DNA from: a virus
Virus record (IMG/VR): IMGVR_UViG_3300042346_000188
Location: 17,116 to 81,115 of that record
Direction: 5' to 3' (one strand)
Length of the DNA stretch: 64,000 nucleotides
The notes under the pieces are model-generated. The model worked only from the letters and a program-made list of their open reading frames with translations, ran no database searches and was not told the DNA's origin. Positions 1-64,000 of the stretch are shown piece after piece. Numbering within the stretch: the first letter of the stretch is position 1; each line of letters opens with the position of its first letter. Made by a program: the position numbers and the translations under genes.

Positions 1-19
1 AGCTTACGAGGACATTATA

Positions 20-430
20 ATGGGAAAATTCGTAAGTCTTGAACAGGATGTCTTTAGTGTATTTGCTTCTCCTGAGTGGGTAGCAGAAGATATAAAAACA
101 TTCCCGACAAATTATATAGCTGTGAGCAGTGGCAAAGAATTTATTCGCGTCTCTGTGATACCCAGTGGAAACGGTTTAAACCGTAACTCTACAAAAGGTA
201 TTCTCATAATTGATATTTTTATACCTGCCGGAGAAGGTACAAGACGTGCCTTCGAGATAGCAGACGCACTTGATTCTCATCTAGTGAATAAGTCTATAAA
301 ACATCTAACGGATACAGCTCAAACTCAATTTGGGTTTAGTTCAATTAGTCCTAACGGTGTTGATAAGGACACGCCTTCACTATATAGAGTCACTTACTCT
401 ATCACATTTAATTATTTTTGTAAGGAATAA
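20..430 (+). CDS. Tail terminator-like protein
   Basis: 136-aa protein preceded by GAGGA. Its size, its alternating beta/alpha character with an IIDIFIPAGEG strand-turn, and its place directly before the tail-tube genes fit the tail-terminator (lambda gpU/DUF4128-like) group, which caps the tail tube and joins it to the head. No signature residue settles this; the call rests mainly on size and gene order. Stops 2 bases before the next start. The preceding 19 bases hold only its ribosome binding site. Confidence 0.55.
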   Translation: MGKFVSLEQDVFSVFASPEWVAEDIKTFPTNYIAVSSGKEFIRVSVIPSGNGLNRNSTKGILIIDIFIPAGEGTRRAFEIADALDSHLVNKSIKHLTDTAQTQFGFSSISPNGVDKDTPSLYRVTYSITFNYFCKE

Positions 431-432
431 CA

Positions 433-1005
433 ATGGCACACATTTCTAGCTTAACCGCTGCAATGTTCTCTGATTTATCAGTAAACCCAACCGCAAGTTC
501 AGACGCAGCATGGAACGCATTAGCTACAGAAGCAGACTATAATGGTAAATTTGCAGGTACTGGCGCTAATACATTAGTATCTATTTCGCATTTGAAAGAG
601 TTTCCTGCGTTAGGTACTCCCGCAAATATCACTAAAGTTCCTGAATACGGTTCTAAAACTTCTAAACAAGTGCAAGGCCAAGCTGATCTTCCAAACATGG
701 AAATTACGCTTAACTATATCCCAAGCTTGTGGGCTGGTAACGAATTACGTAACGAAGCTGCTTCTAATGCAGCAACAGGTGTTAAGGTTGGCGATGGCAA
801 ACTTTACATTTTCCGTTTTGCATTATTAGGTACAGATCCTGTTGCAGGCTTAACTTCTGCCAACTTGGCTACTATTGAAAACTCTTGCTTTTACTTCTTA
901 GGTAAAATGGAAGCATTGGAAGTAACTTCAAGTTTAACTGAAGCTATGACTGCTAAGCTAACAATTTCAGTACAATCTGAAATTAAAGGCGCATACACTA
1001 ACTAA
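433..1005 (+). CDS. Major tail tube protein (copy 1)
   Basis: 190-aa tail tube subunit. It shares two long, almost identical blocks with the next gene: one around FPALGTPANITKVPEYG and the C-terminal block CFYFLGK...LEVTSSLTEAMTAKL. Position between the terminator-like gene and the assembly chaperones is the standard place for the tube protein that polymerises around the tape measure. It lacks a segment of about 40 residues present in copy 2. The start follows AAGGAATAAC. The tail-tube call rests on position and the paralogue pair. Confidence 0.7.
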   Translation: MAHISSLTAAMFSDLSVNPTASSDAAWNALATEADYNGKFAGTGANTLVSISHLKEFPALGTPANITKVPEYGSKTSKQVQGQADLPNMEITLNYIPSLWAGNELRNEAASNAATGVKVGDGKLYIFRFALLGTDPVAGLTSANLATIENSCFYFLGKMEALEVTSSLTEAMTAKLTISVQSEIKGAYTN

Positions 1006-1014
1006 GGAGGCCTT

Positions 1015-1707
1015 ATGGCAACGGCAAAAGGTCACATTTCTAGCTTAACCGCAGTAATGTTCTCTGATTTATCAATCACTAACTATCCAGTTACTAGTTC
1101 AGATTGGGATTCAGCATTCAGTACACCATCTACTGTTGAAGCAAAGCTTGGGCAACTATTTGATAATAAGTCAAAACTAGTTTTGATTGATGATAGTATT
1201 GCGGGTGGTGTATCTTTCGCAGATTTGATTGATACTACTAACACTGTAGTGCCAGGGGCAGCTGCTGGCAATGCAGAGTTTATTCGTATTACTCACTTAA
1301 AAGAATTCCCTGCTCTAGGCACACCTGCTAATATCACTAAGGTTCCTGAATACGGCTCTAAAACTTCTAAGCAGGTACAAGGACAAGCCGATCTTCCGAA
1401 CATGGAAGTCACCTTGAACTATATTCCTAGTTTGTGGGCAGATGCAATTGTACATGATGAAGATGGTGTAGCTCGTCAGCCTAAAGTTGGTGATGGCAAG
1501 ACATATGTATTCCGTTTTACTTTGTTAGGTACAGAGCCTAGCGGTTACACAACTTCTGAGTTAGCTGCAAGTGCTGAGCATTCTTGCTTTTATTTCTTAG
1601 GTAAGATTGAAGCTCTAGAAGTAACTTCAAGCTTAACAGAGGCAATGACTGCTAAGCTCACTATCTCAGTACAATCAGAAATTAAAGGTGCTTATACAGC
1701 AGCTTAG
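1015..1707 (+). CDS. Major tail tube protein paralogue (copy 2)
   Basis: 230-aa paralogue of the preceding gene, with a strong AAGGAGG site 9 bases after its stop. The core differs from copy 1 by very few residues (for example NMEVTLNYIPSLWA against NMEITLNYIPSLWA). An insertion at about residues 35-85 and a variable loop near residue 150 set it apart. Many third codon positions differ although the protein is conserved, so the duplication is old and both copies have been kept. Ends just before a rho-independent terminator. Confidence 0.7.
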   Translation: MATAKGHISSLTAVMFSDLSITNYPVTSSDWDSAFSTPSTVEAKLGQLFDNKSKLVLIDDSIAGGVSFADLIDTTNTVVPGAAAGNAEFIRITHLKEFPALGTPANITKVPEYGSKTSKQVQGQADLPNMEVTLNYIPSLWADAIVHDEDGVARQPKVGDGKTYVFRFTLLGTEPSGYTTSELAASAEHSCFYFLGKIEALEVTSSLTEAMTAKLTISVQSEIKGAYTAA

Positions 1708-1715
1708 TTTAATTG

Positions 1716-1741
1716 TGGAGGGTTTCGGCCCTCCATTTCTT
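1716..1741 (+). terminator. Rho-independent terminator after tail tube genes
   Basis: Perfect 7-bp stem TGGAGGG/CCCTCCA (1716-1722 with 1729-1735), 6-base loop, then a T-rich tail TTTCTTTTC. It probably attenuates read-through, so tube protein is made in excess over downstream chaperones. Confidence 0.85.
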
Positions 1742-1753
1742 TTCGAGACAACA

Positions 1754-1969
1754 ATGGCTAAAATTAAACCATTCAGTATTGACTATGTTGTCGGTATTAC
1801 CGTTAAACATATGCTGAAAAGTATAGACGTCAGTATTAATAAAACATTCCAACGTACGAAAGATGGTTCACTTTCAGCTGAAAAATCAGTGGAAGCGTTT
1901 GAAGCATTATCCGTATTACATCAAATGAGAGCGCAACTAAATGAACGCCCAAACAATCAAGGTAAATAA
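1754..1969 (+). CDS. Small protein upstream of the tail chaperones
   Basis: 71-aa protein, MAKIKPFSIDYV start. The reading frame is open further upstream, but that part lies in the terminator hairpin, so this ATG is preferred. Unrecognised sequence, predicted helical, with a basic middle part. Its place before the chaperone pair suggests a tail assembly role. The stop is one base before the next start. Confidence 0.6.
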   Translation: MAKIKPFSIDYVVGITVKHMLKSIDVSINKTFQRTKDGSLSAEKSVEAFEALSVLHQMRAQLNERPNNQGK

Positions 1970-1970
1970 T

Positions 1971-2288
1971 ATGTCAGAAGCAAAAGGTATTAAAGGTCTA
2001 GTCGGCCAAAAAATGAACAAATCTACTAAATTTTTAGGTAGTGATGTTAAAATTTCGAAACTAACAGTAGCAGAAGTTGTAGAAATCCAAAAGCGTGCTC
2101 AAGATATTGAAAAAGATGAGACTGCTGGTTTGGAAGTTTTGAAACTAGTAATTCGTTCTGCTGTAGAAGGCGGTGACGAATTAACCGATGATGATTTTGA
2201 TAACTTTCCAATGGATGAATTATCTAGACTTTCAAATGATATTATGAAATTCTCAGGTATGGGTCAAGATCAGGGAAAGTCGTCTTAA
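1971..2288 (+). CDS. Tail assembly chaperone (lambda gpG-like)
   Basis: 105-aa acidic, helical protein. Its position immediately before the tape measure region, and a GGGAAAG slippery heptamer three codons before the stop, identify it as the short form of the tail assembly chaperone. In this family the short form and its -1 frameshifted extension coat the tape measure protein and recruit tube subunits. Start MSEAKGIKGL chosen over an in-frame ATG 10 codons upstream that overlaps the previous gene. Confidence 0.8.
   Translation: MSEAKGIKGLVGQKMNKSTKFLGSDVKISKLTVAEVVEIQKRAQDIEKDETAGLEVLKLVIRSAVEGGDELTDDDFDNFPMDELSRLSNDIMKFSGMGQDQGKSS
2273..2279 (+). other. Programmed -1 ribosomal frameshift site GGGAAAG
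   Basis: In the zero frame the bases read CAG GGA AAG TCG TCT TAA, so G GGA AAG has the X XXY YYZ form and is the same heptamer as in lambda G/T. Slipping back one base gives GTC GTC TTA AGT GAC and runs open into the next frame to 2623. The fusion would have 103 + 114 = 217 residues. Confidence 0.88.
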
Positions 2289-2623
2289 GTGACGAAGAGC
2301 TTCCTATTTTTGAAATAGCGTATCAACTTAAAATGCCTGTTAGCAAGTTATACGAAGATATGACTTATGAAGAGCTTTTAGGCTGGTTTAACTATTTTGA
2401 AAGGCGGCCTGTAGAGTGGAGAGCAGATGATCGTGCTGCTAAGCTCTTACAGGCACAGGGTGTTAATCAAAAGCCTTGGCAGCTATTTACTTCATTAGAG
2501 CCTATTTATAATCCGCCCTCCAAGGTTAATTCGGATGGTAGTTTTGATACCAGCAGCTTTAAGCGTTCTGGATTCTTCCAGAAACTTGCAACTGCCACAG
2601 GCGGGGAGTCTGTTCTTAAATGA
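2279..2623 (+). CDS. Frameshift extension of the tail chaperone (gpT-like)
   Basis: 114-residue continuation reached only by -1 slippage at 2273-2279. The segment begins VVLSDEELPIFEIAYQL and has no convincing start or Shine-Dalgarno site until an internal ATG at 2333. The later part (MTYEELLGWFNYFERRPVEWRADDRAAKL) is typical of tail chaperone C-terminal extensions, which bind the tube protein. It overlaps the following gene by 4 bases (ATGA). Confidence 0.8.
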   Translation, partial: VVLSDEELPIFEIAYQLKMPVSKLYEDMTYEELLGWFNYFERRPVEWRADDRAAKLLQAQGVNQKPWQLFTSLEPIYNPPSKVNSDGSFDTSSFKRSGFFQKLATATGGESVLK

Positions 2624-2913
2624 ATATGAAAATTGATTTAAATTTAATGTCAGAGTTTAAACAAAAGTCTGAAATTATCAAAAACAAAGAAGCTAAGAGA
2701 TTAGTGGAAGAGTTACGTGCAGCAACACCTATAGATACGGGTAGAGCTAGAGCAGGTTGGAAATATGAAGACGGTCAGATAAGCAATGATGTTGAATACA
2801 TTGATAGACTCAATGCAGGGAGCAGTACACAAGCACCCACGCATTTTATAGAAAGAACTCTGCTTGCAAATGAAAATGTAAGCCCTAATGGTGTAATTGT
2901 TACACCTAAATAA
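2620..2913 (+). CDS. HK97-gp10-like tail completion/neck protein
   Basis: 97-aa protein with the pattern TPIDTGRARAGW, then YIDRLNAGSS and APTHFIERT. These are the hallmarks of the HK97 gp10 (tail completion, neck) fold: a conserved P-x-DTG-x-x-R-x-x-W and a Y-I-x-x-L-N-x-G-x-S motif. Its position after the tube and chaperone genes is less usual than before them. Ends at a strong terminator. Confidence 0.7.
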   Translation: MNMKIDLNLMSEFKQKSEIIKNKEAKRLVEELRAATPIDTGRARAGWKYEDGQISNDVEYIDRLNAGSSTQAPTHFIERTLLANENVSPNGVIVTPK

Positions 2914-2918
2914 TACTA

Positions 2919-2947
2919 CCCCCTTATTCTTATGTAAGGGGGTTTTT
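2919..2947 (+). terminator. Rho-independent terminator before the tape measure gene
   Basis: CCCCCTTA (2919-2926) pairs with TAAGGGGG (2935-2942), followed directly by TTTTT. It lies 15 bases before the tape measure start, so it would keep tape measure levels low relative to the tube proteins. Confidence 0.88.
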
Positions 2948-2961
2948 AATGGAGAATTTAA

Positions 2962-5900
2962 ATGTCAGGTATAGTAATTGAAGTCGATGCTAATACCCGA
3001 AAAGCACAGAGAAATCTAGAGGAAGTAAATACTGCGGTTAAGTCAATTTCACATAGTGTGAATGCAATGACCGATGGCTTTAAAAGTGCTTTTGTAGCAA
3101 TTGGGTCTACCTTTGCAGCAGACCAACTCTTAAGATACGTAGAAGATACCACATCATCGCTACAAGAGATGGAAAACAAAGTTGCATTGATTGTAGGTAA
3201 AAGTAATGAGTTATATGATACACAAGTAAGACTTAGAAATATTGCTGATGAAACTAAGGGAACCTACTCAGAAACTGTGGAAGTGTTCACAGCAATGGGA
3301 CGCGCAATGCGTGGTACCAATGTTGACATTGAGCGATTACTTAGATCTTCTAAAACAATACAACAAGCAGTAGCAATCTCAGGCTCTTCTGCAGAAAGCT
3401 CTAAAGCAGCGTTAGTACAACTAGGTCAAGGTTTTTCTTCAGGTACATTACGCGGTGAAGAGCTTAATTCTGTAATGGAACAAACACCACGTATTGCAGC
3501 TATGATTGCAGATAGTATGGGTGTTACTCTTGGTCAGATGCGCCTAATTGCAGCACAGGGTGAAGTTACTTCAGAGGTTATATTCAAAGCCTTAGCAGAC
3601 CAAGCAGAGCGTATTAATAAGGAATTTACAAATATAGTACCAACTCTTTCAAAATCTCTAATTAAGATGAAAGAGAACGCTGCATATGCTTTTGCTGAAT
3701 TTGATAAAGGGCTAGAGCTATCAGATAAATTATCAAAGAATATTTTTGGTGTATCTGAAGCATTAGGTGCTTCTATAGATAAAGCTTATCTACTAGGTTA
3801 TGCTTTGAAAGTTGCATTAAAATCTTATAATACTCCTCTTAAAGATTTACTAGAGCCTATAACAGAGTTTCTAGATATATCTATCTACATGTTTAGACAT
3901 GCTTTAGATACCATTGGATTTACAAGATTTGTAACTTCTGTTATTGAGCCTATGCAAACAAAGTTTGTAGCATTTGTAGATGTTGCAATGACTAAGTGGA
4001 AAATGTTTGGAAGTTTGCTACGTAGTAATAAAGGCAATGACTCATTCTATATAATAAAACCTCTTAAAGAAATTGGAAATATAACTTTCCTAACAATGCG
4101 AAACAGTTTAATTACTGTAGAAGCTCAGTTAACTTCTGTAGTACAAGGAGTTACAGGTAGATTCAGAGCATTTATTATTAAGGAAATGCGTTCCTTTAAT
4201 ATTGGTGGTGAAATAGCTTGGTTCAAAATATCTAAGTCTATTATTGAAAATCTTCAAGAATCTTTCTTAGGTATTAATTCGGTTGGTGCTATTTTAAAAG
4301 CTACTACAAGCGCACTATTTGTAGAATTGGGCAGTAGTTTAGGCGGATTGTTACAAGATTTAGGTGACAGTCTAGCACAGTATGACCTATTCGAAAGAAT
4401 TTTTGGTATTACAACAGCTACTTCTAAGTTAGCAAAAATAACTGGTAACTTAATAAATACTGCTACTAAATTTGGTAGCGACTTTTTCTCAGCAGTGATA
4501 GACACTTCCGAAACGTTTGTTGATGAATTGTACTATACTCTTGCAGAAGGACTTAACACAGTATTACCTAAGTTTGCAAAAATAGATATGCCAATTGCGT
4601 TCAAATTAGACGCATTGATAACTAGCGCAGAAGAAAGCTTAGATGGGCTATTGAATAGCTTTGTAACATTTTCTGAGAGATTGGCTAAATTAGATCTATT
4701 TGGAATGTTAGTAAAAGGCTTGAGCGAATTGGGGGTAATAGCTGTTGATGTATTCAATGTACTTATTCATTGGGTAACAACATTTACCAATTTAGTTGTA
4801 AAAAGCGATATCGGTGCTTGGTTTGTTCGCGCCATAGATGGGATAGGTTTTTATGCAGATAAACTTAGAAACATTCTTGCGCCTATTCAAGCCTTTGGTG
4901 ATGCAGTCATTGAAGTATTCTTCAAAGTTTATGATGCAGTAATTGGGCACTCTTGGTGGACAGATACAGTAGAAACAATCATCTACACATCTGCAAATCT
5001 TTGGGGAAATACTAAGAAAGGTTTAGGAGACTTTGGTAATAGCGTTATAGATTTATTTGAAAACATCTATGATAAAATTGGAAATATTTTAACAAAGGTT
5101 GCCAAATTAGACTTTTCAAAGACTATGGGTAAGCTTAATGCAAAACTATATGCATACTCTCCTGACTTAGCTGGATACGCAGTCTCTATTGAAGACTCAA
5201 TAGGCAAGGCTGTAACTTTCTTACAAGTGGCTTTTACTAATACAAAATTATTTGATGGATTAAGATATTCTTTTGCAGCATCAATGGGTGCGGGTTTTAC
5301 ATTCTTAGAGCAAAGATTTAGAGCATGGATTGCAACTTGGCCTATTGCCTTGAGACAAGCTTTCTCTGTAGCAGCAATGGCTATGGTCTTTAAAAGCTTA
5401 CCTAAGGTAATTGCCGAAGGTGTTATGGGTGGATGGCTATTAGCTTCTGCTATTATTTCAAGCACATCTCTTGCTATTACCTTAACTGCAAATACCTTTG
5501 ATAAGAGTCTAGGTGTTGAGTTAGGTAAGATGGCAGGCGATTTAGCTGCAGGCGTTGTAAACGGATCAGTTGTAGATATTCCAAGATTGATTGGAGAAGC
5601 TTTTGCATTTATTGGAAACTTTATGCAAAACTTCTTGACAGGAATACCTTACGTTGGTGTATTGTTTGCTGGTATTTTTAAAATTGCATCATTGTTTGGT
5701 TCTGGCCCTGCTGTTGGTGTACTAGGCGCATGGCTATTTGGCGGTACAGCTGTAAGACTTTTGTCTGAATTAGGCATCTATCGCAAAACAATGGGAGATA
5801 TTGTAACTAGACAACGTAGCTTCCAGTCATTCTTTTCAGGGACATATACTGGTAGTAAATCAGGCGGTCCACCGACACCATTAGGAAAAATCTCACAAGC

Positions 5901-8900
5901 ATTTTTCAATGATACAAATCGTACTCAAAGCCTTGCTATAATGGGGTTAGGGATGGATGTATCTGGTATGTTTAATTCATTGTATAAAGATAATGTAATT
6001 GGTCATGCTATAGCGCGTGGTGGGTTAATATGGCTAGCACTTACTGGTGAAAGTGGTCTTCAAAGTATGAAGACAAATATTCTTGCACCAATCATGGCTA
6101 ACTTATACTCTGTATTGGATCGTAGCCCAATGTGGTGGAAGATTAAGGATAAATGGAATAGAGAAGTTACATCATCAGCCGCTGGTGGCTTTGTAGGATT
6201 GACACAATGGATGGCTCGTGAAGCTGGTACATTAGCTACTTTTGTACACGATAGACTTGCAATGGCTTTTAGCAATTCTAACAAAATTGGCGGTGCTACA
6301 TTTATGCAGCATCTCTTATTGGGCAGAGGCGCAAACAGCTTTGATATTGTAGATAGATTTATTCTTCAAGTTGAATCAGCAATGGTTCGAATGAAAGAAA
6401 GAATTGGAAGAATTAGCGGTGTTGGTGGTATCCTTGGGTGGTTGATTCCTTCTCAGAAAACTGTATTTATGATGCTTGCAGGCTTGGCATTAGCATTGTC
6501 AGCAATGGCAACCCAAGCGGCTGAAACTAACTTTGATAATAAATTTGTAAAGGTTAGTAAAGGTGGCGATAAAGAACAGATGGCCAAAGATGGAAACCTT
6601 AATCAGTATGGTAAATACACCAATGATATTAAAGGTATTACAGAGGAATGGAATCTTGCTGCAACTATTGGTAATCCCTTACAAGCTATTAAAGACGCAT
6701 GGGATACTATTAATGTGACTGCAACACAGTGGTTACTAGGTATTACAGCAGGTGCTACAGTATTCTTAATTGTTGCAAAAGAGCTTAAAAGAACATTAAC
6801 AGCAACTTATGCAGAAGTAGATAGAGCAGGTCTTGTAATGACTGCTATCTCATATTTAGTTAAATCAACATTCAGAATAATTACAAGCACTATTGTAGAA
6901 GCTTTACGTTTATTATATTTTGAAACAGTTAGTTTTAAGCGTGAGAAACTTACAGGTCTTGCGTATGCTACTGCAATGATACAAAGCGCTTTAGCAGTTA
7001 TTGTTAGATTTATAGCAGCAATATACATACCGCAAGCTTTTGGTTTAGGCGGAATGGGCATGGGTATTGGAGCATTAGCAGCTTGGGCAGCTTATAGTTC
7101 TGGGCCAGCTGTTGCATTGAGAATGGCAGCTAATAAGAAATTAGAAGCAGCACTATTAATGCGCGATACATTGCTAATGAAGCTTGATAATAAGTTTGCA
7201 AACCTTGCATATTTAAATGCTAGAGTACCTACTAGTACAGGTGTTTTGCGCTCTGTAGATATACTCTTACAGACGGCAGCAGCTGCAGGTGCAATGGTTA
7301 GCGGTAGATTAAGATCATTACCAGCAGGTATGTTAAAAGAATCTATTGCTGAAGGCCGTGGCGCACATATTGCACAATACGTAGCATCTACAAGCTATGC
7401 AGGGGCAGCTCAACAAGTTGCTATGGGCATTTCTGCTAGTAAACAAGCTTTAATCAATAAGCTTGATACTGCTAAAATGTTTAATAGAACTGGCGTACAA
7501 GAATCTCTTGCAGTATTTACAATGCTTGAAGATAAGTTTATAAGATTTGCATCTACTTTAAAAGCTATCCGTAGTGTACTTGATTCTGGCATGTCTATCT
7601 TAGGAGCAGCAGCTACTTATAGGGCTATGAGCTCCATGATGGCATTATACATTGTTGGTAACTTAGTCAATGCATTTGCTAATCCCAAGAAACGTGGAGA
7701 ACAAGAAGGATTCCTTGGTTCTGGGCATGCTATTGGCATGGACTATTTTGGTAATATGCCTTTCTTTGGCGGTGAAGTTCCTTTAAGTCATTTATTAGTA
7801 CCAGGAGCTATGGGTATTTGGATGCTTAAGAGTGCTAAACGTGTTGGCTTGGCAAGAGCACATGATGTTTCATTTGCTAAACAAACAGCGCGTTACGAAA
7901 AGACATATGCATCTCAAATAGCTGCTGACGCATCTGCTTTAAATCAGTATAAAGCTCAACAAGCAATTTATGAAAGTACCGTAGCAGCAAATCCTGCTGC
8001 ATCAATGGTACCCCCTATTGTGCCTACTGCTACAGCACCTGCCAGACCTGTTAAAAAGTCGCAAATAGAATTAGAAGCTCGTGATGCAAAGAAACGTGCA
8101 TTTATGGAATGGCAAAAGAATTCAGAAGATAGAGCGTGGATGGCTAGACAAGAGTCTAAGCTATTCCAAAAACAAGGTCTTGGAACTGCAGCTGAATACC
8201 TTGCAATGACAACTATGCAACAAAGAGACACAGGCGTCAGAGCTACAAGACAAGGTTTTATGCAAGGTCGTTACGATGAGCGTATGGCGGCTGGCAGAGG
8301 CTCTGTAATTCGACACACAATGCCTGCTGTTGCGGGAGCTGGTGTAGCTGGCTTGGGAATGATGGCTGTTGGCGGGTATTTAGGTGCTAAGGCTGGTAGT
8401 TCAATGTCAGACGGTTCACAAGAAGGCATCTCGTTAGGTGCTGTAATTGGTGCTGGTCTTGCCGGTTGGATTGGTAAAGATGTAGTTACTTCTTTATTTA
8501 ATGTACTCAAAAATACTAAGAATCTTGCTCTGTTTAAATGGACATGGATTCCTGTTGCAATGGCAATGGCTTGGGATTCTATTTCAACAGCTCATAAAAC
8601 TATCTGGGACAGAATAATTGGTCTTTGGGATAGCTTTAAGAATATGATTGGATTAAAAGAAGAACCTAAAGATCTTAAAACAGGTCTTGGCCAATCTAAC
8701 ATGGTAGAAGCTGCTAAACTAGGTATTTCTCCTTCCTTTGATATATCTAAAATTGATATGGAAAAGCTCAGTTATTCTGAGTCAACTATATTAAAAGATA
8801 CATTGAAAAAGGCGGATGAAGCACTAAATGCTGCTCATGCTGAAAGATTACGTTTAGGTTATGTTACAGATGAAACAGCCTCGGCTGCTAATGAATCTTT

Positions 8901-11900
8901 GAAAGCTTTAGCTCGTATGTCTAAAGAGTTTGCAGCCAAAACTAAGATTAATGTAGAAGAAACTGCAAATCAAATGTTACTATTAAGTCGTAAAAATGAC
9001 TTAGACCCTACACGTGGTACACAAGCTAAAGATTTTATTGGTGGCAATTGGAAAGAACTATTAGGCGCAGTTGCAATGACTGTCCTTGGTAGTAAGCTTA
9101 AGTTACTTGCCCCATTGGGTGCTGAGTTAGCTCCTGCAGCTGCTGGTACAAGTAATGCAGCAAGATATGGCAGATATATTTCAGATAAGGGCGGTAATAT
9201 TGTTCGTGTAGCAGCATCCTTTATTGGTCTCAAAGGTATGCAAGAAGACATGAGTACTGCTATTGCTTCTGGTGCTGTTGAAGGGTTATCAGTAGGTCTC
9301 ATGGTACCTGGCCCTTATAAGGCTGTATCAGGCGCAATTGGATTGGCTGTTGGTGCCGGCATAGGTGCTGCAACATCTGCATTCTCTTCACGTAAAGAAG
9401 ATTACCAAAGAAGAGATTTTGTAGAATTCCCTTCTAGCCAAGGTTATGTACCTAGTATTCCAACTACGTACAATCCGATGGAATCGCAACGCCCAGATTA
9501 TCTGACTGTTGCAACTAGTGACGCTGAACGTGCAAGATTAGAGGCTGAAAATTTAAGAAAATCTTTTATTAATTCAATCAAAGAGTCTACTTCTGCATAT
9601 AACCAAATGGATAAAGGTAGTGGATTAGCTGCTGAGTATTCAGACAGATTAGCTGAGCTTAATAAGACCTATCATGGGTTTAAGGCAACTCAATATGAGA
9701 TTGGAGATTCTGGTGCTATAAATAATAAAGAGCTTAATGCTAAGTATTATCGCAAGCTAAAAGAAAATGTAGAAGCTTTACAAGAGTGGACTGATGCAAG
9801 TATTAAGCAAACAGAATTTTTAAGAAAAGTTTCAGCAAGAGAAGCAATTGCAAAGAATGAACCTGGCTTTTGGAAACCATTAGGTGTAACATTAGATAAT
9901 CTAAAAGATTTTCAATTATCAGGGCCACAGTTTGCAGTAGGCCAAGATGTTAAGAAACGTGCAGATACACTAGTACATCAAACACAATTTAGTGATAATG
10001 CTGATAGTAATGCAAATCTATTTGAAAAGAAACGCCTTGCAGATAAGCGTATATATTTACAAACATTAGAAGCTGATAAGTACCTAAATAGCGGTATGGC
10101 ATTAACTAAGCTTGGCAATGATATAAGCTTAGCTCTTGGTGATGAAGTTAAATATCTTTCTGAAGATATTACTAATAATCTTAGAGAACGTATTCGTAAA
10201 ATTCAGTTTGTAGAAGAACAAGCATTAACTAGAATCCAGTTACCTTCCCTTGAAAACTTAGATGCAATGCCATTGGCAGATAGATCAGCTGCTAAGATAC
10301 GTAATCAAGTGTTGATGGATAAGTATAATTCTGATGTAGAACGTGCGGATGCTCGTAAGAAAGCTTTACCTGGTTTTAGATTTGGTACTAGGTATGCTGC
10401 TTTAGATGCTGTTACTAAAACACCAGAAGCTATGAGTGCTAAGATGACTAATTTATATGCTGCAGATGCTACTAAAGCACTTGCCAATTATAGAGAATTA
10501 GGTCTTGAGCAAACCAATGATTTAATGCTAACTAAAGAACGCTTATCTGTAATAAGAGATTATGCTGTAAGCGAACATAAATTAGATTTACTTGTTGATG
10601 TTGATAAGCTAATAAGCAGCGTAGATAAGGCCTTAACACCTTTACAATTAACAGTTTCTGCAGCATTAGAAAATGCATTTGCAGGACTTAGTGATCAGGC
10701 TGTTACATTCTTACCTGCTGATACTTTCATTGAATTAAAAAGTATTGGTACTCAAATTGCAAGAATCAAAAAGGATCTTGATGACCCTGAAAGTCAATTC
10801 TTACCACAAGAAGACTTAATTGCAAAGAAGAATGCTCTAAAAGATCTTAAAGCACGTGCTGAAGATTTAGTAGCTGTCCTTCAAACTGCTACAGGGGATA
10901 CAATGTTAGCTGCTGTTTCTGATTTAGGTTTATCAGTAACGCAACGTGCTAGCGTTTCTCTTAGTCAGATGAAAGCTGCTTTAGCTTTGAAAAATGGTAT
11001 TGCTTCAGTTGCCGGTCAATTAGCCAATACAACCGATCCTACAGAACAGCAAAGATTAATACAAAAAGCAGCTGGTTACGAGAATACCCGTGACTTGTTA
11101 AAATTCACAGCAACTCTAGATAAATCTGGATTTAATACAGTAGCAGAAGCTTTGGGCCTTGATCTTAATAAATTGAGTAATAAGGGTAAAAGTCTTCTAA
11201 AAGAATTCTCAGGTCTTGCTAAATATATTAATATATTAAAAGCTGATTCTGTACAGCTCAATAGCCAAGCTGCTATTGACAAATATCTGTCTAACTTAAC
11301 TGCATTGGCACGTTTAACAGAACGTGTTCAAATGACTAATAAGCAAAATACCTTAGAGATTTTAGGTGATCTTGCTGGCGGCAAGACTAGTGTTAATCTT
11401 GCAGAACAATTATCATTAGGTGTTGTGAACGGGCTATCTAATACATCCAAGGTGCTTAAGCAAAAGTTATCAGAAGCAATTGCTGATAGTGGCGATGTAC
11501 TTGATGGTGTTGCACTTAAGATTGCAAAAGGTATAGATGCATTGTCTAGCTATCAACCTTTAATTGCATTCTTTGATTCGCTTGCGGACAAGGCAGAAAC
11601 AGCTATTCATGGTGGTATTGGCAGAGCTTTAGAACAAGTTAATAAAGCCTTTCCTGACTTGAAAATAGACGCTACAGTAATGGGCAAAATGGATGCGGGT
11701 GCTAGAAAGTCACTTACAGACAAGGCCTACAATGTAAACATATTGCGTGAGCTTCAAACAAAGCCTTTGAACGAGGATCAAGCTAAAGTTTTAAACAGGC
11801 TTGGTGAACTTGGTCCAGAAAAGACTATTGAAGAGTTTGCTAAAGTTGGTAAATCTTTATTAGAATCTATTGGTATTACTGATATTCAGCTGAATACAGT

Positions 11901-14900
11901 GGCATTAGATGGCGTTCAAAATGCATTAAAATTTAATACAGATGCAATCAATGCTAATACATCTTCATTAGGAGGCAAGCCTCCACCAGCTAGTGAGAAT
12001 ACAGGCATAGTAACACCTAAGTCTGAATTCAAAAATACTGGTACCCAATATGACGAGATGTTTAAGAAATATGGAGAAATGAATAATGTTCCTCCTGCAC
12101 TCTTAAAGGCTATTGCTACTAACGAAACTGCTAACTTTGATACAAAAGCTGTTAGTTCTGCTGGTGCTGTTGGTATAATGCAACTTATGAAAGCAACAGG
12201 AGATAGATTTGGTGTAACTGATCGTACTAATGCAGAGCAATCTATTGCCGGTGCGGGTAAATATCTTCGTTACTTGATGGATAAGTTCCCTACTCTAGAA
12301 GAAGTTTCAGCAGCTTATAATGCTGGTGAGGGTAGCGTAGAGAGAGCTAATGCCAAAGCAAAGGCTAATGGTGGCTCATTTAAGGACTACTTGCCTAGAC
12401 CTAAAGAAACTGTACCTTACACTGGTCGTGTAATGGCGGACTATGCAAACTTCTCTAAACCAGTCGAACCGCCAAAGATTACTGAAAAGTATATTGAGTA
12501 TGGAGATAAGATAGGTTCTCAACTTAATAAATTCTTTAGCTATAAGCCACCTGCAAATGAAGTACCTTTTGGCTTTAGTACAAACCTTGAAAACTTTATA
12601 CCAAAGAAATCTGATATAGAGTTGCCTGATGCTCAGATGGCCTATGAAGACTTTAAACCATTTAAGGTTACTTTAAGTAAGCCTAACAAGCCTACTACAA
12701 CTGTAAACGGTGGTACCGATTTAGATACTAATATGAATGGTATCAATATTACTGCAAGGGATAAGCGTGACGATATTTACAAAAGTCTTGATTCTTTTGA
12801 TAGAATGTTTGGAGATTTTGGTACTGCAGACCTTGCCGATACAATGGATAAGATTCGCGAAGGCTTGAAAGCAACTGGAGAAGGTAATCCTGCTTATGAT
12901 GCTCAGCATATTGCTGAAAAGATTGCAGATCAAATTGGTGTTAATACTAATTTGCCTGATCTTAAATTAGGAGCATTACCTGATACTAGTATAAAAACAG
13001 TTGGCTCTCAGGTAGATCTTAAGCCATTTACTAATGCTTTAGAAGTCTATGGTAATTCAGTACCTACAGAAGCTCCTACTGTAATGGATACCTTTAGAGG
13101 AAGTAACAAACCATTAGCAGGTCAATATGGCGATGCCTTAGGTCTTGATCCAAAAGCATTGCAAACATTATCAGCAGGACAATTTAGTGCTTTAGACACC
13201 ATGACTGCAGCAAGAGCTAATGTACAGCAACAACTTACAGAAGGTCTTGGTACTAAAGGTTATGATGCTTCAGCAGCAACTCAAGCGCTAAAGAATCTTG
13301 ATGATCAAATTAACTCTTTTGTTGAAGGTGTAAATGCTAATGTTGCTGAGCTTAAGGTAGATAAGGCTGGTGCATATATGGCAGCCAACAAGAACAACAT
13401 TACTGGATTCTTAGGTAAATTTAGTTCTATTGGCACTGAAGTAACCGGCATGATGAATGAAGCAGATAAAGCTACTGCCAAATCTATGGCTATTCAGAAA
13501 TTGTACTTAGAAGATAAGTTGGCAAAAGACAGTATTGCTGGAAAGTCAACCCAAGAAACAAGCAAACAGTTAGCTGATTTGGCGGATGCAGAGGGTTACC
13601 TTAAAGATAAAACTTTAGAAGCTGCTAATGCAGTTCGTGAGGCTGGTAAGGCGTTTGCCGATTCTATCACTTCAACATTCAAAGATGCCTTCAAAGGCCT
13701 ATTGAATAGAGAATCTGATAAAGGTAAATCTGTCTTTAAGACCTTCACTGATAAACTTGTAAAAGGTATCAAAGATCAAACTGTCGATATCTTCACCAAT
13801 GCTGTAACAGATAGTATTGGCTTAGGCAAAGGCGGCTTGTTTACTAAGATGCTTAGTAGAACTGGTGCTGGATTATCATCTGGATTCCGTGCATTAGGTG
13901 GTGGTGTTCAGAGCTTGCTGTCTGGTAAAGGTAGTTGGAGTGGCTTCACTTCTGGTGTTAGTAGCTGGTTTAGCGACTTGACAGCTAATTTAGACAATGC
14001 TACGCCTGAAGAAATTCAAATGGCGGCAGCAACTAAGTTCTCTGATGCCGTTGACAGGTTTGCAGGCGGTGGTGCCATTTCTGGAGCCGCTAATGCAGCC
14101 ACAGGCAGCGGAATTGGTGGTGCCTTGATGAGTGCCATGCCGTGGGTTGGCGGTGCCGCAGGCGTTGCGGGATTGGGCTATATGGCAACTAAAGGTGGTG
14201 ACTGGAGTAGTGGTTTAAAAGATCTTGGTGCTAATTTTACAACTAAAGCTGGTAGTGCATTAACACCTTCCGGCAACCCTATGGAGACATTAGATCCACG
14301 TACAGGGTTGTTTGGTAAAATGGATCCTTTTGATGCTGATGTTACAGGCTTATTTAATAATAAGAGTAGCAGTAACAAGAACGGCTGGTCAGCTGGCCTA
14401 TCAGATTCTTTAGCTAAGAGTACCCCTGACACTACAGGCCTGTGGGATATAATTATGAAACCTATTAAATGGTTCTTTAGTTTAATAGGCGATGGTTTTA
14501 CAGGAATTATGTCATTCTTTACGGGTGCTGGGCAGGGCGTTGGGACTAGTTCAGGTAAGCCTGAAAGTGCTACAAGCCCCTTAGATAGTTTTAAGCTTAA
14601 GTTTGCTAATGGTGGGCCAGTCTCAGGCGGTGGTACAACTACTTCTGATTCTATACCTGCAATGCTATCTGATGGTGAATTTGTAATCAATGCAAAATCT
14701 ACCAGAGAAAACAGAGAAATGCTGGAGCGTATTAATCGCGGTGAAGTAGTTAAGCGTTCACTAGGCGGTATTGTTTCAATGGGTACAAGCCTTGCAGGAA
14801 GAGCTATTGGCGGTAAAACAGGAACAGCCCTAAGTTCATTGGGTTCTATTGCTAGTGGTGTTGCAGGCATGCTATCTAGTCAGCAAGCTGAACAAGCCGC

Positions 14901-16020
14901 TGAGTCTTTGTTAGCCGCATCTCAACACTTAGAAACAGCCGCAACAGCCTTAGAAAACTTTGCAGCCACTGGCAGTATGGGTGGCGGTGCTGGTGGTTTT
15001 GGCGGTCTTAATGGCAGTACAATCGGCTTAAACGGCATTCCAGAGGGTATGACAAATTTCTCTAGACAGACAGGTATGGAGGGTGCAACCACTCAGGGTA
15101 TTGCCGATACAAGCGGTTATGGCGCTACGCCTGGATTAACACCAATATCTAGTGTAGGTATGGGTGATCTATCGGCTTCAGGTGGTATGGTTGGTGGTGG
15201 CGGTGGAATGTTTGATGGTATTTTTGACTTCTTTTCAAAATTAGATTTTGGTAAGATGTTTGGAAGTCTTGGCAGTCTGTTTGGTCTTGGGGCTGCTACT
15301 GGTGGACATATTGTTGGCCCAGGTTCTGGTACTTCTGACTCTATTCCAGCTAACTTGTCTAACGGTGAGTTTGTCGTAAACGCAGCAGCTACTAAGGGTA
15401 ATCTAGGGTTATTACACTCTATCAACGCTGGTAAAAAGGTTCAACATCGTGCCCTAGGCGGTTTGCTAACAATGATTCCAGGACTAGTTGGTGGTATTGG
15501 TGGTATGATTAAAGGCGGTGGCGGAGGTGGTGCAGGTGGTATTATGGGCATGATTTCGCAGTTACTTGGCCCCTTAATGAAGCTGTTTGGTGGCGGTGCA
15601 GGTGGTGGCGGTATTATGAGTTTATTTGGCGGTACTAAAGCAGCTACTGGTGGAAAGATTGTTGGACCAGGCTCTGGTACTTCGGACTCTATTCCTGCAA
15701 TGATATCTAATGGCGAATTTGTTGTTAATGCCGCAGCTACTAAGGCAAACCTTGGTCTTTTACATAGCTTAAATAGTAGTCGTCAACGTTTTGCAGAAGG
15801 TGGTCTAGCTGGTGTTTCAAGTGGCATTATGACAACACCAACTGCAAAAGGCTTTAAACCGGTATCAGTAGACAAGTCAACAAAGAGTACTCAACAGGTG
15901 GTTAACCTTAATATAACAGGTGACATCTCTCGTCAAACTAAGTCAGAAATCTTTAAGATGATGCCTACAATTGCGAGTGGTGTTAATTTACAAAATAAAG
16001 AAGCAGGAATTAAACGATAA
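2962..16020 (+). CDS. Giant tape measure protein with lytic transglycosylase domain
   Basis: 4352 aa. It sets tail length and is ejected with the DNA. Residues ~150-190 (GTLRGEELNSVMEQTPRIAA) match the conserved N-terminal tape measure domain. The body is Ala-rich helix with several hydrophobic stretches. Residues ~3029-3140 form a soluble lytic transglycosylase-type domain: catalytic Glu 3055 in ATNETANFD, then GIMQLM from residue 3071 and AYNAGEG from ~3118; this would cut peptidoglycan during DNA entry. The C-terminal ~500 residues are Gly-rich with three repeats of G-G-x-I-x-GPGSGTSDSIPA-x-x-S-x-GEFV (near residues 3885, 4115 and 4232). At about 0.15 nm per residue the tail would approach 650 nm. 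Start has GGAG 9 bases upstream; the stop overlaps the next ATG. Confidence 0.95.
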   Translation: MSGIVIEVDANTRKAQRNLEEVNTAVKSISHSVNAMTDGFKSAFVAIGSTFAADQLLRYVEDTTSSLQEMENKVALIVGKSNELYDTQVRLRNIADETKGTYSETVEVFTAMGRAMRGTNVDIERLLRSSKTIQQAVAISGSSAESSKAALVQLGQGFSSGTLRGEELNSVMEQTPRIAAMIADSMGVTLGQMRLIAAQGEVTSEVIFKALADQAERINKEFTNIVPTLSKSLIKMKENAAYAFAEFDKGLELSDKLSKNIFGVSEALGASIDKAYLLGYALKVALKSYNTPLKDLLEPITEFLDISIYMFRHALDTIGFTRFVTSVIEPMQTKFVAFVDVAMTKWKMFGSLLRSNKGNDSFYIIKPLKEIGNITFLTMRNSLITVEAQLTSVVQGVTGRFRAFIIKEMRSFNIGGEIAWFKISKSIIENLQESFLGINSVGAILKATTSALFVELGSSLGGLLQDLGDSLAQYDLFERIFGITTATSKLAKITGNLINTATKFGSDFFSAVIDTSETFVDELYYTLAEGLNTVLPKFAKIDMPIAFKLDALITSAEESLDGLLNSFVTFSERLAKLDLFGMLVKGLSELGVIAVDVFNVLIHWVTTFTNLVVKSDIGAWFVRAIDGIGFYADKLRNILAPIQAFGDAVIEVFFKVYDAVIGHSWWTDTVETIIYTSANLWGNTKKGLGDFGNSVIDLFENIYDKIGNILTKVAKLDFSKTMGKLNAKLYAYSPDLAGYAVSIEDSIGKAVTFLQVAFTNTKLFDGLRYSFAASMGAGFTFLEQRFRAWIATWPIALRQAFSVAAMAMVFKSLPKVIAEGVMGGWLLASAIISSTSLAITLTANTFDKSLGVELGKMAGDLAAGVVNGSVVDIPRLIGEAFAFIGNFMQNFLTGIPYVGVLFAGIFKIASLFGSGPAVGVLGAWLFGGTAVRLLSELGIYRKTMGDIVTRQRSFQSFFSGTYTGSKSGGPPTPLGKISQAFFNDTNRTQSLAIMGLGMDVSGMFNSLYKDNVIGHAIARGGLIWLALTGESGLQSMKTNILAPIMANLYSVLDRSPMWWKIKDKWNREVTSSAAGGFVGLTQWMAREAGTLATFVHDRLAMAFSNSNKIGGATFMQHLLLGRGANSFDIVDRFILQVESAMVRMKERIGRISGVGGILGWLIPSQKTVFMMLAGLALALSAMATQAAETNFDNKFVKVSKGGDKEQMAKDGNLNQYGKYTNDIKGITEEWNLAATIGNPLQAIKDAWDTINVTATQWLLGITAGATVFLIVAKELKRTLTATYAEVDRAGLVMTAISYLVKSTFRIITSTIVEALRLLYFETVSFKREKLTGLAYATAMIQSALAVIVRFIAAIYIPQAFGLGGMGMGIGALAAWAAYSSGPAVALRMAANKKLEAALLMRDTLLMKLDNKFANLAYLNARVPTSTGVLRSVDILLQTAAAAGAMVSGRLRSLPAGMLKESIAEGRGAHIAQYVASTSYAGAAQQVAMGISASKQALINKLDTAKMFNRTGVQESLAVFTMLEDKFIRFASTLKAIRSVLDSGMSILGAAATYRAMSSMMALYIVGNLVNAFANPKKRGEQEGFLGSGHAIGMDYFGNMPFFGGEVPLSHLLVPGAMGIWMLKSAKRVGLARAHDVSFAKQTARYEKTYASQIAADASALNQYKAQQAIYESTVAANPAASMVPPIVPTATAPARPVKKSQIELEARDAKKRAFMEWQKNSEDRAWMARQESKLFQKQGLGTAAEYLAMTTMQQRDTGVRATRQGFMQGRYDERMAAGRGSVIRHTMPAVAGAGVAGLGMMAVGGYLGAKAGSSMSDGSQEGISLGAVIGAGLAGWIGKDVVTSLFNVLKNTKNLALFKWTWIPVAMAMAWDSISTAHKTIWDRIIGLWDSFKNMIGLKEEPKDLKTGLGQSNMVEAAKLGISPSFDISKIDMEKLSYSESTILKDTLKKADEALNAAHAERLRLGYVTDETASAANESLKALARMSKEFAAKTKINVEETANQMLLLSRKNDLDPTRGTQAKDFIGGNWKELLGAVAMTVLGSKLKLLAPLGAELAPAAAGTSNAARYGRYISDKGGNIVRVAASFIGLKGMQEDMSTAIASGAVEGLSVGLMVPGPYKAVSGAIGLAVGAGIGAATSAFSSRKEDYQRRDFVEFPSSQGYVPSIPTTYNPMESQRPDYLTVATSDAERARLEAENLRKSFINSIKESTSAYNQMDKGSGLAAEYSDRLAELNKTYHGFKATQYEIGDSGAINNKELNAKYYRKLKENVEALQEWTDASIKQTEFLRKVSAREAIAKNEPGFWKPLGVTLDNLKDFQLSGPQFAVGQDVKKRADTLVHQTQFSDNADSNANLFEKKRLADKRIYLQTLEADKYLNSGMALTKLGNDISLALGDEVKYLSEDITNNLRERIRKIQFVEEQALTRIQLPSLENLDAMPLADRSAAKIRNQVLMDKYNSDVERADARKKALPGFRFGTRYAALDAVTKTPEAMSAKMTNLYAADATKALANYRELGLEQTNDLMLTKERLSVIRDYAVSEHKLDLLVDVDKLISSVDKALTPLQLTVSAALENAFAGLSDQAVTFLPADTFIELKSIGTQIARIKKDLDDPESQFLPQEDLIAKKNALKDLKARAEDLVAVLQTATGDTMLAAVSDLGLSVTQRASVSLSQMKAALALKNGIASVAGQLANTTDPTEQQRLIQKAAGYENTRDLLKFTATLDKSGFNTVAEALGLDLNKLSNKGKSLLKEFSGLAKYINILKADSVQLNSQAAIDKYLSNLTALARLTERVQMTNKQNTLEILGDLAGGKTSVNLAEQLSLGVVNGLSNTSKVLKQKLSEAIADSGDVLDGVALKIAKGIDALSSYQPLIAFFDSLADKAETAIHGGIGRALEQVNKAFPDLKIDATVMGKMDAGARKSLTDKAYNVNILRELQTKPLNEDQAKVLNRLGELGPEKTIEEFAKVGKSLLESIGITDIQLNTVALDGVQNALKFNTDAINANTSSLGGKPPPASENTGIVTPKSEFKNTGTQYDEMFKKYGEMNNVPPALLKAIATNETANFDTKAVSSAGAVGIMQLMKATGDRFGVTDRTNAEQSIAGAGKYLRYLMDKFPTLEEVSAAYNAGEGSVERANAKAKANGGSFKDYLPRPKETVPYTGRVMADYANFSKPVEPPKITEKYIEYGDKIGSQLNKFFSYKPPANEVPFGFSTNLENFIPKKSDIELPDAQMAYEDFKPFKVTLSKPNKPTTTVNGGTDLDTNMNGINITARDKRDDIYKSLDSFDRMFGDFGTADLADTMDKIREGLKATGEGNPAYDAQHIAEKIADQIGVNTNLPDLKLGALPDTSIKTVGSQVDLKPFTNALEVYGNSVPTEAPTVMDTFRGSNKPLAGQYGDALGLDPKALQTLSAGQFSALDTMTAARANVQQQLTEGLGTKGYDASAATQALKNLDDQINSFVEGVNANVAELKVDKAGAYMAANKNNITGFLGKFSSIGTEVTGMMNEADKATAKSMAIQKLYLEDKLAKDSIAGKSTQETSKQLADLADAEGYLKDKTLEAANAVREAGKAFADSITSTFKDAFKGLLNRESDKGKSVFKTFTDKLVKGIKDQTVDIFTNAVTDSIGLGKGGLFTKMLSRTGAGLSSGFRALGGGVQSLLSGKGSWSGFTSGVSSWFSDLTANLDNATPEEIQMAAATKFSDAVDRFAGGGAISGAANAATGSGIGGALMSAMPWVGGAAGVAGLGYMATKGGDWSSGLKDLGANFTTKAGSALTPSGNPMETLDPRTGLFGKMDPFDADVTGLFNNKSSSNKNGWSAGLSDSLAKSTPDTTGLWDIIMKPIKWFFSLIGDGFTGIMSFFTGAGQGVGTSSGKPESATSPLDSFKLKFANGGPVSGGGTTTSDSIPAMLSDGEFVINAKSTRENREMLERINRGEVVKRSLGGIVSMGTSLAGRAIGGKTGTALSSLGSIASGVAGMLSSQQAEQAAESLLAASQHLETAATALENFAATGSMGGGAGGFGGLNGSTIGLNGIPEGMTNFSRQTGMEGATTQGIADTSGYGATPGLTPISSVGMGDLSASGGMVGGGGGMFDGIFDFFSKLDFGKMFGSLGSLFGLGAATGGHIVGPGSGTSDSIPANLSNGEFVVNAAATKGNLGLLHSINAGKKVQHRALGGLLTMIPGLVGGIGGMIKGGGGGGAGGIMGMISQLLGPLMKLFGGGAGGGGIMSLFGGTKAATGGKIVGPGSGTSDSIPAMISNGEFVVNAAATKANLGLLHSLNSSRQRFAEGGLAGVSSGIMTTPTAKGFKPVSVDKSTKSTQQVVNLNITGDISRQTKSEIFKMMPTIASGVNLQNKEAGIKR

Positions 16021-16652
16021 TGATACACGGTATCCTAGATGATTCAGGCAATATAATTGCATCCTTTGTAGTCCCTTTGACTGTAAAGAGCAATCAGCCA
16101 GTATTTGTCTCGGATACCCTTTCGTTAAAGCGTGCGATCCAACGTAGATCTTCTCAGAGATGGGAGATAGAGACTCGTCTATCTCCTCTCAAGGAATCAG
16201 CTAACGATTTGATGGTAAACTTTATAACAAAGGGTTTCGATACAATACATCAAATTATAGTCCCACAAAATTATGCTGTTTTTACAAAAACAACTGCAGC
16301 GGGGCTTGTTCAAACAGATTCAGTTAATAGAGTAGCAGGCGTAAATCAGCTTGCTATTGCTATGACAGCTATAAATGCAGGCAAGTTAATACCAAAAGGT
16401 GCATTTATTAAATTTGCAAATCACTCTAAAATCTATATGGTTATAGAGAACTGTAGTATGTCAGCTTCACAGGTGACAGCACTTAAGATATTTCCACAGT
16501 TAAGACAAGCGGTCCCAGCAGGTACACTAATCACATATAGTGATGATGTTAGAATGTCTGTACGATATGATACAGAAGTGGTAACCGGAATGGTATATGA
16601 AGACGGGTTACTAATGGATAATGGCGTTATTAAATTAATAGAGGCGTTATGA
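16020..16652 (+). CDS. Minor tail protein (distal tail-like)
   Basis: 210 aa, starting on the last base of the tape measure stop codon (TAATG). The segment RRSSQRWEIETRLSPL resembles the first domain of minor tail proteins that sit between tube and tip complex. Order tape measure, this gene, the next gene, J-like fibre parallels lambda H-M-L-J and T5-like tips. No catalytic motif seen. The next gene overlaps by 4 bases. Confidence 0.6.
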   Translation: MIHGILDDSGNIIASFVVPLTVKSNQPVFVSDTLSLKRAIQRRSSQRWEIETRLSPLKESANDLMVNFITKGFDTIHQIIVPQNYAVFTKTTAAGLVQTDSVNRVAGVNQLAIAMTAINAGKLIPKGAFIKFANHSKIYMVIENCSMSASQVTALKIFPQLRQAVPAGTLITYSDDVRMSVRYDTEVVTGMVYEDGLLMDNGVIKLIEAL

Positions 16653-17485
16653 TAATTTTCCCCCCAAATGTACAGTGGGCACTACAACAAGATACTATTG
16701 AAGCGTTTTATATGCTTCGTATTCTACAAGAAACACACTGTACAATAGCTGCAGCGGCGGCAGGCACCACTACTATAAGCTTATTGCCTGCAATTCCAAC
16801 ACAAAATAAAGTAATAAGAGCTGGGACAGTTGTTACGTTTGCAGGTGATACAAAGAAATACTCAGTTGTTACGGGAGGAGATCTCTCTGATACTACAGCA
16901 ACTACCGTGACTATCTCACCAGCTCTGACAAGTGCAAAGCTTGTAAATACAAAAGTTACATTTGAATATAATGTAATACACAGTACAAGCTTATTCATGG
17001 ATATAGATCTTCTAGATTCTGCAGGTCTTCCTGTGCTAGGGCATAGTTACGTTGCAGATGACACAATTGCAAGTGTAGATGCACCACAAGCTACTACTAA
17101 TGTAGATAGAGAGCAATTTAGAATTTTACTGAGTGATCCGCGCTTAGAGTCAATGGAAACTGTGTTTAACAACCTAGTTGGCTATCCTATTGAAGTTAGA
17201 CTAGGTTTTTTAAATATTGACACTTGTATGCCTTTCCTCAGCCTTTCTGACACCATTATAGTATATAAAGGTCGTGTAGACAGCACGGCATACTCAATCA
17301 AGACACAAGAGATGGGTGAAGCTGTATTACAAGTAACTGGTTCAAGTCCAATGAGAAGCTTAGATGCAAAGAATTCACTATTCTTAAGCAGAGATTACGT
17401 ACGACAGCTAAGTCCGAATGATTCTTCTTGTGATCAAATCTTTGAAGGTTCAGAAGCACTAGTATTAAAGTGGGGTAGAATCTAA
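16649..17485 (+). CDS. Minor tail / tip hub protein (lambda gpL position)
   Basis: 278 aa. The N-terminal part (WALQQDTIEAFYMLRILQ) is followed by a beta-rich insert and then a domain with DREQFRILLSDPRLESME and MGEAVLQVTGSSPM, resembling phage minor tail proteins that precede the central fibre. Unlike lambda gpL, no clear four-cysteine Fe-S motif is visible. ATGA overlap at the start and one-base overlap at the stop suggest translational coupling across the tip genes. Confidence 0.55.
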   Translation: MIIFPPNVQWALQQDTIEAFYMLRILQETHCTIAAAAAGTTTISLLPAIPTQNKVIRAGTVVTFAGDTKKYSVVTGGDLSDTTATTVTISPALTSAKLVNTKVTFEYNVIHSTSLFMDIDLLDSAGLPVLGHSYVADDTIASVDAPQATTNVDREQFRILLSDPRLESMETVFNNLVGYPIEVRLGFLNIDTCMPFLSLSDTIIVYKGRVDSTAYSIKTQEMGEAVLQVTGSSPMRSLDAKNSLFLSRDYVRQLSPNDSSCDQIFEGSEALVLKWGRI

Positions 17486-20400
17486 TGGTATTTTTAACAT
17501 TAACACTTGCCACCTGGATTATGATAGCAATGGTTGCTATTTCAGTTGGGATGACAATTTATAGTTTAATGCAAACACCACCAGCCTTCGATACGAGTGC
17601 TTTGGAAGCCCGTAAGGGAGCTGAAGTTGTTATTGAAGGAAAGTCAGAAGATCTTCCATTAGTTTACGGAAGAGCTTTAGTAGGCGGTTCACGTGTATTT
17701 CATGCAGTATCTAGTGATTTTAATTATGTAGCATCTAATGCAGATAAAACGTTTGCAACAGGCGTTAACCATACGGTAACTTGGTTTACAGAGTTTTACT
17801 TAGTTAATAATCCTCGTGCAGTAAATGCAATATTAGAAAAGAGAGGTACTACAGGTACAACTGAGGTTCTCACTCAATTAGCAAAAAGTATTAACGGTAG
17901 GAAGAATGAATTTTTATATTTTCAACAAGCACTTTGCCAAGGCCCGATTGGGGGTGTAATTGATGTTGTACTAGAATCATCACGATACTTAGATGATGCA
18001 ACCTTAGCTACTTTTGGTGCTCCAGATGATCTTAATACTGGTGAAAAGCATAAATGGAGTGATCCGAAAAAGGCACGTACAGCTGTTAGGATTGATGTAC
18101 ATTATGATGCAGGGATGAATATCGCAGATAGTATCATTGCAGCTAATTTTCCTGAAAGATCAGATGCTACATTTAACAATATTGTGTATGCCAGTGCTAC
18201 AGTACGTACAGACAGAGATGATCCACAATTTAGTGCGCCACCCAGGCTACAGTTCTATATAGAGGGCAAGAAAGTTCGTAAAGTTGTAAACGGAGTATTA
18301 AATACAAACTTTGAGTATAGTAATAACCCAGCCTGGTGTTTGTTAGATTATCTATTAGACGGTCTTTCTGGTGCGTCAATTCCTGTTGAAGAGATTAATC
18401 TTCCAAGCTTTGAAGCTGCTTCTTTAGTCTGTGATTATATTGTTGCAGAAGATGTGACGACAGCTGGAAAGATTTGGCAGAATACAGAAGGTACTCGCAA
18501 TATTCATACGCGAGATCTACCTCTTTATGAATGCAATATGATCATTGATACTAAGAAGCCAATTAGAGATAATATTACCGGCATGTTAACTAGTATGGGT
18601 GATGCTCGTTTAATATGGTCACAGGGGCAATATAGACTTAGCCTCCAATATACACACACAAGTAATGATGACTTGTTCATTGTAGCTGAGCTTGGTGAAG
18701 ATGACTTAGTGCTTGATCAAGAAGTTGAAATCAATTTACCTTCAGCTAGTGATCGCTTAAATTATTGTACAGTTAAGTTTCATAATGAATTGTCTAATTT
18801 TAAAGAAGATTCTGTAAGTTGGCCGCCTAAATTTCCCGGTAAAGTTTATAAGGGTGTTGGTGGTAAGAAGTATCCTATTTCGGATTATAGTTATACAGAA
18901 GATAACGAGGATGGCAGCTTTAATAGAGGCGCTAATCTGTTAAACTCTGTAGGTGTTTGGGGGTCTACTCTCAATACTACATACTTAAGCTATTACATCA
19001 TTTTGACTTATGAAGATGTTATGGATCCTGATAACAACGACCTAATCAAACCTGTTAAGGTGCAGTACACAGGTGATAATGAAATTAGGATTCGTATTAA
19101 AAACAAAACCAATACTATTACCTACTTAGATGCTCAACACAAAGATTGGAAATCACAAAAAGAATCTATAGTTACGTTGCCTATTCTAAAAGGTGAAACA
19201 CAAGTTTTCCATATAGAAATAGACGGGACTAATACTCAGAAGGAAAAAGCCGTAGCTGCTAGAATAGTTAACGGCCCTAAAATACTGTGGACAACTCGTG
19301 AGTCAGCTTATTCAGATGTATTAGAGATTGATAATACAGATACAACATACTCAGTCTTCTTAGAAGAAGATGGCGGTACTAAGTTGGAGATGGAAACTTC
19401 AGTTGAAGCAATGACAGACCCTTATCATGCAGCAGCTAAAGCAGAAGAGTATGTACGAATGAGTAGATCCTCTTTCGTAATTAAGTTTAAATATGTTGTA
19501 AGACAAAACTATTTAGAGCCTGGAGATTTTGTTAAGCTTACTAGTCCTACCCTTAATCTTGCAGGTGAAATATTTAGAGTCAATTCTGTTAAGATTGTTG
19601 AGGGTCATAATTGTGAAGTAACTGCACAACGTTTTGATCACTTGCAGTTAGCTTGGTCACAAAAAGATGATCAGCATATGGTTCCGCCAAATATTTATAG
19701 TAATCTTTTTAATCCCCCAAGAAATCTTAAATACATACCTACAGGCAGCTCTCGATTAATTACATCAGGCACGTTAGTTTGGGACGCTCCGGGTGATGCT
19801 GTAGATTTGGCTTATTACATTGTATCTGTACACGAAGCCGATGGCCCAACGCGGACTAACAACGCTCCAATCTTTAGAGAGCTAGGACGTGTAGCCGAAA
19901 GTTCTTTTGTATTACCTAAGCTAGAAGCTTTTAGTGCAATATTTTCAGTGATGGCTGTCAGTACATCTGGTCGTCGTTCTACTACAATCTATACTGGTGA
20001 TAAAGCACAAATAATAGATGTTTATGATTCGTATCTATTTGATGGGTTAACAGTATCACGTAGCGGTCTTACTGTAAACTGGACTGCTTGCAATGTTTAT
20101 GAAAGTGGTGTTTTGTTAAAAGCTTTACCAGCAGGCACAGTTACATGGACAGAAGGTCTTTTATTTATTTACTTTGATTTTGTTAACGACAAGATTATTA
20201 AGGCTACAACAGACTATACTCAGGTTTATAATGGCGTTGTATTGGCAACATTTGATGGTGTTGAGTTTAACCTTAGTGTATCCGAACTAGATGCACCTAC
20301 AGTATTAACTGTTGAAGGCCGTACTGATACAGTGTTTGATTCTAAAGATGCTAAAATTGTCTGGCAAGCTAATTCTTCAAATCTATCAGCAAGTACTTTC

Positions 20401-23400
20401 TTAAAACATTATCTTGTTCAAGTACTTACTACAGCAGATGTATTAAAGAAAGCTTATGTAATTACGCCTGACAAAGATGATGCAGGCTCTCTGTTAATTA
20501 CTGATACAATGAATTTAGAGTTATTTGGTACATTAACTCGTAGCTTTAAAGTGCGTGTCTATACAGTTGATTCTGCAGGATTATTATCTGCAACACCTAA
20601 AGTTTCTACTATTACAAATGCAGCACCTTTAGTAACAACCTTAGAGCTAACACCAACTGTTAAAGCTGTCTTTGTAAAAGCTGCAATTATGTCTGAAGAT
20701 GATATTGTAAAATATGAATTCAAACAGTATGCAACGGAAACAATAGCAACTGCAGAAAACACAATAACAACAGTTAGTAATAGTTGTACCTTTGCCACAG
20801 CTGATGATTTAGATCGTTGGTATACAGTGACAGGGTATGATTACTATGGTGTTGGTATTGAGTCCGCTCGTGTTAAAGAAAAATCATTAGCGCAACCACA
20901 GTCTACTGGCTATGCGTTCTTACGATATGCAAGTGATACGGCACCTGTTGCGCCGACTGGCGGTACGTACCTGTTGCCAGTACCCACAAAAGGCACAGCA
21001 ACCGACCCACTTGGCACGTTGGCGTGGAGCGATGGCATCCCTGATGGCACGGCACGCTTGTGGCAGACAGCGCGAATATTCACGGCTAACGAGCAACCAC
21101 CGCATCAAACTGCGTGGCAAACACCTGTATTAGTTGCAAACAGTGCTACAATTAAGTATCAATATAGTTCTGTCAATCCGCCTACAACCGCTGATGCAGA
21201 TTGGGCAGATGGCCCAGGAATAGCAACTTTGTATATGAGAGTTGGTACTTCAAAAGATGGTATTAATGGTCCATGGGTTTGGGGAGCAGCGTTTAAAGTT
21301 AAAGGTGAAGCACCACAGTCTAGCTTTGTATCTACTGTATTTGCGAGAGCTACAGGTAGTGTTGTTCCTGATTTACCTACTGGCGGTACTTATCCGCGTG
21401 GATTACCTGCTGGAAGTATATGGAAGGATGGCATTCCTGGCGGCACAGGTAAGATTTATACATCTAGTAGGCTATTTACTAGTGATGCTTTAACTCCACA
21501 AGATCCTGCCTGGTCTACAGTAACATTAATGGTAACTAACGATAAGACTAAATTTCAGCTTAATAATAGTGATCCTATTTCTGCTACTGGCTGGTATGAT
21601 TCTGACGATGCGAGTAAAGACCCTACGCTTGCGATTTATATGCGTATTAATTATTCTGAAGATGGCGGGACTACTTGGACTTATGGATTGCCTTCAAAGA
21701 TAAAAGGTGAAAAGGGCGACCCTAGCTATACAAGTTTTATTAGTACTGTATTTACAAGAACAACAGGTAAGCCATTACCAACGCCTGTAGCACCTACTGC
21801 TGGTACCTTTGCAACAGATGGGTTGCCAAATGATGGTGTATGGGTAGATGGTATACCTCCATTACCGGGTGTATTGTGGAGTAGTTATAAGACATTTACA
21901 AACGATCCTAATGCAACTGCTGAGAGTTGGAGCACACCTGTACGTATTCTAGACGATGATAAAACAGACTACCAATTTAGTGTTACAAACAGTTCTATAA
22001 ATAGCACTTGGCAAGATGATGCATTCGAAGGTGCCGTATATATGCGTATTGGAACGTCTGTAGATGGTGTAAGTTTTACTTATGGACCTGGTATTAAAAT
22101 AAAAGGTGAGAAGGGTGATCCTGGTTTAATATCCTTTAAGAGTACTGTATTTACTAGACGTGCCGCAACCAACCCAGTAACAGCTGTACCTACTGGCGGC
22201 TCTTTTGATTCACCTAGACCTGGTCCTGATCAAATAGAATGGGAAGATGGTATACCAGAGGGTGACGGTATTGTATGGCAATCTTATACTACTTTTGTAA
22301 ATGACCCTAATGCAGCAACACCAGCATGGAGTACGCCTAAGGCTGTTTTAAATGATAATAATACAAAATATTACTTTAACACTGCTAATGTTGCTACGGG
22401 TTGGGTTACAGTCCCTAGCACAACTACTGAGTGGATGCGTATCGACACAAGTACTGATGGCTTCCTTACTACTGTAACTGGCACTCCATTCAAGATAAAA
22501 GGAGAACAAGGTGAGACTGGGTATACAGTATTTAAAAGCACTGTATTTACCAGACGTGCTGCTAATAACCCGCCTACATTCACACCAACAGGTATTACTT
22601 CTGATAATCTGCCAACACAAGTAGAATGGGTAGACGGTATACCGCCTTTACCTGGTGTATTGTGGGAATCACATGCTTATATCAGCACTGACCCTGCTGT
22701 GACAACAGTCACCTGGTCTGAACCTAAGCAAATTTTAAATGATGTTAATACTAAACATTACTTTGCTACAACTAACTCTGCAGTGGATAGTGATTGGTCT
22801 TTAACGCCAAGCACAACTACAGAGTGGATGAGGATTGATACGAGTATTGACGGATTCATGACGACTTCTGTTAAGGGCACACCATTTAAAATTAAAGGTG
22901 AAAAAGGTGAAACAGGGTCTGGTATTGACATACGACTAACAAATGATTTAGCTTATATACCAACGGATCTTAGCAATGTCTCAGATTATTCAAAGGCTGC
23001 TACAGGTATTGTTGTTCAGAATAATAATGTAGATGTTGCGTATTCAGCTACAGCAGTCACACTTGTAGGTGCTTTACCAAACACTTATAGTGTTACTCTG
23101 GAAAAGGAGAGTTTAACAGGCACACCCTCTTTAGAAGTAATTAATGGTATTGTAACTAGTAAAGACTTTGGTACTATCACTCAAGGTGTTGCTAAATTAA
23201 CTTTTGTTGTAACTATAAAAGATCAGTATGGAAATATACTAGGGCCGTTTAAGAAGTCACAAACGCTAGTTAAACAATTTCCTAATGGTACTTTAGAGCT
23301 ATTAGCAACTTCTGCAGCGCAGTTAAGCGTATTAGACACTGTATTACCGCTTGTTACGAATATTAATGTCACGTATTCTCCTGATAAAAATGGCGATGGC

Positions 23401-26400
23401 TTTGCTGATGGGACAATAACCTGGGACTACCCTGTTGATGCGGCTATATCAGGTTTTGTTGTTTGTTACAATAATGTAAGATATTCCCCAGGCACAACTA
23501 ACTTCATACTGACTGACTATACTTGTGACGATGTGCTAAATAATCTTACAAAGCAAATTATAAAGATTGGTACAGGAACAAGATCAGTTAGCGTGCCTAA
23601 CATGGGTACGGAAAGTTATCGAGTTGCATTTGTTTTTGCATATAGAGTTCTTTCAAAAGCCACTTATGATGCTTACCAGTTTTCTAGGGTAATTTATGAC
23701 GAGGCGTATTGGGCAGTTTCTTCGCCAAAGAGTTTAGGGGTAACAGTTGTAGAAAAGAGTACGCCGCCTGAGCGTTATACTGACGTTGTCAATAAAGACA
23801 TGGAAGTAAGTTTGGAAGATGGTAGCACTATTAAAGTGTCTGAAATCTTTGAAAATACGGTTAACGCAAATGTTATCAATAGTAATGCAGCGCTAGTAGC
23901 ACCTACTGAGGGTACGGTTCTATTCACTTATAGCGGTGCGGATACTACAAGCGGCAATGTAAATTTGAACATTAGCTTTGAAGCAAGTAATCCAATAGCT
24001 GTAACATCTAGGTATGCTTTTTGTGTTATAAGCAAAGAGACTGCAGACTTAACCTTGTTTACAAATTTAACTAACAAGCAAATTATGGAGGAGCAGAAGT
24101 CAGCTACAAAGTTTGTTGAGGCATCGGAGGGTGTACTACAGTCAAATGGTAGATTTAAATATTCTGTCCAAGCAGCTAATGTCCCTGGTGCGCTAAACCA
24201 TGCTGTCTATATATTTGCATTTAGGTATGCATCAGGTGGTAAGCTTTCAAGAAACAATTTTATCGATGTTACAACTAAAACACAATATTATGGCTCTCCT
24301 GTACTTAAAGTGGGTACAACAAAGTATAGCGGTAATGTTGTCCTTAAAGGTGATGACATTAAGGATAAAACAGGTGTAATTACTAGTTTAACAGATTTGA
24401 GTAAGGTTGCTGAGGATTGGAATCTGGCTAATAATAAAACATTGTCAGCGATAACAGCTTTGCCTCTAATCTCTGCAACAGTACCACCTATTGTTTATGA
24501 TAGCTCTGCAAACAGTTCTGGCAATGTAGATTACAAACTTAACTTCTTTTATAATGGCGTTGTTATACCACCAGCACTTCCTGCTGTAGACGATAGTATT
24601 GATGGTTTTTGTATATTAGAGCAAACTGTACTGCCAAACACTGCTGACGGTCTTCCCTCAAAAACCATAGCTACACCTACTGCTGCAAAAATGCTTACTA
24701 ATCCTGCGGCAAGATTTCTTGATGCAAGAGACTATGTAAGCGTAGACGCAGGTACATATAAATATGAAGTAGACATGGAAGAGACAAAAGCAATACCCTA
24801 CCGAGTAGTGTTTATCTTTGCATATCGTGCAATAACTTCTGGACAAAAGAAGCAGATTCAGTCAGGTACAACTCTTGTAGAGATTGGTGATAAAGAGAAG
24901 AAATCATATATTGTCTCTGCTGTCGTAAGGACTCATCCTTTAAATACAATAGTAGTTGACGGTGTGGTTACTAGCCCTAGTCTATTTACAGGGGAGCTGT
25001 ATATAAGAGCTGGCTTAAGAGATAGCTATGGCACTACAATAGCTATTAACAAGCTTTCAGAAACTATTTCTGATTTTGATAAGACCAATAATACTTCTAT
25101 TGCTAAAATTGTAGCTGTAACTAACCTAGCGCTTAGCTATAATTCCATTGGGTGTACTTCTGGTAATGTTAATTTAGTCATTGATTTTGATTTTGCAGGA
25201 AGCTTAGCAGACATTGATGGTTTTGTATATTATGAAGCTACAAAAGATGGGCAAGGTACTATAGCAGACGTTGGACTAGCAACCTTGTTTGGCAACGTAA
25301 ACTCAAGGTTTATTGACGTAGACGCTACCGTATCTGGTACACACTTCACAGTTGAAATAGAAGAGGCTAAGCCAACACTATTTAGAACAGTATTTGTTTG
25401 TGCTTTTAGGGAAGTTTATGACACCACCTACAAGGCTGCTAATAAACTATCAACTGCACTTAAGCCTGGCTTATTAACCTTTGGTAAGAGATTTTTTATT
25501 GTCTCGCCTATTGCTCGCAGTAATTTGAGTGGAAATTTATATCAACCACAATCGCAGGCAATAATAAAAGCTGGTGTAAATGTTGGCGGTTCAAGAGTAA
25601 TTACACTATCTGATGCTATTGGTGACTGGGATTTAGCAAATAACGGCGGATTGGCAGGAAATACTGATACTGTCGCTGCACCTACTTACCCTTTAACAGA
25701 TGCAATGATAATTGAAGGCGGGCTGTTAGCAACTAATATCAATATTACTGCAAATTGGTTGTATACTATTGTGCAGATAGTTGATCCGATTACAAACGAG
25801 CTTATAAATCCTATTGATGGCTTTCTTGTGTATTTGCTTGAGGATACTAACACCAGCCCAGGTACTGTAATAAACTTAAATGACCTGACTGTAAAGAAGA
25901 CTTTTGTAACTACAGATGTAACTAAACGTAGCTATAAGTTTGAGGCAATGCCCATTAAAAAGGATAAAAATACTCTATATTACTACAACGTTGCTGTTTT
26001 TGCGTATCGTGTAATCAGTGAGGCTACGTATACAAAAGGTTTAAAAACGTCAAGTTTAAAACCTTCGCTTAAAAGACCTTCTGCATTCAATACGCCGATG
26101 TGTATTTCAAGTTCAACATCTTATGCGTTAACCGCAAATGCGTCATACGTATTAAAAGATACAAAGGGGGCGTTGCCGCATGACTATCCAATTGGCGGTG
26201 ACTTCTGGTTAAATACAGCTGGTTATGCAGTGGCAGGTATTCCGCATTTGCAAGTTGGATATTATAACAATGCAGGCTGGAGTCCACTAACTGAGGATGA
26301 AGTTATCAAAAAGTTCAATACAGCGTATGCTTCAAAGACAGGTACAATCCATGAGTATAGCTCTCCCCTTGAGCCTATAAATTACCCTGGATTCTATTGG

Positions 26401-26841
26401 AAAAACACATCTGGCGAGGTAGTGTCTGGTGTAGCTCCTAATGGTGTTGTGTACTGGGATGTAACTCGTCTTATGTGGCAACCTAAGGTAGCTAAGACCG
26501 CAGGTAAAGTGACTGAAGGCGATCCAGCCATAATAGTGCCATATGAGGGTACTGTGTTATTAAGTACAGTGCTTAATTCTAATGGTACAAAAACATTATA
26601 TAGAGGTCGTAATGGCCAATGGGAACCACATGTACAGCTTTCTACTAGTGAAATATTTACGACAGAAAAGCTAATGAAAGCTAACAAAGTAGCAACCAAA
26701 GCTTTCGTTACTGGTACATCAGGGTATTTTACTCGTACAATTAATTCGAAAGGTAAATTACCAGAGTGGCCTAAGTCGGCTACTGATATATTTGCTAAAA
26801 GCTTATTAGTAGGTAACGTTTTACCAACTTTAATTTTATAG
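17485..26841 (+). CDS. J-like central tail fibre / host specificity protein
   Basis: 3118 aa. A hydrophobic N-terminus (residues 1-30) is followed by DLPLVYGRALVGGSRVFHA, typical of gpJ-like proteins after the tip domain, and then baseplate-hub and fibronectin-like domains to about residue 1140. Residues ~1142-1812 hold five copies of a ~135-residue module, each with a STVFTR-like start, PTGG, W-x-DGIP and a closing IKGE-x-GE/D segment. After residue ~2100 come at least three modules with SGNVNL or SGNVDY and IDGF/FAYR motifs, probably beta-sandwiches. The C-terminus has short carbohydrate-binding-like segments. The first module is unusually GC-rich DNA (20938-21128). It should attach to the tail tip and contact the cell surface. 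Confidence 0.85.
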   Translation: MVFLTLTLATWIMIAMVAISVGMTIYSLMQTPPAFDTSALEARKGAEVVIEGKSEDLPLVYGRALVGGSRVFHAVSSDFNYVASNADKTFATGVNHTVTWFTEFYLVNNPRAVNAILEKRGTTGTTEVLTQLAKSINGRKNEFLYFQQALCQGPIGGVIDVVLESSRYLDDATLATFGAPDDLNTGEKHKWSDPKKARTAVRIDVHYDAGMNIADSIIAANFPERSDATFNNIVYASATVRTDRDDPQFSAPPRLQFYIEGKKVRKVVNGVLNTNFEYSNNPAWCLLDYLLDGLSGASIPVEEINLPSFEAASLVCDYIVAEDVTTAGKIWQNTEGTRNIHTRDLPLYECNMIIDTKKPIRDNITGMLTSMGDARLIWSQGQYRLSLQYTHTSNDDLFIVAELGEDDLVLDQEVEINLPSASDRLNYCTVKFHNELSNFKEDSVSWPPKFPGKVYKGVGGKKYPISDYSYTEDNEDGSFNRGANLLNSVGVWGSTLNTTYLSYYIILTYEDVMDPDNNDLIKPVKVQYTGDNEIRIRIKNKTNTITYLDAQHKDWKSQKESIVTLPILKGETQVFHIEIDGTNTQKEKAVAARIVNGPKILWTTRESAYSDVLEIDNTDTTYSVFLEEDGGTKLEMETSVEAMTDPYHAAAKAEEYVRMSRSSFVIKFKYVVRQNYLEPGDFVKLTSPTLNLAGEIFRVNSVKIVEGHNCEVTAQRFDHLQLAWSQKDDQHMVPPNIYSNLFNPPRNLKYIPTGSSRLITSGTLVWDAPGDAVDLAYYIVSVHEADGPTRTNNAPIFRELGRVAESSFVLPKLEAFSAIFSVMAVSTSGRRSTTIYTGDKAQIIDVYDSYLFDGLTVSRSGLTVNWTACNVYESGVLLKALPAGTVTWTEGLLFIYFDFVNDKIIKATTDYTQVYNGVVLATFDGVEFNLSVSELDAPTVLTVEGRTDTVFDSKDAKIVWQANSSNLSASTFLKHYLVQVLTTADVLKKAYVITPDKDDAGSLLITDTMNLELFGTLTRSFKVRVYTVDSAGLLSATPKVSTITNAAPLVTTLELTPTVKAVFVKAAIMSEDDIVKYEFKQYATETIATAENTITTVSNSCTFATADDLDRWYTVTGYDYYGVGIESARVKEKSLAQPQSTGYAFLRYASDTAPVAPTGGTYLLPVPTKGTATDPLGTLAWSDGIPDGTARLWQTARIFTANEQPPHQTAWQTPVLVANSATIKYQYSSVNPPTTADADWADGPGIATLYMRVGTSKDGINGPWVWGAAFKVKGEAPQSSFVSTVFARATGSVVPDLPTGGTYPRGLPAGSIWKDGIPGGTGKIYTSSRLFTSDALTPQDPAWSTVTLMVTNDKTKFQLNNSDPISATGWYDSDDASKDPTLAIYMRINYSEDGGTTWTYGLPSKIKGEKGDPSYTSFISTVFTRTTGKPLPTPVAPTAGTFATDGLPNDGVWVDGIPPLPGVLWSSYKTFTNDPNATAESWSTPVRILDDDKTDYQFSVTNSSINSTWQDDAFEGAVYMRIGTSVDGVSFTYGPGIKIKGEKGDPGLISFKSTVFTRRAATNPVTAVPTGGSFDSPRPGPDQIEWEDGIPEGDGIVWQSYTTFVNDPNAATPAWSTPKAVLNDNNTKYYFNTANVATGWVTVPSTTTEWMRIDTSTDGFLTTVTGTPFKIKGEQGETGYTVFKSTVFTRRAANNPPTFTPTGITSDNLPTQVEWVDGIPPLPGVLWESHAYISTDPAVTTVTWSEPKQILNDVNTKHYFATTNSAVDSDWSLTPSTTTEWMRIDTSIDGFMTTSVKGTPFKIKGEKGETGSGIDIRLTNDLAYIPTDLSNVSDYSKAATGIVVQNNNVDVAYSATAVTLVGALPNTYSVTLEKESLTGTPSLEVINGIVTSKDFGTITQGVAKLTFVVTIKDQYGNILGPFKKSQTLVKQFPNGTLELLATSAAQLSVLDTVLPLVTNINVTYSPDKNGDGFADGTITWDYPVDAAISGFVVCYNNVRYSPGTTNFILTDYTCDDVLNNLTKQIIKIGTGTRSVSVPNMGTESYRVAFVFAYRVLSKATYDAYQFSRVIYDEAYWAVSSPKSLGVTVVEKSTPPERYTDVVNKDMEVSLEDGSTIKVSEIFENTVNANVINSNAALVAPTEGTVLFTYSGADTTSGNVNLNISFEASNPIAVTSRYAFCVISKETADLTLFTNLTNKQIMEEQKSATKFVEASEGVLQSNGRFKYSVQAANVPGALNHAVYIFAFRYASGGKLSRNNFIDVTTKTQYYGSPVLKVGTTKYSGNVVLKGDDIKDKTGVITSLTDLSKVAEDWNLANNKTLSAITALPLISATVPPIVYDSSANSSGNVDYKLNFFYNGVVIPPALPAVDDSIDGFCILEQTVLPNTADGLPSKTIATPTAAKMLTNPAARFLDARDYVSVDAGTYKYEVDMEETKAIPYRVVFIFAYRAITSGQKKQIQSGTTLVEIGDKEKKSYIVSAVVRTHPLNTIVVDGVVTSPSLFTGELYIRAGLRDSYGTTIAINKLSETISDFDKTNNTSIAKIVAVTNLALSYNSIGCTSGNVNLVIDFDFAGSLADIDGFVYYEATKDGQGTIADVGLATLFGNVNSRFIDVDATVSGTHFTVEIEEAKPTLFRTVFVCAFREVYDTTYKAANKLSTALKPGLLTFGKRFFIVSPIARSNLSGNLYQPQSQAIIKAGVNVGGSRVITLSDAIGDWDLANNGGLAGNTDTVAAPTYPLTDAMIIEGGLLATNINITANWLYTIVQIVDPITNELINPIDGFLVYLLEDTNTSPGTVINLNDLTVKKTFVTTDVTKRSYKFEAMPIKKDKNTLYYYNVAVFAYRVISEATYTKGLKTSSLKPSLKRPSAFNTPMCISSSTSYALTANASYVLKDTKGALPHDYPIGGDFWLNTAGYAVAGIPHLQVGYYNNAGWSPLTEDEVIKKFNTAYASKTGTIHEYSSPLEPINYPGFYWKNTSGEVVSGVAPNGVVYWDVTRLMWQPKVAKTAGKVTEGDPAIIVPYEGTVLLSTVLNSNGTKTLYRGRNGQWEPHVQLSTSEIFTTEKLMKANKVATKAFVTGTSGYFTRTINSKGKLPEWPKSATDIFAKSLLVGNVLPTLIL
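20910..22925 (+). repeat. Five tandem ~135-codon modules in the J-like fibre
   Basis: Each module ends with an IKGE motif (IKGEKGDP, IKGEKGDPG, IKGEQGETG, IKGEKGETG; the first is VKGEAP). Starts vary as FLRYAS, FVSTVFAR, FISTVFTR, FKSTVFTR and FKSTVFTR. DNA identity is highest between modules 4 and 5 (KSTVFTRRAA). These units are likely to be exchanged by recombination and to alter receptor range. Confidence 0.85.
20938..21128 (+). other. GC-rich segment inside the J-like fibre gene
   Basis: About 190 bases rich in GGC, GCG, CTG and CAG codons, inside a gene that otherwise prefers A/T at third positions. The frame stays open and the segment encodes the first repeat module (residues ~1152-1214). 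This suggests recent acquisition of a module from a GC-richer source. Confidence 0.65.
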
Positions 26842-26849
26842 GAGTATAA

Positions 26850-29800
26850 ATGACAACGTACGTAGCAGCAGGTGATCAGTGGACTAACACTGCTGACGCC
26901 AATGTAACTGATCCTACTACAGGGCAAGTTATAAAACCTGGTACTACTGTCGAATTTAATGGAGAGGACTGGAGCTATATTTCAGTCCTTCCGACTAAAT
27001 CGGCAACAGCGCCGACAGAACAAGTTAGGGGGCAATTGTGGGTTAATACCGCAGTTACCCCTAATACTCTATCACAATATATCCCAGCAACAAATACTTG
27101 GGAAGTTATATCTACAATAGTAGAAAAACCTGAAGATATTGGTTGTGAAGAAGCTTCAACACACAACGAGTATCAAGGCCTTTATAATGTTAATGCTATA
27201 TACTCAAAAGGTGATGTAGTTAGTTATCAAGGTAAGAAATGGTGGGCATTAGGTACTAATCAAAATATAACGCCAACAGAAAGTATTAGCTGGACACTAT
27301 TAACGTCTACAGGAGAATCTGGTAAGTCTACATTTGAACTGAGCTTCTATACAGTAGCTGCCCAAGCACCATCAACATCTCCTTCTGGAAATTATTCTAG
27401 AAACATGGTAACGGGTGTAGTATCTAGCGAAGCAGGTTTTGCTTTAAATGGCTGGAGTGTAAACCCGCCTGCAGCTGTACTAGGGCACACTCTCTGGAGG
27501 ATGACAAACATTGCAGAAGCAACAGCAGGTATGTTAGATACAGGGCCAATTCAATGGGTACCTAAAACACCCGTTGCAATAAGTGCGTCAGGTGTTTCTG
27601 CTAACTTTAGCATTGGAACGGTAACAAAAGGCGACAATGCAGCTGTAACTAAAGCAGGTACTGATGGTAATTTTACACTAGATTTTGTACTGCCTAAAGG
27701 TGACCCAGGTGCCGCAGAAAGATATGATATCTTAGGCGGTACCACTTATATTGACTGTAACCACATAACAGGTATCCCTGTATTAGAGTTTCTAAACTTT
27801 TCTTTATTAAAGAGTTTAGGTGCCTCCACTTCAGATGTTACTAGTGTAGTTTGGTCAGCGTACTCAATGTCACAATATGGCTATGCAGGTAATGCTATAC
27901 CTGTAAGTAATTTAAATAATGGCGCATGCAGTGTAGACTTAGCTACTTGTCGATGGGGGTTAGTAATTAGCGCAAAGTTAACTGCAAATGGCCCTACAGT
28001 TGCAAGTAGATTTATCGCACCTCAGCTTATTGAGATTCCCGGACCAAAGGGTGATACAGGAGCAAAAGGCGATACAGGCAATACTGGTACCGCTGCCACA
28101 ATCAATGTAGGTACTGTAAGCGCAATAGCATATGGTTCTACTCCTACTGTAGTTAACTCAGGAACATCTGCAGCAGCTGTGTTTAACTTTGGATTACCGC
28201 GTGGTGAAAAGGGTGATGCAGGCGTAATTAGTAGCGTAACAGCTACATCTACAGCAGCAGGTACAAACGCTGCAGTTACATTAGGTGGTACACCAAGTGA
28301 CCGTACAATTGCACTGAGTATTCCAAAAGCTTATAATGGTACGAGTCGCGTATTTATTGAGATGTATAAATGGGCAGTAGATGAGCCTACTATAAAGCCT
28401 TCAGGTACTTCTACTTATACATGGGCAGATGACACGTATAGTTGGCCTACAGGTGGTTCTAATTCATGGACAGCTTATCCAGGTGCTGCTCCAGGCGGTA
28501 TGACGCTTTGGGTAGTTAGAGCAAAAATTGTTAGCCAAATAGTAGAGGCAACAACAGATGTTACTTGGTCAGATGCTGTAATTTATCCTATTAGTGGATC
28601 TGGTCCAGGCTCTTATACTTGGATTAAGTACGCTACTGCAGCAGATGGCACAGGCATGACAGATACTTATAGTGATACTATGAAGTATATGGGTATTGCC
28701 GTAAATAAGTTGACTGCTACAGAGTCTACTAGTGCTGCTGCATATGATTGGGTTAGAATTAGAGGTGCTGATGGTCTTGATGGGGTTTCTACTACTATGT
28801 ATAAGGTAGAGCCTGTTGATCCAATCTTGACTAAAAATGCTGCAACTGGAACTCTGAATAAAACTCAAATTACTTTTAATTCGTATGCTAGAACAGGGGT
28901 TGGTGCTTTTGTAGATTATGCAGCGTTTTGGCGTGTATATGTAGATGGTTCAGAAGTTAGTGCCTCTGCTACAAGTACTTCAACAAAGACTGCAAATATT
29001 ACTAGTGGGTCAGGTTACGTTAAAGCAATCATCTATTCAGATTCTGCCAGAACAGTTAAGGTAGATGAAGTATATGTACCTATTGTAAATGAAGGTCCAA
29101 AAGGTGATACAGGTACTTTAGCATTAGGTACAATAGCTACAGGTGCTCCAGGTTCTACTGTTGCAATTACTAACACAGGGACAGCGTCTGCTGGTATTCT
29201 TAATATTACAATACCTAGAGGAGATGTAGGCGCTACGGGTGCTGTACAAACCATTTCTATTGGGACTGTTACAAAAGGTATCACAGCTGCTGTAACTCGC
29301 ACATTAACAGGTTTAAATAATAGTTTTGATTTTGTACTACCACAAGGTGATAAGGGTGATGCAGGGACAATAGCTATTGGCACGGTATCCACAGGCGCTG
29401 CTGGCTCTAATGTTGCTATTACAAACGTAGGTACAGCTTCTTCGGCTACCCTTAATATTTCAATACCAAAGGGTGATCAAGGATTACCGCCTACAATAAC
29501 AGCTAATAGTACTACAACAGGTACTGCAGGGAGTTCTGCCAGTGTTACATTAGATGCATCAAGCACCTCTACAGCTGCTAAGTTTAATTTTACAATACCT
29601 AAGGGTGATAAGGGAGATGCTGGTAATGCGGGTAGTATTGCTGTAGGTACAGTAACTACTGGTAATGCAGGCACATCTGTTTCAGTTTCAAATAGTGGAA
29701 CTACATCTGCAGCTGTATTTAATTTTACAATACCTAAGGGAGATGTTGGTCCTGTTGCCGCATTTAGTGTGGGTACAGTTACAACAGGTAGCGCAGGCTC

Positions 29801-30665
29801 TAGTAGTGCTGCAAGTATAAGTGGAACAAGTGCTAGCCCTGTGTTAAACCTAACAATTCCAAAAGGCGATAAAGGAGATATTGGCCCTAATCTATTTATA
29901 ACATCTAGCAGAGAGTTAGCTTTCTATTCGGTTGATAACATATATTCTGGATCAGGTAATAGTAATATAACCCTAACAGCTGTTAAGTCGTCAGATATTA
30001 CTAGTACAAGTTATGTATGGTCATTTTCAGGCTTTAATGGTGGGAATCCCTCTACTAGTGCTCAAAATGCTGTAATTAGTACGTCTAATATGGGTACATC
30101 TCGCGCAGCAACAGCCACTTGTACTATTGGCGGATACTCTTATATGGTAACTATTTATCGTATGAATGAAAGCTCTGCAGAAGCCGGGGCTACCGTTGGC
30201 GCAGATTGGAGCAGTAACGTAACAAATAGGCCTACTTCTTTATCTGGTATTAACTCAACGGAAGGCACGTTGCTTGGATTGTTTTCATATAGCGGATCTA
30301 CTGTAACTTTAAATGCTAACTTCCAATCAAATGCTAATATTACTGCTTATTATTCTTCTGATGAAAGATTAAAAGAATGTGTACGTAAGATATATGATCC
30401 TATTGGAAAGTTAAAATCAATATCAGGTAACAACTTTAAATGGGCAGAAGATTATTATGCTAAACAAGATTCTGATTTTGTTAAGGAATGGGATGTTGGT
30501 GTACTTGCGCAAGAAGTAGAAAGAGTATTACCAGAAGCTGTTAGAAAACGTAGTGATGGATTCTTAGCGGTAGATTACGCTAAAATTATACCTTTACTTA
30601 TTGAGGGTTTTAAAGCTCAACAAGAAATTATAGAGGAACTTAGAAATGCCATACAGCATAAGTGA
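26850..30665 (+). CDS. Collagen-like tail fibre with S74 intramolecular chaperone
   Basis: 1271 aa. The N-terminus has two carbohydrate-binding-like segments (AAGDQWTNTADANV; YSKGDVVSYQGKKWWA) that probably bind the fibre below. Residues ~390-1010 contain many collagen-like IPKGDKGD and PRGEKGD segments separated by a ~45-residue repeat ending in FNFTIPKGD, forming a trimeric shaft. The C-terminal ~100 residues are a peptidase S74 / endosialidase chaperone: SDERLKE at residues ~1170-1176, then FKWAED, GVLAQEVERVLPEAV and LAVDYAKIIPLLIE. This domain trimerises the fibre and then cleaves itself off at the Ser-Asp region. Its 3' end overlaps the next gene by 20 bases. Confidence 0.9.
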   Translation: MTTYVAAGDQWTNTADANVTDPTTGQVIKPGTTVEFNGEDWSYISVLPTKSATAPTEQVRGQLWVNTAVTPNTLSQYIPATNTWEVISTIVEKPEDIGCEEASTHNEYQGLYNVNAIYSKGDVVSYQGKKWWALGTNQNITPTESISWTLLTSTGESGKSTFELSFYTVAAQAPSTSPSGNYSRNMVTGVVSSEAGFALNGWSVNPPAAVLGHTLWRMTNIAEATAGMLDTGPIQWVPKTPVAISASGVSANFSIGTVTKGDNAAVTKAGTDGNFTLDFVLPKGDPGAAERYDILGGTTYIDCNHITGIPVLEFLNFSLLKSLGASTSDVTSVVWSAYSMSQYGYAGNAIPVSNLNNGACSVDLATCRWGLVISAKLTANGPTVASRFIAPQLIEIPGPKGDTGAKGDTGNTGTAATINVGTVSAIAYGSTPTVVNSGTSAAAVFNFGLPRGEKGDAGVISSVTATSTAAGTNAAVTLGGTPSDRTIALSIPKAYNGTSRVFIEMYKWAVDEPTIKPSGTSTYTWADDTYSWPTGGSNSWTAYPGAAPGGMTLWVVRAKIVSQIVEATTDVTWSDAVIYPISGSGPGSYTWIKYATAADGTGMTDTYSDTMKYMGIAVNKLTATESTSAAAYDWVRIRGADGLDGVSTTMYKVEPVDPILTKNAATGTLNKTQITFNSYARTGVGAFVDYAAFWRVYVDGSEVSASATSTSTKTANITSGSGYVKAIIYSDSARTVKVDEVYVPIVNEGPKGDTGTLALGTIATGAPGSTVAITNTGTASAGILNITIPRGDVGATGAVQTISIGTVTKGITAAVTRTLTGLNNSFDFVLPQGDKGDAGTIAIGTVSTGAAGSNVAITNVGTASSATLNISIPKGDQGLPPTITANSTTTGTAGSSASVTLDASSTSTAAKFNFTIPKGDKGDAGNAGSIAVGTVTTGNAGTSVSVSNSGTTSAAVFNFTIPKGDVGPVAAFSVGTVTTGSAGSSSAASISGTSASPVLNLTIPKGDKGDIGPNLFITSSRELAFYSVDNIYSGSGNSNITLTAVKSSDITSTSYVWSFSGFNGGNPSTSAQNAVISTSNMGTSRAATATCTIGGYSYMVTIYRMNESSAEAGATVGADWSSNVTNRPTSLSGINSTEGTLLGLFSYSGSTVTLNANFQSNANITAYYSSDERLKECVRKIYDPIGKLKSISGNNFKWAEDYYAKQDSDFVKEWDVGVLAQEVERVLPEAVRKRSDGFLAVDYAKIIPLLIEGFKAQQEIIEELRNAIQHK

Positions 30666-33600
30666 TGTAAATGTAGACTTAGGCAGAACTACAACAGCAA
30701 CAACAAGCTTAAATGAACCTGTAGTTAGAGATTTATTATTAGCAGACCCTTATCCTGCTCCTGTAAATTTATATCCAGACCTTTCACCTGAAAACAATAC
30801 GCCACCAGTTTTATCTGTTAATACTATTACCCAAAATAGTTGTATCTTTACGTGGACAGGTGGTGAAACTTATGGTACATATCAGCTACGAGGTAGATGG
30901 AAAGATAAAGATGGCTATTGGGTAAATATTGCAGCTGGGAATACTTTAACAAAAGGGGCTGTATTTAATTTCGGTTATTCGGGTGATCTTCGTAATACAA
31001 TGTACGGATATTATGAAGTGTTTATTGTAATTAGATTTAATGGAATTGATTATCTGCCTTCTAACACAGTTAATGTACAGCTCTTAGATTGGTCGTTTGA
31101 GGATGGCTTTTATCCAGCTACGCCATATGGTGTAGGCAGCACCGCAGATGCAAACTACCCAAATCATAGTGTAACTTATCGATATGATATAAGATGGTTT
31201 AGACTTGCTCTTAGGCTAAAAGGAGTTGCTGATTCTGAATTAGGAGGTAGTGCACCGGCCACATATACTAACTTCAGCATGTCAATACATAGAAATGTAA
31301 CAATCTATGATAGTAACAATTATAATGGTAATGTAGTAATGACTGTGCTTGCCGGTAATAATAATTATCTATGGGAAGCACCTAAGTTAATTATAGGCAT
31401 TGATGTAGGTAGTGATCATGACTTTACATTTGTATATTCAGGCATAGCTAATGTAGATCCTTCTGACTACGTATTAGGTCATTACGAAACAGATACAACT
31501 TATCAGCCTGGTGATGTTGTTTGTATGTATAGTAATTTAGTAATGTGTATTAAAACATGCACTAATATTGAACCTTTTAATCATGCAAGTTGGTCTTATT
31601 ATTGGGACTATCCCCCTACAAATCCTGGAAGAGCTATTGCCTTTTGGAATACTCACTATGCTAGAAATAGTACTTTCATAAATAATGGTACTATTCTAGG
31701 CGGTGGTGGCGGTGGAGGACGGGGTGGTGAGACAACTATTACAGAATTATACTATAACCCTTCAGCTTTTATAAACCAAAAGTATTTAAAGGGAGATGCC
31801 GTAACGCACTCAGGTAATATATTTGTTTGTGTTACAGACACAGTGTCTGCTTACTTTAATGGTACTTTCACATGGTCAACACCCGTTAGGAGTTCTCACA
31901 CAACATACTGGCGTTTCTATGCCCTTAGCACCGAAAAGTTTTCAACAGGCTCAGATGGCCTTCAAGGTGGACCTGCTCTATACCAAGGTAGCGGAATATC
32001 AGGTGGCGTAAAGCTTATGAATAACGGTACAATCTTTGGTGGTGGTAATGGTGGTGGTGGCGGTGGTGGCGGTACAGTTCCTATGTCTTACGCAGTTGTT
32101 TATGGGTTTAATGGTGAAGGTACATTTAGTAGTACGCCTGTAAGTCCTGCAGGTGGCGACGGTGGTCATGGTTCTTTCTATAACAGAGCTGAAGTAAACC
32201 CTTCTGTTGATTTCAAATACAAAGGTGGTATGGGTGGTAAAGGCTCCATAAATGGATTGACAGCAGGTGAGAATGCTACTGGTGCAAATCATGATTACAG
32301 CGGAGACGGTCTGGGGGGTGGCTATATTGCAAACAATTGGACAGAAGGCAGCTTCAATGTACTGCCTGGCGGTAAGCCGCTACCCCCTGTTTTAAGTATA
32401 GCAGCTGTTAGCCAAAATTCTATTACATTAGGAATAGCTAAGCAAGATCCTATTGGAGGCAATACACCGACAGGTTACTATATTTATGATAGTGCTAATG
32501 TGCAGCAAGGAAGTACTACAAACGATACATTTACAATAGCAGGACTGACATCAGATACGTCTTATAGTTATTACGTTACAGCGTATAATACTCTTGTATC
32601 AGCAAGCTCTAGCACTATAATTGGGAAGACAGCTTTAATATTGCCTACATTTACCTTTGGTGTTGATAATAAGACTTACAACTCATTTACAGTTATTATT
32701 AGTAAAGTTACCTCTGCTATTTATTATGAAATTTATTTTAATGGCGTATTAAGAACTACAATAAATGATTCTGGGAACAGTACTACTGTTTACGCAACTG
32801 GGCCTACAATGGGGATCTCTTCAACAACTTATGTAACAGTTAAGGCCTATAGTGGTACTAACTCTTCAGTGCTAACTCCTCCGCAAGCATGGACAACTAC
32901 TTATGCTGCTGTTCCCGCAGTGCCTACTTCGTTTACATATGCAGAAACTAATAATACTAATGCATTGTTATCATGGTCTGGCAGTGGCGTCTCGTACAAG
33001 ATAGCTGTTAAAAATCAGTCTAATAATGCTGTTACAAACTATACATCTAGTATAATGAATATTACAGCTACTGGTCTAGATTATGGCACTCTTTATGAGA
33101 TAAGTATTGTTGCTGTTAATGAGATAGGTGACTCTATTGCTTATGTAATACCAAATGTAATGCTAGTTGACGTATACCTACCGACACTAACCTTGTCATC
33201 AGTCACTACGAAAACCTTTAATGTATCTTTTGGTGGGCCAATGACAGGCCACACCCATACCCTTATGCTACAGTCAATGGAATACTCTGGCGGCTGGGAA
33301 ACAGAAATTATAGGTGCATACGCTAGTGGCAGTGCTTTCACACCTCCTAATAGATCTCGTGGTAAGTATAGACTAAGGATACAAGTTGCTAATTCTGGTG
33401 GAAAGGTCATGGCAACGCCTTATTTAGATGTACAGCTTTCAGATTGGGTTATTAGTTCATCTACGACTACCAATACACCTCAGAATATGTCCAATGGTTG
33501 GTATTTTAACGATGCATGGATACGAAATAATACTACTGCATTAGCCGCCTCAAACCCAGAATCTACTTGCTTGCGTAGTGTAACTATAAATAGCTCTGGA

Positions 33601-34281
33601 AGCTACACAACTACAGTTAGTAGCGGTACAGCCAAGCCTTTAAAAATAGATATTAATTCCTCTATTGAGAGCAACACAACACTAACTTTTAATAATAGCG
33701 GTACCATTCAAGGCGAAACTCTTTCAACAGCAAGAGTATTTAATAAACCTGAAAATGCTTTTGATATTTATTGCGCTTGTAAGCTTGTAATAAACAATAA
33801 TGGCACAATAAGAGGTAGAGGTGGCAGTGGTGGCAGAGGTGGTTCTTCAATTAATCGTGGCGATTATGATGGCGAAGCTGGCGGTCCAGGCGGAGATGCT
33901 ATTTATGCTTCTACAAATTTAACTCTTAATAATTATGGGACGCTTGCTTGTGGCGGTGGAGGAGGCGGTGGAGGTGGAGGTAATGGTTCTGGTGCCAGTA
34001 CTTGGAGTAGCTCTACATATGCCAGAAGCACTACATATCCTACTCCGTCAGGCTCTGATGTAGGTACTAATGGCACTTCAGGCAAGGCAAGCGGTGGCGG
34101 TGGTGGAGCAGGTGGTACTGGCGCAAACGGAGCTGCGGGCACTGGTGTGTACGGTACTTACTCTCGTCAAGGTGATAATAGCGGTATATATGCGTCAGGC
34201 GGTGCTGGAGGTGCCAAGGGTTCTGCACTTACGGGTGGAGGTAGCGTAACACTTAACAACTACGGGACATATTACCCATGA
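30646..34281 (+). CDS. Glycine-rich tail adhesin with fibronectin-like domains
   Basis: 1211 aa. It contains fibronectin type III-like sections (PVLSVNTITQNSCIFTW; PTFTFGVDNKTYNSF; FTYAETNNTNALLSW) and two regions dense in polyglycine. These are near residues 348-360 and 468-480 and again from residue ~1050 to the end, including runs of 7-10 Gly joined to short turns. Such packed polyglycine regions occur in receptor-binding adhesins such as T-even gp38; the family assignment here is inference. Last fibre gene before the end of the late block, so it is the best candidate for the receptor-binding tip. Confidence 0.7.
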   Translation: MPYSISDVNVDLGRTTTATTSLNEPVVRDLLLADPYPAPVNLYPDLSPENNTPPVLSVNTITQNSCIFTWTGGETYGTYQLRGRWKDKDGYWVNIAAGNTLTKGAVFNFGYSGDLRNTMYGYYEVFIVIRFNGIDYLPSNTVNVQLLDWSFEDGFYPATPYGVGSTADANYPNHSVTYRYDIRWFRLALRLKGVADSELGGSAPATYTNFSMSIHRNVTIYDSNNYNGNVVMTVLAGNNNYLWEAPKLIIGIDVGSDHDFTFVYSGIANVDPSDYVLGHYETDTTYQPGDVVCMYSNLVMCIKTCTNIEPFNHASWSYYWDYPPTNPGRAIAFWNTHYARNSTFINNGTILGGGGGGGRGGETTITELYYNPSAFINQKYLKGDAVTHSGNIFVCVTDTVSAYFNGTFTWSTPVRSSHTTYWRFYALSTEKFSTGSDGLQGGPALYQGSGISGGVKLMNNGTIFGGGNGGGGGGGGTVPMSYAVVYGFNGEGTFSSTPVSPAGGDGGHGSFYNRAEVNPSVDFKYKGGMGGKGSINGLTAGENATGANHDYSGDGLGGGYIANNWTEGSFNVLPGGKPLPPVLSIAAVSQNSITLGIAKQDPIGGNTPTGYYIYDSANVQQGSTTNDTFTIAGLTSDTSYSYYVTAYNTLVSASSSTIIGKTALILPTFTFGVDNKTYNSFTVIISKVTSAIYYEIYFNGVLRTTINDSGNSTTVYATGPTMGISSTTYVTVKAYSGTNSSVLTPPQAWTTTYAAVPAVPTSFTYAETNNTNALLSWSGSGVSYKIAVKNQSNNAVTNYTSSIMNITATGLDYGTLYEISIVAVNEIGDSIAYVIPNVMLVDVYLPTLTLSSVTTKTFNVSFGGPMTGHTHTLMLQSMEYSGGWETEIIGAYASGSAFTPPNRSRGKYRLRIQVANSGGKVMATPYLDVQLSDWVISSSTTTNTPQNMSNGWYFNDAWIRNNTTALAASNPESTCLRSVTINSSGSYTTTVSSGTAKPLKIDINSSIESNTTLTFNNSGTIQGETLSTARVFNKPENAFDIYCACKLVINNNGTIRGRGGSGGRGGSSINRGDYDGEAGGPGGDAIYASTNLTLNNYGTLACGGGGGGGGGGNGSGASTWSSSTYARSTTYPTPSGSDVGTNGTSGKASGGGGGAGGTGANGAAGTGVYGTYSRQGDNSGIYASGGAGGAKGSALTGGGSVTLNNYGTYYP

Positions 34282-34721
34282 TAGTACGTAAGATAAAAAG
34301 CCAAGAAGAAATGGACAAATGCGTAGATATGTATATTAACATCTACGAAAATGAAATTATCCCATTAGATCGCGACAAGTCATTATTATCTATGAGACGT
34401 CACGTTGCTGCAAGGCAATTCTTTAGAGTTGTTGAAGATGATGGAGAAGTAATAGCATGGATTGCTGGAGCAGTTTTAGAGAGAGAGTTTATTGCAGAGA
34501 AATACATGCAACAAATATATTACTGCTCTAATCAAAAGGGTATGAAGTCTTACCGTTGTGTAGTATTGTTACATCAAGCTTTAGTAGAAGAAGCTAAGGC
34601 GTTAGGTATTAAATATGTACTTTCTACAGGCAGTCATGCCGATACTGAGAATGTGTTTGTAAGGATTCTTGGTAAGAATGGTTGGAATGTAAGAGGGTAC
34701 CTAGCAATTTTTCATTTATAA
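34278..34721 (+). CDS. Acetyltransferase-fold (GNAT-like) phage protein
   Basis: 147 aa, ATGA overlap with the adhesin gene. The pattern fits an acyl-CoA N-acyltransferase fold: N-terminal VRKIKSQEEMDKCVDMY, a central FFRVVEDDGEVIAWIAGAVL beta hairpin, a YRCVVLLHQALVEEAKALG helix, and a C-terminal LGKNGWNVRGYLAIF. Such genes commonly sit at the end of phage tail operons. The acetyl-CoA loop (Q/R-x-x-G-x-G/A) is not clear, so activity is uncertain. Confidence 0.55.
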   Translation: MIVRKIKSQEEMDKCVDMYINIYENEIIPLDRDKSLLSMRRHVAARQFFRVVEDDGEVIAWIAGAVLEREFIAEKYMQQIYYCSNQKGMKSYRCVVLLHQALVEEAKALGIKYVLSTGSHADTENVFVRILGKNGWNVRGYLAIFHL

Positions 34722-34730
34722 GGATTAAGC

Positions 34731-35396
34731 ATGGCCAAAAGAGTTAGGAAGGAACAGCCTACAGATGTTATTGATGCAGTCAAACCAATAACACTCTTGA
34801 CTAAAGCACAGAAACAGTATTTCAATTCAATGAAAACGAATACTATTACTTTTGGGATTGGCGTTGCGGGGACGGGAAAGTCTTACGTTGCAATCTCCTA
34901 TGCTGCACAATTGTTACAAGAGAAGAAGATAAACAAGATTATCTTAACAAGGCCAGCTGTTGAGGCTGGAGAATCGTTTGGATTTCTTCCTGGAGAGTTA
35001 GATGAAAAGTATGCGCCTTATATTGATCCTGTAAAAGATATACTTAATAAAAGATTAGGTACATCTTTCACTGATTACTTGTTTAAACGAAAGATTATTG
35101 AAGCGCGGCCACTAGCATTTATTAGGGGAAGTACTTTTGAAGAAGCTTTTGTAATACTAGATGAGGCTCAAAACTGTACACCTACTCAGATGAAAATGTT
35201 TCTAACTAGAATTGGCGAAGATGCAAAAGTTGTTATAGATGGGGATATCCAACAAAAGGATATCAAAGGCACATCAGGATTGTCTGATGCAATTGTAAGA
35301 TTGCAAGGGATGAACGATGTGGGTATTGTTACATTTGACATTGAAGATGTTGTCCGTAGCGGCATCTGTAAAGAAATTATTAGGAGGTATGCATGA
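34731..35396 (+). CDS. phoH: PhoH-like P-loop ATPase
   Basis: 221 aa. Walker A GVAGTGKS at residues 44-51 and Walker B FVILDEAQN with Asp 144 and Glu 145. Family motifs TRPAVEAGESFGFLPGELDEK, MKMFLTRIGEDAKVVIDGD and DIKGTSGL are all present. PhoH is an ATPase of debated function (RNA helicase or nuclease links proposed) and is common in lytic phages. Preceded by AAGGA; its stop overlaps the following start. Confidence 0.93.
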   Translation: MAKRVRKEQPTDVIDAVKPITLLTKAQKQYFNSMKTNTITFGIGVAGTGKSYVAISYAAQLLQEKKINKIILTRPAVEAGESFGFLPGELDEKYAPYIDPVKDILNKRLGTSFTDYLFKRKIIEARPLAFIRGSTFEEAFVILDEAQNCTPTQMKMFLTRIGEDAKVVIDGDIQQKDIKGTSGLSDAIVRLQGMNDVGIVTFDIEDVVRSGICKEIIRRYA

Positions 35397-35575
35397 AGTA
35401 TATATGGGCAAGGCTTAAAGAGCCTTCAACATGGTTTGGACTGATTTCAGCTACATTAGCTGTATTAAGTTCGTTTAAATTTATTACATTAACAGCAGAA
35501 GAAATGGATAGTCTGCTTGCGTTGTCAGTTGCTCTTTTGGGCAGTGGTAGCGTAGTATCCAAAGATCCACAATAG
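35393..35575 (+). CDS. Small membrane protein, holin candidate
   Basis: 60 aa, ATGA overlap with phoH. The N-terminal KEPSTWFGLISATLAVLSSF and the second hydrophobic stretch LLALSVALLGSGSVV suggest two membrane segments with a short charged tail (SKDPQ), a holin-like layout. It is the last gene before the main late terminator. The lysin is 6.6 kb away, so the pairing is not proved by position. Confidence 0.5.
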   Translation: MKYIWARLKEPSTWFGLISATLAVLSSFKFITLTAEEMDSLLALSVALLGSGSVVSKDPQ

Positions 35576-35581
35576 CGGTAC

Positions 35582-35609
35582 GCCTCGACACAATTGTCGG
35601 GGCTTTTTT
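35582..35609 (+). terminator. Terminator at the end of the structural block
   Basis: GCCTCGAC (35582-35589) pairs with GTCGGGGC (35596-35603, one G-T pair), loop ACAATT, followed by TTTTTT. It separates the tail operon from the early region. Confidence 0.9.
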
Positions 35610-35616
35610 ACGAGAG

Positions 35617-35815
35617 TCATGGGGGCAATTTTGCGGGGCAAGACGGGGCATTTCTGCACGAATTTTGGTGGGCGGCAAATCTGGGCCTGTGTGGCGCGGG
35701 GCGGTGGGGGCATCACTGGTGGATCAGGGTGGCAGTTGCGTGCCGTGTAGGGCAGTTTCTGGTGCCAGAACGGGTACACGTGGGGCAGTTGCGTGCAGTT
35801 CTTCAGGTACACTCA
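35617..35815. other. GC-rich island 1, non-coding, with iterated GGGGCA motif
   Basis: About 200 bases of strongly G-rich top strand in an AT-rich genome. The element G-G-G-G-C-A followed by A/G/T-TT occurs repeatedly (35623, 35636, 35646, 35707, 35782, and degenerate copies near 35731 and 35750). GGCAGTTGCGTGC is found twice (near 35731 and 35784). Short open frames on both strands look like chance products of high GC. It ends at a copy of the 19-base class A motif. Confidence 0.6.
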
Positions 35816-35834
35816 ACCCCGTTAAATTAACCCT
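35816..35834 (+). promoter_or_regulatory. Class A motif 1 (putative phage RNA polymerase promoter)
   Basis: ACCCCGTTAAATTAACCCT, identical in five intergenic places. Here it lies between GC island 1 and the early block. Repetition without change, and position before each gene block, suggest a promoter for the phage-encoded RNA polymerase. The orientation is assumed from the downstream genes. Confidence 0.6.
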
Positions 35835-35880
35835 TGCGGCCTCCCCCTGTATTATCTCTCTTAGTAATACGGAAATAATA

Positions 35881-35902
35881 GTATCTTATATGAAGTACAA
35901 TA
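35881..35902 (+). promoter_or_regulatory. Class B early promoter 1
   Basis: Contains TATCTTATATGAAGTACAAT, which ends in a TACAAT box one base different from the sigma70 -10 consensus. It sits 24 bases before the first early gene. Upstream AATACGGAAAT is partly shared with the other two copies. No good -35 box is seen. Confidence 0.65.
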
Positions 35903-35925
35903 ATAACCTTATATAGGATAACATT

Positions 35926-36756
35926 ATGTTTATTACAAGAAAAATGGTATTAAAAGATTTTGCAGTTAATCGTAAGAAAGCTACAAAGAAATATGGCAAG
36001 CATGAGTTGCCTCAAATTGACTATTCAAGTGATGCTCTGTCTTACAACATAAAAACTGTTTTGGCAACTTATCTTCAAGCCGGTAGTATGGCCTATGCAC
36101 AGTTGAAACTCCACTCCGAAGCTGCAATTTCTTTGTGGGAACCTACTAAAAGGATATTTAAGATAGATCCTACAGTGTCTGCTGAATTGTGTAATTCAGC
36201 TGTTAGCGCTAGGGTGCCTGTAGATATTATAAGACTTCCTGATTGGTCTATAAGAGTTGATTGCCCTGAGATGCAACTAATGGCCTGTAAGTTGCGAGTA
36301 CATGCCAATGGTGATATAGAAGATATGTTAGTAATAGTCATTGATGAAGAAAAAGAGCAAGTTGCAAAGGCTCTACGCCTAAATGAACCCTGGTGCGCTG
36401 ATGAAGACACTGAAGAGGCTAAAGCTTACATTGGAAAGGCACTTTCTCTTTTATTATATTTGAGCACAGTGCATAATAGCGTTCCAAGATCTGCTTATAA
36501 AAAGTATACGGCTCTTAGTAAGAAAAATCAAACCAAACCTTTTATCTATCCTGAAAAAGCTTCTATAGTAAAGATAGGAGAAGAGCTTGGAAAAATGCTT
36601 CAAACAGCTTATACAAAGCAAGCAGGCTACAGTATGAAAGCGCACATAAGAAGAGCGCATTGGCATAACTATTGGACAGGTCCGAAAGATAATAGGAAGC
36701 TAATATGTAAGTGGACAAACTCCACAGGTGTTAATATGAATTTAGCCGATGTATAA
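35926..36756 (+). CDS. AcrVA2-like anti-CRISPR homologue
   Basis: 276 aa, first gene after the early promoter. The C-terminal block HIRRAHWHNYWTGP (residues 240-253), followed by RKLICKW, matches from memory the signature of the AcrVA2 family (RPHIRRGHWHGYWQG in the Moraxella protein). LPDWSIRVD and PFIYPEKAS...IGEELG also have counterparts there. AcrVA2 lowers Cas12a levels by acting on its messenger during translation; homologues are widespread in phages, also in hosts without Cas12a, so the target here is unknown. The earliest-gene position suits a defence-blocking role. Confidence 0.75.
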   Translation: MFITRKMVLKDFAVNRKKATKKYGKHELPQIDYSSDALSYNIKTVLATYLQAGSMAYAQLKLHSEAAISLWEPTKRIFKIDPTVSAELCNSAVSARVPVDIIRLPDWSIRVDCPEMQLMACKLRVHANGDIEDMLVIVIDEEKEQVAKALRLNEPWCADEDTEEAKAYIGKALSLLLYLSTVHNSVPRSAYKKYTALSKKNQTKPFIYPEKASIVKIGEELGKMLQTAYTKQAGYSMKAHIRRAHWHNYWTGPKDNRKLICKWTNSTGVNMNLADV

Positions 36757-36769
36757 CGCGGGAAATACG

Positions 36770-36791
36770 GTATCTTATATGAAGTACAATA
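36770..36791 (+). promoter_or_regulatory. Class B early promoter 2
   Basis: Second copy of the TATCTTATATGAAGTACAAT motif, preceded by AACGCGGGAAATACGG. It lies just after the AcrVA2-like gene and 18 bases before the next start. Confidence 0.65.
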
Positions 36792-36808
36792 CTAACTTGG
36801 AGATTAAA

Positions 36809-37018
36809 ATGAAATACGAAGTGTTTATATTTGAACGTAATGCCGACAGTTATCATGATAGAGCAAATTTATTAAAAGCTTATAGAAGTTTTGAAGAATA
36901 TGAGGATAAGATGGTGTTTGTTGTTGATACCGAAACAGGTGCCTTTGAGGTTATCTGTAATAAAGAGCAACTAAGTCTAGCAGCTGCAAAATTATTGTAT
37001 ATGGGGGAATTAAGATGA
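36809..37018 (+). CDS. Small early protein, unknown
   Basis: 69 aa, starting MKYEVFIFERNAD. An upstream in-frame ATG at 36749 would include the promoter copy, so the ATG at 36809 with TTGGAGA before it is chosen. No known domain recognised. The central segment EDKMVFVVDTETGAFEVIC looks beta-stranded. Overlaps the next gene by 4 bases. Confidence 0.7.
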   Translation: MKYEVFIFERNADSYHDRANLLKAYRSFEEYEDKMVFVVDTETGAFEVICNKEQLSLAAAKLLYMGELR

Positions 37019-37314
37019 GCACAGTAATGTTTATGATTGACGCGGTTTTAGATATACGCGTTAGAACCCATTCAGTATTTGAATATGTACTATTCGAAGC
37101 TGAGTGTTACGATGAGTGTATTACTCTCCTAGACAGCGCTGATGCACGTCTTAGAGTTGGTAATAATTACTCATATTCTTGGAACCATACCCATTGGGAT
37201 GGACAAAGATTAGAGTCATTTATTACACTTTTAGATTTACTTGATGATGATAAGTACAAATTAAACGTCCTTACAGAGGGCCATCTTTTTCAACAAGGGG
37301 TATTAGTATTATGA
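37015..37314 (+). CDS. Small early protein, unknown
   Basis: 99 aa, ATGA overlap with the previous gene and with the next. Sequence begins MSTVMFMIDAVLDIRVR and is rich in Asp, Leu and Tyr. No motif recognised. Located in the early cluster, where host-takeover proteins are common. Confidence 0.7.
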   Translation: MSTVMFMIDAVLDIRVRTHSVFEYVLFEAECYDECITLLDSADARLRVGNNYSYSWNHTHWDGQRLESFITLLDLLDDDKYKLNVLTEGHLFQQGVLVL

Positions 37315-37469
37315 GTGAATGGTATAGCTTTATCGAAGCAATGTTACTGGTTGGTTTTTATTTTGTTTATGTAGCTTACAATGTATTTGCAGAAGACTGC
37401 AAAGATAGACGTAAGTATTGCAAGGTACGTCGTTGGGCACGGCATGCTCTGCAAAAGGACTACAAATAA
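37311..37469 (+). CDS. Small single-pass membrane protein
   Basis: 52 aa. Residues ~8-25 (IEAMLLVGFYFVYVAYNV) form one membrane helix, followed by a strongly basic tail (CKDRRKYCKVRRWARHALQ). This predicts an inside-facing basic C-terminus. Starts in an ATGA overlap. Function unknown. Confidence 0.6.
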   Translation: MSEWYSFIEAMLLVGFYFVYVAYNVFAEDCKDRRKYCKVRRWARHALQKDYK

Positions 37470-37483
37470 ACGCGGAAAACGGG

Positions 37484-37505
37484 GTATCTTATATGAAGTA
37501 CAATA
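37484..37505 (+). promoter_or_regulatory. Class B early promoter 3
   Basis: Third copy of TATCTTATATGAAGTACAAT, preceded by AACGCGGAAAACGGG. It is followed 38 bases later by a gene with a strong ribosome binding site. Confidence 0.65.
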
Positions 37506-37543
37506 AGGTACCTCAATTCAATTAATCCAAGAGGAGAAAAATT

Positions 37544-37774
37544 ATGTTTAGTTTACTTGATTCACAATGTGCTTGTGTAGGTAGCAGTTATGATATATTC
37601 ACGGAAGAATATTTTGAAGCACTATACCATATCGAGTATGGCGACGGAAAAGAGTCTCACGCCTTCTTGGATCATCATTTGAAGGGTAAACAAAAATCTG
37701 AACCAGCGTCTGAGTTCAAAGACGTAAAAACAATACAGATTCCATTTGAGGAGGAGTTTGAAGGCTATTGGTAA
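37544..37774 (+). CDS. Small acidic early protein, unknown
   Basis: 76 aa with a very strong AGAGGAGA site, so probably made in quantity early. Acidic overall, ending FEEEFEGYW. No known motif recognised. Followed by a hairpin and hammerhead ribozyme 1. Confidence 0.7.
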   Translation: MFSLLDSQCACVGSSYDIFTEEYFEALYHIEYGDGKESHAFLDHHLKGKQKSEPASEFKDVKTIQIPFEEEFEGYW

Positions 37775-37782
37775 CAGCCGCA

Positions 37783-37800
37783 TAGACCTGAGTAGGTCTA
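37783..37800 (+). other. RNA hairpin upstream of hammerhead 1
   Basis: Perfect 7-bp stem TAGACCT/AGGTCTA with GAGT loop, directly after the stop of the preceding gene. No T-run follows, so it is probably not a terminator. After ribozyme cleavage it would sit near the new 3' end and could protect the upstream message. Confidence 0.6.
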
Positions 37801-37812
37801 TAAAGTGCTTAT

Positions 37813-37863
37813 GTGTATAAGGATGTGTATCCTATACTGATGAGACTATAAAGTCGAAACAAC
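37813..37863 (+). ncRNA. Hammerhead ribozyme 1
   Basis: Core CUGAUGA (37837-37843), stem II GACU-AUAA-AGUC (37844-37855), GAA (37856-37858) and A15.1 (37859). Cleavage triplet GUA at 37815-37817, so cutting is predicted after 37817. Stem I is UAAGGAU/AUCCU(A)UA with a GUGU loop. Stem III is short (about 3 bp), giving a minimal type III layout. It would cut the early transcript between the 76-aa gene and the next gene, 65 bases before its ATG. Confidence 0.8.
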
Positions 37864-37881
37864 TCCAAGAGGAAATTTACA

Positions 37882-38166
37882 ATGAAAAACAAATTAGATA
37901 AACTAGCTTTAATTGGTGTCCTAAACACTTTCTGGGTGTTTGAACGCAACGGGATGGGCGGTGTACCCTCCTTTGATTTCACTAATAAAAAAGCTGGAGT
38001 TAATGTCTGGCACATCGAGGGCGACAAAGTAGGCATAATGTTACTTGAAACAAAGGAGGTATTTGAAACTAACCTAGAATGGGATGAGATTTCCGAATCC
38101 TATGGGCTTGGAGATTGGGATATTCCAAGATTAAATTCTCTAATTAACTTAACTGAAGGTGATTAA
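37882..38166 (+). CDS. Small early protein, unknown
   Basis: 94 aa with an AAGAGGA site just 3' of hammerhead 1. Starts MKNKLDKLALIGVLNTFWVFERNG; acidic C-terminal half. No known domain recognised. The 5' end of its message would be created by ribozyme cleavage. Confidence 0.7.
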   Translation: MKNKLDKLALIGVLNTFWVFERNGMGGVPSFDFTNKKAGVNVWHIEGDKVGIMLLETKEVFETNLEWDEISESYGLGDWDIPRLNSLINLTEGD

Positions 38167-38167
38167 A

Positions 38168-38353
38168 ATGGAAGGTACAATTTTTGAAATTGGTGGTTAT
38201 GAGTTTTACATAGCTTGGAATGAAAAGATGACAATCTACAAAGTATGGTATGATCGCGGCCATTACCTTGATAGACGCGCTCCAAGGTTTGAATGCACTT
38301 CTTATGAGGAATCTGTGGCATTCTGTAAACTCAAATACGCTTACTGTGGGTAA
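38168..38353 (+). CDS. Small early protein, unknown
   Basis: 61 aa (MEGTIFEIGGYEFYIAWNEK). An in-frame GTG at 38159 is possible, but the ATG with AAGGTGA upstream is preferred. Its stop codon is immediately followed by hammerhead 2. Unrecognised. Confidence 0.65.
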   Translation: MEGTIFEIGGYEFYIAWNEKMTIYKVWYDRGHYLDRRAPRFECTSYEESVAFCKLKYAYCG

Positions 38354-38406
38354 GTGTCTCGGGATGTGTATCCCAACTGACGAGTCTAAAAAGACGAAAC
38401 ACACTT
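38352..38406 (+). ncRNA. Hammerhead ribozyme 2
   Basis: Core CUGACGA (38377-38383), stem II GUCU-AAAA-AGAC (38384-38395), GAA and A15.1 at 38396-38399. Classical GUC triplet at 38356-38358, so cleavage is predicted after 38358. Stem I has GGGAU/AUCCC with the same GUGU loop as copy 1. Stem III is GUGU/ACAC, or a 6-bp AAGUGU/ACACUU pairing with a slip. Base pairs change in a compensated way compared with copy 1 (stem II A-U to U-A, stem I A-U to G-C). Confidence 0.85.
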
Positions 38407-38418
38407 AGGAGTTATATT

Positions 38419-38595
38419 ATGTTTACTATTGAAATCAATGATGTAGAAATTGAAATGAAAGAAACAGGAATGGGTATTTGGGAAGGTTCTAAAGAATTTT
38501 ATCAAGTAGTATTTGATGAATTTCTTCAAGAATTGTTTGTAGCAGCAATGCTAGGCAATCGTATTGTTAAGTGTGAGAGTCAATTCTTATGCTAA
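38419..38595 (+). CDS. Small early protein, unknown
   Basis: 58 aa (MFTIEINDVEIEMKETGMGI) with TAGGAGT seven bases upstream, right after hammerhead 2. Acidic N-terminal half. Overlaps the next start by 7 bases (ATGCTAA). Unrecognised. Confidence 0.65.
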   Translation: MFTIEINDVEIEMKETGMGIWEGSKEFYQVVFDEFLQELFVAAMLGNRIVKCESQFLC

Positions 38596-38705
38596 AACAT
38601 ACAGTTTATGGTATTGGAAATACCGTAATGTCTTCAATAGATATGAGTGCAGATGTAATTACAATTGGGCTAGCATTAGCTCTACTTTTAATGTTTACAA
38701 AATAG
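38589..38705 (+). CDS. Tiny membrane protein
   Basis: 38 aa, starting within the end of the previous gene. One hydrophobic helix (VITIGLALALLLMF) near the C-terminus. Translation would rely on coupling. Function unknown. Confidence 0.45.
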   Translation: MLKHTVYGIGNTVMSSIDMSADVITIGLALALLLMFTK

Positions 38706-38713
38706 GTGATATT

Positions 38714-39133
38714 ATGTTTCCTTTAATTGCTTTAGGTGTTACAGCTTTAGGTGGATTTGGTTATACTAAAACAAATTCTTACAAAAGAAAAGTAGAACGT
38801 CATGCAAGACGTGCTGCTGAGAAAGCAACAAAAATTGCGAAAACCCAACTAGAGGCTGAAGCCTTGCATGACCTGATGGTAGAAGATATGGCTAAGTCAG
38901 ACTCTGCTAATCTTGAAGGTCGATTCTGTGTTAACGAGAAAGATAAGGAGTTAAAATATGTACGCTCAATACGAACATTAAAGCTGGATAATTTACAAAT
39001 ACTTTCGTATGAGAAAGATGATACGGAAGTAGCAGTTGTTGATACAAAGGGTTCGGTCGTCCCCTTCTATTTGAAAAAGAACGATGCGCTTCTACTACAA
39101 GAAATTTTAGACAAACGGTTTCCAACACCGTAA
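38714..39133 (+). CDS. Membrane-anchored early protein, unknown
   Basis: 139 aa. N-terminal hydrophobic segment FPLIALGVTALGGFGY, then a basic, helical stretch with many Lys/Arg and Ala (KRKVERHARRAAEKATKIAK), then a mixed C-terminal domain. The open frame extends upstream to 38564, but that portion overlaps two other genes; this ATG has TAGGTGA before it. Function unknown. Confidence 0.65.
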   Translation: MFPLIALGVTALGGFGYTKTNSYKRKVERHARRAAEKATKIAKTQLEAEALHDLMVEDMAKSDSANLEGRFCVNEKDKELKYVRSIRTLKLDNLQILSYEKDDTEVAVVDTKGSVVPFYLKKNDALLLQEILDKRFPTP

Positions 39134-39140
39134 GTTGGAG

Positions 39141-39187
39141 AGTATTGTAGTCATATCTAAGGATTACAATGGCATTTCTACAATACT
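39141..39187 (+). promoter_or_regulatory. Inverted repeat enclosing a ribosome binding site and start codon
   Basis: AGTATTGTAG (39141-39150) and CTACAATACT (39178-39187) are perfectly complementary over 10 bp. The 27-base loop contains AAGGA and the ATG of the next small gene. This could display or sequester the start region. Confidence 0.5.
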
Positions 39188-39294
39188 CGGTTACAATTCT
39201 GTTAATGTTTGCTTTATTAGGCATCTCGCTTGTTAGTTTTACTGTAGGTACATGTATTCACCTACACAGAACAGGAGTAAGAAAATGCCGTTAA
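39169..39294 (+). CDS. Tiny membrane protein
   Basis: 41 aa (MAFLQYSVTILLMFALLGIS...). One long hydrophobic helix, then a short basic tail (HRTGVRKCR). AAGGATTACA precedes the ATG, which lies in the loop of a 10-bp hairpin. Function unknown. Confidence 0.5.
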   Translation: MAFLQYSVTILLMFALLGISLVSFTVGTCIHLHRTGVRKCR

Positions 39295-39359
39295 TTTATT
39301 TAGCAGTTGTTGTATTAGTTGCAAAAGTTATGGACTCCGTTATTAACGAAGACAAGTAA
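39285..39359 (+). CDS. Very small membrane peptide
   Basis: 24 aa (MPLIYLAVVVLVAKVMDSVI then NEDK). Overlaps the end of the previous gene by 10 bases, with AGGAG at -10. Hydrophobic single helix. Real translation is plausible but unproven. Confidence 0.35.
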   Translation: MPLIYLAVVVLVAKVMDSVINEDK

Positions 39360-39368
39360 CAAAAACAC

Positions 39369-39432
39369 ACCCCTTTCAGATTCGATTCCTTAACAGGTTT
39401 CGGGTTTGAGAGGGGTTCCTCCTTTATTTTTT
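39369..39432 (+). terminator. Terminator upstream of the RNA polymerase gene
   Basis: ACCCCTTTCA pairs with TGAGAGGGGT (one G-T pair) around a long inner loop, followed by TTATTTTTT. It probably limits early read-through into the polymerase gene. Confidence 0.6.
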
Positions 39433-39446
39433 CCATTTTGGTACTT

Positions 39447-41666
39447 ATGCGAAATAAATTATTACGTTCTTTAAAGTCTAGAATTGTATCTGAGATTGCT
39501 CCTCAATCTCCATTACGATTCTTAAAGAAGTTGAATATCGAAGATCATCTTGATGAGATAATTGCCAACGCTTATTTGTATACTAGGCCTAAGAAAGGCT
39601 CTGATAAGCAGATTATAATGTCAGAGGTAATTAGTATTCTTGGCCATAACATGCGAAAAGGTGAAAAGAAAGACTCTGCTACTGCAGCAAGATGCGGAGC
39701 ATTCATTCTGTATTCTTTTGACAGCTTAGGTCTAACAGAAATTGTAATGACTAATGCAGCCAATGGGCACGGTACATATATTGTTAATGTAATTGATGAA
39801 AAGAGTATGCAAGAGTTGTGGGAAACTGTTGGTAGGCAAGGAGGTAAGGGAAAACTGCCCTCACTAGTACCATATGAAGATTGGAAAGGGTTTAAACATT
39901 CTACAGGCTTGTCTTTAGTTAAGACACAGTCTAGAGAGGTTGCAGCTACACTAACACCAGCTACTCATCCTATTGTATTTGAAGCAGTAAATAAGAGTCA
40001 AAGAGTTGGCTGGATTATAAACCAAGAAGTATACGCAATTGCTAAGTGGGCGTTGAGTAATAAAACAGAAGCATTCTCAGATATTTGGGAACAAAACAAT
40101 CCACAGGCAAGAACAACAAAGCTGCGAGAAACCAAAGCAATTTTAAGTATTGCAGATAAGTTTACTGATACAACTTTCTATCATCTGTACTACCTTGATT
40201 TTAGAGGTCGTAAGTACCCTACAACAGCATATCTGCATGAACAATCTTCAGATATAGCTAAAGGCTTACTGCTTAGAAAAGACAAGAAAGTTATTGGACA
40301 AGAGGGTTTCTTTTGGCTATGTGTATCTATTGCATCTAATTGGGCAGGCAGCTCAGGCAGAGAAGATGGTGCAAAGACTGACAAAATACCACTTAGAGAT
40401 AGATACCATTGGGTTCTAGACAATGAAGAGATTTTAACAGCTTATGCAATGTCGCCTAAGTTGCATCAAGGTTGGATGGATGCTGATAAGCCTTGGCAAT
40501 TCCTTGCAGCTTGTGTAGAGCTTAAGAATGCATTAAGTATGGGTTCAATGTACTTACAGTATGAATCACATATAGAATGCTTTATTGACGGTTCTACTAA
40601 TGGCTCTCAACATTTAAGTGCGTTAACTAGAGATGAAGTTACTGCCCCTTATGTTAATTTAGTACCGCTAGATATGCCTGGTGATTTATATGCATACGTA
40701 GCTGCTCATGTGTGGATGAAGATTGATTCAGTTCTTAGCAGAATGCCACCTGCATTAATACTAGAATGTGAAGAATTCATTGATGGATTAATATCGCTGA
40801 AGAAGAAAATTGTAGCTGCAGAGCCTAAATCTGATTTGAGAGCAGAATTAGTAATGCAAATTAGACAGTACAAAAAAGATTGGGAATCTGTTGGCAATAA
40901 AGCTGCACCTGTATTCTGGGGTAGAATTAAAGACTCTAAGCAAAGACGTAAAATTGTAAAGAGAAATGTAATGACACTACCTTATGGGGGCTCTAGCTAT
41001 GGTCTATCTGAACAACAAATAGATGATTCAAAGAAACATGGCATAGAGTTGTTAATGAATATGGAGCATAAATGGGCAGCTTGGATGGGCAGATTGGTAT
41101 ATGAAGATGCTAAAGACTCGCTAGAAAGACCTATGATGTTGTTGTCTGTATTTGAAAAAGCTGGTGCAGCTGCAGAGAAAAGAGGTCAATTCTTAGAGTG
41201 GGTTGTGCCTGTAACAAACTTTCCTGTAGTACAAAACTATACAGAGGGTAAGACTAAGAGAATACATATTCAGTGGGGGCCTCGAATTGGTATTAGAAGC
41301 GATACCACAGGATACTTTGGGAATGATCTGCAATTGCATGTATGTTTCATTGAGGATCAAGTTCCCTCAAAAGGAAAGCAGTCTCAAGGAGCAGCACCTA
41401 ATGTAATCCATTCTTTGGATGCAGCACATCTAGCAATGACAACAGTTAGATGTGATTTTCCTATCACTACAATACATGATTCATATGGATGCCTATTAGC
41501 AGACATGCCTAAGCTTTATCGTATTGTGCGTGAGACATTTGTTGAGTTGTACCGAGATAATCCTTTGTACCCTATCATAGATAAGATTGATGGTGATCTT
41601 ACTTATGTAGATATGGGTGATTTGGATGTTAATTTAATTCTAGAAAGTGAATATGCTTTCGCATAG
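39447..41666 (+). CDS. T7-type single-subunit DNA-directed RNA polymerase
   Basis: 739 aa, shorter than T7 RNAP (883). The DFRGR motif starts at Asp 251. Motif A FIDGSTNGSQHLSAL has catalytic Asp 381. Motif B KRNVMTLPYGG has Lys 505 and Tyr 513, corresponding to T7 Lys 631 and Tyr 639, with Pro replacing the Ala before the Tyr. Motif C IHDSYG has catalytic Asp 678. Start ATG at 39447 is preferred over an upstream TTG. It is placed in the early block, so host RNA polymerase would make it and it would then read the class A motifs. The N-terminal promoter-recognition region is strongly diverged. Confidence 0.95.
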   Translation: MRNKLLRSLKSRIVSEIAPQSPLRFLKKLNIEDHLDEIIANAYLYTRPKKGSDKQIIMSEVISILGHNMRKGEKKDSATAARCGAFILYSFDSLGLTEIVMTNAANGHGTYIVNVIDEKSMQELWETVGRQGGKGKLPSLVPYEDWKGFKHSTGLSLVKTQSREVAATLTPATHPIVFEAVNKSQRVGWIINQEVYAIAKWALSNKTEAFSDIWEQNNPQARTTKLRETKAILSIADKFTDTTFYHLYYLDFRGRKYPTTAYLHEQSSDIAKGLLLRKDKKVIGQEGFFWLCVSIASNWAGSSGREDGAKTDKIPLRDRYHWVLDNEEILTAYAMSPKLHQGWMDADKPWQFLAACVELKNALSMGSMYLQYESHIECFIDGSTNGSQHLSALTRDEVTAPYVNLVPLDMPGDLYAYVAAHVWMKIDSVLSRMPPALILECEEFIDGLISLKKKIVAAEPKSDLRAELVMQIRQYKKDWESVGNKAAPVFWGRIKDSKQRRKIVKRNVMTLPYGGSSYGLSEQQIDDSKKHGIELLMNMEHKWAAWMGRLVYEDAKDSLERPMMLLSVFEKAGAAAEKRGQFLEWVVPVTNFPVVQNYTEGKTKRIHIQWGPRIGIRSDTTGYFGNDLQLHVCFIEDQVPSKGKQSQGAAPNVIHSLDAAHLAMTTVRCDFPITTIHDSYGCLLADMPKLYRIVRETFVELYRDNPLYPIIDKIDGDLTYVDMGDLDVNLILESEYAFA

Positions 41667-41675
41667 GAGTTTATA

Positions 41676-41978
41676 ATGCAGTTAATGACAATTCGTGAGT
41701 ACTTAGAAATGATTGAGTTTGAAGTATGTTATCAGACATTGAGCCACAGGTTAACTTTGATAGGTGTCAGACCTTATCAGTTTAAAAAGGTTGGTAAGAA
41801 CTTTGCAGGTTTATTTAAACTATCTGATCTACAAGCTGCTGGTAACTACAAGAGAAGACTACCACGTAAACCACAACCTGTAGTCTTGCAAACAGAAATA
41901 CTTAGGTTTCTAAGTAACCCTTTAACGCCTGTACATCGCTGGTATGGCTATAGAAATGAGGAATTAAAATGGCTTTGA
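41676..41978 (+). CDS. Possible helix-turn-helix protein after the RNA polymerase
   Basis: 100 aa. The pattern TIREYLEM...LSHRLTLIGVRP...GLFKLSDLQAAG resembles small helix-turn-helix DNA-binding domains, and the protein is basic (KRRLPRKPQP). Located directly after RNAP. A regulator is a reasonable guess, nothing more. Overlaps the next gene by 10 bases. Confidence 0.5.
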   Translation: MQLMTIREYLEMIEFEVCYQTLSHRLTLIGVRPYQFKKVGKNFAGLFKLSDLQAAGNYKRRLPRKPQPVVLQTEILRFLSNPLTPVHRWYGYRNEELKWL

Positions 41979-42169
41979 GTGTAATTGGCGGTGGAAAGAA
42001 TAAAGAACCACAAATAAAGATTTTTAAAGTTGTTCAAGGTGATCCAGATCATATTGATCAATTAAATGTACTAATTGCCAATAGCTGGCAAATTACAGAA
42101 ATCATTTCTCTTAGCGGCTTTTTAAATATGCCAGGGGAAGCTCACTATTTATTGGAAAAAGTAGATTAA
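41969..42169 (+). CDS. Small protein, unknown
   Basis: 66 aa (MALSVIGGGKNKEPQIKIFK). Mixed alpha/beta character (KIFKVVQGD; QLNVLIANSW). Overlaps the previous gene. Unrecognised. Confidence 0.6.
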   Translation: MALSVIGGGKNKEPQIKIFKVVQGDPDHIDQLNVLIANSWQITEIISLSGFLNMPGEAHYLLEKVD

Positions 42170-42172
42170 GCC

Positions 42173-42213
42173 TGGGCATGCTTCTTAACTGCCCACAACT
42201 GACAGAAGGAGGT
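42173..42213 (+). promoter_or_regulatory. Possible pseudoknot over the lysin ribosome binding site
   Basis: Stem 1 TGGGCA/TGCCCA (42173-42178 with 42190-42195). The loop holds CTTCT (42181-42185), which is complementary to AGAAG (42204-42208); that segment forms part of the AGAAGGAGG ribosome binding site of the lysin gene. An H-type fold could delay lysin translation. Confidence 0.45.
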
Positions 42214-42217
42214 CGTC

Positions 42218-42592
42218 ATGTTAATGACACCAACACTATGTCTCGTTGCTGCAATGTACTTCGAGGCTAGAAACCAAACGTCCGATGCCATGTTAGGTGT
42301 CGGTCAAGTATTGATGGAGAATACAGAGAATGGCAAAACTATGTATGATACATTGAAAAAGAAAGGGCTGTTCTCTTGGGCTAGGAAAGGTGTTAAGATA
42401 CCAAATCCTAAGAGTCCGGCGGACGTTGAAGTTTTTGAGCATCAGCAGAAGCTGGCGCGAAAAATGCTTTTCAAACAGCTTAGAACACCTTTATTACGAG
42501 GTAAGTATAAGCATTTTAATAATTGGCAATTAGGCAGGCGATTCAAAACTAATGTACCGTTGGTTAGAATTGATGACTTAGTTTTCTATTAG
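42218..42592 (+). CDS. SleB-like cell wall hydrolase (endolysin candidate)
   Basis: 124 aa. CLVAAMYFEARNQTSDAMLG with VGQVLMENT matches the start of the SleB/Hydrolase_2 family, where the Glu in Y-x-E-A-R is catalytic. KGLFSWARKG corresponds to the family's F-S-W/C segment, and the C-terminal HFNNWQL...RIDDLVFY resembles its final G-x-H-x-F-Y region. It would cleave peptidoglycan glycan strands. No signal peptide, so a holin would be required. Strong AGAAGGAGG site that may be masked by RNA structure. Confidence 0.75.
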   Translation: MLMTPTLCLVAAMYFEARNQTSDAMLGVGQVLMENTENGKTMYDTLKKKGLFSWARKGVKIPNPKSPADVEVFEHQQKLARKMLFKQLRTPLLRGKYKHFNNWQLGRRFKTNVPLVRIDDLVFY

Positions 42593-42600
42593 GATATTTT

Positions 42601-42870
42601 ATGTACGAAGATTTATATGCAACAGTACAATATGTACTAGAGTCAGAAGGGAATGATTTTGAAGAATACATGGATGCTACGTGGGGTACAGAAGATTTCA
42701 CATTGGCTAATGGCGACATGTTCGATAGGGCTCTAAAAGACCCCGATGTCGATCACCCATATGCTACAGCAATAAAGGCTAGAAGAAAACTTGATGAAAT
42801 GTGTGAAGCTGATAGAGTAGCAAAACCTTTGTATTTAACAGTAGATCAAGTAATGGCATTAGCGCTATGA
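42601..42870 (+). CDS. Small acidic protein, unknown
   Basis: 89 aa, rich in Asp/Glu (SEGNDFEEYMDATWGTEDF). Unrecognised. ATGA overlap with the following gene. Confidence 0.6.
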   Translation: MYEDLYATVQYVLESEGNDFEEYMDATWGTEDFTLANGDMFDRALKDPDVDHPYATAIKARRKLDEMCEADRVAKPLYLTVDQVMALAL

Positions 42871-43031
42871 GTGCGTGGGATTATATCATAATTGCGTATG
42901 CTGTATTTGCTACTTATAGGGTAGGGAAGTTGACTATCATAATTAATGAGCTTAGGAATGTATGCGCAGATCTAGAATCACGTTTAATTTTAATTACGTT
43001 AAGTAAAGGACCAAATGACAAATTTCACTGA
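42867..43031 (+). CDS. Small membrane protein
   Basis: 54 aa. N-terminal hydrophobic segment AWDYIIIAYAVFATY, followed by a basic-amphipathic helix. ATGA overlap at its start and a 17-base overlap at its end. Function unknown; a lysis accessory role is possible because of the nearby lysin. Confidence 0.5.
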   Translation: MSAWDYIIIAYAVFATYRVGKLTIIINELRNVCADLESRLILITLSKGPNDKFH

Positions 43032-43191
43032 TGAAGAGATAGAAGAATTACGCCAAATGATTAATGTACTTGGCGTATGTATAGGCGGTCCAGAAGGCTA
43101 TGATGAAAATGATCCTAGTAGCTACTGGCCATTGGCAACTGCTATTGTAAAATGGCAAGGGAGGTTAAATGAAAATATTCAGCAAGCTTAA
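43015..43191 (+). CDS. Small protein, unknown
   Basis: 58 aa (MTNFTDEEIEELRQMINVLG), helical and acidic at the N-terminus. AAAGGA lies 8 bases before the ATG. Overlaps neighbours at both ends. Unrecognised. Confidence 0.55.
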   Translation: MTNFTDEEIEELRQMINVLGVCIGGPEGYDENDPSSYWPLATAIVKWQGRLNENIQQA

Positions 43192-43549
43192 TGATCTGCT
43201 GATTGCATTACAATCAAACCCAGATTATCATGAAATTCTTGAAGACATGCTTCCTGTATTAAGGGGCTTAATTCCAACTAGTACATTAATGAATGACTTA
43301 GGTGGTGATGTTTATATTCTCGAAACATTGGAAGATTTCAAAGAGATTGAAGTATTTGATTTGGATGACCCTGGTAAGAGTCTACTTGATAAAGCAGGCA
43401 TATTTGACATTGTATCGTTTTGCGATGTAGATTGGATAAAAATACTATCATTAACATCAGATAGCGGTGGTCCGGTTTATTACATTCCACGAGAGCTTGC
43501 TCGACTTAACCCAAACGTGGGAGCATCTCTTGAGCTTTCGAATTCATAG
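43169..43549 (+). CDS. Acidic protein, unknown
   Basis: 126 aa with GGGAGG upstream. Acidic and hydrophobic pattern (YILETLEDFKEIEVFDLDDPGKSLL). Stops immediately before class A motif 2. Unrecognised. Confidence 0.65.
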   Translation: MKIFSKLNDLLIALQSNPDYHEILEDMLPVLRGLIPTSTLMNDLGGDVYILETLEDFKEIEVFDLDDPGKSLLDKAGIFDIVSFCDVDWIKILSLTSDSGGPVYYIPRELARLNPNVGASLELSNS

Positions 43550-43568
43550 ACCCCGTTAAATTAACCCT
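43550..43568 (+). promoter_or_regulatory. Class A motif 2 (putative phage promoter)
   Basis: Exact copy of ACCCCGTTAAATTAACCCT, 30 bases before the ssDNA-binding protein gene that opens the replication block. Confidence 0.6.
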
Positions 43569-43597
43569 TACATCAACCTACTATATGAGATTTAAAA

Positions 43598-44095
43598 ATG
43601 GCAATTCTTAAAAATATTGAAATACACTGGCCACAACTTGATAAACCTGAATCAAAGTATAATCCTCAGAATCCAAGATGGACAATGCAATGCCGCACTT
43701 ATGATAAGGCTCTCTCGAAGCAAGTTAAAGCAATGGGAGTTAAGGTTGAGGAAGAGGAATTACCAGATGGTACAGAATACTGGAGATTCTCTTTAGGAAA
43801 GAATACTGTTTCAAAAACTACAGGGAACAAGAATCCGCCTGTAGAAGTTTTAGATGGTAACTTACAACCAATTCCTTCTAAGTCTATTGGCAATGGTTCT
43901 GTTGCAAATGTACGTGTTTTAGAATGGGAAGATAAGAATAAGGCTGGCGTAAGTGCTGGTGCAATCTTAATGGCAGTACAGATTACAAAATTAATCCCTT
44001 ATGTAGCAAAAGGTATTGATAAGGAATCTTTTGAAGTTACAGAGACAGAGATTGTATATGAAGAAATGCCAGATATTGATGGGGATGTATTCTAA
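43598..44095 (+). CDS. Single-stranded DNA-binding protein (T7 gp2.5-like)
   Basis: 165 aa. SIGNGSVANVRVLEWEDKN is typical of phage ssDNA-binding OB-fold proteins (DUF2815/gp2.5-like). The acidic C-terminal tail EEMPDIDGDVF ends in Phe, like the tail of T7 gp2.5 that touches polymerase and helicase. First gene after class A motif 2, leading the replication operon. TAATG overlap with the next gene. Confidence 0.75.
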   Translation: MAILKNIEIHWPQLDKPESKYNPQNPRWTMQCRTYDKALSKQVKAMGVKVEEEELPDGTEYWRFSLGKNTVSKTTGNKNPPVEVLDGNLQPIPSKSIGNGSVANVRVLEWEDKNKAGVSAGAILMAVQITKLIPYVAKGIDKESFEVTETEIVYEEMPDIDGDVF

Positions 44096-44595
44096 TGGCA
44101 CGCTATAACTATACAGCAATCAATGAAGATGGCTCTGAAGGTACAAAATACTCTGACTTCAATGAGATACCAATCAATGCTATTATTGGAGATTATGGCC
44201 ATATTAGAGCAACTCGCGTGGAAGACGATACAATGGCGGGTGCGCTAGTAATCAGAGATGATTATGAAGCTTGGCGTGAAATGCTTGATCGCTGTCATTG
44301 GGTTCCAAAGTCTGAAGTTGCTACTGCAGTGGATCCAAAGCATTACAAGGGCTACGTAGAGGAATTCCAATGGATTGACACTATGAGCCGTATCCCTACG
44401 CTTAAAGATCCTAAAATATTTTCTGGTGCTGTAGAAATGCAAATTAGAAAGTATCTTGATCGCAATGGGCAAAAGGATGATGTTATACAAGAGTTGCTTA
44501 AAGCACGATGGTATTTAAACTATCTGATTGCTTATAAAGTAGCAGATAGGCCAATCATGGTAGATGAGGTCGAAGATATTATATCTTCAATTTAA
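44095..44595 (+). CDS. DUF3310 domain protein
   Basis: 166 aa. The C-terminal part has HYKGYVEEFQWIDTMSRI, FSGAVEMQIRKYLDRNGQK and LLKARWYLNYLI, the conserved pattern of DUF3310 (phage nucleotide kinase-like domain of unproven activity). The N-terminal ~80 residues are variable. Followed by a terminator. Confidence 0.75.
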   Translation: MARYNYTAINEDGSEGTKYSDFNEIPINAIIGDYGHIRATRVEDDTMAGALVIRDDYEAWREMLDRCHWVPKSEVATAVDPKHYKGYVEEFQWIDTMSRIPTLKDPKIFSGAVEMQIRKYLDRNGQKDDVIQELLKARWYLNYLIAYKVADRPIMVDEVEDIISSI

Positions 44596-44599
44596 CAAC

Positions 44600-44633
44600 A
44601 AAAGGGCGTTTCGCATAAGCGGAGCGCCTTTTA
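44600..44633 (+). terminator. Terminator before DNA polymerase
   Basis: AAAGGGCGTTTCGC pairs with GCGGAGCGCCTTTT, with one bulge and an ATAA loop. A T-tract forms part of the 3' arm. Confidence 0.75.
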
Positions 44634-44646
44634 ATCGAGACTTACT

Positions 44647-46599
44647 ATGAATTATGTATTCGACATAGAATCGGATGGATTGCTGAAAGACGTTACACGA
44701 ATGTGGATTATGGTCGTTAAAGATCTTAAAACGGGTAAACGTACAAGGTTCTTAGAAGGTGATCTTGGTTGGCAAGAGTTGTTTAACAATGCTAATCAAG
44801 TCGTTGGTCATAATATTATAAATTACGACTTACCTGTTCTTGAAAAGTTGTTTGGCTATAGACTGCCAACGTATGTAAAAGCTGTAGATACTTTAATTCT
44901 TTCACAAATACTTGACTATAAAAGATTTGGTGATAAAGGTCATTCTCTTAAAGTATGGGGCGAATATTTAGATGCACCTAAACAAGAATTTGAAGATTGG
45001 TCTAAGTACTCGGAAACAATGGCTCTCTATTGCGAAAATGACGTTGAGGTTAATACCAAAATTTTAATGGCATTGAAAGATGAATTAGACAGAGGCGCTG
45101 ATAGGTTTCCTGAAAAGTTTAAATTAACAAGAGAGTACATTAAAGTAGAGCATGCAGTTGCTAAATGGTGTGCTGATGCAAGTTTGCACGGCTGGCCATT
45201 TGATGTAGAAAAAGCTTATGAGCTTTATGATGAGCTTGAAACAAAGATGAATAGTACTTATGGGATACTTAATAAAAAGCTTGGTGTAAAAACTGTAGCT
45301 TGCGATAAGAAGGCTAGTGATCCGACTGACTTTGGACGTAAGCCTAAATTCCTAAAAGACGGTAGGTATGATATACACCTTGCTCGTTGGTTTAATATTG
45401 ACCAGTGGAGCGGAGTTGAGCCTGACGATCGTTTAGTAGCCGGTGAGTATTGTAAGTTTGAAATTGTACCGTTGAGTCTTAACTCAGTAGCTGATGTAAA
45501 GATATTTCTATATAGAAATGGCTGGCAACCAACAGATTGGAACTACAAGTTAACTGAAGATCTAAAGCGTGAAAGAACAACGCCTAAAATTACTGAAGAT
45601 AGCTTAGAGTTCTTAGGCGGAGATGGCAAGCTATATAGTAACTATTTGACTGAGAAGGCTAGACACTCAATTGTAAAAACATGGTTGGAGAACGTAGATG
45701 ACAATAATAGACTTCATGGAGACTGCATGGTTATCGGGACCCCTAGCATGCGTTCACGTCATAGTATTATTGTTAATATCCCTAGTCCTGATGCTCCATA
45801 CGGGAAACAAATGAGATCATTGTTCAAGTGTAGTCCTGGTTGGAAAATAGTAGGCTGTGACAGTGCTGGCAATCAAGCTAGAGGCTTGGCTCATTTTCTT
45901 AAAGATGATAAGTTTACAGATATTCTTCTAAATGGCGATATTCATACTTTTAATGCAGATACCCTTACTCGTATTTTGAGAAAAAATCTTTACATTGATT
46001 GGAATGAGTATTGGATAGAACAGGGCGTTACGGCAGATGAAAAGCATACGTTAGAAGAGAACCTTGCTATTCGTAGAAGAAATTGTGCTAAGCGGGTATT
46101 GTATGCATTCTTGTTTGGAGCTTCAGGTGGCAAGCTTTGGAGCTATATGTTTAATGGAGAAATGAATGACACGCAAGGCAATAAAGTCAAAAAAGAGTTT
46201 ATTGCTGCAGTTCCAGGTTTTAAAGAACTTCTAAAAGAGCTGGAAACTACATATGGTGGTACAAAGAAAACAGGACACGGTTACATTGCTAGCTTGGCGC
46301 ACACTAGATTGTATGTAGATTCTTTTCATAAGTTACTAGTGTACAAGCTACAAGCTACAGAAAAGATTACTTGTGGTGCAGCATGTATGCTAGTACAACA
46401 ATACCTACAAGAAGAAGGTATTCCTTATCAACCTTTGATTATGTATCATGACGAGTTTCAATTCATGGTACCTGAAGAGCATGCGGAGAGAGCAGTAGAA
46501 TTAGGCATAAAAGCCTTCCAAGAAGGCCCTAAATTGTTTGGAGTCACCATTATGGATGGCTCTGGTTCCTTTGGTAACACTTGGCTGGAGACGCATTGA
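44647..46599 (+). CDS. T7-type DNA polymerase (family A) with 3'-5' exonuclease
   Basis: 650 aa. Exonuclease domain: FDIESDG with Asp 6 and Glu 8, GHNIINYDLP, and YCENDVEVN. Polymerase domain: motif A GCDSAGNQARGLAHF (Asp 405), motif B RNCAKRVLYAFLFGA (Lys 482, Tyr 486), and motif C YHDEFQ (Asp 602, Glu 603). In motif A the usual Glu of E-L-R (T7 Glu 480) is replaced by Gln, giving Q-A-R. Replicates the phage genome with the primase-helicase and ssDNA-binding protein encoded nearby. Confidence 0.95.
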   Translation: MNYVFDIESDGLLKDVTRMWIMVVKDLKTGKRTRFLEGDLGWQELFNNANQVVGHNIINYDLPVLEKLFGYRLPTYVKAVDTLILSQILDYKRFGDKGHSLKVWGEYLDAPKQEFEDWSKYSETMALYCENDVEVNTKILMALKDELDRGADRFPEKFKLTREYIKVEHAVAKWCADASLHGWPFDVEKAYELYDELETKMNSTYGILNKKLGVKTVACDKKASDPTDFGRKPKFLKDGRYDIHLARWFNIDQWSGVEPDDRLVAGEYCKFEIVPLSLNSVADVKIFLYRNGWQPTDWNYKLTEDLKRERTTPKITEDSLEFLGGDGKLYSNYLTEKARHSIVKTWLENVDDNNRLHGDCMVIGTPSMRSRHSIIVNIPSPDAPYGKQMRSLFKCSPGWKIVGCDSAGNQARGLAHFLKDDKFTDILLNGDIHTFNADTLTRILRKNLYIDWNEYWIEQGVTADEKHTLEENLAIRRRNCAKRVLYAFLFGASGGKLWSYMFNGEMNDTQGNKVKKEFIAAVPGFKELLKELETTYGGTKKTGHGYIASLAHTRLYVDSFHKLLVYKLQATEKITCGAACMLVQQYLQEEGIPYQPLIMYHDEFQFMVPEEHAERAVELGIKAFQEGPKLFGVTIMDGSGSFGNTWLETH

Positions 46600-46892
46600 T
46601 GAATAGCGAGCAATACCTTTTAGTATGTTTAATGGAAGAGTTATCAGAAGCAGCACAAGAAGCTTCTAAATGTATTAGATTCACACTAGATCATCAGTAT
46701 GAAGAATACGAACACACAAACAAGCAAAAGCTAAAGAATGAATTAGCGGACGTACAAGCTATTCTTATTATGCTAGCTAGTGAATGTAATATTAGGCTGA
46801 ATTGTGATATGAAATCTCACATAAGAGATAAGATAGCCAAAACAGAAATGCGTATGATTTTGTCACAAGATATGGGAGTTTTAGAAAAATGA
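46599..46892 (+). CDS. MazG-like nucleotide pyrophosphohydrolase
   Basis: 97 aa. EELSEAAQEASK in the first helix and NELADVQAILIML in a later helix form the E-x-x-E...E-x-x-D metal-binding pattern of all-alpha NTP pyrophosphohydrolases. In phages such enzymes remove unwanted dNTPs or affect (p)ppGpp. Start overlaps the polymerase stop (TGATG). The upstream in-frame MAGDAL extension would overlap the polymerase gene more and is not chosen. Confidence 0.7.
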   Translation: MNSEQYLLVCLMEELSEAAQEASKCIRFTLDHQYEEYEHTNKQKLKNELADVQAILIMLASECNIRLNCDMKSHIRDKIAKTEMRMILSQDMGVLEK

Positions 46893-47671
46893 TAGCACTT
46901 ATCGATGCGGATGGTTTAACTTATTCTGTTTGTTACAATCGTGAAAAGCAGAATCCAATAGTTAACCTCGATGACGAAGGTATGGTAACGTATACCACTG
47001 AAGAAGAAGCTGAATATAAAGCTGATATTTTTAGAAACTTTTGTAGAGAACTTTCTGAAGTAAGTGAAAATGTATTTGCCACAGAGTCGCGTATTGTACT
47101 TAGAGGTAAGAATAACTTTAGGCATGCAGTAGATGCATTCTATAAGTCTAAGAGAAATTCTGGCGGTATAAAGAAATATGCCGATTACATCAAAGATACA
47201 GCATTGTCGTTTGAAATGGCAATAGATTCTGAAGGTTGTGAAAGTGATGATATCATACGTATCTGGGCAGAAGAGCTTAGAGCTGAAGGTAAGGAATTTA
47301 TTGTTTGTACTACAGACAAAGACCTTAAGATGATTGCTGGTAAGCACTATCATTTGAAAACTAAACAAATAAGTGAAGTATCTGAACACGAAGCCTTGAT
47401 GTCTTATCATCAGCAACTTCTAATGGGAGATGCAGTTGATAGTATTCCAGGTATTTGGAAAATGGGGCCTGTAAAGTCTGCAAAGGCTTTGAAGGACTGT
47501 GTAACACTAGAATCCTTTCAAGAAGTAGTCATAAATGAGTATATTAAAGCGTATGGCGACAGATGGCCAGAAGAACTTACACTTACAGGTAAGCTTATAC
47601 ATTTATGGCGATGGCCTGAAGACTACTTCAGCTTGGATGAATGGCCACTGGCTAAGGAATTATTAGGTTAA
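46889..47671 (+). CDS. FEN-like 5'-3' exonuclease
   Basis: 260 aa. Acidic metal-site motifs appear in order: IDADG (residues 5-9), CESDDIIRIWA, CTTDKDLKMI, and LMGDAVDSIPGIWKMGPVKSAKAL (helix-hairpin-helix like). This matches T7 gp6/T5 D15-type nucleases that remove primers and degrade host DNA. ATGA overlap with the MazG-like gene; the next start follows the stop directly. Confidence 0.9.
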   Translation: MIALIDADGLTYSVCYNREKQNPIVNLDDEGMVTYTTEEEAEYKADIFRNFCRELSEVSENVFATESRIVLRGKNNFRHAVDAFYKSKRNSGGIKKYADYIKDTALSFEMAIDSEGCESDDIIRIWAEELRAEGKEFIVCTTDKDLKMIAGKHYHLKTKQISEVSEHEALMSYHQQLLMGDAVDSIPGIWKMGPVKSAKALKDCVTLESFQEVVINEYIKAYGDRWPEELTLTGKLIHLWRWPEDYFSLDEWPLAKELLG

Positions 47672-48172
47672 ATGAAATTTGAAGGAGTCGTTCCAACAAC
47701 GGCTCCAGTTTCTGTTAGTAAATTTTCTAATGGGCACTGGAGATACTTTAAACAAATGAGAGAGGATAAAGCATATGTGGGATTCATCTATGCTATCTAT
47801 GATAAAGCTCTTCTTAGATTCTATATTGGAAAGAAGAATTACTTCAGTACTGGTAAAGCTACTTTCGGACGAGAGTCTGATTGGAAGAGATACAAGAGTA
47901 GTAGTTCAACAATTGCAGCTCACCTCAAAGAACGACCAGCAGAAGAATTTCTCTATATCTGCTTGGGGGAATACAAAACAAAAAGTGGACTCGCTTGGGC
48001 CGAAACGTGGTCGTTGGTGACATTAAAAGCACCATTCAGAGAAGATGTATACAACAAGCGAATAGAAGAAATTACGTGGAAAGTTACAGAAGATGTTGCA
48101 CCACATCATATAGAAAGATTAAATCTTATTTCTAAAGGATATATTCCAAATGACTTCGAAAGAGATTGGTAA
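47672..48172 (+). CDS. GIY-YIG-like endonuclease (SegE-type)
   Basis: 166 aa. FIYAIYDK...RFYIGKKNYF resembles the GIY-YIG core as found in SegE-like phage nucleases, followed by W-K-R-Y-K-S-S-S-S-T. AWAETWSLV carries a possible catalytic Glu. It sits between exonuclease and primase in tight overlap, so it may serve in recombination or repair rather than as a mobile homing gene. Catalytic Arg placement was not verified. Confidence 0.6.
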   Translation: MKFEGVVPTTAPVSVSKFSNGHWRYFKQMREDKAYVGFIYAIYDKALLRFYIGKKNYFSTGKATFGRESDWKRYKSSSSTIAAHLKERPAEEFLYICLGEYKTKSGLAWAETWSLVTLKAPFREDVYNKRIEEITWKVTEDVAPHHIERLNLISKGYIPNDFERDW

Positions 48173-49769
48173 AACCAGCTGTCCCAAATGTAACTCTTCT
48201 GACGCTAGAAAGATATATTCAAGCGGACAGAGTCATTGTTTTTCATGCGATACACATTTTAAAGCGGATGCAGATATGGCAATAGAATTTAAAGGTAGCG
48301 TACCAGCAGCAAAAGTAACACAGAAAGTATCCCATATGGATATTAGCTCGTTACGATCTGTTGCGATAAGAGACAGGAAAATATCCAAAGAAGTTACAGA
48401 GTACTTTGGTGTTAAGATGAGATTTGGGGAAGATGGTGAAGTTGATGGCCATTTCTATCCGTATGGCGACTCTTATAAAATGAGAGCATTGCCTAAGACA
48501 TTTACTTGGGTTGGCCCTAATACGAACAAACTGTTCGGTCAAGATAAGTTTAATGGTGATGGCAAGAGACTTGTTATTACTGAGGGTGAAATTGATGCTA
48601 TGTCTGTTGCACAAGCATCGTTTGAAAAGTACAAAAAGATTTATCCAGTTGTTTCAATGTCATCTGCCACAGGCACAAAAGCTTTACTAGAGAACAGAGA
48701 ATGGATAAGATCTTTTGATGAAGTAATTCTATGCTTTGACAACGATGACGCAGGTAGAGAAGCTACTGACAAGGCTATTAAAATCATTGGTGTAGATAAG
48801 GTAAAGCTTACTAAGATGTTAGTAAAAGATGCTAATCAACTACTCCTTGAAAAGGGTGGTACAGAGGTAATGTCATGCATCTTTAGTGCAGCTAAGTATG
48901 TACCATCAGGTATTATGCGTAGAGATGAGCTTTGGCAGGCAATGGTAGAATACAACTCTATTCCTGTTGTACCATACCCTCCTTGTTTAGACACGCTTAA
49001 TAGCAAACTTAAGGGTATGAGAGAACATACTATTACTTTATTCACTTCAGGCACTGGTTCAGGCAAATCTACAATTACTAGAGAGATTGCATTACACCTA
49101 GTATCTACACAAGATACCATGGTAGGTGTTGTAGCCTTAGAAGAACCACCTGCAGAGACAGCTCGTAAATTAGCGGGTATGGCTATCAGCAGAAACCCTG
49201 CTAACGAAGAACTCTCTGTAGATGATCTTAAGTGCGGCTTTGATAGTGTGTTTGGTGATGATAGAATTATGGTATTAGATCATCAAGGCTCTATGGATGA
49301 TACATCTTTAATGGACAAGCTTGAGTATATGTGTCTCTCAGGTTGCCACTATATTATCTTAGATCACATAACAATTTTAGTATCTGAGGGCGTTGATGGT
49401 CTCCAAGGTAATGAAGCTATTGATAGAACAATGAATGATTTATTAAGATTAGTTAGCAAGTACCCTGTGTGGTTATGTTTGGTATCACACTTAAGAAAGA
49501 CACCTACAGGTAAGAAATCATTTGAAGAGGGTCAACTACCTTCCCTAGATGATATAAAAGGTTCAGGCTCTATTAAACAAGTATCAATGGAAATTGTAGC
49601 CTTTTCAAGAGATATGTCGCATGAAGATGAAGCAATTCGTAATCACATAAACATGCGGGTACTGAAAAGTAGATTTACAGGATTAACAGGCAATGTGCCT
49701 GGAGTCGATTATGTACATGAAACAGGGCGTCTGCGTGCTAGCGCGGAAGATTTTATAACAATAGTTTAG
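48150..49769 (+). CDS. Primase-helicase (T7 gp4-like)
   Basis: 539 aa. Zinc ribbon C11-x2-C14...C30-x2-C33. TOPRIM primase: LVITEGEIDA (Glu 145) and FDNDDAGREA (Asp 197). RecA-like DnaB-type helicase: Walker A GTGSGKST (Lys 306), EEPPAETARKLAG, Walker B YIILDHITIL, and a sensor-like SHLRK. Makes primers and unwinds DNA at the fork. Overlaps the previous gene by 23 bases with AAAGGA upstream. Confidence 0.95.
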   Translation: MTSKEIGKTSCPKCNSSDARKIYSSGQSHCFSCDTHFKADADMAIEFKGSVPAAKVTQKVSHMDISSLRSVAIRDRKISKEVTEYFGVKMRFGEDGEVDGHFYPYGDSYKMRALPKTFTWVGPNTNKLFGQDKFNGDGKRLVITEGEIDAMSVAQASFEKYKKIYPVVSMSSATGTKALLENREWIRSFDEVILCFDNDDAGREATDKAIKIIGVDKVKLTKMLVKDANQLLLEKGGTEVMSCIFSAAKYVPSGIMRRDELWQAMVEYNSIPVVPYPPCLDTLNSKLKGMREHTITLFTSGTGSGKSTITREIALHLVSTQDTMVGVVALEEPPAETARKLAGMAISRNPANEELSVDDLKCGFDSVFGDDRIMVLDHQGSMDDTSLMDKLEYMCLSGCHYIILDHITILVSEGVDGLQGNEAIDRTMNDLLRLVSKYPVWLCLVSHLRKTPTGKKSFEEGQLPSLDDIKGSGSIKQVSMEIVAFSRDMSHEDEAIRNHINMRVLKSRFTGLTGNVPGVDYVHETGRLRASAEDFITIV

Positions 49770-49777
49770 GAATATAA

Positions 49778-50782
49778 ATGACAGCACAAATACTAACACC
49801 AAGAGAATCTTATGGTGTGGACTACCCAGCTGCAATAGAGTTTGCTATAAAGCAAGCAGAAATCGCATGGTTTGCCCATGAGGTTGAAGTGGAAAAAGAT
49901 ATCCACGAATTGAAAACCAACTGTACTGAAGCAGAATATTTTGGTATTGTTAATACATTAAAGATCTTTGTACACTATGAAATCCATGTTGGTAACAACT
50001 ATTGGAGAGATTATATACCTAGATTCTTTCCACGTCCAGATGTACAGCGAGTAGCATCAGTACATGCTATGACTGAACTTAATATTCACGCTCCGTTCTA
50101 TTTTAAGATAAACGAACTATTAGGTTTAAATACCGATGAGTTTATGAACTCTTACCAAGAAGATGTAATTCTTGCTGATAGATTAGATTGGATGGAACGT
50201 GTTGTATCTAAGCATGAAACTACAATGGAGAAGCTAACTTCAGTTGCTATATTTAGCATGATTGAAGGTGCAGTACTCTATTCTTCTTTTGCATTCTTAA
50301 AGCATTTCAACTCAGATGGTAAAAATAAGTTTCAGAATATTAATGCTGGTATTAATTTCAGTGCTATTGATGAAGATATACATGCCCGAACAGGAGCTTG
50401 GATCTTCAATACAGCTCTTCATGAAGCACTTAATGATGCTGATGAGTATATTAACCTCGACACTTTATATAATGATCTAGAAGTAACCGCTTGGATCATT
50501 GCAGAGAATGAGCGTGATATCGTTCGAAAAATGTTTGAGTTCGGATCAATTGAAGGCATTACACCATTAATGCTAGATAATTTTGTACAAAGTAGACTTG
50601 ACATATGTCTTACACGACTAGGTGCTAAGACATTATTTGAACCATCTTATAATCCAATAGCAGATTGGTTTTATGATGATATTGAATCTAGTACTTTGCA
50701 TGATACATTCATTGCTATGGGTAACGATTACAAGCGTAATTGGACGGAATCTAAATTTATATGGAAGGTGAAAAATGACTAG
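49778..50782 (+). CDS. nrdB: Ribonucleotide reductase class I small subunit
   Basis: 334 aa. Ferritin-like helices carry candidate metal ligands: EVEVEKDIHEL (residues ~28-37), TELNIHAPFYFK, FSMIEGAVLYSSF, and EDIHARTGAW. In the second motif the Glu-to-His spacing is E-x3-H, whereas E. coli NrdB has E-x2-H; the Tyr at His+4 matches the radical tyrosine position. Supplies the radical for NrdA. AGGAATATAAATG start; overlaps nrdA by 8 bases. Confidence 0.92.
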   Translation: MTAQILTPRESYGVDYPAAIEFAIKQAEIAWFAHEVEVEKDIHELKTNCTEAEYFGIVNTLKIFVHYEIHVGNNYWRDYIPRFFPRPDVQRVASVHAMTELNIHAPFYFKINELLGLNTDEFMNSYQEDVILADRLDWMERVVSKHETTMEKLTSVAIFSMIEGAVLYSSFAFLKHFNSDGKNKFQNINAGINFSAIDEDIHARTGAWIFNTALHEALNDADEYINLDTLYNDLEVTAWIIAENERDIVRKMFEFGSIEGITPLMLDNFVQSRLDICLTRLGAKTLFEPSYNPIADWFYDDIESSTLHDTFIAMGNDYKRNWTESKFIWKVKND

Positions 50783-52481
50783 TATTTATCGCGAATTGAG
50801 TGTTGAGCGTAAACGATTACAGCAAGAAGGTAAGCTCCCTGAGTGGATTATTACCAATAGCTGGCAACTCCTTAAGGAAAAATATGTTAGTGAAAAATAT
50901 CCAGACTTATTGTCAATCTATACTCGTATTGCTAAGCACGCGAGTACTTACACGGATAGTCCAGCAGCTTGGGAAACCAAATTCTTCGAACTTCTCTGGA
51001 AAGGTTGGCTTATACCTTCTACGCCTGTTTGTGCCAATATGGGCACGGGTAACGGATGTCCGGTTTCATGTTCCGGAAGTACAGTCCAGGATTCAGTATT
51101 TGACTTCTACGCCAAGCAACAAGAGGCCGCAATTCTCTCGCAGCAAGGATATGGTACTAGTAATTATCTTGGTAATATTCGTAAACGTGGTGCCGCTATT
51201 TCTGGTGTGGCCGGATCTGCTTCAGGTGTGTTACCAGTATTTAAAGGATTTGTTAAAGTAGCACAAGATATTTCACAAGGCTCACAGCGCAGAGGTGCTT
51301 GGGCAGGTTATTTGGAGATTGAACATGGTGATTTTGACGAAGTCAGTACTCACATTCTTAACTTTCCTGATGATGCTAATGTCGGTTGGATTATTAGTGA
51401 TGATTTTATTCGTCGTTTAAATGCAGGCGATAAAGATGCATTAAGACGTTATCAAAAAGCAATGAAGCTTAGAATGCTAGGTAAGGGTTATTTCTTCTTT
51501 AGAGATAAAGTTAATCGCGCATTACCTCATGCATACAAACGTAGAGATCTTACAGTAAATGCTTCTAACTTATGTACCGAGATTGCATTATTTAGTGGTA
51601 TCCACTGGGATGAAGAGTATACATTCTCTTGTGTATTATCGTCAATGAATGCTTCTAAGTATGATGAGTGGAAAGATACAGATGCTGTATTCAATGCTAC
51701 TGTATTCTTAGATTGCGTTAACGAGGATCAAATACGTATTGGCAAAGAAAGGCCAGGCATGGAGCGTATTGTAAGATTTGCTGAAAAGTCAAGAGCATTA
51801 GGTTTAGGTTTACTAGGCTTTCATAGTTATTTACAAGATCATAGTATTCCGTTTGAAAGTTTTGATGCTCACTTGGTTAGCCAAGAAATGTTCAAACACC
51901 TTAATATTCAATCTCTAATGGCATCTCAATGGATGGCTAGCGTATGGGGTGAACCTGAATGGTGTTTAGACCTTGGCATTCGAAATACACATCGAATGGC
52001 TATTGCTCCTAACCTATCTAGTTCACTAATAGCTGGCGGTACATCTCAAGGTATTGAGCCTATTTATAAGAATGCGTTTGTACAGAATACTGCAGGCGGT
52101 AAGATGAGAAGATCATCACCTGCATTGATGCACTTAATTGTAGAAGCTGGTCTTGATGTGCAAAAGACTCTTAAGGATATCATCAGAAATAATGGCTCTG
52201 TCCAGCATGTTGATTGGCTCAGTGACCATGAAAAAGATGTATTTAAAACTGCATTTGAAATTAACCAAAAGAGTATCTTGAAATTAGCAGCTGCTAGACA
52301 GCCTTATATTGATCAAGGTCAATCTATTAATCTCTTCTTCGATGCTGATGAAACTGAAGAGTATATCTCTGAAATACATCAAGAAGCATTTGAGCTAGAA
52401 GGTATTAAATCATTGTATTATATTCGCACTACTAATGGTGCAAGGACTAATAAAGATGAGTGTCTCTCATGCCACGGGTGA
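50775..52481 (+). CDS. nrdA: Ribonucleotide reductase class I large subunit
   Basis: 568 aa against about 760 for E. coli; the N-terminal ATP-cone regulatory domain is missing. Active site NLCTE (Asn 265, Cys 267, Glu 269). Redox cysteines: probably Cys 95 or Cys 99 (GNGCPVSCSG) with Cys 286 (TFSCVLSS). Radical-transfer tyrosines are Tyr 548 and Tyr 549 (LYYIRTT). The C-terminal ECLSCHG provides the C-x2-C pair that reacts with glutaredoxin/thioredoxin. Makes deoxynucleotides for phage DNA synthesis, without ATP-cone dATP inhibition. Confidence 0.95.
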   Translation: MTSIYRELSVERKRLQQEGKLPEWIITNSWQLLKEKYVSEKYPDLLSIYTRIAKHASTYTDSPAAWETKFFELLWKGWLIPSTPVCANMGTGNGCPVSCSGSTVQDSVFDFYAKQQEAAILSQQGYGTSNYLGNIRKRGAAISGVAGSASGVLPVFKGFVKVAQDISQGSQRRGAWAGYLEIEHGDFDEVSTHILNFPDDANVGWIISDDFIRRLNAGDKDALRRYQKAMKLRMLGKGYFFFRDKVNRALPHAYKRRDLTVNASNLCTEIALFSGIHWDEEYTFSCVLSSMNASKYDEWKDTDAVFNATVFLDCVNEDQIRIGKERPGMERIVRFAEKSRALGLGLLGFHSYLQDHSIPFESFDAHLVSQEMFKHLNIQSLMASQWMASVWGEPEWCLDLGIRNTHRMAIAPNLSSSLIAGGTSQGIEPIYKNAFVQNTAGGKMRRSSPALMHLIVEAGLDVQKTLKDIIRNNGSVQHVDWLSDHEKDVFKTAFEINQKSILKLAAARQPYIDQGQSINLFFDADETEEYISEIHQEAFELEGIKSLYYIRTTNGARTNKDECLSCHG

Positions 52482-52617
52482 AGTACAAGTAACATTAAAA
52501 GGCGATAGCCAACAAAGACGTAAGCAGTTAAGAGAATTGTATCGTACGTATAAATATGTACAAATGAAGTTCTCTTTTGGTTACTGGCTTAAGAACACAT
52601 ATATTTGTTGGAATTAA
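52456..52617 (+). CDS. Small basic protein, unknown
   Basis: 53 aa (MSVSHATGEVQVTLKGDSQQ), basic centre RRKQLRELYRTYKY. It overlaps the 3' end of nrdA by 26 bases, with AGGA at -13. An in-frame ATG at 52435 is also possible. Unrecognised; followed by a strong terminator. Confidence 0.5.
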   Translation: MSVSHATGEVQVTLKGDSQQRRKQLRELYRTYKYVQMKFSFGYWLKNTYICWN

Positions 52618-52622
52618 TCATA

Positions 52623-52647
52623 GGGAGGACTTCGGTCTTCCCTTTTT
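52623..52647 (+). terminator. Terminator after the nrd genes
   Basis: GGGAGGAC-TTCG-GTCTTCCC (8-bp stem with one G-T pair, stable TTCG tetraloop) followed by TTTTT. Confidence 0.92.
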
Positions 52648-52660
52648 AACGGAGAGTATT

Positions 52661-53965
52661 ATGAACACAGATGAAATATACGAATGCTTACAGGGTATTG
52701 CAGCAGAGCCTTCTAAGAATGCTAAGGTAGAAATGTTGGAATTTTACTTACAAGATGATGAATTTGAGAAAGTAATTGTATATGCGTACAACCCATTTAT
52801 TACATTTGGTGTACGTAAAGTGCCCAGTGTCTCACATAAGGCTGGCTTACTGAAGTCATTTGATTATGATACATGGGGTCTGCTCGACTTGCTAAGCCAA
52901 AGATATGTAACAGGTAAGCTTGCAATTGAAACCTTATTAGCTACAATGGGAAAGCTGTATAACGGCTCTGAGGCAGTGTTAAGGGGTATTTTAGAAAAAG
53001 ATCTCAGAGCAGGCTTTGATGCTAAGACTATTAATAGAGCTGTTCCTGGCCTAATACCTGTAGCAGCTTATATGCGATGTAGCTTGCCTAAACATGTTAA
53101 AATGGATGAGTTTCATTTCCCTGCATTTAGTCAGGAAAAGGCTGATGGCCTATTTGTAAACATTACTATAGAGGGTTCAGCCATTACAATGCTAAGTCGT
53201 AAGTACCAAGAGATGCCTTTTGATTCTTATAGAGAACTCCTAATACAAGCAGAAGGGCTTGGTGTAATCAAGGAAGGATACCAAACACATGGTGAGTTGA
53301 TTGTAGAGGTCAATGGTGTACCGCTAGAACGTAAAACCAGTAATGGTGTTTTAAGACGTGTCAATCTAGGCGGAGAATTTAAAAATGGAGAATATCCCGT
53401 ATTTTATTATTGGGATATTGTACCAATTACGTCTATAAGAAAGGGGATAGACCATACTATGTACATAAGTAGGTATGAATCCGTTAATAACTATGATCGG
53501 AAGTATGTTAAGGCAATTCCATCTAAGCTAGTTACAACACTACAAGAAGCTGAAGATCACTTTGTAGAACTTGCTGAGCAAGGTAAGGAAGGTACTGTAT
53601 TAAAGTCTTACAGAGCTGTTTGGAAGAATGGTGTTAGTAAAGAGATTGTTAAGTTTAAAAAAGAGTTACATTGTGAATTGAGAGTAATTGATTTTAATCC
53701 AGGCACAGGAGAGAATGCTGATACATTTGGCTCTCTTAAATGTAGTACAGAAGATGGACAACTTATAGTTAACGTAGGTAATCTTACCAATGAATTAACG
53801 TGGGAAATCCACCAAAATTATGATGGCTGGATGTATGCTATCATTGAAGTAACGTATTCATCCGTGATCACTAATGAGAAGGGTGAGTATAGTTTGTTTG
53901 AACCAAAGTTTGTAGAACGTCGTTATGACAAAGAAATTGCAAATACATTAGAGGAGTTAAAATGA
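52661..53965 (+). CDS. ATP-dependent DNA ligase
   Basis: 434 aa. Motif I is KADG, with the adenylated Lys 160. GELIVEVNG is motif III-like, EGTVLKSY is motif IV, and IVKFKKE is motif V. The C-terminal OB-like domain follows (CELRVIDFNPG). Longer than T7 ligase (359 aa), with an extra N-terminal domain of about 130 residues. The start at 52661 follows CGGAGAG; the frame is open upstream, but only through the terminator. Seals nicks after replication and recombination. Confidence 0.88.
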   Translation: MNTDEIYECLQGIAAEPSKNAKVEMLEFYLQDDEFEKVIVYAYNPFITFGVRKVPSVSHKAGLLKSFDYDTWGLLDLLSQRYVTGKLAIETLLATMGKLYNGSEAVLRGILEKDLRAGFDAKTINRAVPGLIPVAAYMRCSLPKHVKMDEFHFPAFSQEKADGLFVNITIEGSAITMLSRKYQEMPFDSYRELLIQAEGLGVIKEGYQTHGELIVEVNGVPLERKTSNGVLRRVNLGGEFKNGEYPVFYYWDIVPITSIRKGIDHTMYISRYESVNNYDRKYVKAIPSKLVTTLQEAEDHFVELAEQGKEGTVLKSYRAVWKNGVSKEIVKFKKELHCELRVIDFNPGTGENADTFGSLKCSTEDGQLIVNVGNLTNELTWEIHQNYDGWMYAIIEVTYSSVITNEKGEYSLFEPKFVERRYDKEIANTLEELK

Positions 53966-54096
53966 TAGAGTTTACAGGTATTACAGAGTTGTTAATGGAA
54001 GTCAGTTTAGTTGTTATAACAGGCTCACTCGCAGTAATTATTTTAGGGTTTGCAGTATTTGCAGTTAAAAACATGTATGAGGATTTAATGAAATGA
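53962..54096 (+). CDS. Small membrane protein
   Basis: 44 aa, one hydrophobic helix (LVVITGSLAVIILGFAVFAV). ATGA overlap with both ligase and kinase genes. GAGGAG upstream. Function unknown. Confidence 0.55.
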   Translation: MIEFTGITELLMEVSLVVITGSLAVIILGFAVFAVKNMYEDLMK

Positions 54097-54725
54097 GTAA
54101 ACATGCAATATTTACAGTAGGTATTAGTGGTTCAGGCAAGTCAACTTGGGCATGGTCTCATCAAGACGCGTGGCGTGTAATCGATAGAGATGTTATTAGA
54201 CGTACATATCTTATCCTCAATGTTAAGGAATACGACCCTGCAGAGGATAATATGTGGGAGCATTGGGATTTCGAAACAATGGAGAACACATGCAATCGAC
54301 GTAGAGAAGAGCTTATTGAAGCTGCATTATATGAGGGTAGTAATATCATCTTCGCAGACACAAACCTTAACTATAACAAGCTGCAGCCTTTAATGCAACG
54401 GTTGATCAGAGCAGACTATAGCGTTGAGTTTAAATTCTTTCCAACAACACTAGAAGATGCTAAGTACAGAAATGTAAATAGACGTGATGTTGTACCTGAA
54501 CATTTATTACAAAATCAGTACACAGCTTATAACGCATTCAGAGGCGCACCTATACGGCTTGATTACAACGGTGTACCTTTTGATGTAATTTTAGACTGTA
54601 TGACAGGAGATATTGATGAGGTATCTGTAAACGGTGTTTATATTGGACATGTCTTAGCTGAAAATGTAGTACAAGACCTAAGAGATGATATTAGAGAACT
54701 AGCACTAATGGATGTGAGACCATGA
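54093..54725 (+). CDS. Polynucleotide 5'-kinase (PseT kinase domain-like)
   Basis: 210 aa. P-loop GISGSGKST with Lys 16. RVIDRDVIRRTY gives the D-R-D motif, and IIFADTNLNYNK and DAKYRNVNRRD (lid Arg residues) follow. The pattern fits the N-terminal kinase domain of T4 PseT; the phosphatase domain is absent. With the ligase two genes upstream, it would repair ends of DNA or RNA. ATGA overlaps on both sides. Confidence 0.8.
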   Translation: MSKHAIFTVGISGSGKSTWAWSHQDAWRVIDRDVIRRTYLILNVKEYDPAEDNMWEHWDFETMENTCNRRREELIEAALYEGSNIIFADTNLNYNKLQPLMQRLIRADYSVEFKFFPTTLEDAKYRNVNRRDVVPEHLLQNQYTAYNAFRGAPIRLDYNGVPFDVILDCMTGDIDEVSVNGVYIGHVLAENVVQDLRDDIRELALMDVRP

Positions 54726-54919
54726 GTAATTTTGATGAATTAGTAGATTTATTAGGCTTTGACCAGCCTGCTGACTTAGATAATATCTTAGGGCATGCAG
54801 CTCTAGAGATCCTTGATGCTAGATATGCAATTAAAGAGCTTAATGCAGAGCTTAAACACCAAAGACAACGTTATGCTGCGTTGCGTACATTGGCTTTAAA
54901 ATCAGGAGCATTCAAATGA
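54722..54919 (+). CDS. Small helical protein, unknown
   Basis: 65 aa. The C-terminal half (EILDARYAIKELNAELKHQR) is likely to form a coiled coil. ATGA overlaps at both ends. Unrecognised. Confidence 0.6.
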   Translation: MSNFDELVDLLGFDQPADLDNILGHAALEILDARYAIKELNAELKHQRQRYAALRTLALKSGAFK

Positions 54920-55044
54920 AACTAACTGAACAAGAAAAAAGAGATAAAGAACAAGAAAATTATGTACCATTAAGATTCGATGACGATGATGAAGATTGGA
55001 TTGACGATGATGAAGATGAATGGGATGACGAGGAGGACATGTGA
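54916..55044 (+). CDS. Tiny, extremely acidic protein
   Basis: 42 aa. The second half is nearly only Asp, Glu and Trp (DDDDEDWIDDDEDEWDDEED). ATGA overlap with the previous gene and GTGA overlap with the next. The composition resembles DNA-mimic or binding-tail proteins; a role cannot be assigned. Confidence 0.55.
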   Translation: MKLTEQEKRDKEQENYVPLRFDDDDEDWIDDDEDEWDDEEDM

Positions 55045-55193
55045 CAGGTTCATACTTTGTAGCAATCCCCGATTTAAAAACGCGTAAACTTGCGCATTTC
55101 AAAGTACCGTACGATGTGTACGTGTACATTAAACAATTAGAACATGCGGTTGCTAATTTGAAAGACCAGAGTGGAGAGATGAGACATGAGTGA
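55041..55193 (+). CDS. Small protein, unknown (GTG start)
   Basis: 50 aa starting at GTG (VTGSYFVAIPDLKTRKLAHF), overlapping the previous stop (GTGA). GAGGAGG lies just upstream. Overlaps the next gene by 8 bases. Unrecognised. Confidence 0.5.
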   Translation: MTGSYFVAIPDLKTRKLAHFKVPYDVYVYIKQLEHAVANLKDQSGEMRHE

Positions 55194-55467
55194 TAAACAA
55201 GAGTGGCAACTTTACCATCGCCTTGGTGGTGAATTGGAGATTCATAAGTCAAAGAAACGCATTCGTGTAAACGGGACTGAATTCGCAATAGGCCAGACAT
55301 GGGGAACCGCGAGAAGAGGGTCGAAGACGATAATTGGCTTCAATTTCTCTAATGAAAGCATCTACTTTGAAGATGGAGGGACTTGTAGCCTGACAGGCTA
55401 CTTTCCATCTTATGGCACCCTGCACGGTTGTGTAGAAAGTGATCAGTTAACAAATCTTCTTAATTAG
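55186..55467 (+). CDS. Small module protein, unknown
   Basis: 93 aa. Segment FAIGQTWGTARRGSKTIIGF...YFEDGGTCS resembles a module (G-x-x-Y/W-x-x-R-x-G-x-x-x-x-I) that recurs in four other genes up to 59.2 kb. Probably a small beta-barrel. Function unknown. Confidence 0.6.
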   Translation: MSDKQEWQLYHRLGGELEIHKSKKRIRVNGTEFAIGQTWGTARRGSKTIIGFNFSNESIYFEDGGTCSLTGYFPSYGTLHGCVESDQLTNLLN

Positions 55468-55480
55468 CGGCAATTAAGTG

Positions 55481-55726
55481 ATGATCAAGATTGAAGCGCA
55501 AATCAAACCTACGTATTCCTGTACACTCTGTAAGAAAAGTGAATCAGGGACAGATACGTATCGTGAGACATTTCAAGATTTAAATACATTAAACAATTGG
55601 GTTGAGCATATGAAGTTATGCCCACCAAAGGCTGGTATACCAGTAGGATGGGTATCAGGCGGTATATGGGGTGTTTTCTGTATTAAATGTTGGCCAATTA
55701 GGGGGAAACAATATGACATTTATTAA
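55481..55726 (+). CDS. Putative zinc-binding small protein
   Basis: 81 aa. C-x2-C in YSCTLCKKS and again in VFCIKCW, with another Cys at MKLCPP, suggest zinc binding. ATG at 55481 chosen; a GTG three bases upstream is also possible. Overlaps the next gene. Confidence 0.55.
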   Translation: MIKIEAQIKPTYSCTLCKKSESGTDTYRETFQDLNTLNNWVEHMKLCPPKAGIPVGWVSGGIWGVFCIKCWPIRGKQYDIY

Positions 55727-55868
55727 AGGTAAACTAACTGAAGCTCAAGAACTAGACTATTCACCCGAACCTGAAGAGCTTAATTGGGAAGAGGATGGTG
55801 ATTGTATCACAGGGCCACACGGCTATGATAAGAGATGTCAATGCTATCAATGTAATCCACCGGGGTAG
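55713..55868 (+). CDS. Small acidic, Cys-containing protein
   Basis: 51 aa (MTFIKGKLTEAQELDYSPEP). It ends in CQCYQCNPPG, a C-x-C-x2-C cluster. GGGGGAA upstream. The frame is open to 55671 but this ATG has the ribosome binding site. Unrecognised. Confidence 0.55.
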   Translation: MTFIKGKLTEAQELDYSPEPEELNWEEDGDCITGPHGYDKRCQCYQCNPPG

Positions 55869-55871
55869 GTT

Positions 55872-56084
55872 ATGAAAATCGAAATACAAAAGAAATACAA
55901 AACGCGATGTGGCTTCAAAGTTCAAATAAATCAAATCATCACATCAGTTACTACAGACTATCCAGTGTTAGGTAGGTACTTTGATACAGACTATAAAGAA
56001 TGGATTGATGAGCGTTGGATGATAGACGGGCGATGCGATGAAGAAGTAGTTGACAATGATTTAGACTTAGTGGAGCGGTTATGA
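55872..56084 (+). CDS. Single-module small protein
   Basis: 70 aa: KKYKTRCGFKVQI...YPVLGRYFDTDYKEW...WMIDGRCDEE...DLDLVERL. One complete copy of the recurrent module of this region (Y-x-x-R-x-G-x-x-V-x-I, Y-P-V-x-G, W-x-x-x-G, D-L). Such short proteins occur in many phages without known function. ATGA overlap at the end. Confidence 0.6.
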   Translation: MKIEIQKKYKTRCGFKVQINQIITSVTTDYPVLGRYFDTDYKEWIDERWMIDGRCDEEVVDNDLDLVERL

Positions 56085-56278
56085 CAAACAGAGAAGTAAT
56101 GGCATTTGCAATAGGAGCCATGATAGCAGTTGCAATATCAATGATTGTTACTAGCTTTAGCTATGATGGCTATCGCTTAGTACACCAAACAAACATCGGT
56201 GGTGTAATCATCGATGGAAAGCACATCTACGAATTAGTAGAGTTATCTGATCCAGCACAAGGGGTGGTTAGAAAATGA
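56081..56278 (+). CDS. Small membrane protein
   Basis: 65 aa. N-terminal membrane helix (MAFAIGAMIAVAISMIVTSF) followed by a ~40-residue domain outside the membrane (YRLVHQTNIGGVIIDGKHIY). ATGA overlaps on both sides. Function unknown. Confidence 0.6.
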   Translation: MTNREVMAFAIGAMIAVAISMIVTSFSYDGYRLVHQTNIGGVIIDGKHIYELVELSDPAQGVVRK

Positions 56279-56949
56279 AATTAAAAGTAGGCGGTAAATA
56301 CAAAAATCGTAAAGGTCAGGTAACTGAGATTGTAGAGAAACTTGAGGGAGAACCTATATATCCTTTTATTGATAGCCAAGACTGCTCATATACACCTGAA
56401 GGTATATATCTGAGAACCCACCCTAGCCATGTTAAAGACTTACTTGAGGAGATTTATATGTTTGATTTGAATGCAACTTATTTAACAAAAGGCGGAAATA
56501 AAGTAGTAATTATTGCCAGGACTCCTAATAGGAATTACCCAATTGTCGGCCTTTCCCAAAGAGATGATACTTGGGATTTACGTTGCTGGACAGAAGAGGG
56601 GATTTATGATGAAGGCTGTGAGGGTCATTTAGATCTTGTAAAAGTATCTACTGATCATTTGCGTGCACGTAATGGTACTCCTATTAAGATATACGAAAGG
56701 TACCCTAATGAAATACATGGCGCATACCTTTCAGATGGTGAGTGGAAGTCATCTACATGGACGGATCAAGGCGGCTTTTATCAAGTCGGAAAGGAACAGT
56801 CGTGCCTAGACATCGATTTCACACCGCTTCAAAACTGGACGGCAGGCATCGAATTTCCCGCACAGGCGGGGGTAGGCGTGGCAACGGGGGGCAAGGCATG
56901 CTACCAGCCAGACCCTGCGGCAGTCGGGGCAGAGCGCATCAATCTGTAG
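56275..56949 (+). CDS. Three-module protein with foreign-looking C-terminal extension
   Basis: 224 aa. Three copies of the local module begin near residues 3 (VGGKYKNRKGQVTEI), 63 (LNATYLTKGGNKVVII) and 127 (LRARNGTPIKIYER). After about residue 182 the reading frame runs into GC-rich island 2, and the tail (TAGIEFPAQAGVGVATGGKA...) has a different composition, so the natural stop was probably lost by insertion. ATGA overlap at the start. Function unknown. Confidence 0.6.
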   Translation: MKLKVGGKYKNRKGQVTEIVEKLEGEPIYPFIDSQDCSYTPEGIYLRTHPSHVKDLLEEIYMFDLNATYLTKGGNKVVIIARTPNRNYPIVGLSQRDDTWDLRCWTEEGIYDEGCEGHLDLVKVSTDHLRARNGTPIKIYERYPNEIHGAYLSDGEWKSSTWTDQGGFYQVGKEQSCLDIDFTPLQNWTAGIEFPAQAGVGVATGGKACYQPDPAAVGAERINL

Positions 56950-56995
56950 CAAATTTTGTACCTTTAGCGGGTGTCGGTTTTATGGCGAATGTCCA
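56820..56995. other. GC-rich island 2
   Basis: About 130 bases of GC-rich DNA (GGCGGGGGTAGGCGTGGC, CGGGGGGCAAGGCATGC and similar), tapering to class A motif 3. It covers the C-terminal codons of the three-module gene and the following gap. Same setting as island 1: directly upstream of a class A motif. Confidence 0.55.
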
Positions 56996-57014
56996 ACCCC
57001 GTTAAATTAACCCT
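56996..57014 (+). promoter_or_regulatory. Class A motif 3 (putative phage promoter)
   Basis: Exact copy of ACCCCGTTAAATTAACCCT, 64 bases before a gene that has its own terminator. Confidence 0.6.
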
Positions 57015-57077
57015 ATTTTCAAAAACGAAGATAGAAAACATTCGCAACTTAATTTATTTATTATACTGGAGCATATC

Positions 57078-57698
57078 ATGTCACAAATTCAACAAGCATT
57101 CGTAATCGATGGTAAAGTTTTTGCTACTAAAGCTGAAGCACAAGCATTTATCCGCCGTCCGTTGATCTTAAAAGCTTTCTTAGATTTGACCAAAAATAAC
57201 GAAGAGTTATCTAACTGGTTAGTTGAAAATCAAGAAACAGTTGAGGCTGCCTTTGAAACAGGTACTATTAGACGTGTGACTAAATCTGACTACAACAAGT
57301 TAGATAAAGCATTGGCAGAGTTGACACATGGTTTCTTATTCGACAACTTGGAAGCTGTTCGTGAATCTTTCCGTTGGCCAGCTGTTAAACGCTTAACTCC
57401 AGAACAAAAAGTTGCAGAAGCTACTACATTGCTTGCTAATGCATCAGGTAATCCTGAATTAGCTGCATATGTTGTTGCTAATCAAGATGCAATTTTAGAA
57501 GGCTACAAAGCAGGCGTTGAAAAACGTGAAATTAACACTAACGCTGTAGCTGGCTTAAATGAATGGAGAGCTAGACAAGCTGCTGAAAAGGCTGAACTTG
57601 AAGCTGCTGCATTGATTGGGCCAGAAGAAGTAGAAGCCGTTAAAGAAAGACATGCTGCTGCTACTGCTGAAAGAAATGCTGCTAAAGCTGCTGCATAA
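57078..57698 (+). CDS. Alanine-rich protein with internal duplication, unknown
   Basis: 206 aa. Two related halves: NNEELSNWLVENQETVEAAFETGTIRR can be aligned with GNPELAAYVVANQDAILEGYKAGVEKR (shared N-x-E-L...V-x-N-Q...G-x-x-x-R). The C-terminus is Ala/Glu-rich and helical. Its own class A motif and a terminator on each flank of the unit suggest high separate expression. Start has CTGGAG upstream. Function unknown. Confidence 0.7.
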   Translation: MSQIQQAFVIDGKVFATKAEAQAFIRRPLILKAFLDLTKNNEELSNWLVENQETVEAAFETGTIRRVTKSDYNKLDKALAELTHGFLFDNLEAVRESFRWPAVKRLTPEQKVAEATTLLANASGNPELAAYVVANQDAILEGYKAGVEKREINTNAVAGLNEWRARQAAEKAELEAAALIGPEEVEAVKERHAAATAERNAAKAAA

Positions 57699-57712
57699 GT
57701 AAATTAACAAGA

Positions 57713-57742
57713 CCCCTTGACCTGTATGGTTAGGGGGTTTTT
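57713..57742 (+). terminator. Terminator after the alanine-rich gene
   Basis: CCCCTTGACC pairs with GGTTAGGGGG (imperfect in the middle), short loop, followed by TTTTT. Confidence 0.82.
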
Positions 57743-57754
57743 AATCGAGGCTTT

Positions 57755-57922
57755 ATGAGATTACTAGTTATATTGATTTTAAGTATCACAACGGCTCGTG
57801 CTGATGTTAAATGGATCGGCAAGGGTAAGTGTAAAGTACAATTAATTACTGAGAAGAGACATGATATTCTCGGTGGACTTGCAACAACACATAGATTTGG
57901 GAAATTACAATGTACAAAGTAG
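57755..57922 (+). CDS. Small exported protein
   Basis: 55 aa. MRLLVILILSITTARA then DVKWIG gives a clear signal peptide with an A-x-A-type cleavage site after residue 16. The mature part (~39 aa, two Cys, basic) would be periplasmic. Overlaps the HIRAN gene by 13 bases. A cell-envelope or superinfection role is possible but not shown. Confidence 0.6.
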   Translation: MRLLVILILSITTARADVKWIGKGKCKVQLITEKRHDILGGLATTHRFGKLQCTK

Positions 57923-58227
57923 TAGGCATTACATTCAGACCGCAAGCAGTACAACAGTTCTACTATACTATAGCGGAAGGCAATTTAGGTTTTATAGAAA
58001 GAGAGCCTGGAAATCAGTATGATCCTAATGCAGTAAGAGTATTGGCATTGCATCATGGTACAAATAAGTTTGTATTTATTGGGTACTTGCCCAAAGGTAT
58101 GGACAAAGTGTTTAAGAGTAACTTTGCAACAATAAGGTTTATTAAAGATCGTCGATTTGAAATAATTGCTGAATACGACAAAAATCCACATCAAGAGGTT
58201 ATCAGTGTTGCGGAGAAAATAAAATGA
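57910..58227 (+). CDS. HIRAN domain protein
   Basis: 105 aa, almost only a HIRAN domain: VVGITFR at the start, EREPGNQYDPNAVRVLAL, and FIGYLPKGMDK. HIRAN domains bind 3' ends of DNA in eukaryotic HLTF; free-standing copies occur in bacteria and phages. Likely DNA-binding. ATGA overlap with the next gene. Confidence 0.8.
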   Translation: MYKVVGITFRPQAVQQFYYTIAEGNLGFIEREPGNQYDPNAVRVLALHHGTNKFVFIGYLPKGMDKVFKSNFATIRFIKDRRFEIIAEYDKNPHQEVISVAEKIK

Positions 58228-58418
58228 ACTTTATAAAAGTCACAGATCAAGGGACTAATGTATTGATTAACCTTGATAGAATCTCAGAAGTATGTATTTC
58301 AAAATCTGGAAAGAATTTCTCTGTAAGGATTTCATATGATGAGGTTAATGCTTGGTCAAACTATTTGTTAAATGAAGAAGATCTAGCTAAAATTGAAATT
58401 GCAATGGGACTAAGATGA
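58224..58418 (+). CDS. Small protein, unknown
   Basis: 64 aa (MNFIKVTDQGTNVLINLDRI). Beta-rich N-terminal half, helical C-terminus. ATGA overlap at both ends. Unrecognised. Confidence 0.6.
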   Translation: MNFIKVTDQGTNVLINLDRISEVCISKSGKNFSVRISYDEVNAWSNYLLNEEDLAKIEIAMGLR

Positions 58419-58801
58419 TGATAGAAGTTAATAAAGAGTATCGAAATATGGACTGCCACCGTGTTCTTATTGTATTAGAAAAGGATGATAGGTTTGTAGG
58501 AGTTAATTTCTTCAACGGTGATCTCTCTTGGTACCGTGGTAATGGTACATGCACAGCCGGTGTTAAATTAAATCTGTTAATGCCAGTAGAATTACAGGTT
58601 GGCAAGACTTATCTTAGCAGAGAGGGTGTTGAAGTGCTTATTGTATATATTGCAGAGAAGTCTAAGGCTGATGATCTTCCTGTATTAGGTGTATCTAAGA
58701 GAGCTGGTAAAACTGATGATGCACATTGGTACACACTTGATGGCTGTTACTATCACACTAAAGAAACTAGTGCAAATGATTTAATTCTGGAGAAACACTA
58801 A
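58415..58801 (+). CDS. Two-module protein, unknown
   Basis: 128 aa. Two copies of the local module: EVNKEYRNMDCHRVLIVL... and QVGKTYLSREGVEVLIVYI...LPVLGVSKRAG...WYTLDGCYY...ANDLILEK. TAATG overlap with the next gene, which has the same module. Function unknown. Confidence 0.65.
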   Translation: MMIEVNKEYRNMDCHRVLIVLEKDDRFVGVNFFNGDLSWYRGNGTCTAGVKLNLLMPVELQVGKTYLSREGVEVLIVYIAEKSKADDLPVLGVSKRAGKTDDAHWYTLDGCYYHTKETSANDLILEKH

Positions 58802-59172
58802 TGAAGGTTGGCGATAAGATTGTAGCAAGAAATGTACCAGGTACACTATTACATATTGATGAGAACCCTGCAACAGGACTACCATATTTATGTGTATTCA
58901 TCGAAAGAGGTAAAAGTCGTGCTGAATGGCTTAGTGCAGATGACTTAAGATTAGCACCCAAATTTGTTATAGGAGAGACCTGGGTAAACAGAGAGGGTCA
59001 TAAAGTTCTTATACACTATGTTGATAACGATGCTCATCAAGACAGACAAGATGCAGTTGTCGGTATTATGCACCCACACAGCACTATGGCAAGCACAATA
59101 AAGTTTACTTTACATGGTATGTTTTACTCACACAGAGATGATGATTGGGATTTAATGGAGAAAGTACAATGA
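58801..59172 (+). CDS. Two-module protein, unknown
   Basis: 123 aa. First part is a diverged copy (VGDKIVARNVPGTLLHI), the second a full module (IGETWVNREGHKVLIHYV...AVVGIM...FTLHGMFYSHRDDDWDLMEK). Paralogue of the preceding protein, probably by tandem duplication. ATGA overlap with the next gene. Confidence 0.65.
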   Translation: MKVGDKIVARNVPGTLLHIDENPATGLPYLCVFIERGKSRAEWLSADDLRLAPKFVIGETWVNREGHKVLIHYVDNDAHQDRQDAVVGIMHPHSTMASTIKFTLHGMFYSHRDDDWDLMEKVQ

Positions 59173-59555
59173 ACTGTAAATTTACTATGTTTAAACCTAA
59201 AGGCGCATTCGAGAAAGAAGCGCTTTATCCACGTATTGCTGCAGGGTATAGAGGCGCATTACAGCGTGAAAGAAAACTCTCTAGCACTTTGCAAGTAATT
59301 GTCTTTGACCCAATAACAGGCAAACAACGCCATATTGGAGATTTACCCGCGACTTATGGAAATGTCTTCCCTTATGAATACACGGTAGCTACATTCGAAA
59401 TTATAAAGCGTAGTGGTAATAATATAACATTAGTAGTCACCAGTGTTGTAGCAAATCCCTATTTAGCAGTCGGTGAAATTGAGAGACTCGTTGATAGTAT
59501 ACCGCATGTTTTCGAGAATGACAGCAGTGCTGGCCATAAATCGAAGAAGAGATGA
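59169..59555 (+). CDS. Unknown protein
   Basis: 128 aa (MNCKFTMFKPKGAFEKEALY). Basic N- and C-termini, central beta-rich part (LQVIVFDPITGKQRHIG). Start chosen at the ATGA overlap rather than at the upstream in-frame codon. Unrecognised. Confidence 0.65.
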   Translation: MNCKFTMFKPKGAFEKEALYPRIAAGYRGALQRERKLSSTLQVIVFDPITGKQRHIGDLPATYGNVFPYEYTVATFEIIKRSGNNITLVVTSVVANPYLAVGEIERLVDSIPHVFENDSSAGHKSKKR

Positions 59556-59576
59556 CGTTTAATTCTGGAGGTATTC

Positions 59577-59601
59577 TAAGATGTTAAACTCAGGCGAGGC
59601 A
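59577..59601 (+). repeat. Direct repeat copy 1 (relic of a gene 3' end)
   Basis: TAAGATGTTAAACTCAGG followed by CGAGGCA: 25 bases matching 59825-59849 with two mismatches. In the other copy these bases encode the C-terminus KMLNSGE of the gene that lies between the copies. Confidence 0.8.
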
Positions 59602-59610
59602 AGAATATGA
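59581..59610 (+). CDS. Nine-residue leader peptide
   Basis: ATG TTA AAC TCA GGC GAG GCA AGA ATA TGA encodes MLNSGEARI with GGAGG eleven bases before the ATG. Its stop overlaps the next start (ATGA), so it could couple translation to that gene. It is probably the surviving 3' end of a duplicated gene. Confidence 0.45.
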   Translation: MLNSGEARI

Positions 59611-59858
59611 ACGACTCACAAAAAGAAATGCGCAGATTTACTAGATTACTTGCCTTAAGGGATGAATTGTGTCCTGACTTTGTAGTTGATTGGTCTTTGG
59701 AGAATAAGGGTAATTTTGTATTGCGCTTTAGTTTTCTTCAAAATGTATGGCAGCCTGACCCTTATGGAACTTATGATGGAAAAATTGGACCTTACTTTAG
59801 CAAAGAAGCGGCTGAAATAGCTTGTAAGATGTTAAACTCAGGTGAGGTAGAACTATAA
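59607..59858 (+). CDS. Unknown protein
   Basis: 83 aa. Trp/Phe/Tyr-rich centre (FVVDWSLENKGNFVLRFSFL; GKIGPYFSKEAAEIAC). Starts at the stop of the leader peptide. The C-terminal codons are repeated upstream, which points to a former tandem copy. Ends before a large terminator. Confidence 0.65.
   Translation: MNDSQKEMRRFTRLLALRDELCPDFVVDWSLENKGNFVLRFSFLQNVWQPDPYGTYDGKIGPYFSKEAAEIACKMLNSGEVEL
59825..59849 (+). repeat. Direct repeat copy 2
   Basis: The 3' end of the 83-aa gene; partner of 59577-59601, with T in place of C at two positions. Confidence 0.8.
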
Positions 59859-59864
59859 CCAACC

Positions 59865-59943
59865 CCCTCTCTACTCTCTCATTTGGATGCCTTCGGGTGT
59901 TCATTTGGGAGGGTAGGGAGGGATTCCCCCCTTATTTTTTTTT
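59865..59943 (+). terminator. Very strong terminator
   Basis: A 16-bp stem of CCCTCTCTACTCTCTC (59865-59880) with GGGAGGGTAGGGAGGG (59907-59922), including three G-T pairs. An inner TTCG-type hairpin sits at the top. A T-tract follows (59932-59943). Confidence 0.88.
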
Positions 59944-59960
59944 CGCTTTAAGGATATTAT

Positions 59961-60308
59961 ATGAGCCATAAAACACGCAAAATTTGGATAGCAGCAAACG
60001 GCCCAATACCTAATGGTTATGAAATAGATCATATTGATCAAGACAATACTAATGATGATTTATCAAATTTAAGACTTGCAACACGTGCTGAAAATTGTCG
60101 TAATAGAAAGAAATGGGAAAATACAACAAGCCGGTATAAAGGTGTATATTGGTGTAAGCGCAGGCAAAACTGGATAGCCCAAATAAGGTACCATAATAAA
60201 ACTTATTATATCGGTAAGTTTGATAATGAATATGAAGCTCATTTGGCCTGGGTAGCATCAACCGAATCGCTATACGGAGAATTCTTTAACAATGGTATCA
60301 GAACATAG
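59961..60308 (+). CDS. HNH homing endonuclease with AP2 domain
   Basis: 115 aa. The HNH part includes YEIDHIDQDNTNDDLSNLRL and ATRAENCRNRKK (HNH_3 type, with the conserved D-H-x-x-x-x-x-x-N and N). A C-terminal AP2-like DNA-binding domain follows: SRYKGVYWCKRRQNWIAQI and YIGKFDNEYEAHLAW. A mobile selfish gene placed between blocks. Shorter than many relatives at the N-terminus. AAGGATATT upstream. Confidence 0.88.
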   Translation: MSHKTRKIWIAANGPIPNGYEIDHIDQDNTNDDLSNLRLATRAENCRNRKKWENTTSRYKGVYWCKRRQNWIAQIRYHNKTYYIGKFDNEYEAHLAWVASTESLYGEFFNNGIRT

Positions 60309-60519
60309 TTCAGATGGTGATATTAGATCACCTTATAAAGGAGTCTTTTGGCATACTAAAAGATGTAAGTGGGTAGCCAGTAGTCGTGTAATACAAAAGT
60401 TTAGAGTTGAAAAGAAATATATTGGTGCTTTTGATTGCCCTCATGAAGCTTATAAAGCTCGTAAGGCATTCGAAGAACAATTAGAGCCTCAATGGGAATT
60501 GGTACCTTACGATGACTAG
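60292..60519 (+). CDS. Free-standing AP2-like DNA-binding protein
   Basis: 75 aa. SPYKGVFWHTKRCKWVASSR and KKYIGAFDCPHEAYKARKAF make one AP2 domain like that at the end of the preceding HNH gene, without a nuclease part. It overlaps that gene by 17 bases in another frame. It may be a degraded or split endonuclease, or a partner in DNA binding. Confidence 0.7.
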   Translation: MVSEHSSDGDIRSPYKGVFWHTKRCKWVASSRVIQKFRVEKKYIGAFDCPHEAYKARKAFEEQLEPQWELVPYDD

Positions 60520-60538
60520 ACCCCGTTAAATTAACCCT
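60520..60538 (+). promoter_or_regulatory. Class A motif 4 (putative phage promoter)
   Basis: Exact copy of ACCCCGTTAAATTAACCCT starting one base after the AP2-like gene; first of a tandem pair. Confidence 0.6.
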
Positions 60539-60550
60539 TTAGCTGCCCCC

Positions 60551-60613
60551 TTAATTATCCATCATTTATAGTTATTCTTTAATTAATACTTATTAATATA
60601 ATAACATTACTTA
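60551..60613. other. AT-rich segment, candidate replication origin
   Basis: 63 bases with only 8 G/C (87% AT), between two class A motifs that start 94 bases apart. T7 starts replication at tandem RNAP promoters next to an AT-rich segment; the likeness is the only evidence here. The remaining gap to 60695 is also AT-rich and has no gene. Confidence 0.4.
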
Positions 60614-60632
60614 ACCCCGTTAAATTAACCCT
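60614..60632 (+). promoter_or_regulatory. Class A motif 5 (putative phage promoter)
   Basis: Exact copy of ACCCCGTTAAATTAACCCT, 64 bases before the first packaging gene; second of a tandem pair. Confidence 0.6.
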
Positions 60633-60695
60633 AAAAATTAAATAAATAAGAATAGTACGTAAAATTGCTATTCGATTGAAAACCTAGAGGTTTGT

Positions 60696-61103
60696 ATGAG
60701 TGAGTTGACGAGAATCCACAGTATCAAGCGTGGTGGTCATGCGGCTATTAACAAACTTAACGAATTGAGATTTGATCCGATCTATGAACTGGTTACTAAA
60801 TATCGTGAGATAGAGAAACAAATAGAGTTCTATAATGATTGGAGAGACAACATTATTGTACCTTTGACGTCTACCGGCAAGACACGTACATATAATCAAG
60901 AAATACATATGAATCTCTATGACAAGTTAACTAATGTCGCTGAAAAGCTATTAAGATATGGGTATGGTAGAGTACCCGAATTACACGAAGAAGCTGTACA
61001 AGAACGTGTACCATTAATCATAAACCTCAATAAAGAGGGCGATACATATATAATTGGAGAGCAAAATGAGTTACCTGATGATTTACCTGTTGATAACTAT
61101 TAG
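60696..61103 (+). CDS. Putative terminase small subunit
   Basis: 135 aa, first gene of the packaging block. Helical N-terminal two thirds (NKLNELRFDPIYELVTKYRE; YDKLTNVAEKLLRYGYGRV) resemble small terminase core regions in phages with related large subunits. The position two genes before the large subunit supports this. Acidic C-terminus. Preceded by AGAGG. Confidence 0.55.
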   Translation: MSELTRIHSIKRGGHAAINKLNELRFDPIYELVTKYREIEKQIEFYNDWRDNIIVPLTSTGKTRTYNQEIHMNLYDKLTNVAEKLLRYGYGRVPELHEEAVQERVPLIINLNKEGDTYIIGEQNELPDDLPVDNY

Positions 61104-61239
61104 CCTGTACTATATAGGCTTTATTGCGTATTCAATACTTGTACCTACAGTAACAGACCGTGCTCTAAATTGGCTGGTTATGATGGTTTGCTTGAACTCA
61201 TTTATCTACATATGGTACCAAGTATGCTCCTCAACCTAA
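61066..61239 (+). CDS. Small membrane protein
   Basis: 57 aa with two hydrophobic helices (YLMIYLLITISLYYIGFIAY; NWLVMMVCLNSFIYIWY). It overlaps the end of the previous gene by 38 bases in another frame, with GGAGAG upstream. Function unknown; a lysis or envelope role is possible. Confidence 0.55.
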   Translation: MSYLMIYLLITISLYYIGFIAYSILVPTVTDRALNWLVMMVCLNSFIYIWYQVCSST

Positions 61240-61352
61240 TTATACTGGGTATTGGCCCATTTGTAGAACTTAATACATGGATAGCTATGGTGTATGCAAT
61301 AACAATGCTTAGATTGTTTGCAGGTGCCTTGGAGATTATTCGTGGCTATTAA
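61212..61352 (+). CDS. Small membrane protein
   Basis: 46 aa (MVPSMLLNLIILGIGPFVEL...). Two hydrophobic stretches. The start is uncertain between 61212 and 61224; an upstream TTG is less likely. Overlaps both neighbours, ending 11 bases inside the terminase gene. Confidence 0.45.
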   Translation: MVPSMLLNLIILGIGPFVELNTWIAMVYAITMLRLFAGALEIIRGY

Positions 61353-62670
61353 CCTGCACCCTGCGCAATCTGAAATATATCGCGCCTTATTTATTGATCG
61401 TAGTGTAAGATATGCAACCGTTTGTTGTGCTCGGGGCTGGGGTAAATCCTATAAAGCTGCCGTAGCTGCTATCTCAGCAATATTTGAACTATTAGAATTA
61501 CCTCATAATGTACCTAATAAAAAAGTGTACATTATCGCTCCTACCTTTGATCAGGTGAAGGATATTTACTATCCTCTTATAAACTATGACCTTGGGATGG
61601 AGCATTATGCAATTAAAGCATCTAGAGACACAGGACGTTTTCTATTTCCAGGTAATGTAGAATTAATACTATTATCCTTTGAATCGGTAGAACGTATGCG
61701 TGGTAAGGGTGCTTATTTTGTAGTATGGGACGAAGTCTCTTCTTGTACTAAAGGTATTACTGCCGAAGAAGCTTGGCAATCTGTTATACAACCTACTATT
61801 GCTACTAGATGGAGTAATAGAAGAGCAAAAGCAGTTGGTGCTAAATCTCCTGGGCGTGCATTAGCTATTAGTACTCCAAAAGGGTATAATTTCTTTCATG
61901 AAATGTGTATGTACCACGAAACAGATCCTGATTGGGGTTTCTGGCAATATGATTATTTACAATCACCATTCCTTGATCCTGTTGAGATTGAAAAGTTAAA
62001 AGATAAGCTAGACCCTGTAACATGGGCCTCAGAATATATGGCTTCATTTGCAGAGTCTGGTAATAGCGTATTCTATTGTTTTGATAGAAAGAAACATGTA
62101 GATGCTCATTTACAATACTTTGAACCAGGAGAAGATGTACATGTCTGTATCGACTTTAACGTCATGCGACAATGTTCTAGCATCTTTGCACTCAGAGGTC
62201 ATCAGATGCAGTTTATCGATGAGATGCAAGGACACCCAGACACTGAAGCCCTCGCTATCGCTCTTAAAACTAAATTCCAAGGGCATAAGATCTACGCCTA
62301 TCCTGATCCATCAGGAAGAGCTAGAAAGACTTCTGCGCCAGTGGGACGAACGGATTTTAGCATATTAGAATCTAATGGTATTATTTGTATAGCACATAGA
62401 GCAGCGCCACCCATTGTGGATAGTGTAGCGGCTGTTAATCGTAAGTTACATACAGCATCTGGTAAAATAGATATGTATGTACATCCCAGATGTAGTGGTA
62501 CCATTTTATCATTAGAGAGAACAAAGTGGACTGACCGCAACTTAGATATAGCGACTATCGATAAGTCGGAAGGTATAGAACATTTCTCTGATGGTGTACG
62601 CTACGCAGTAGAGTATCTATATCCAATTCAAACAGGTGGGAAAAGAACTTCCCGAGGTTTCAACTTTTAA
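61342..62670 (+). CDS. terL: Terminase large subunit
   Basis: 442 aa from a GTG start with GGAG 7 bases upstream. ATPase: Walker A-like CARGWGKSY (Lys 35), Walker B YFVVWDEVSS (Asp 130, Glu 131), and a coupling motif AISTPKG. RNase H-like nuclease: CIDFNV (Asp 271), YPDPSGR (Asp 322), and HFSDGVRYAVEY (Asp 417). Packages and cuts phage DNA at the portal. Alternative starts lie up to 24 bases upstream (TTG 61318, GTG 61324). Confidence 0.92.
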   Translation: MAINLHPAQSEIYRALFIDRSVRYATVCCARGWGKSYKAAVAAISAIFELLELPHNVPNKKVYIIAPTFDQVKDIYYPLINYDLGMEHYAIKASRDTGRFLFPGNVELILLSFESVERMRGKGAYFVVWDEVSSCTKGITAEEAWQSVIQPTIATRWSNRRAKAVGAKSPGRALAISTPKGYNFFHEMCMYHETDPDWGFWQYDYLQSPFLDPVEIEKLKDKLDPVTWASEYMASFAESGNSVFYCFDRKKHVDAHLQYFEPGEDVHVCIDFNVMRQCSSIFALRGHQMQFIDEMQGHPDTEALAIALKTKFQGHKIYAYPDPSGRARKTSAPVGRTDFSILESNGIICIAHRAAPPIVDSVAAVNRKLHTASGKIDMYVHPRCSGTILSLERTKWTDRNLDIATIDKSEGIEHFSDGVRYAVEYLYPIQTGGKRTSRGFNF

Positions 62671-62680
62671 GGATATTAAG

Positions 62681-63061
62681 ATGGAAACACAAGACTGGGT
62701 CAACATCTTTATTGGTGTTGGAGGGACTATTGCAACGACTTTTATAGGGTTGTTAACAACCAAGTTCAAAAGTCTAGAGGACGACCATGATGTGGCTATT
62801 CAAGCATTAAACGATTTAAGAATTTTAATTGCAACTGATTATGTTAAAAGAACAGATTTAAATGTACATCTTAGTGAGATATCTCGCAAACTAGATAAGT
62901 TAGAAGAATTAGAGGTACAAATGTCTACTCATTATGCACGTAAAGAAGATTTGAGAGGTCTAGGCGATAGTTTGGGAAAGAAACTAGACCTAGTACTCGA
63001 AAAGTTAGAGAGAAAAGTAGATAAATACGATTATACCCCGGAACGGAGGAATAATGGCTAG
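62681..63061 (+). CDS. Membrane-anchored coiled-coil protein
   Basis: 126 aa. The N-terminal membrane segment is VNIFIGVGGTIATTFIGLL (residues ~6-24). A long charged helix with heptads follows (ISRKLDKLEELEVQM; LGKKLDLVLEKLERKVDKY). Unknown; such architecture occurs in spanin-like or holin-associated proteins. AAGGATATTAAG precedes the start. Overlaps the next gene by 8 bases. Confidence 0.65.
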   Translation: METQDWVNIFIGVGGTIATTFIGLLTTKFKSLEDDHDVAIQALNDLRILIATDYVKRTDLNVHLSEISRKLDKLEELEVQMSTHYARKEDLRGLGDSLGKKLDLVLEKLERKVDKYDYTPERRNNG

Positions 63062-63638
63062 GTCTAGAATAAATGTAATAACAACAGATTTAATATCCGA
63101 TGCTGGTAATTCATTATGGTCATTGGTACAAGGTGAGCAACTTGAGTACCCAATTACAGTGGGTTTCTTAGGGCGTACTGACTTAGGCCATACATTTAGT
63201 GCTGTTGTTGCTGAAGGTTTAAACACAACAATCGGTAAGGATAAAATACCAACTGCAATAAGACCAAACGGTATTGTTACCACACTCTCCATTAGAAATC
63301 CAGTTAATAGAGATTTATGGAATGCTACCCTTGCTTACAATGCAGAGGAAATTGTTCTCTACAACAATAGCTATTACAGATTAACAACTGGTACATCTAG
63401 AGTAAACAGTACAACACCTGCTTTAGATAGTGCGTGGGCATTAACATCCCCTAATATTATTTACATTAGATTCCCCGAGACACTCGGGACAAATTGGTTA
63501 GTAGGCCCGTCAGTAAGCAAAGCTGCATATGGATTCTTCGAACTACAAGTTTCGGAGCCACCTGCGGTACTGTTTAAAAGAGTATGGAAACCTGTACGCG
63601 GAACTGTGGAGCTATTATTTAGTCCCACAGAATTATAG
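63054..63638 (+). CDS. Unknown protein, probably structural
   Basis: 194 aa. Contains a carbohydrate-binding-like segment (YNAEEIVLYNNSYYRLTTGT ... DSAWALTSP). CGGAGGAATA upstream. It lies after the large terminase, where head or decoration genes often begin. No firm family assignment. Confidence 0.6.
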   Translation: MARSRINVITTDLISDAGNSLWSLVQGEQLEYPITVGFLGRTDLGHTFSAVVAEGLNTTIGKDKIPTAIRPNGIVTTLSIRNPVNRDLWNATLAYNAEEIVLYNNSYYRLTTGTSRVNSTTPALDSAWALTSPNIIYIRFPETLGTNWLVGPSVSKAAYGFFELQVSEPPAVLFKRVWKPVRGTVELLFSPTEL

Positions 63639-64000
63639 TGTATGTTGTAACACCTCTTGAGAAGACAGTTAATGCAATCCTAGCAAAAACTACAACAATT
63701 TCAGCAGTAACACCCTCAATAACTAATATATTAGCTAATGTTTCAGTAACTTCAATAATAGCTTCAGGCGAGATTCAAGACTTAGTCTTTGCACCTGTAG
63801 TACCAATAACTGTCATTGATGGTAATACGATAGTTACACCTACATTAGCATACTCTCCTGTTTTAGAAAATATATCAAGCAGTATTAGTATGATGCCTTA
63901 CACGGCAAGTGCAGCTACTGTTTTACAATATGAACTAACAGGTGTCGAGAAAGCTCCTACTATTTTGTACTCATCGCTAGATGCAGAGTATGTTATGGAT
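63638..64000 (+). CDS. Unknown protein, truncated by the window end
   Basis: Open for 121 codons to the last base. A GTG start overlaps the previous stop (TAGTG): M/V-YVVTPLEKTVNAILAKTTT. Rich in Thr, Ser, Ile and Val, with strand-like repeats, so a structural beta-rich protein is likely. 3' end missing. Confidence 0.6.
   Translation, partial: MYVVTPLEKTVNAILAKTTTISAVTPSITNILANVSVTSIIASGEIQDLVFAPVVPITVIDGNTIVTPTLAYSPVLENISSSISMMPYTASAATVLQYELTGVEKAPTILYSSLDAEYVMD

Follow-up and report, generated by a model that had tools for sequence, protein, structure and literature searches.

Two type III hammerhead ribozymes lie between small genes of a tailed phage, and they belong to a large phage family that recurs just upstream of Shine-Dalgarno (SD) sequences and start codons. 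The most probable explanation is that these ribozymes cut a multigene phage transcript into separate messages with structured ends. We refer to the 64-kb stretch analysed, part of an 81-kb virus record, as the window.

A pair of hammerheads between small genes

The window comes from a tailed phage and carries very long tail genes, a PhoH-like gene and a T7-type RNA polymerase gene, together with genes for DNA polymerase, primase-helicase, ribonucleotide reductase and terminase. The hammerhead pair sits inside a run of small genes just 5' of the polymerase gene, a location from which the flanking small genes are presumed to be early. A DNA similarity search of the hammerhead region against named phages gave no match. 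The features of this region are as follows.

35582..35603, + strand: terminator-like hairpin before the small-gene operon
35881-35902, 36770-36791 and 37484-37505, + strand (third copy): 22-nt exact repeat GTATCTTATATGAAGTACAATA, three copies
37544..37774, + strand: small ORF of 76 aa preceding copy 1
37782..37801, + strand: modest 8-bp hairpin AUAGACCU-GAGU-AGGUCUAU, after the upstream stop and ahead of copy 1
37807..37811, + strand: GCUUA, able to pair with the hairpin loop; a possible H-type pseudoknot, suggestive only
37808..37867, + strand: hammerhead copy 1, type III, predicted cleavage after A37817, stem III of about 3 bp, probable chimera
37882..38166, + strand: small ORF of 94 aa following copy 1, SD AGAGG
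38168..38353, + strand: small ORF with its stop codon directly adjoining copy 2
38349..38407, + strand: hammerhead copy 2, type III, predicted cleavage after C38358, stem III GUGU/ACAC
38419..38595, + strand: small ORF of 58 aa following copy 2, SD AGGAG
39409..39425, + strand: terminator-like hairpin between the small-gene operon and the polymerase gene
39438..41666, + strand: T7-type single-subunit RNA polymerase gene

An earlier reading of this DNA, made from its sequence alone, had proposed two hammerheads with compensatory base changes, each between the stop and start codons of neighbouring genes. All of this is borne out: both are type III and the Rfam family RF00008 matches both. Copy 1 combines the triplet GUA (37815-37817), CUGAUGA (37837-37843) and GAAA (37856-37859) with stem I UAAGGAU/AUCCU[A]UA around GUGU and stem II GACU-AUAA-AGUC. 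The corresponding elements of copy 2, 541 nt away, are GUC (38356-38358), CUGACGA (38377-38383), GAAA (38396-38399), stem I U(C)GGGAU/AUCCC(A)A around GUGU and stem II GUCU-AAAA-AGAC, so that stems I and II show exactly the double base changes described. Copy 1 is placed between the stop at 37772-37774 and the ATG at 37882; copy 2 directly follows the stop at 38351-38353 and precedes the ATG at 38419. Both copies possess the conserved core CUGANGA...GAAA, an NUH cleavage triplet with a U16.1-A15.1 pair and the type III permutation, in which stem III is open and stems I and II are closed by loops. The three helices around the core are kept by covariation across the family, and copy 2 is able to form all of them.

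A large family below the Rfam cutoff

In a permissive Rfam scan of 10 kb with 4,227 families, RF00008 gave the two top matches, at copy 2 (35.0 bits, E=1.4e-4) and copy 1 (27.1 bits, E=0.023), whereas Rfam at gathering cutoffs reported nothing over the whole window, since both copies score under the curated RF00008 cutoff of 48.5 bits. A covariance score below threshold had been named as grounds for rejecting the pair, and for RF00008 the scores do fall there (35.0 and 27.1 vs 48.5). That cutoff is nevertheless a poor test, because almost all obvious family members also fall under it: it passes only one hammerhead in 16 other loci that hold some 30.

We built a covariance model, R1, from 42 distinct sequences that included both window copies. 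With R1 the copies scored 65.2 and 58.0 bits (E=5e-17 and 7.7e-15 over 64 kb; next match 0.33). Because the window copies sat in the R1 training set, it is the Rfam match that counts as independent evidence. No third hammerhead was found with R1 in the 81-kb record. A minimal core pattern returned seven matches against 1.5 expected; beyond the two copies, these lacked the helices and were rejected.

A scan of the viral contigs of IMG/VR for stem-loop I plus the core pattern gave 69 stretches, nearly all of them complete hammerheads on readout, and added some 60 loci to the pair. Six pattern matches were judged false from their sequences (L067, L079, L081, L083, L096 and L105). A second viral-contig pattern yielded only eight loci, all real by model score, and in a genome-contig pattern scan chance matches were mixed with real ones and told apart by the model. 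In the 69 loci of the first scan R1 finds about 113 convincing matches, some duplicated between near-identical contigs, and many of these matches have loop-flanking stems outside the requirements of the pattern. A phage contig may hold up to seven copies, and several phage records hold one only.

Among the 42 distinct sequences, 90.6% of base-pair cells contain standard pairs, and double-change cells number 182, compared with 53 after shuffling. The covariation score is 0.648, vs 0.166 for shuffled alignments and at most 0.089 in slid registers. This signal is carried by stems III, II and the lower part of stem I; the GGAT/ATCC part of stem I was set by the search pattern and proves nothing. 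Likewise, the invariance of GGATGTGTATCC in alignment A1 stems from the search pattern and was left out as evidence. A UGUGU-type loop I recurs with differing flanking stems, which is suggestive of a tertiary contact between loops I and II.

When a 126-nt query was run against a collection of phage isolates, the element was found in Bruynoghevirus phages of Pseudomonas (PaP3, MR299-2, Clew-3, Delta and others). This element scores 62.1 bits, has the same loop type and stands 5 nt before the first early gene (PaP3, Clew-3); its end adjoins the start codon of the gene annotated first beyond the terminal repeat. A likely SD (AAGGA) lies inside the 3' arm of its stem II, and the start codon follows GAAA by 5 nt. 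The hammerheads occupy 1090-1148 in Clew-3 (L134) and 32-90 in MR299-2 (L135); weaker second hammerhead-like matches occur at 2435-2496 in L134 and 1370-1436 in L135. A PaP3 hammerhead was listed earlier among active core variants, and it may differ from the PaP3 element found here (PMC3088659).

Copies are also present in contigs assigned to Patescibacteria and other uncultured bacteria. The Patescibacteria (CPR) type III hammerheads (L145, L152, L156, L165, L178, L179, L190, L192, L193, L194, L199 and L205) mostly lack the clear SD/start arrangement of the phages, and a chromosomal or a phage origin is a candidate for them. One further hammerhead (L127, 12305-12363) has the 15.1-16.1 pair swapped to U15.1-A16.1, a variant described as active but slow (PMC3088659). 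Arrays in two unlike phage groups (L103, L130, L104 and L097) flank genes for a MoxR/CobS-type AAA ATPase and a VWA protein. The array region of L132 showed no DNA similarity to named phages.

Hairpin, ribozyme and start codon

The position of the ribozymes relative to genes is regular. An SD with a start codon lies just downstream in 79 of 87 distinct copies, at a median of 34 nt past GAAA; 88.5% of the 87 copies are within 60 nt of an SD-preceded start codon, compared with 17% of random positions in the same loci. On the other side, the stop codon of an upstream ORF is no more than 150 nt away in 77/87. Immediately upstream there is often a stable hairpin: 35 of 60 nonredundant copies have a hairpin z below -2, vs 8/60 for the segment 60 nt further upstream. 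Example hairpins are near-perfect stems that end a few bases 5' of stem III, and an AGACC/GGUCU hairpin is common to the window and L008, L009, L119, L136, L215, L217 and L222. No such hairpin precedes copy 2.

Within the group to which the window belongs, all 12 examples have a hairpin loop able to pair with the bases immediately 5' of stem III, and this pairing changes on both sides between groups (UGAG/CUUA, AAGC/GCUU, AGAC/GUCU). Letter shuffles never match the observed pairing sum, a comparison that covers 12 examples of few and related sequences. An upstream H-type pseudoknot is thus suggested by these sequences.

Elsewhere, arrays separate genes for a MoxR-type AAA ATPase, DUF3150 and a DUF2201 metallopeptidase/VWA protein; the layout is therefore not limited to small genes like those of the window. 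The sequence-only reading had proposed self-cleavage of an early message. A processing role is supported, and its restriction to early messages is not.

Other repeated sequences occur near the pair. Each copy of the 22-nt repeat lies roughly 20-40 nt before a start codon. CGCGG and A-rich bases usually stand in front of the repeat, and for one copy a 10-bp hairpin can arise from its flanking sequences. The repeat is also found in L005, L006, L008, L009, L119, L136, L211-L223 and L230, and we regard it as a candidate promoter or RNA element. A general late promoter of the phage polymerase is disfavoured, given that within the 64-kb window the repeat is confined to the small-gene region. A GGGGUAUCUUAUGCCCUUGCCUAC-like sequence, resembling the window's repeat at its start, lies upstream of one hammerhead each in the array phages L118, L076, L132, L071, L124 and L104. 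Another shared sequence, ACCCCGTTAAATTAACCCTT, is present at 35816-35852, 5' of the small-gene operon, and at 43550-43586, just 5' of the gene at 43598; it may serve as a promoter or as the site of a regulator.

Copy 1 is probably a recombinant

Stem III had been described as short, particularly in copy 1, and this proves relevant to activity. The window and contig L215 are 89.6% identical over 37467-38141, with the identity unevenly spread. From CUGAUGAG onward copy 1 fits L215 (GACUAUAAAGUCGAAACAACU), and its 5' half fits the L119 form (UCUAUAAAGUGCUUA..GUGUAUA). The stem III arms are AGUUGU/ACAACU (6 bp) in L215 and AGUGU/ACACU (5 bp) in L119; copy 1 sets GUGU opposite ACAA, which leaves 3 bp. 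From these sequences, copy 1 is probably a recombinant of two parental hammerheads with mismatched stem III arms.

Predicted folding agrees with a difference between the copies. The penalty for adopting the hammerhead fold has a family median of 0.5 kcal/mol and is 0.0 for L215, 4.3 for copy 2 and worst of 81 for copy 1, where, forcing only true pairs, the hammerhead is about 10 kcal/mol above the best alternative fold; as ViennaRNA leaves out the tertiary loop contact, the copy 1 value is a warning and no proof of inactivity. In a 66-nt context the stems of copy 2 have probabilities of about 0.56-1.0, except for the terminal U-A pair of stem I, and in 96- and 251-nt contexts the predicted probability of its stem III is low (0.01-0.09). 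Weak stems III occur in natural hammerheads (PMC3088659). Copy 2 looks functional and copy 1 may be slow, poorly cleaving or dead. Given the probable recombinant nature of copy 1 and its broken stem III, equal activity of the two should not be assumed.

Relatives with 98% polymerase identity keep only copy 2, with 37525-38156 (including copy 1) swapped for another ORF, and those with 85% identity have only a copy 1-like site. Since relatives at 85-98% polymerase identity carry just one, neither site is essential.

Probable processing of multigene transcripts and alternative roles

Upon transcription, copy 2 would cut the RNA after 38358 and copy 1, if it still folds, after 37817. The downstream product would begin with a 5'-hydroxyl and the stem I hairpin, which opens a leader of about 60 nt leading to the SD and the next start codon; the upstream product would end in a 2',3'-cyclic phosphate. 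For copy 1 and more than half of the wider family, the predicted cut falls just behind a stable hairpin. Levels of neighbouring genes could in this way be decoupled without a host nuclease. The covariation, the position before SD and start codons and the upstream hairpins that resemble 3' ends give good support to hammerhead identity and to a role in RNA processing, with cleavage itself a prediction from sequence. The presence, covariation and placement of the ribozymes and their association with hairpins lead us to infer cleavage in the cell and an effect on message stability. Structured ends and a missing 5' monophosphate slow bacterial mRNA decay, and slower decay of this kind is the putative benefit here.

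It could be argued that the hammerheads are passengers, or recombination boundaries for cassette swaps, tolerated between genes with cleavage unimportant. The swapped segment in the 98% relatives, the apparent recombination of copy 1 at the conserved core and the variable neighbouring genes all fit such a view. However, a mere recombination target has no need of stems that covary to hold pairing, the tight positioning before SD/start codons also counts against this view, and we consider it unlikely. Chance resemblance without function, to which the Rfam scores under the gathering cutoff might point, is hardly credible given the E-values, the covariation and the repeated recurrence at gene starts.

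Other roles would keep cleavage and change its purpose. As regulated switches, the ribozymes would let ribosome binding, a ligand or a protein choose between cleavage and translation; ribosome and ribozyme may indeed compete in Bruynoghevirus, where the first gene probably has its SD within the 3' arm of stem II. Most ribozymes, including those of the window, leave the SD free and carry no inserted ligand-binding domain, and we regard a switch as improbable. Alternatively, the pair on one strand could free a 541-nt RNA whose 5'-hydroxyl and cyclic phosphate ends are joined into a stable, retrozyme-like circle for the genes between, and arrays in other phages would allow the same. Yet the 5' arm of copy 2 and the 3' arm of copy 1 pair over 3 bp only, which does not favour rejoining, several phage records have a single copy, and circles sought from clustered phage hammerheads were not found (PMC3088659), so that this outcome seems more improbable still.

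Cutting of multigene transcripts into separate messages thus remains our preferred reading. A further proposal, held tentatively and with more doubt than belief, is that phages share a transferable mRNA-end module, consisting of a 3'-capping hairpin or pseudoknot, a hammerhead and an SD, which also serves as a joint for cassette recombination. If so, each gene would obtain its own 3' and 5' ends.

The family is large, regularly placed and present in phages that are simple to grow in the laboratory (PaP3, Clew-3 and other Bruynoghevirus), which makes the purpose of phage hammerheads directly testable in laboratory Pseudomonas phages. Should processing be demonstrated, phages with T7-type polymerases would substitute RNA for a host nuclease. 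Rfam cutoffs currently hide almost all of these phage hammerheads, a mostly unannotated set in many phages.

Comparison with known systems

In phage T7, RNase III processes early messages between genes. The window resembles this system in having predicted intergenic cuts upstream of or around a T7-type polymerase gene and structured product ends; it differs in that self-cleavage is predicted, with 5'-hydroxyl and cyclic phosphate ends in place of a host RNase III cut. The core, the NUH triplet, the open stem III and the small loops closing stems I and II are those of RF00008 and the plant satellite type III hammerheads. Unlike these, the window copies lie in a phage DNA genome between protein genes, score under the RF00008 cutoff and have a shorter stem III, and many family members open stem II with a U-U mismatch. 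Plant retrozymes (PMC6155905) also have two type III hammerheads on one strand, but a noncoding circular mobile element is not seen here, and protein genes lie between the window copies.

A 2017 review (PMC6155905) described the role of prokaryotic and phage hammerheads as open. The closest parallel is with the clusters of Perreault et al. 2011 (PMC3088659), including PaP3 and haloviruses HF1/HF2, where hammerheads flank single prophage or phage genes, some just before start codons, and processing to operon- or gene-length messages was proposed. In that work clustered phage hammerheads cleave native transcripts of about 2 kb in vitro, an early 5' end mapped in a halovirus falls at a hammerhead, and a U10.1-U11.1 mismatch and a weak stem III recur among hammerheads, as they do here. 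In contrast to those clusters, a single type III form with loop I of the UGUGU type prevails in the present family, even among dissimilar phages, and a stable hairpin regularly precedes the hammerhead. No description of the hairpin-ribozyme-SD layout and its breadth across phages was found in a literature search that covered few subscription papers. That clustered phage hammerheads process long transcripts was already proposed in 2011 (PMC3088659); new are the size of the family, the failure of Rfam cutoffs to show it, its order of hairpin, ribozyme and SD, and the swapping of cassettes at the ribozyme.
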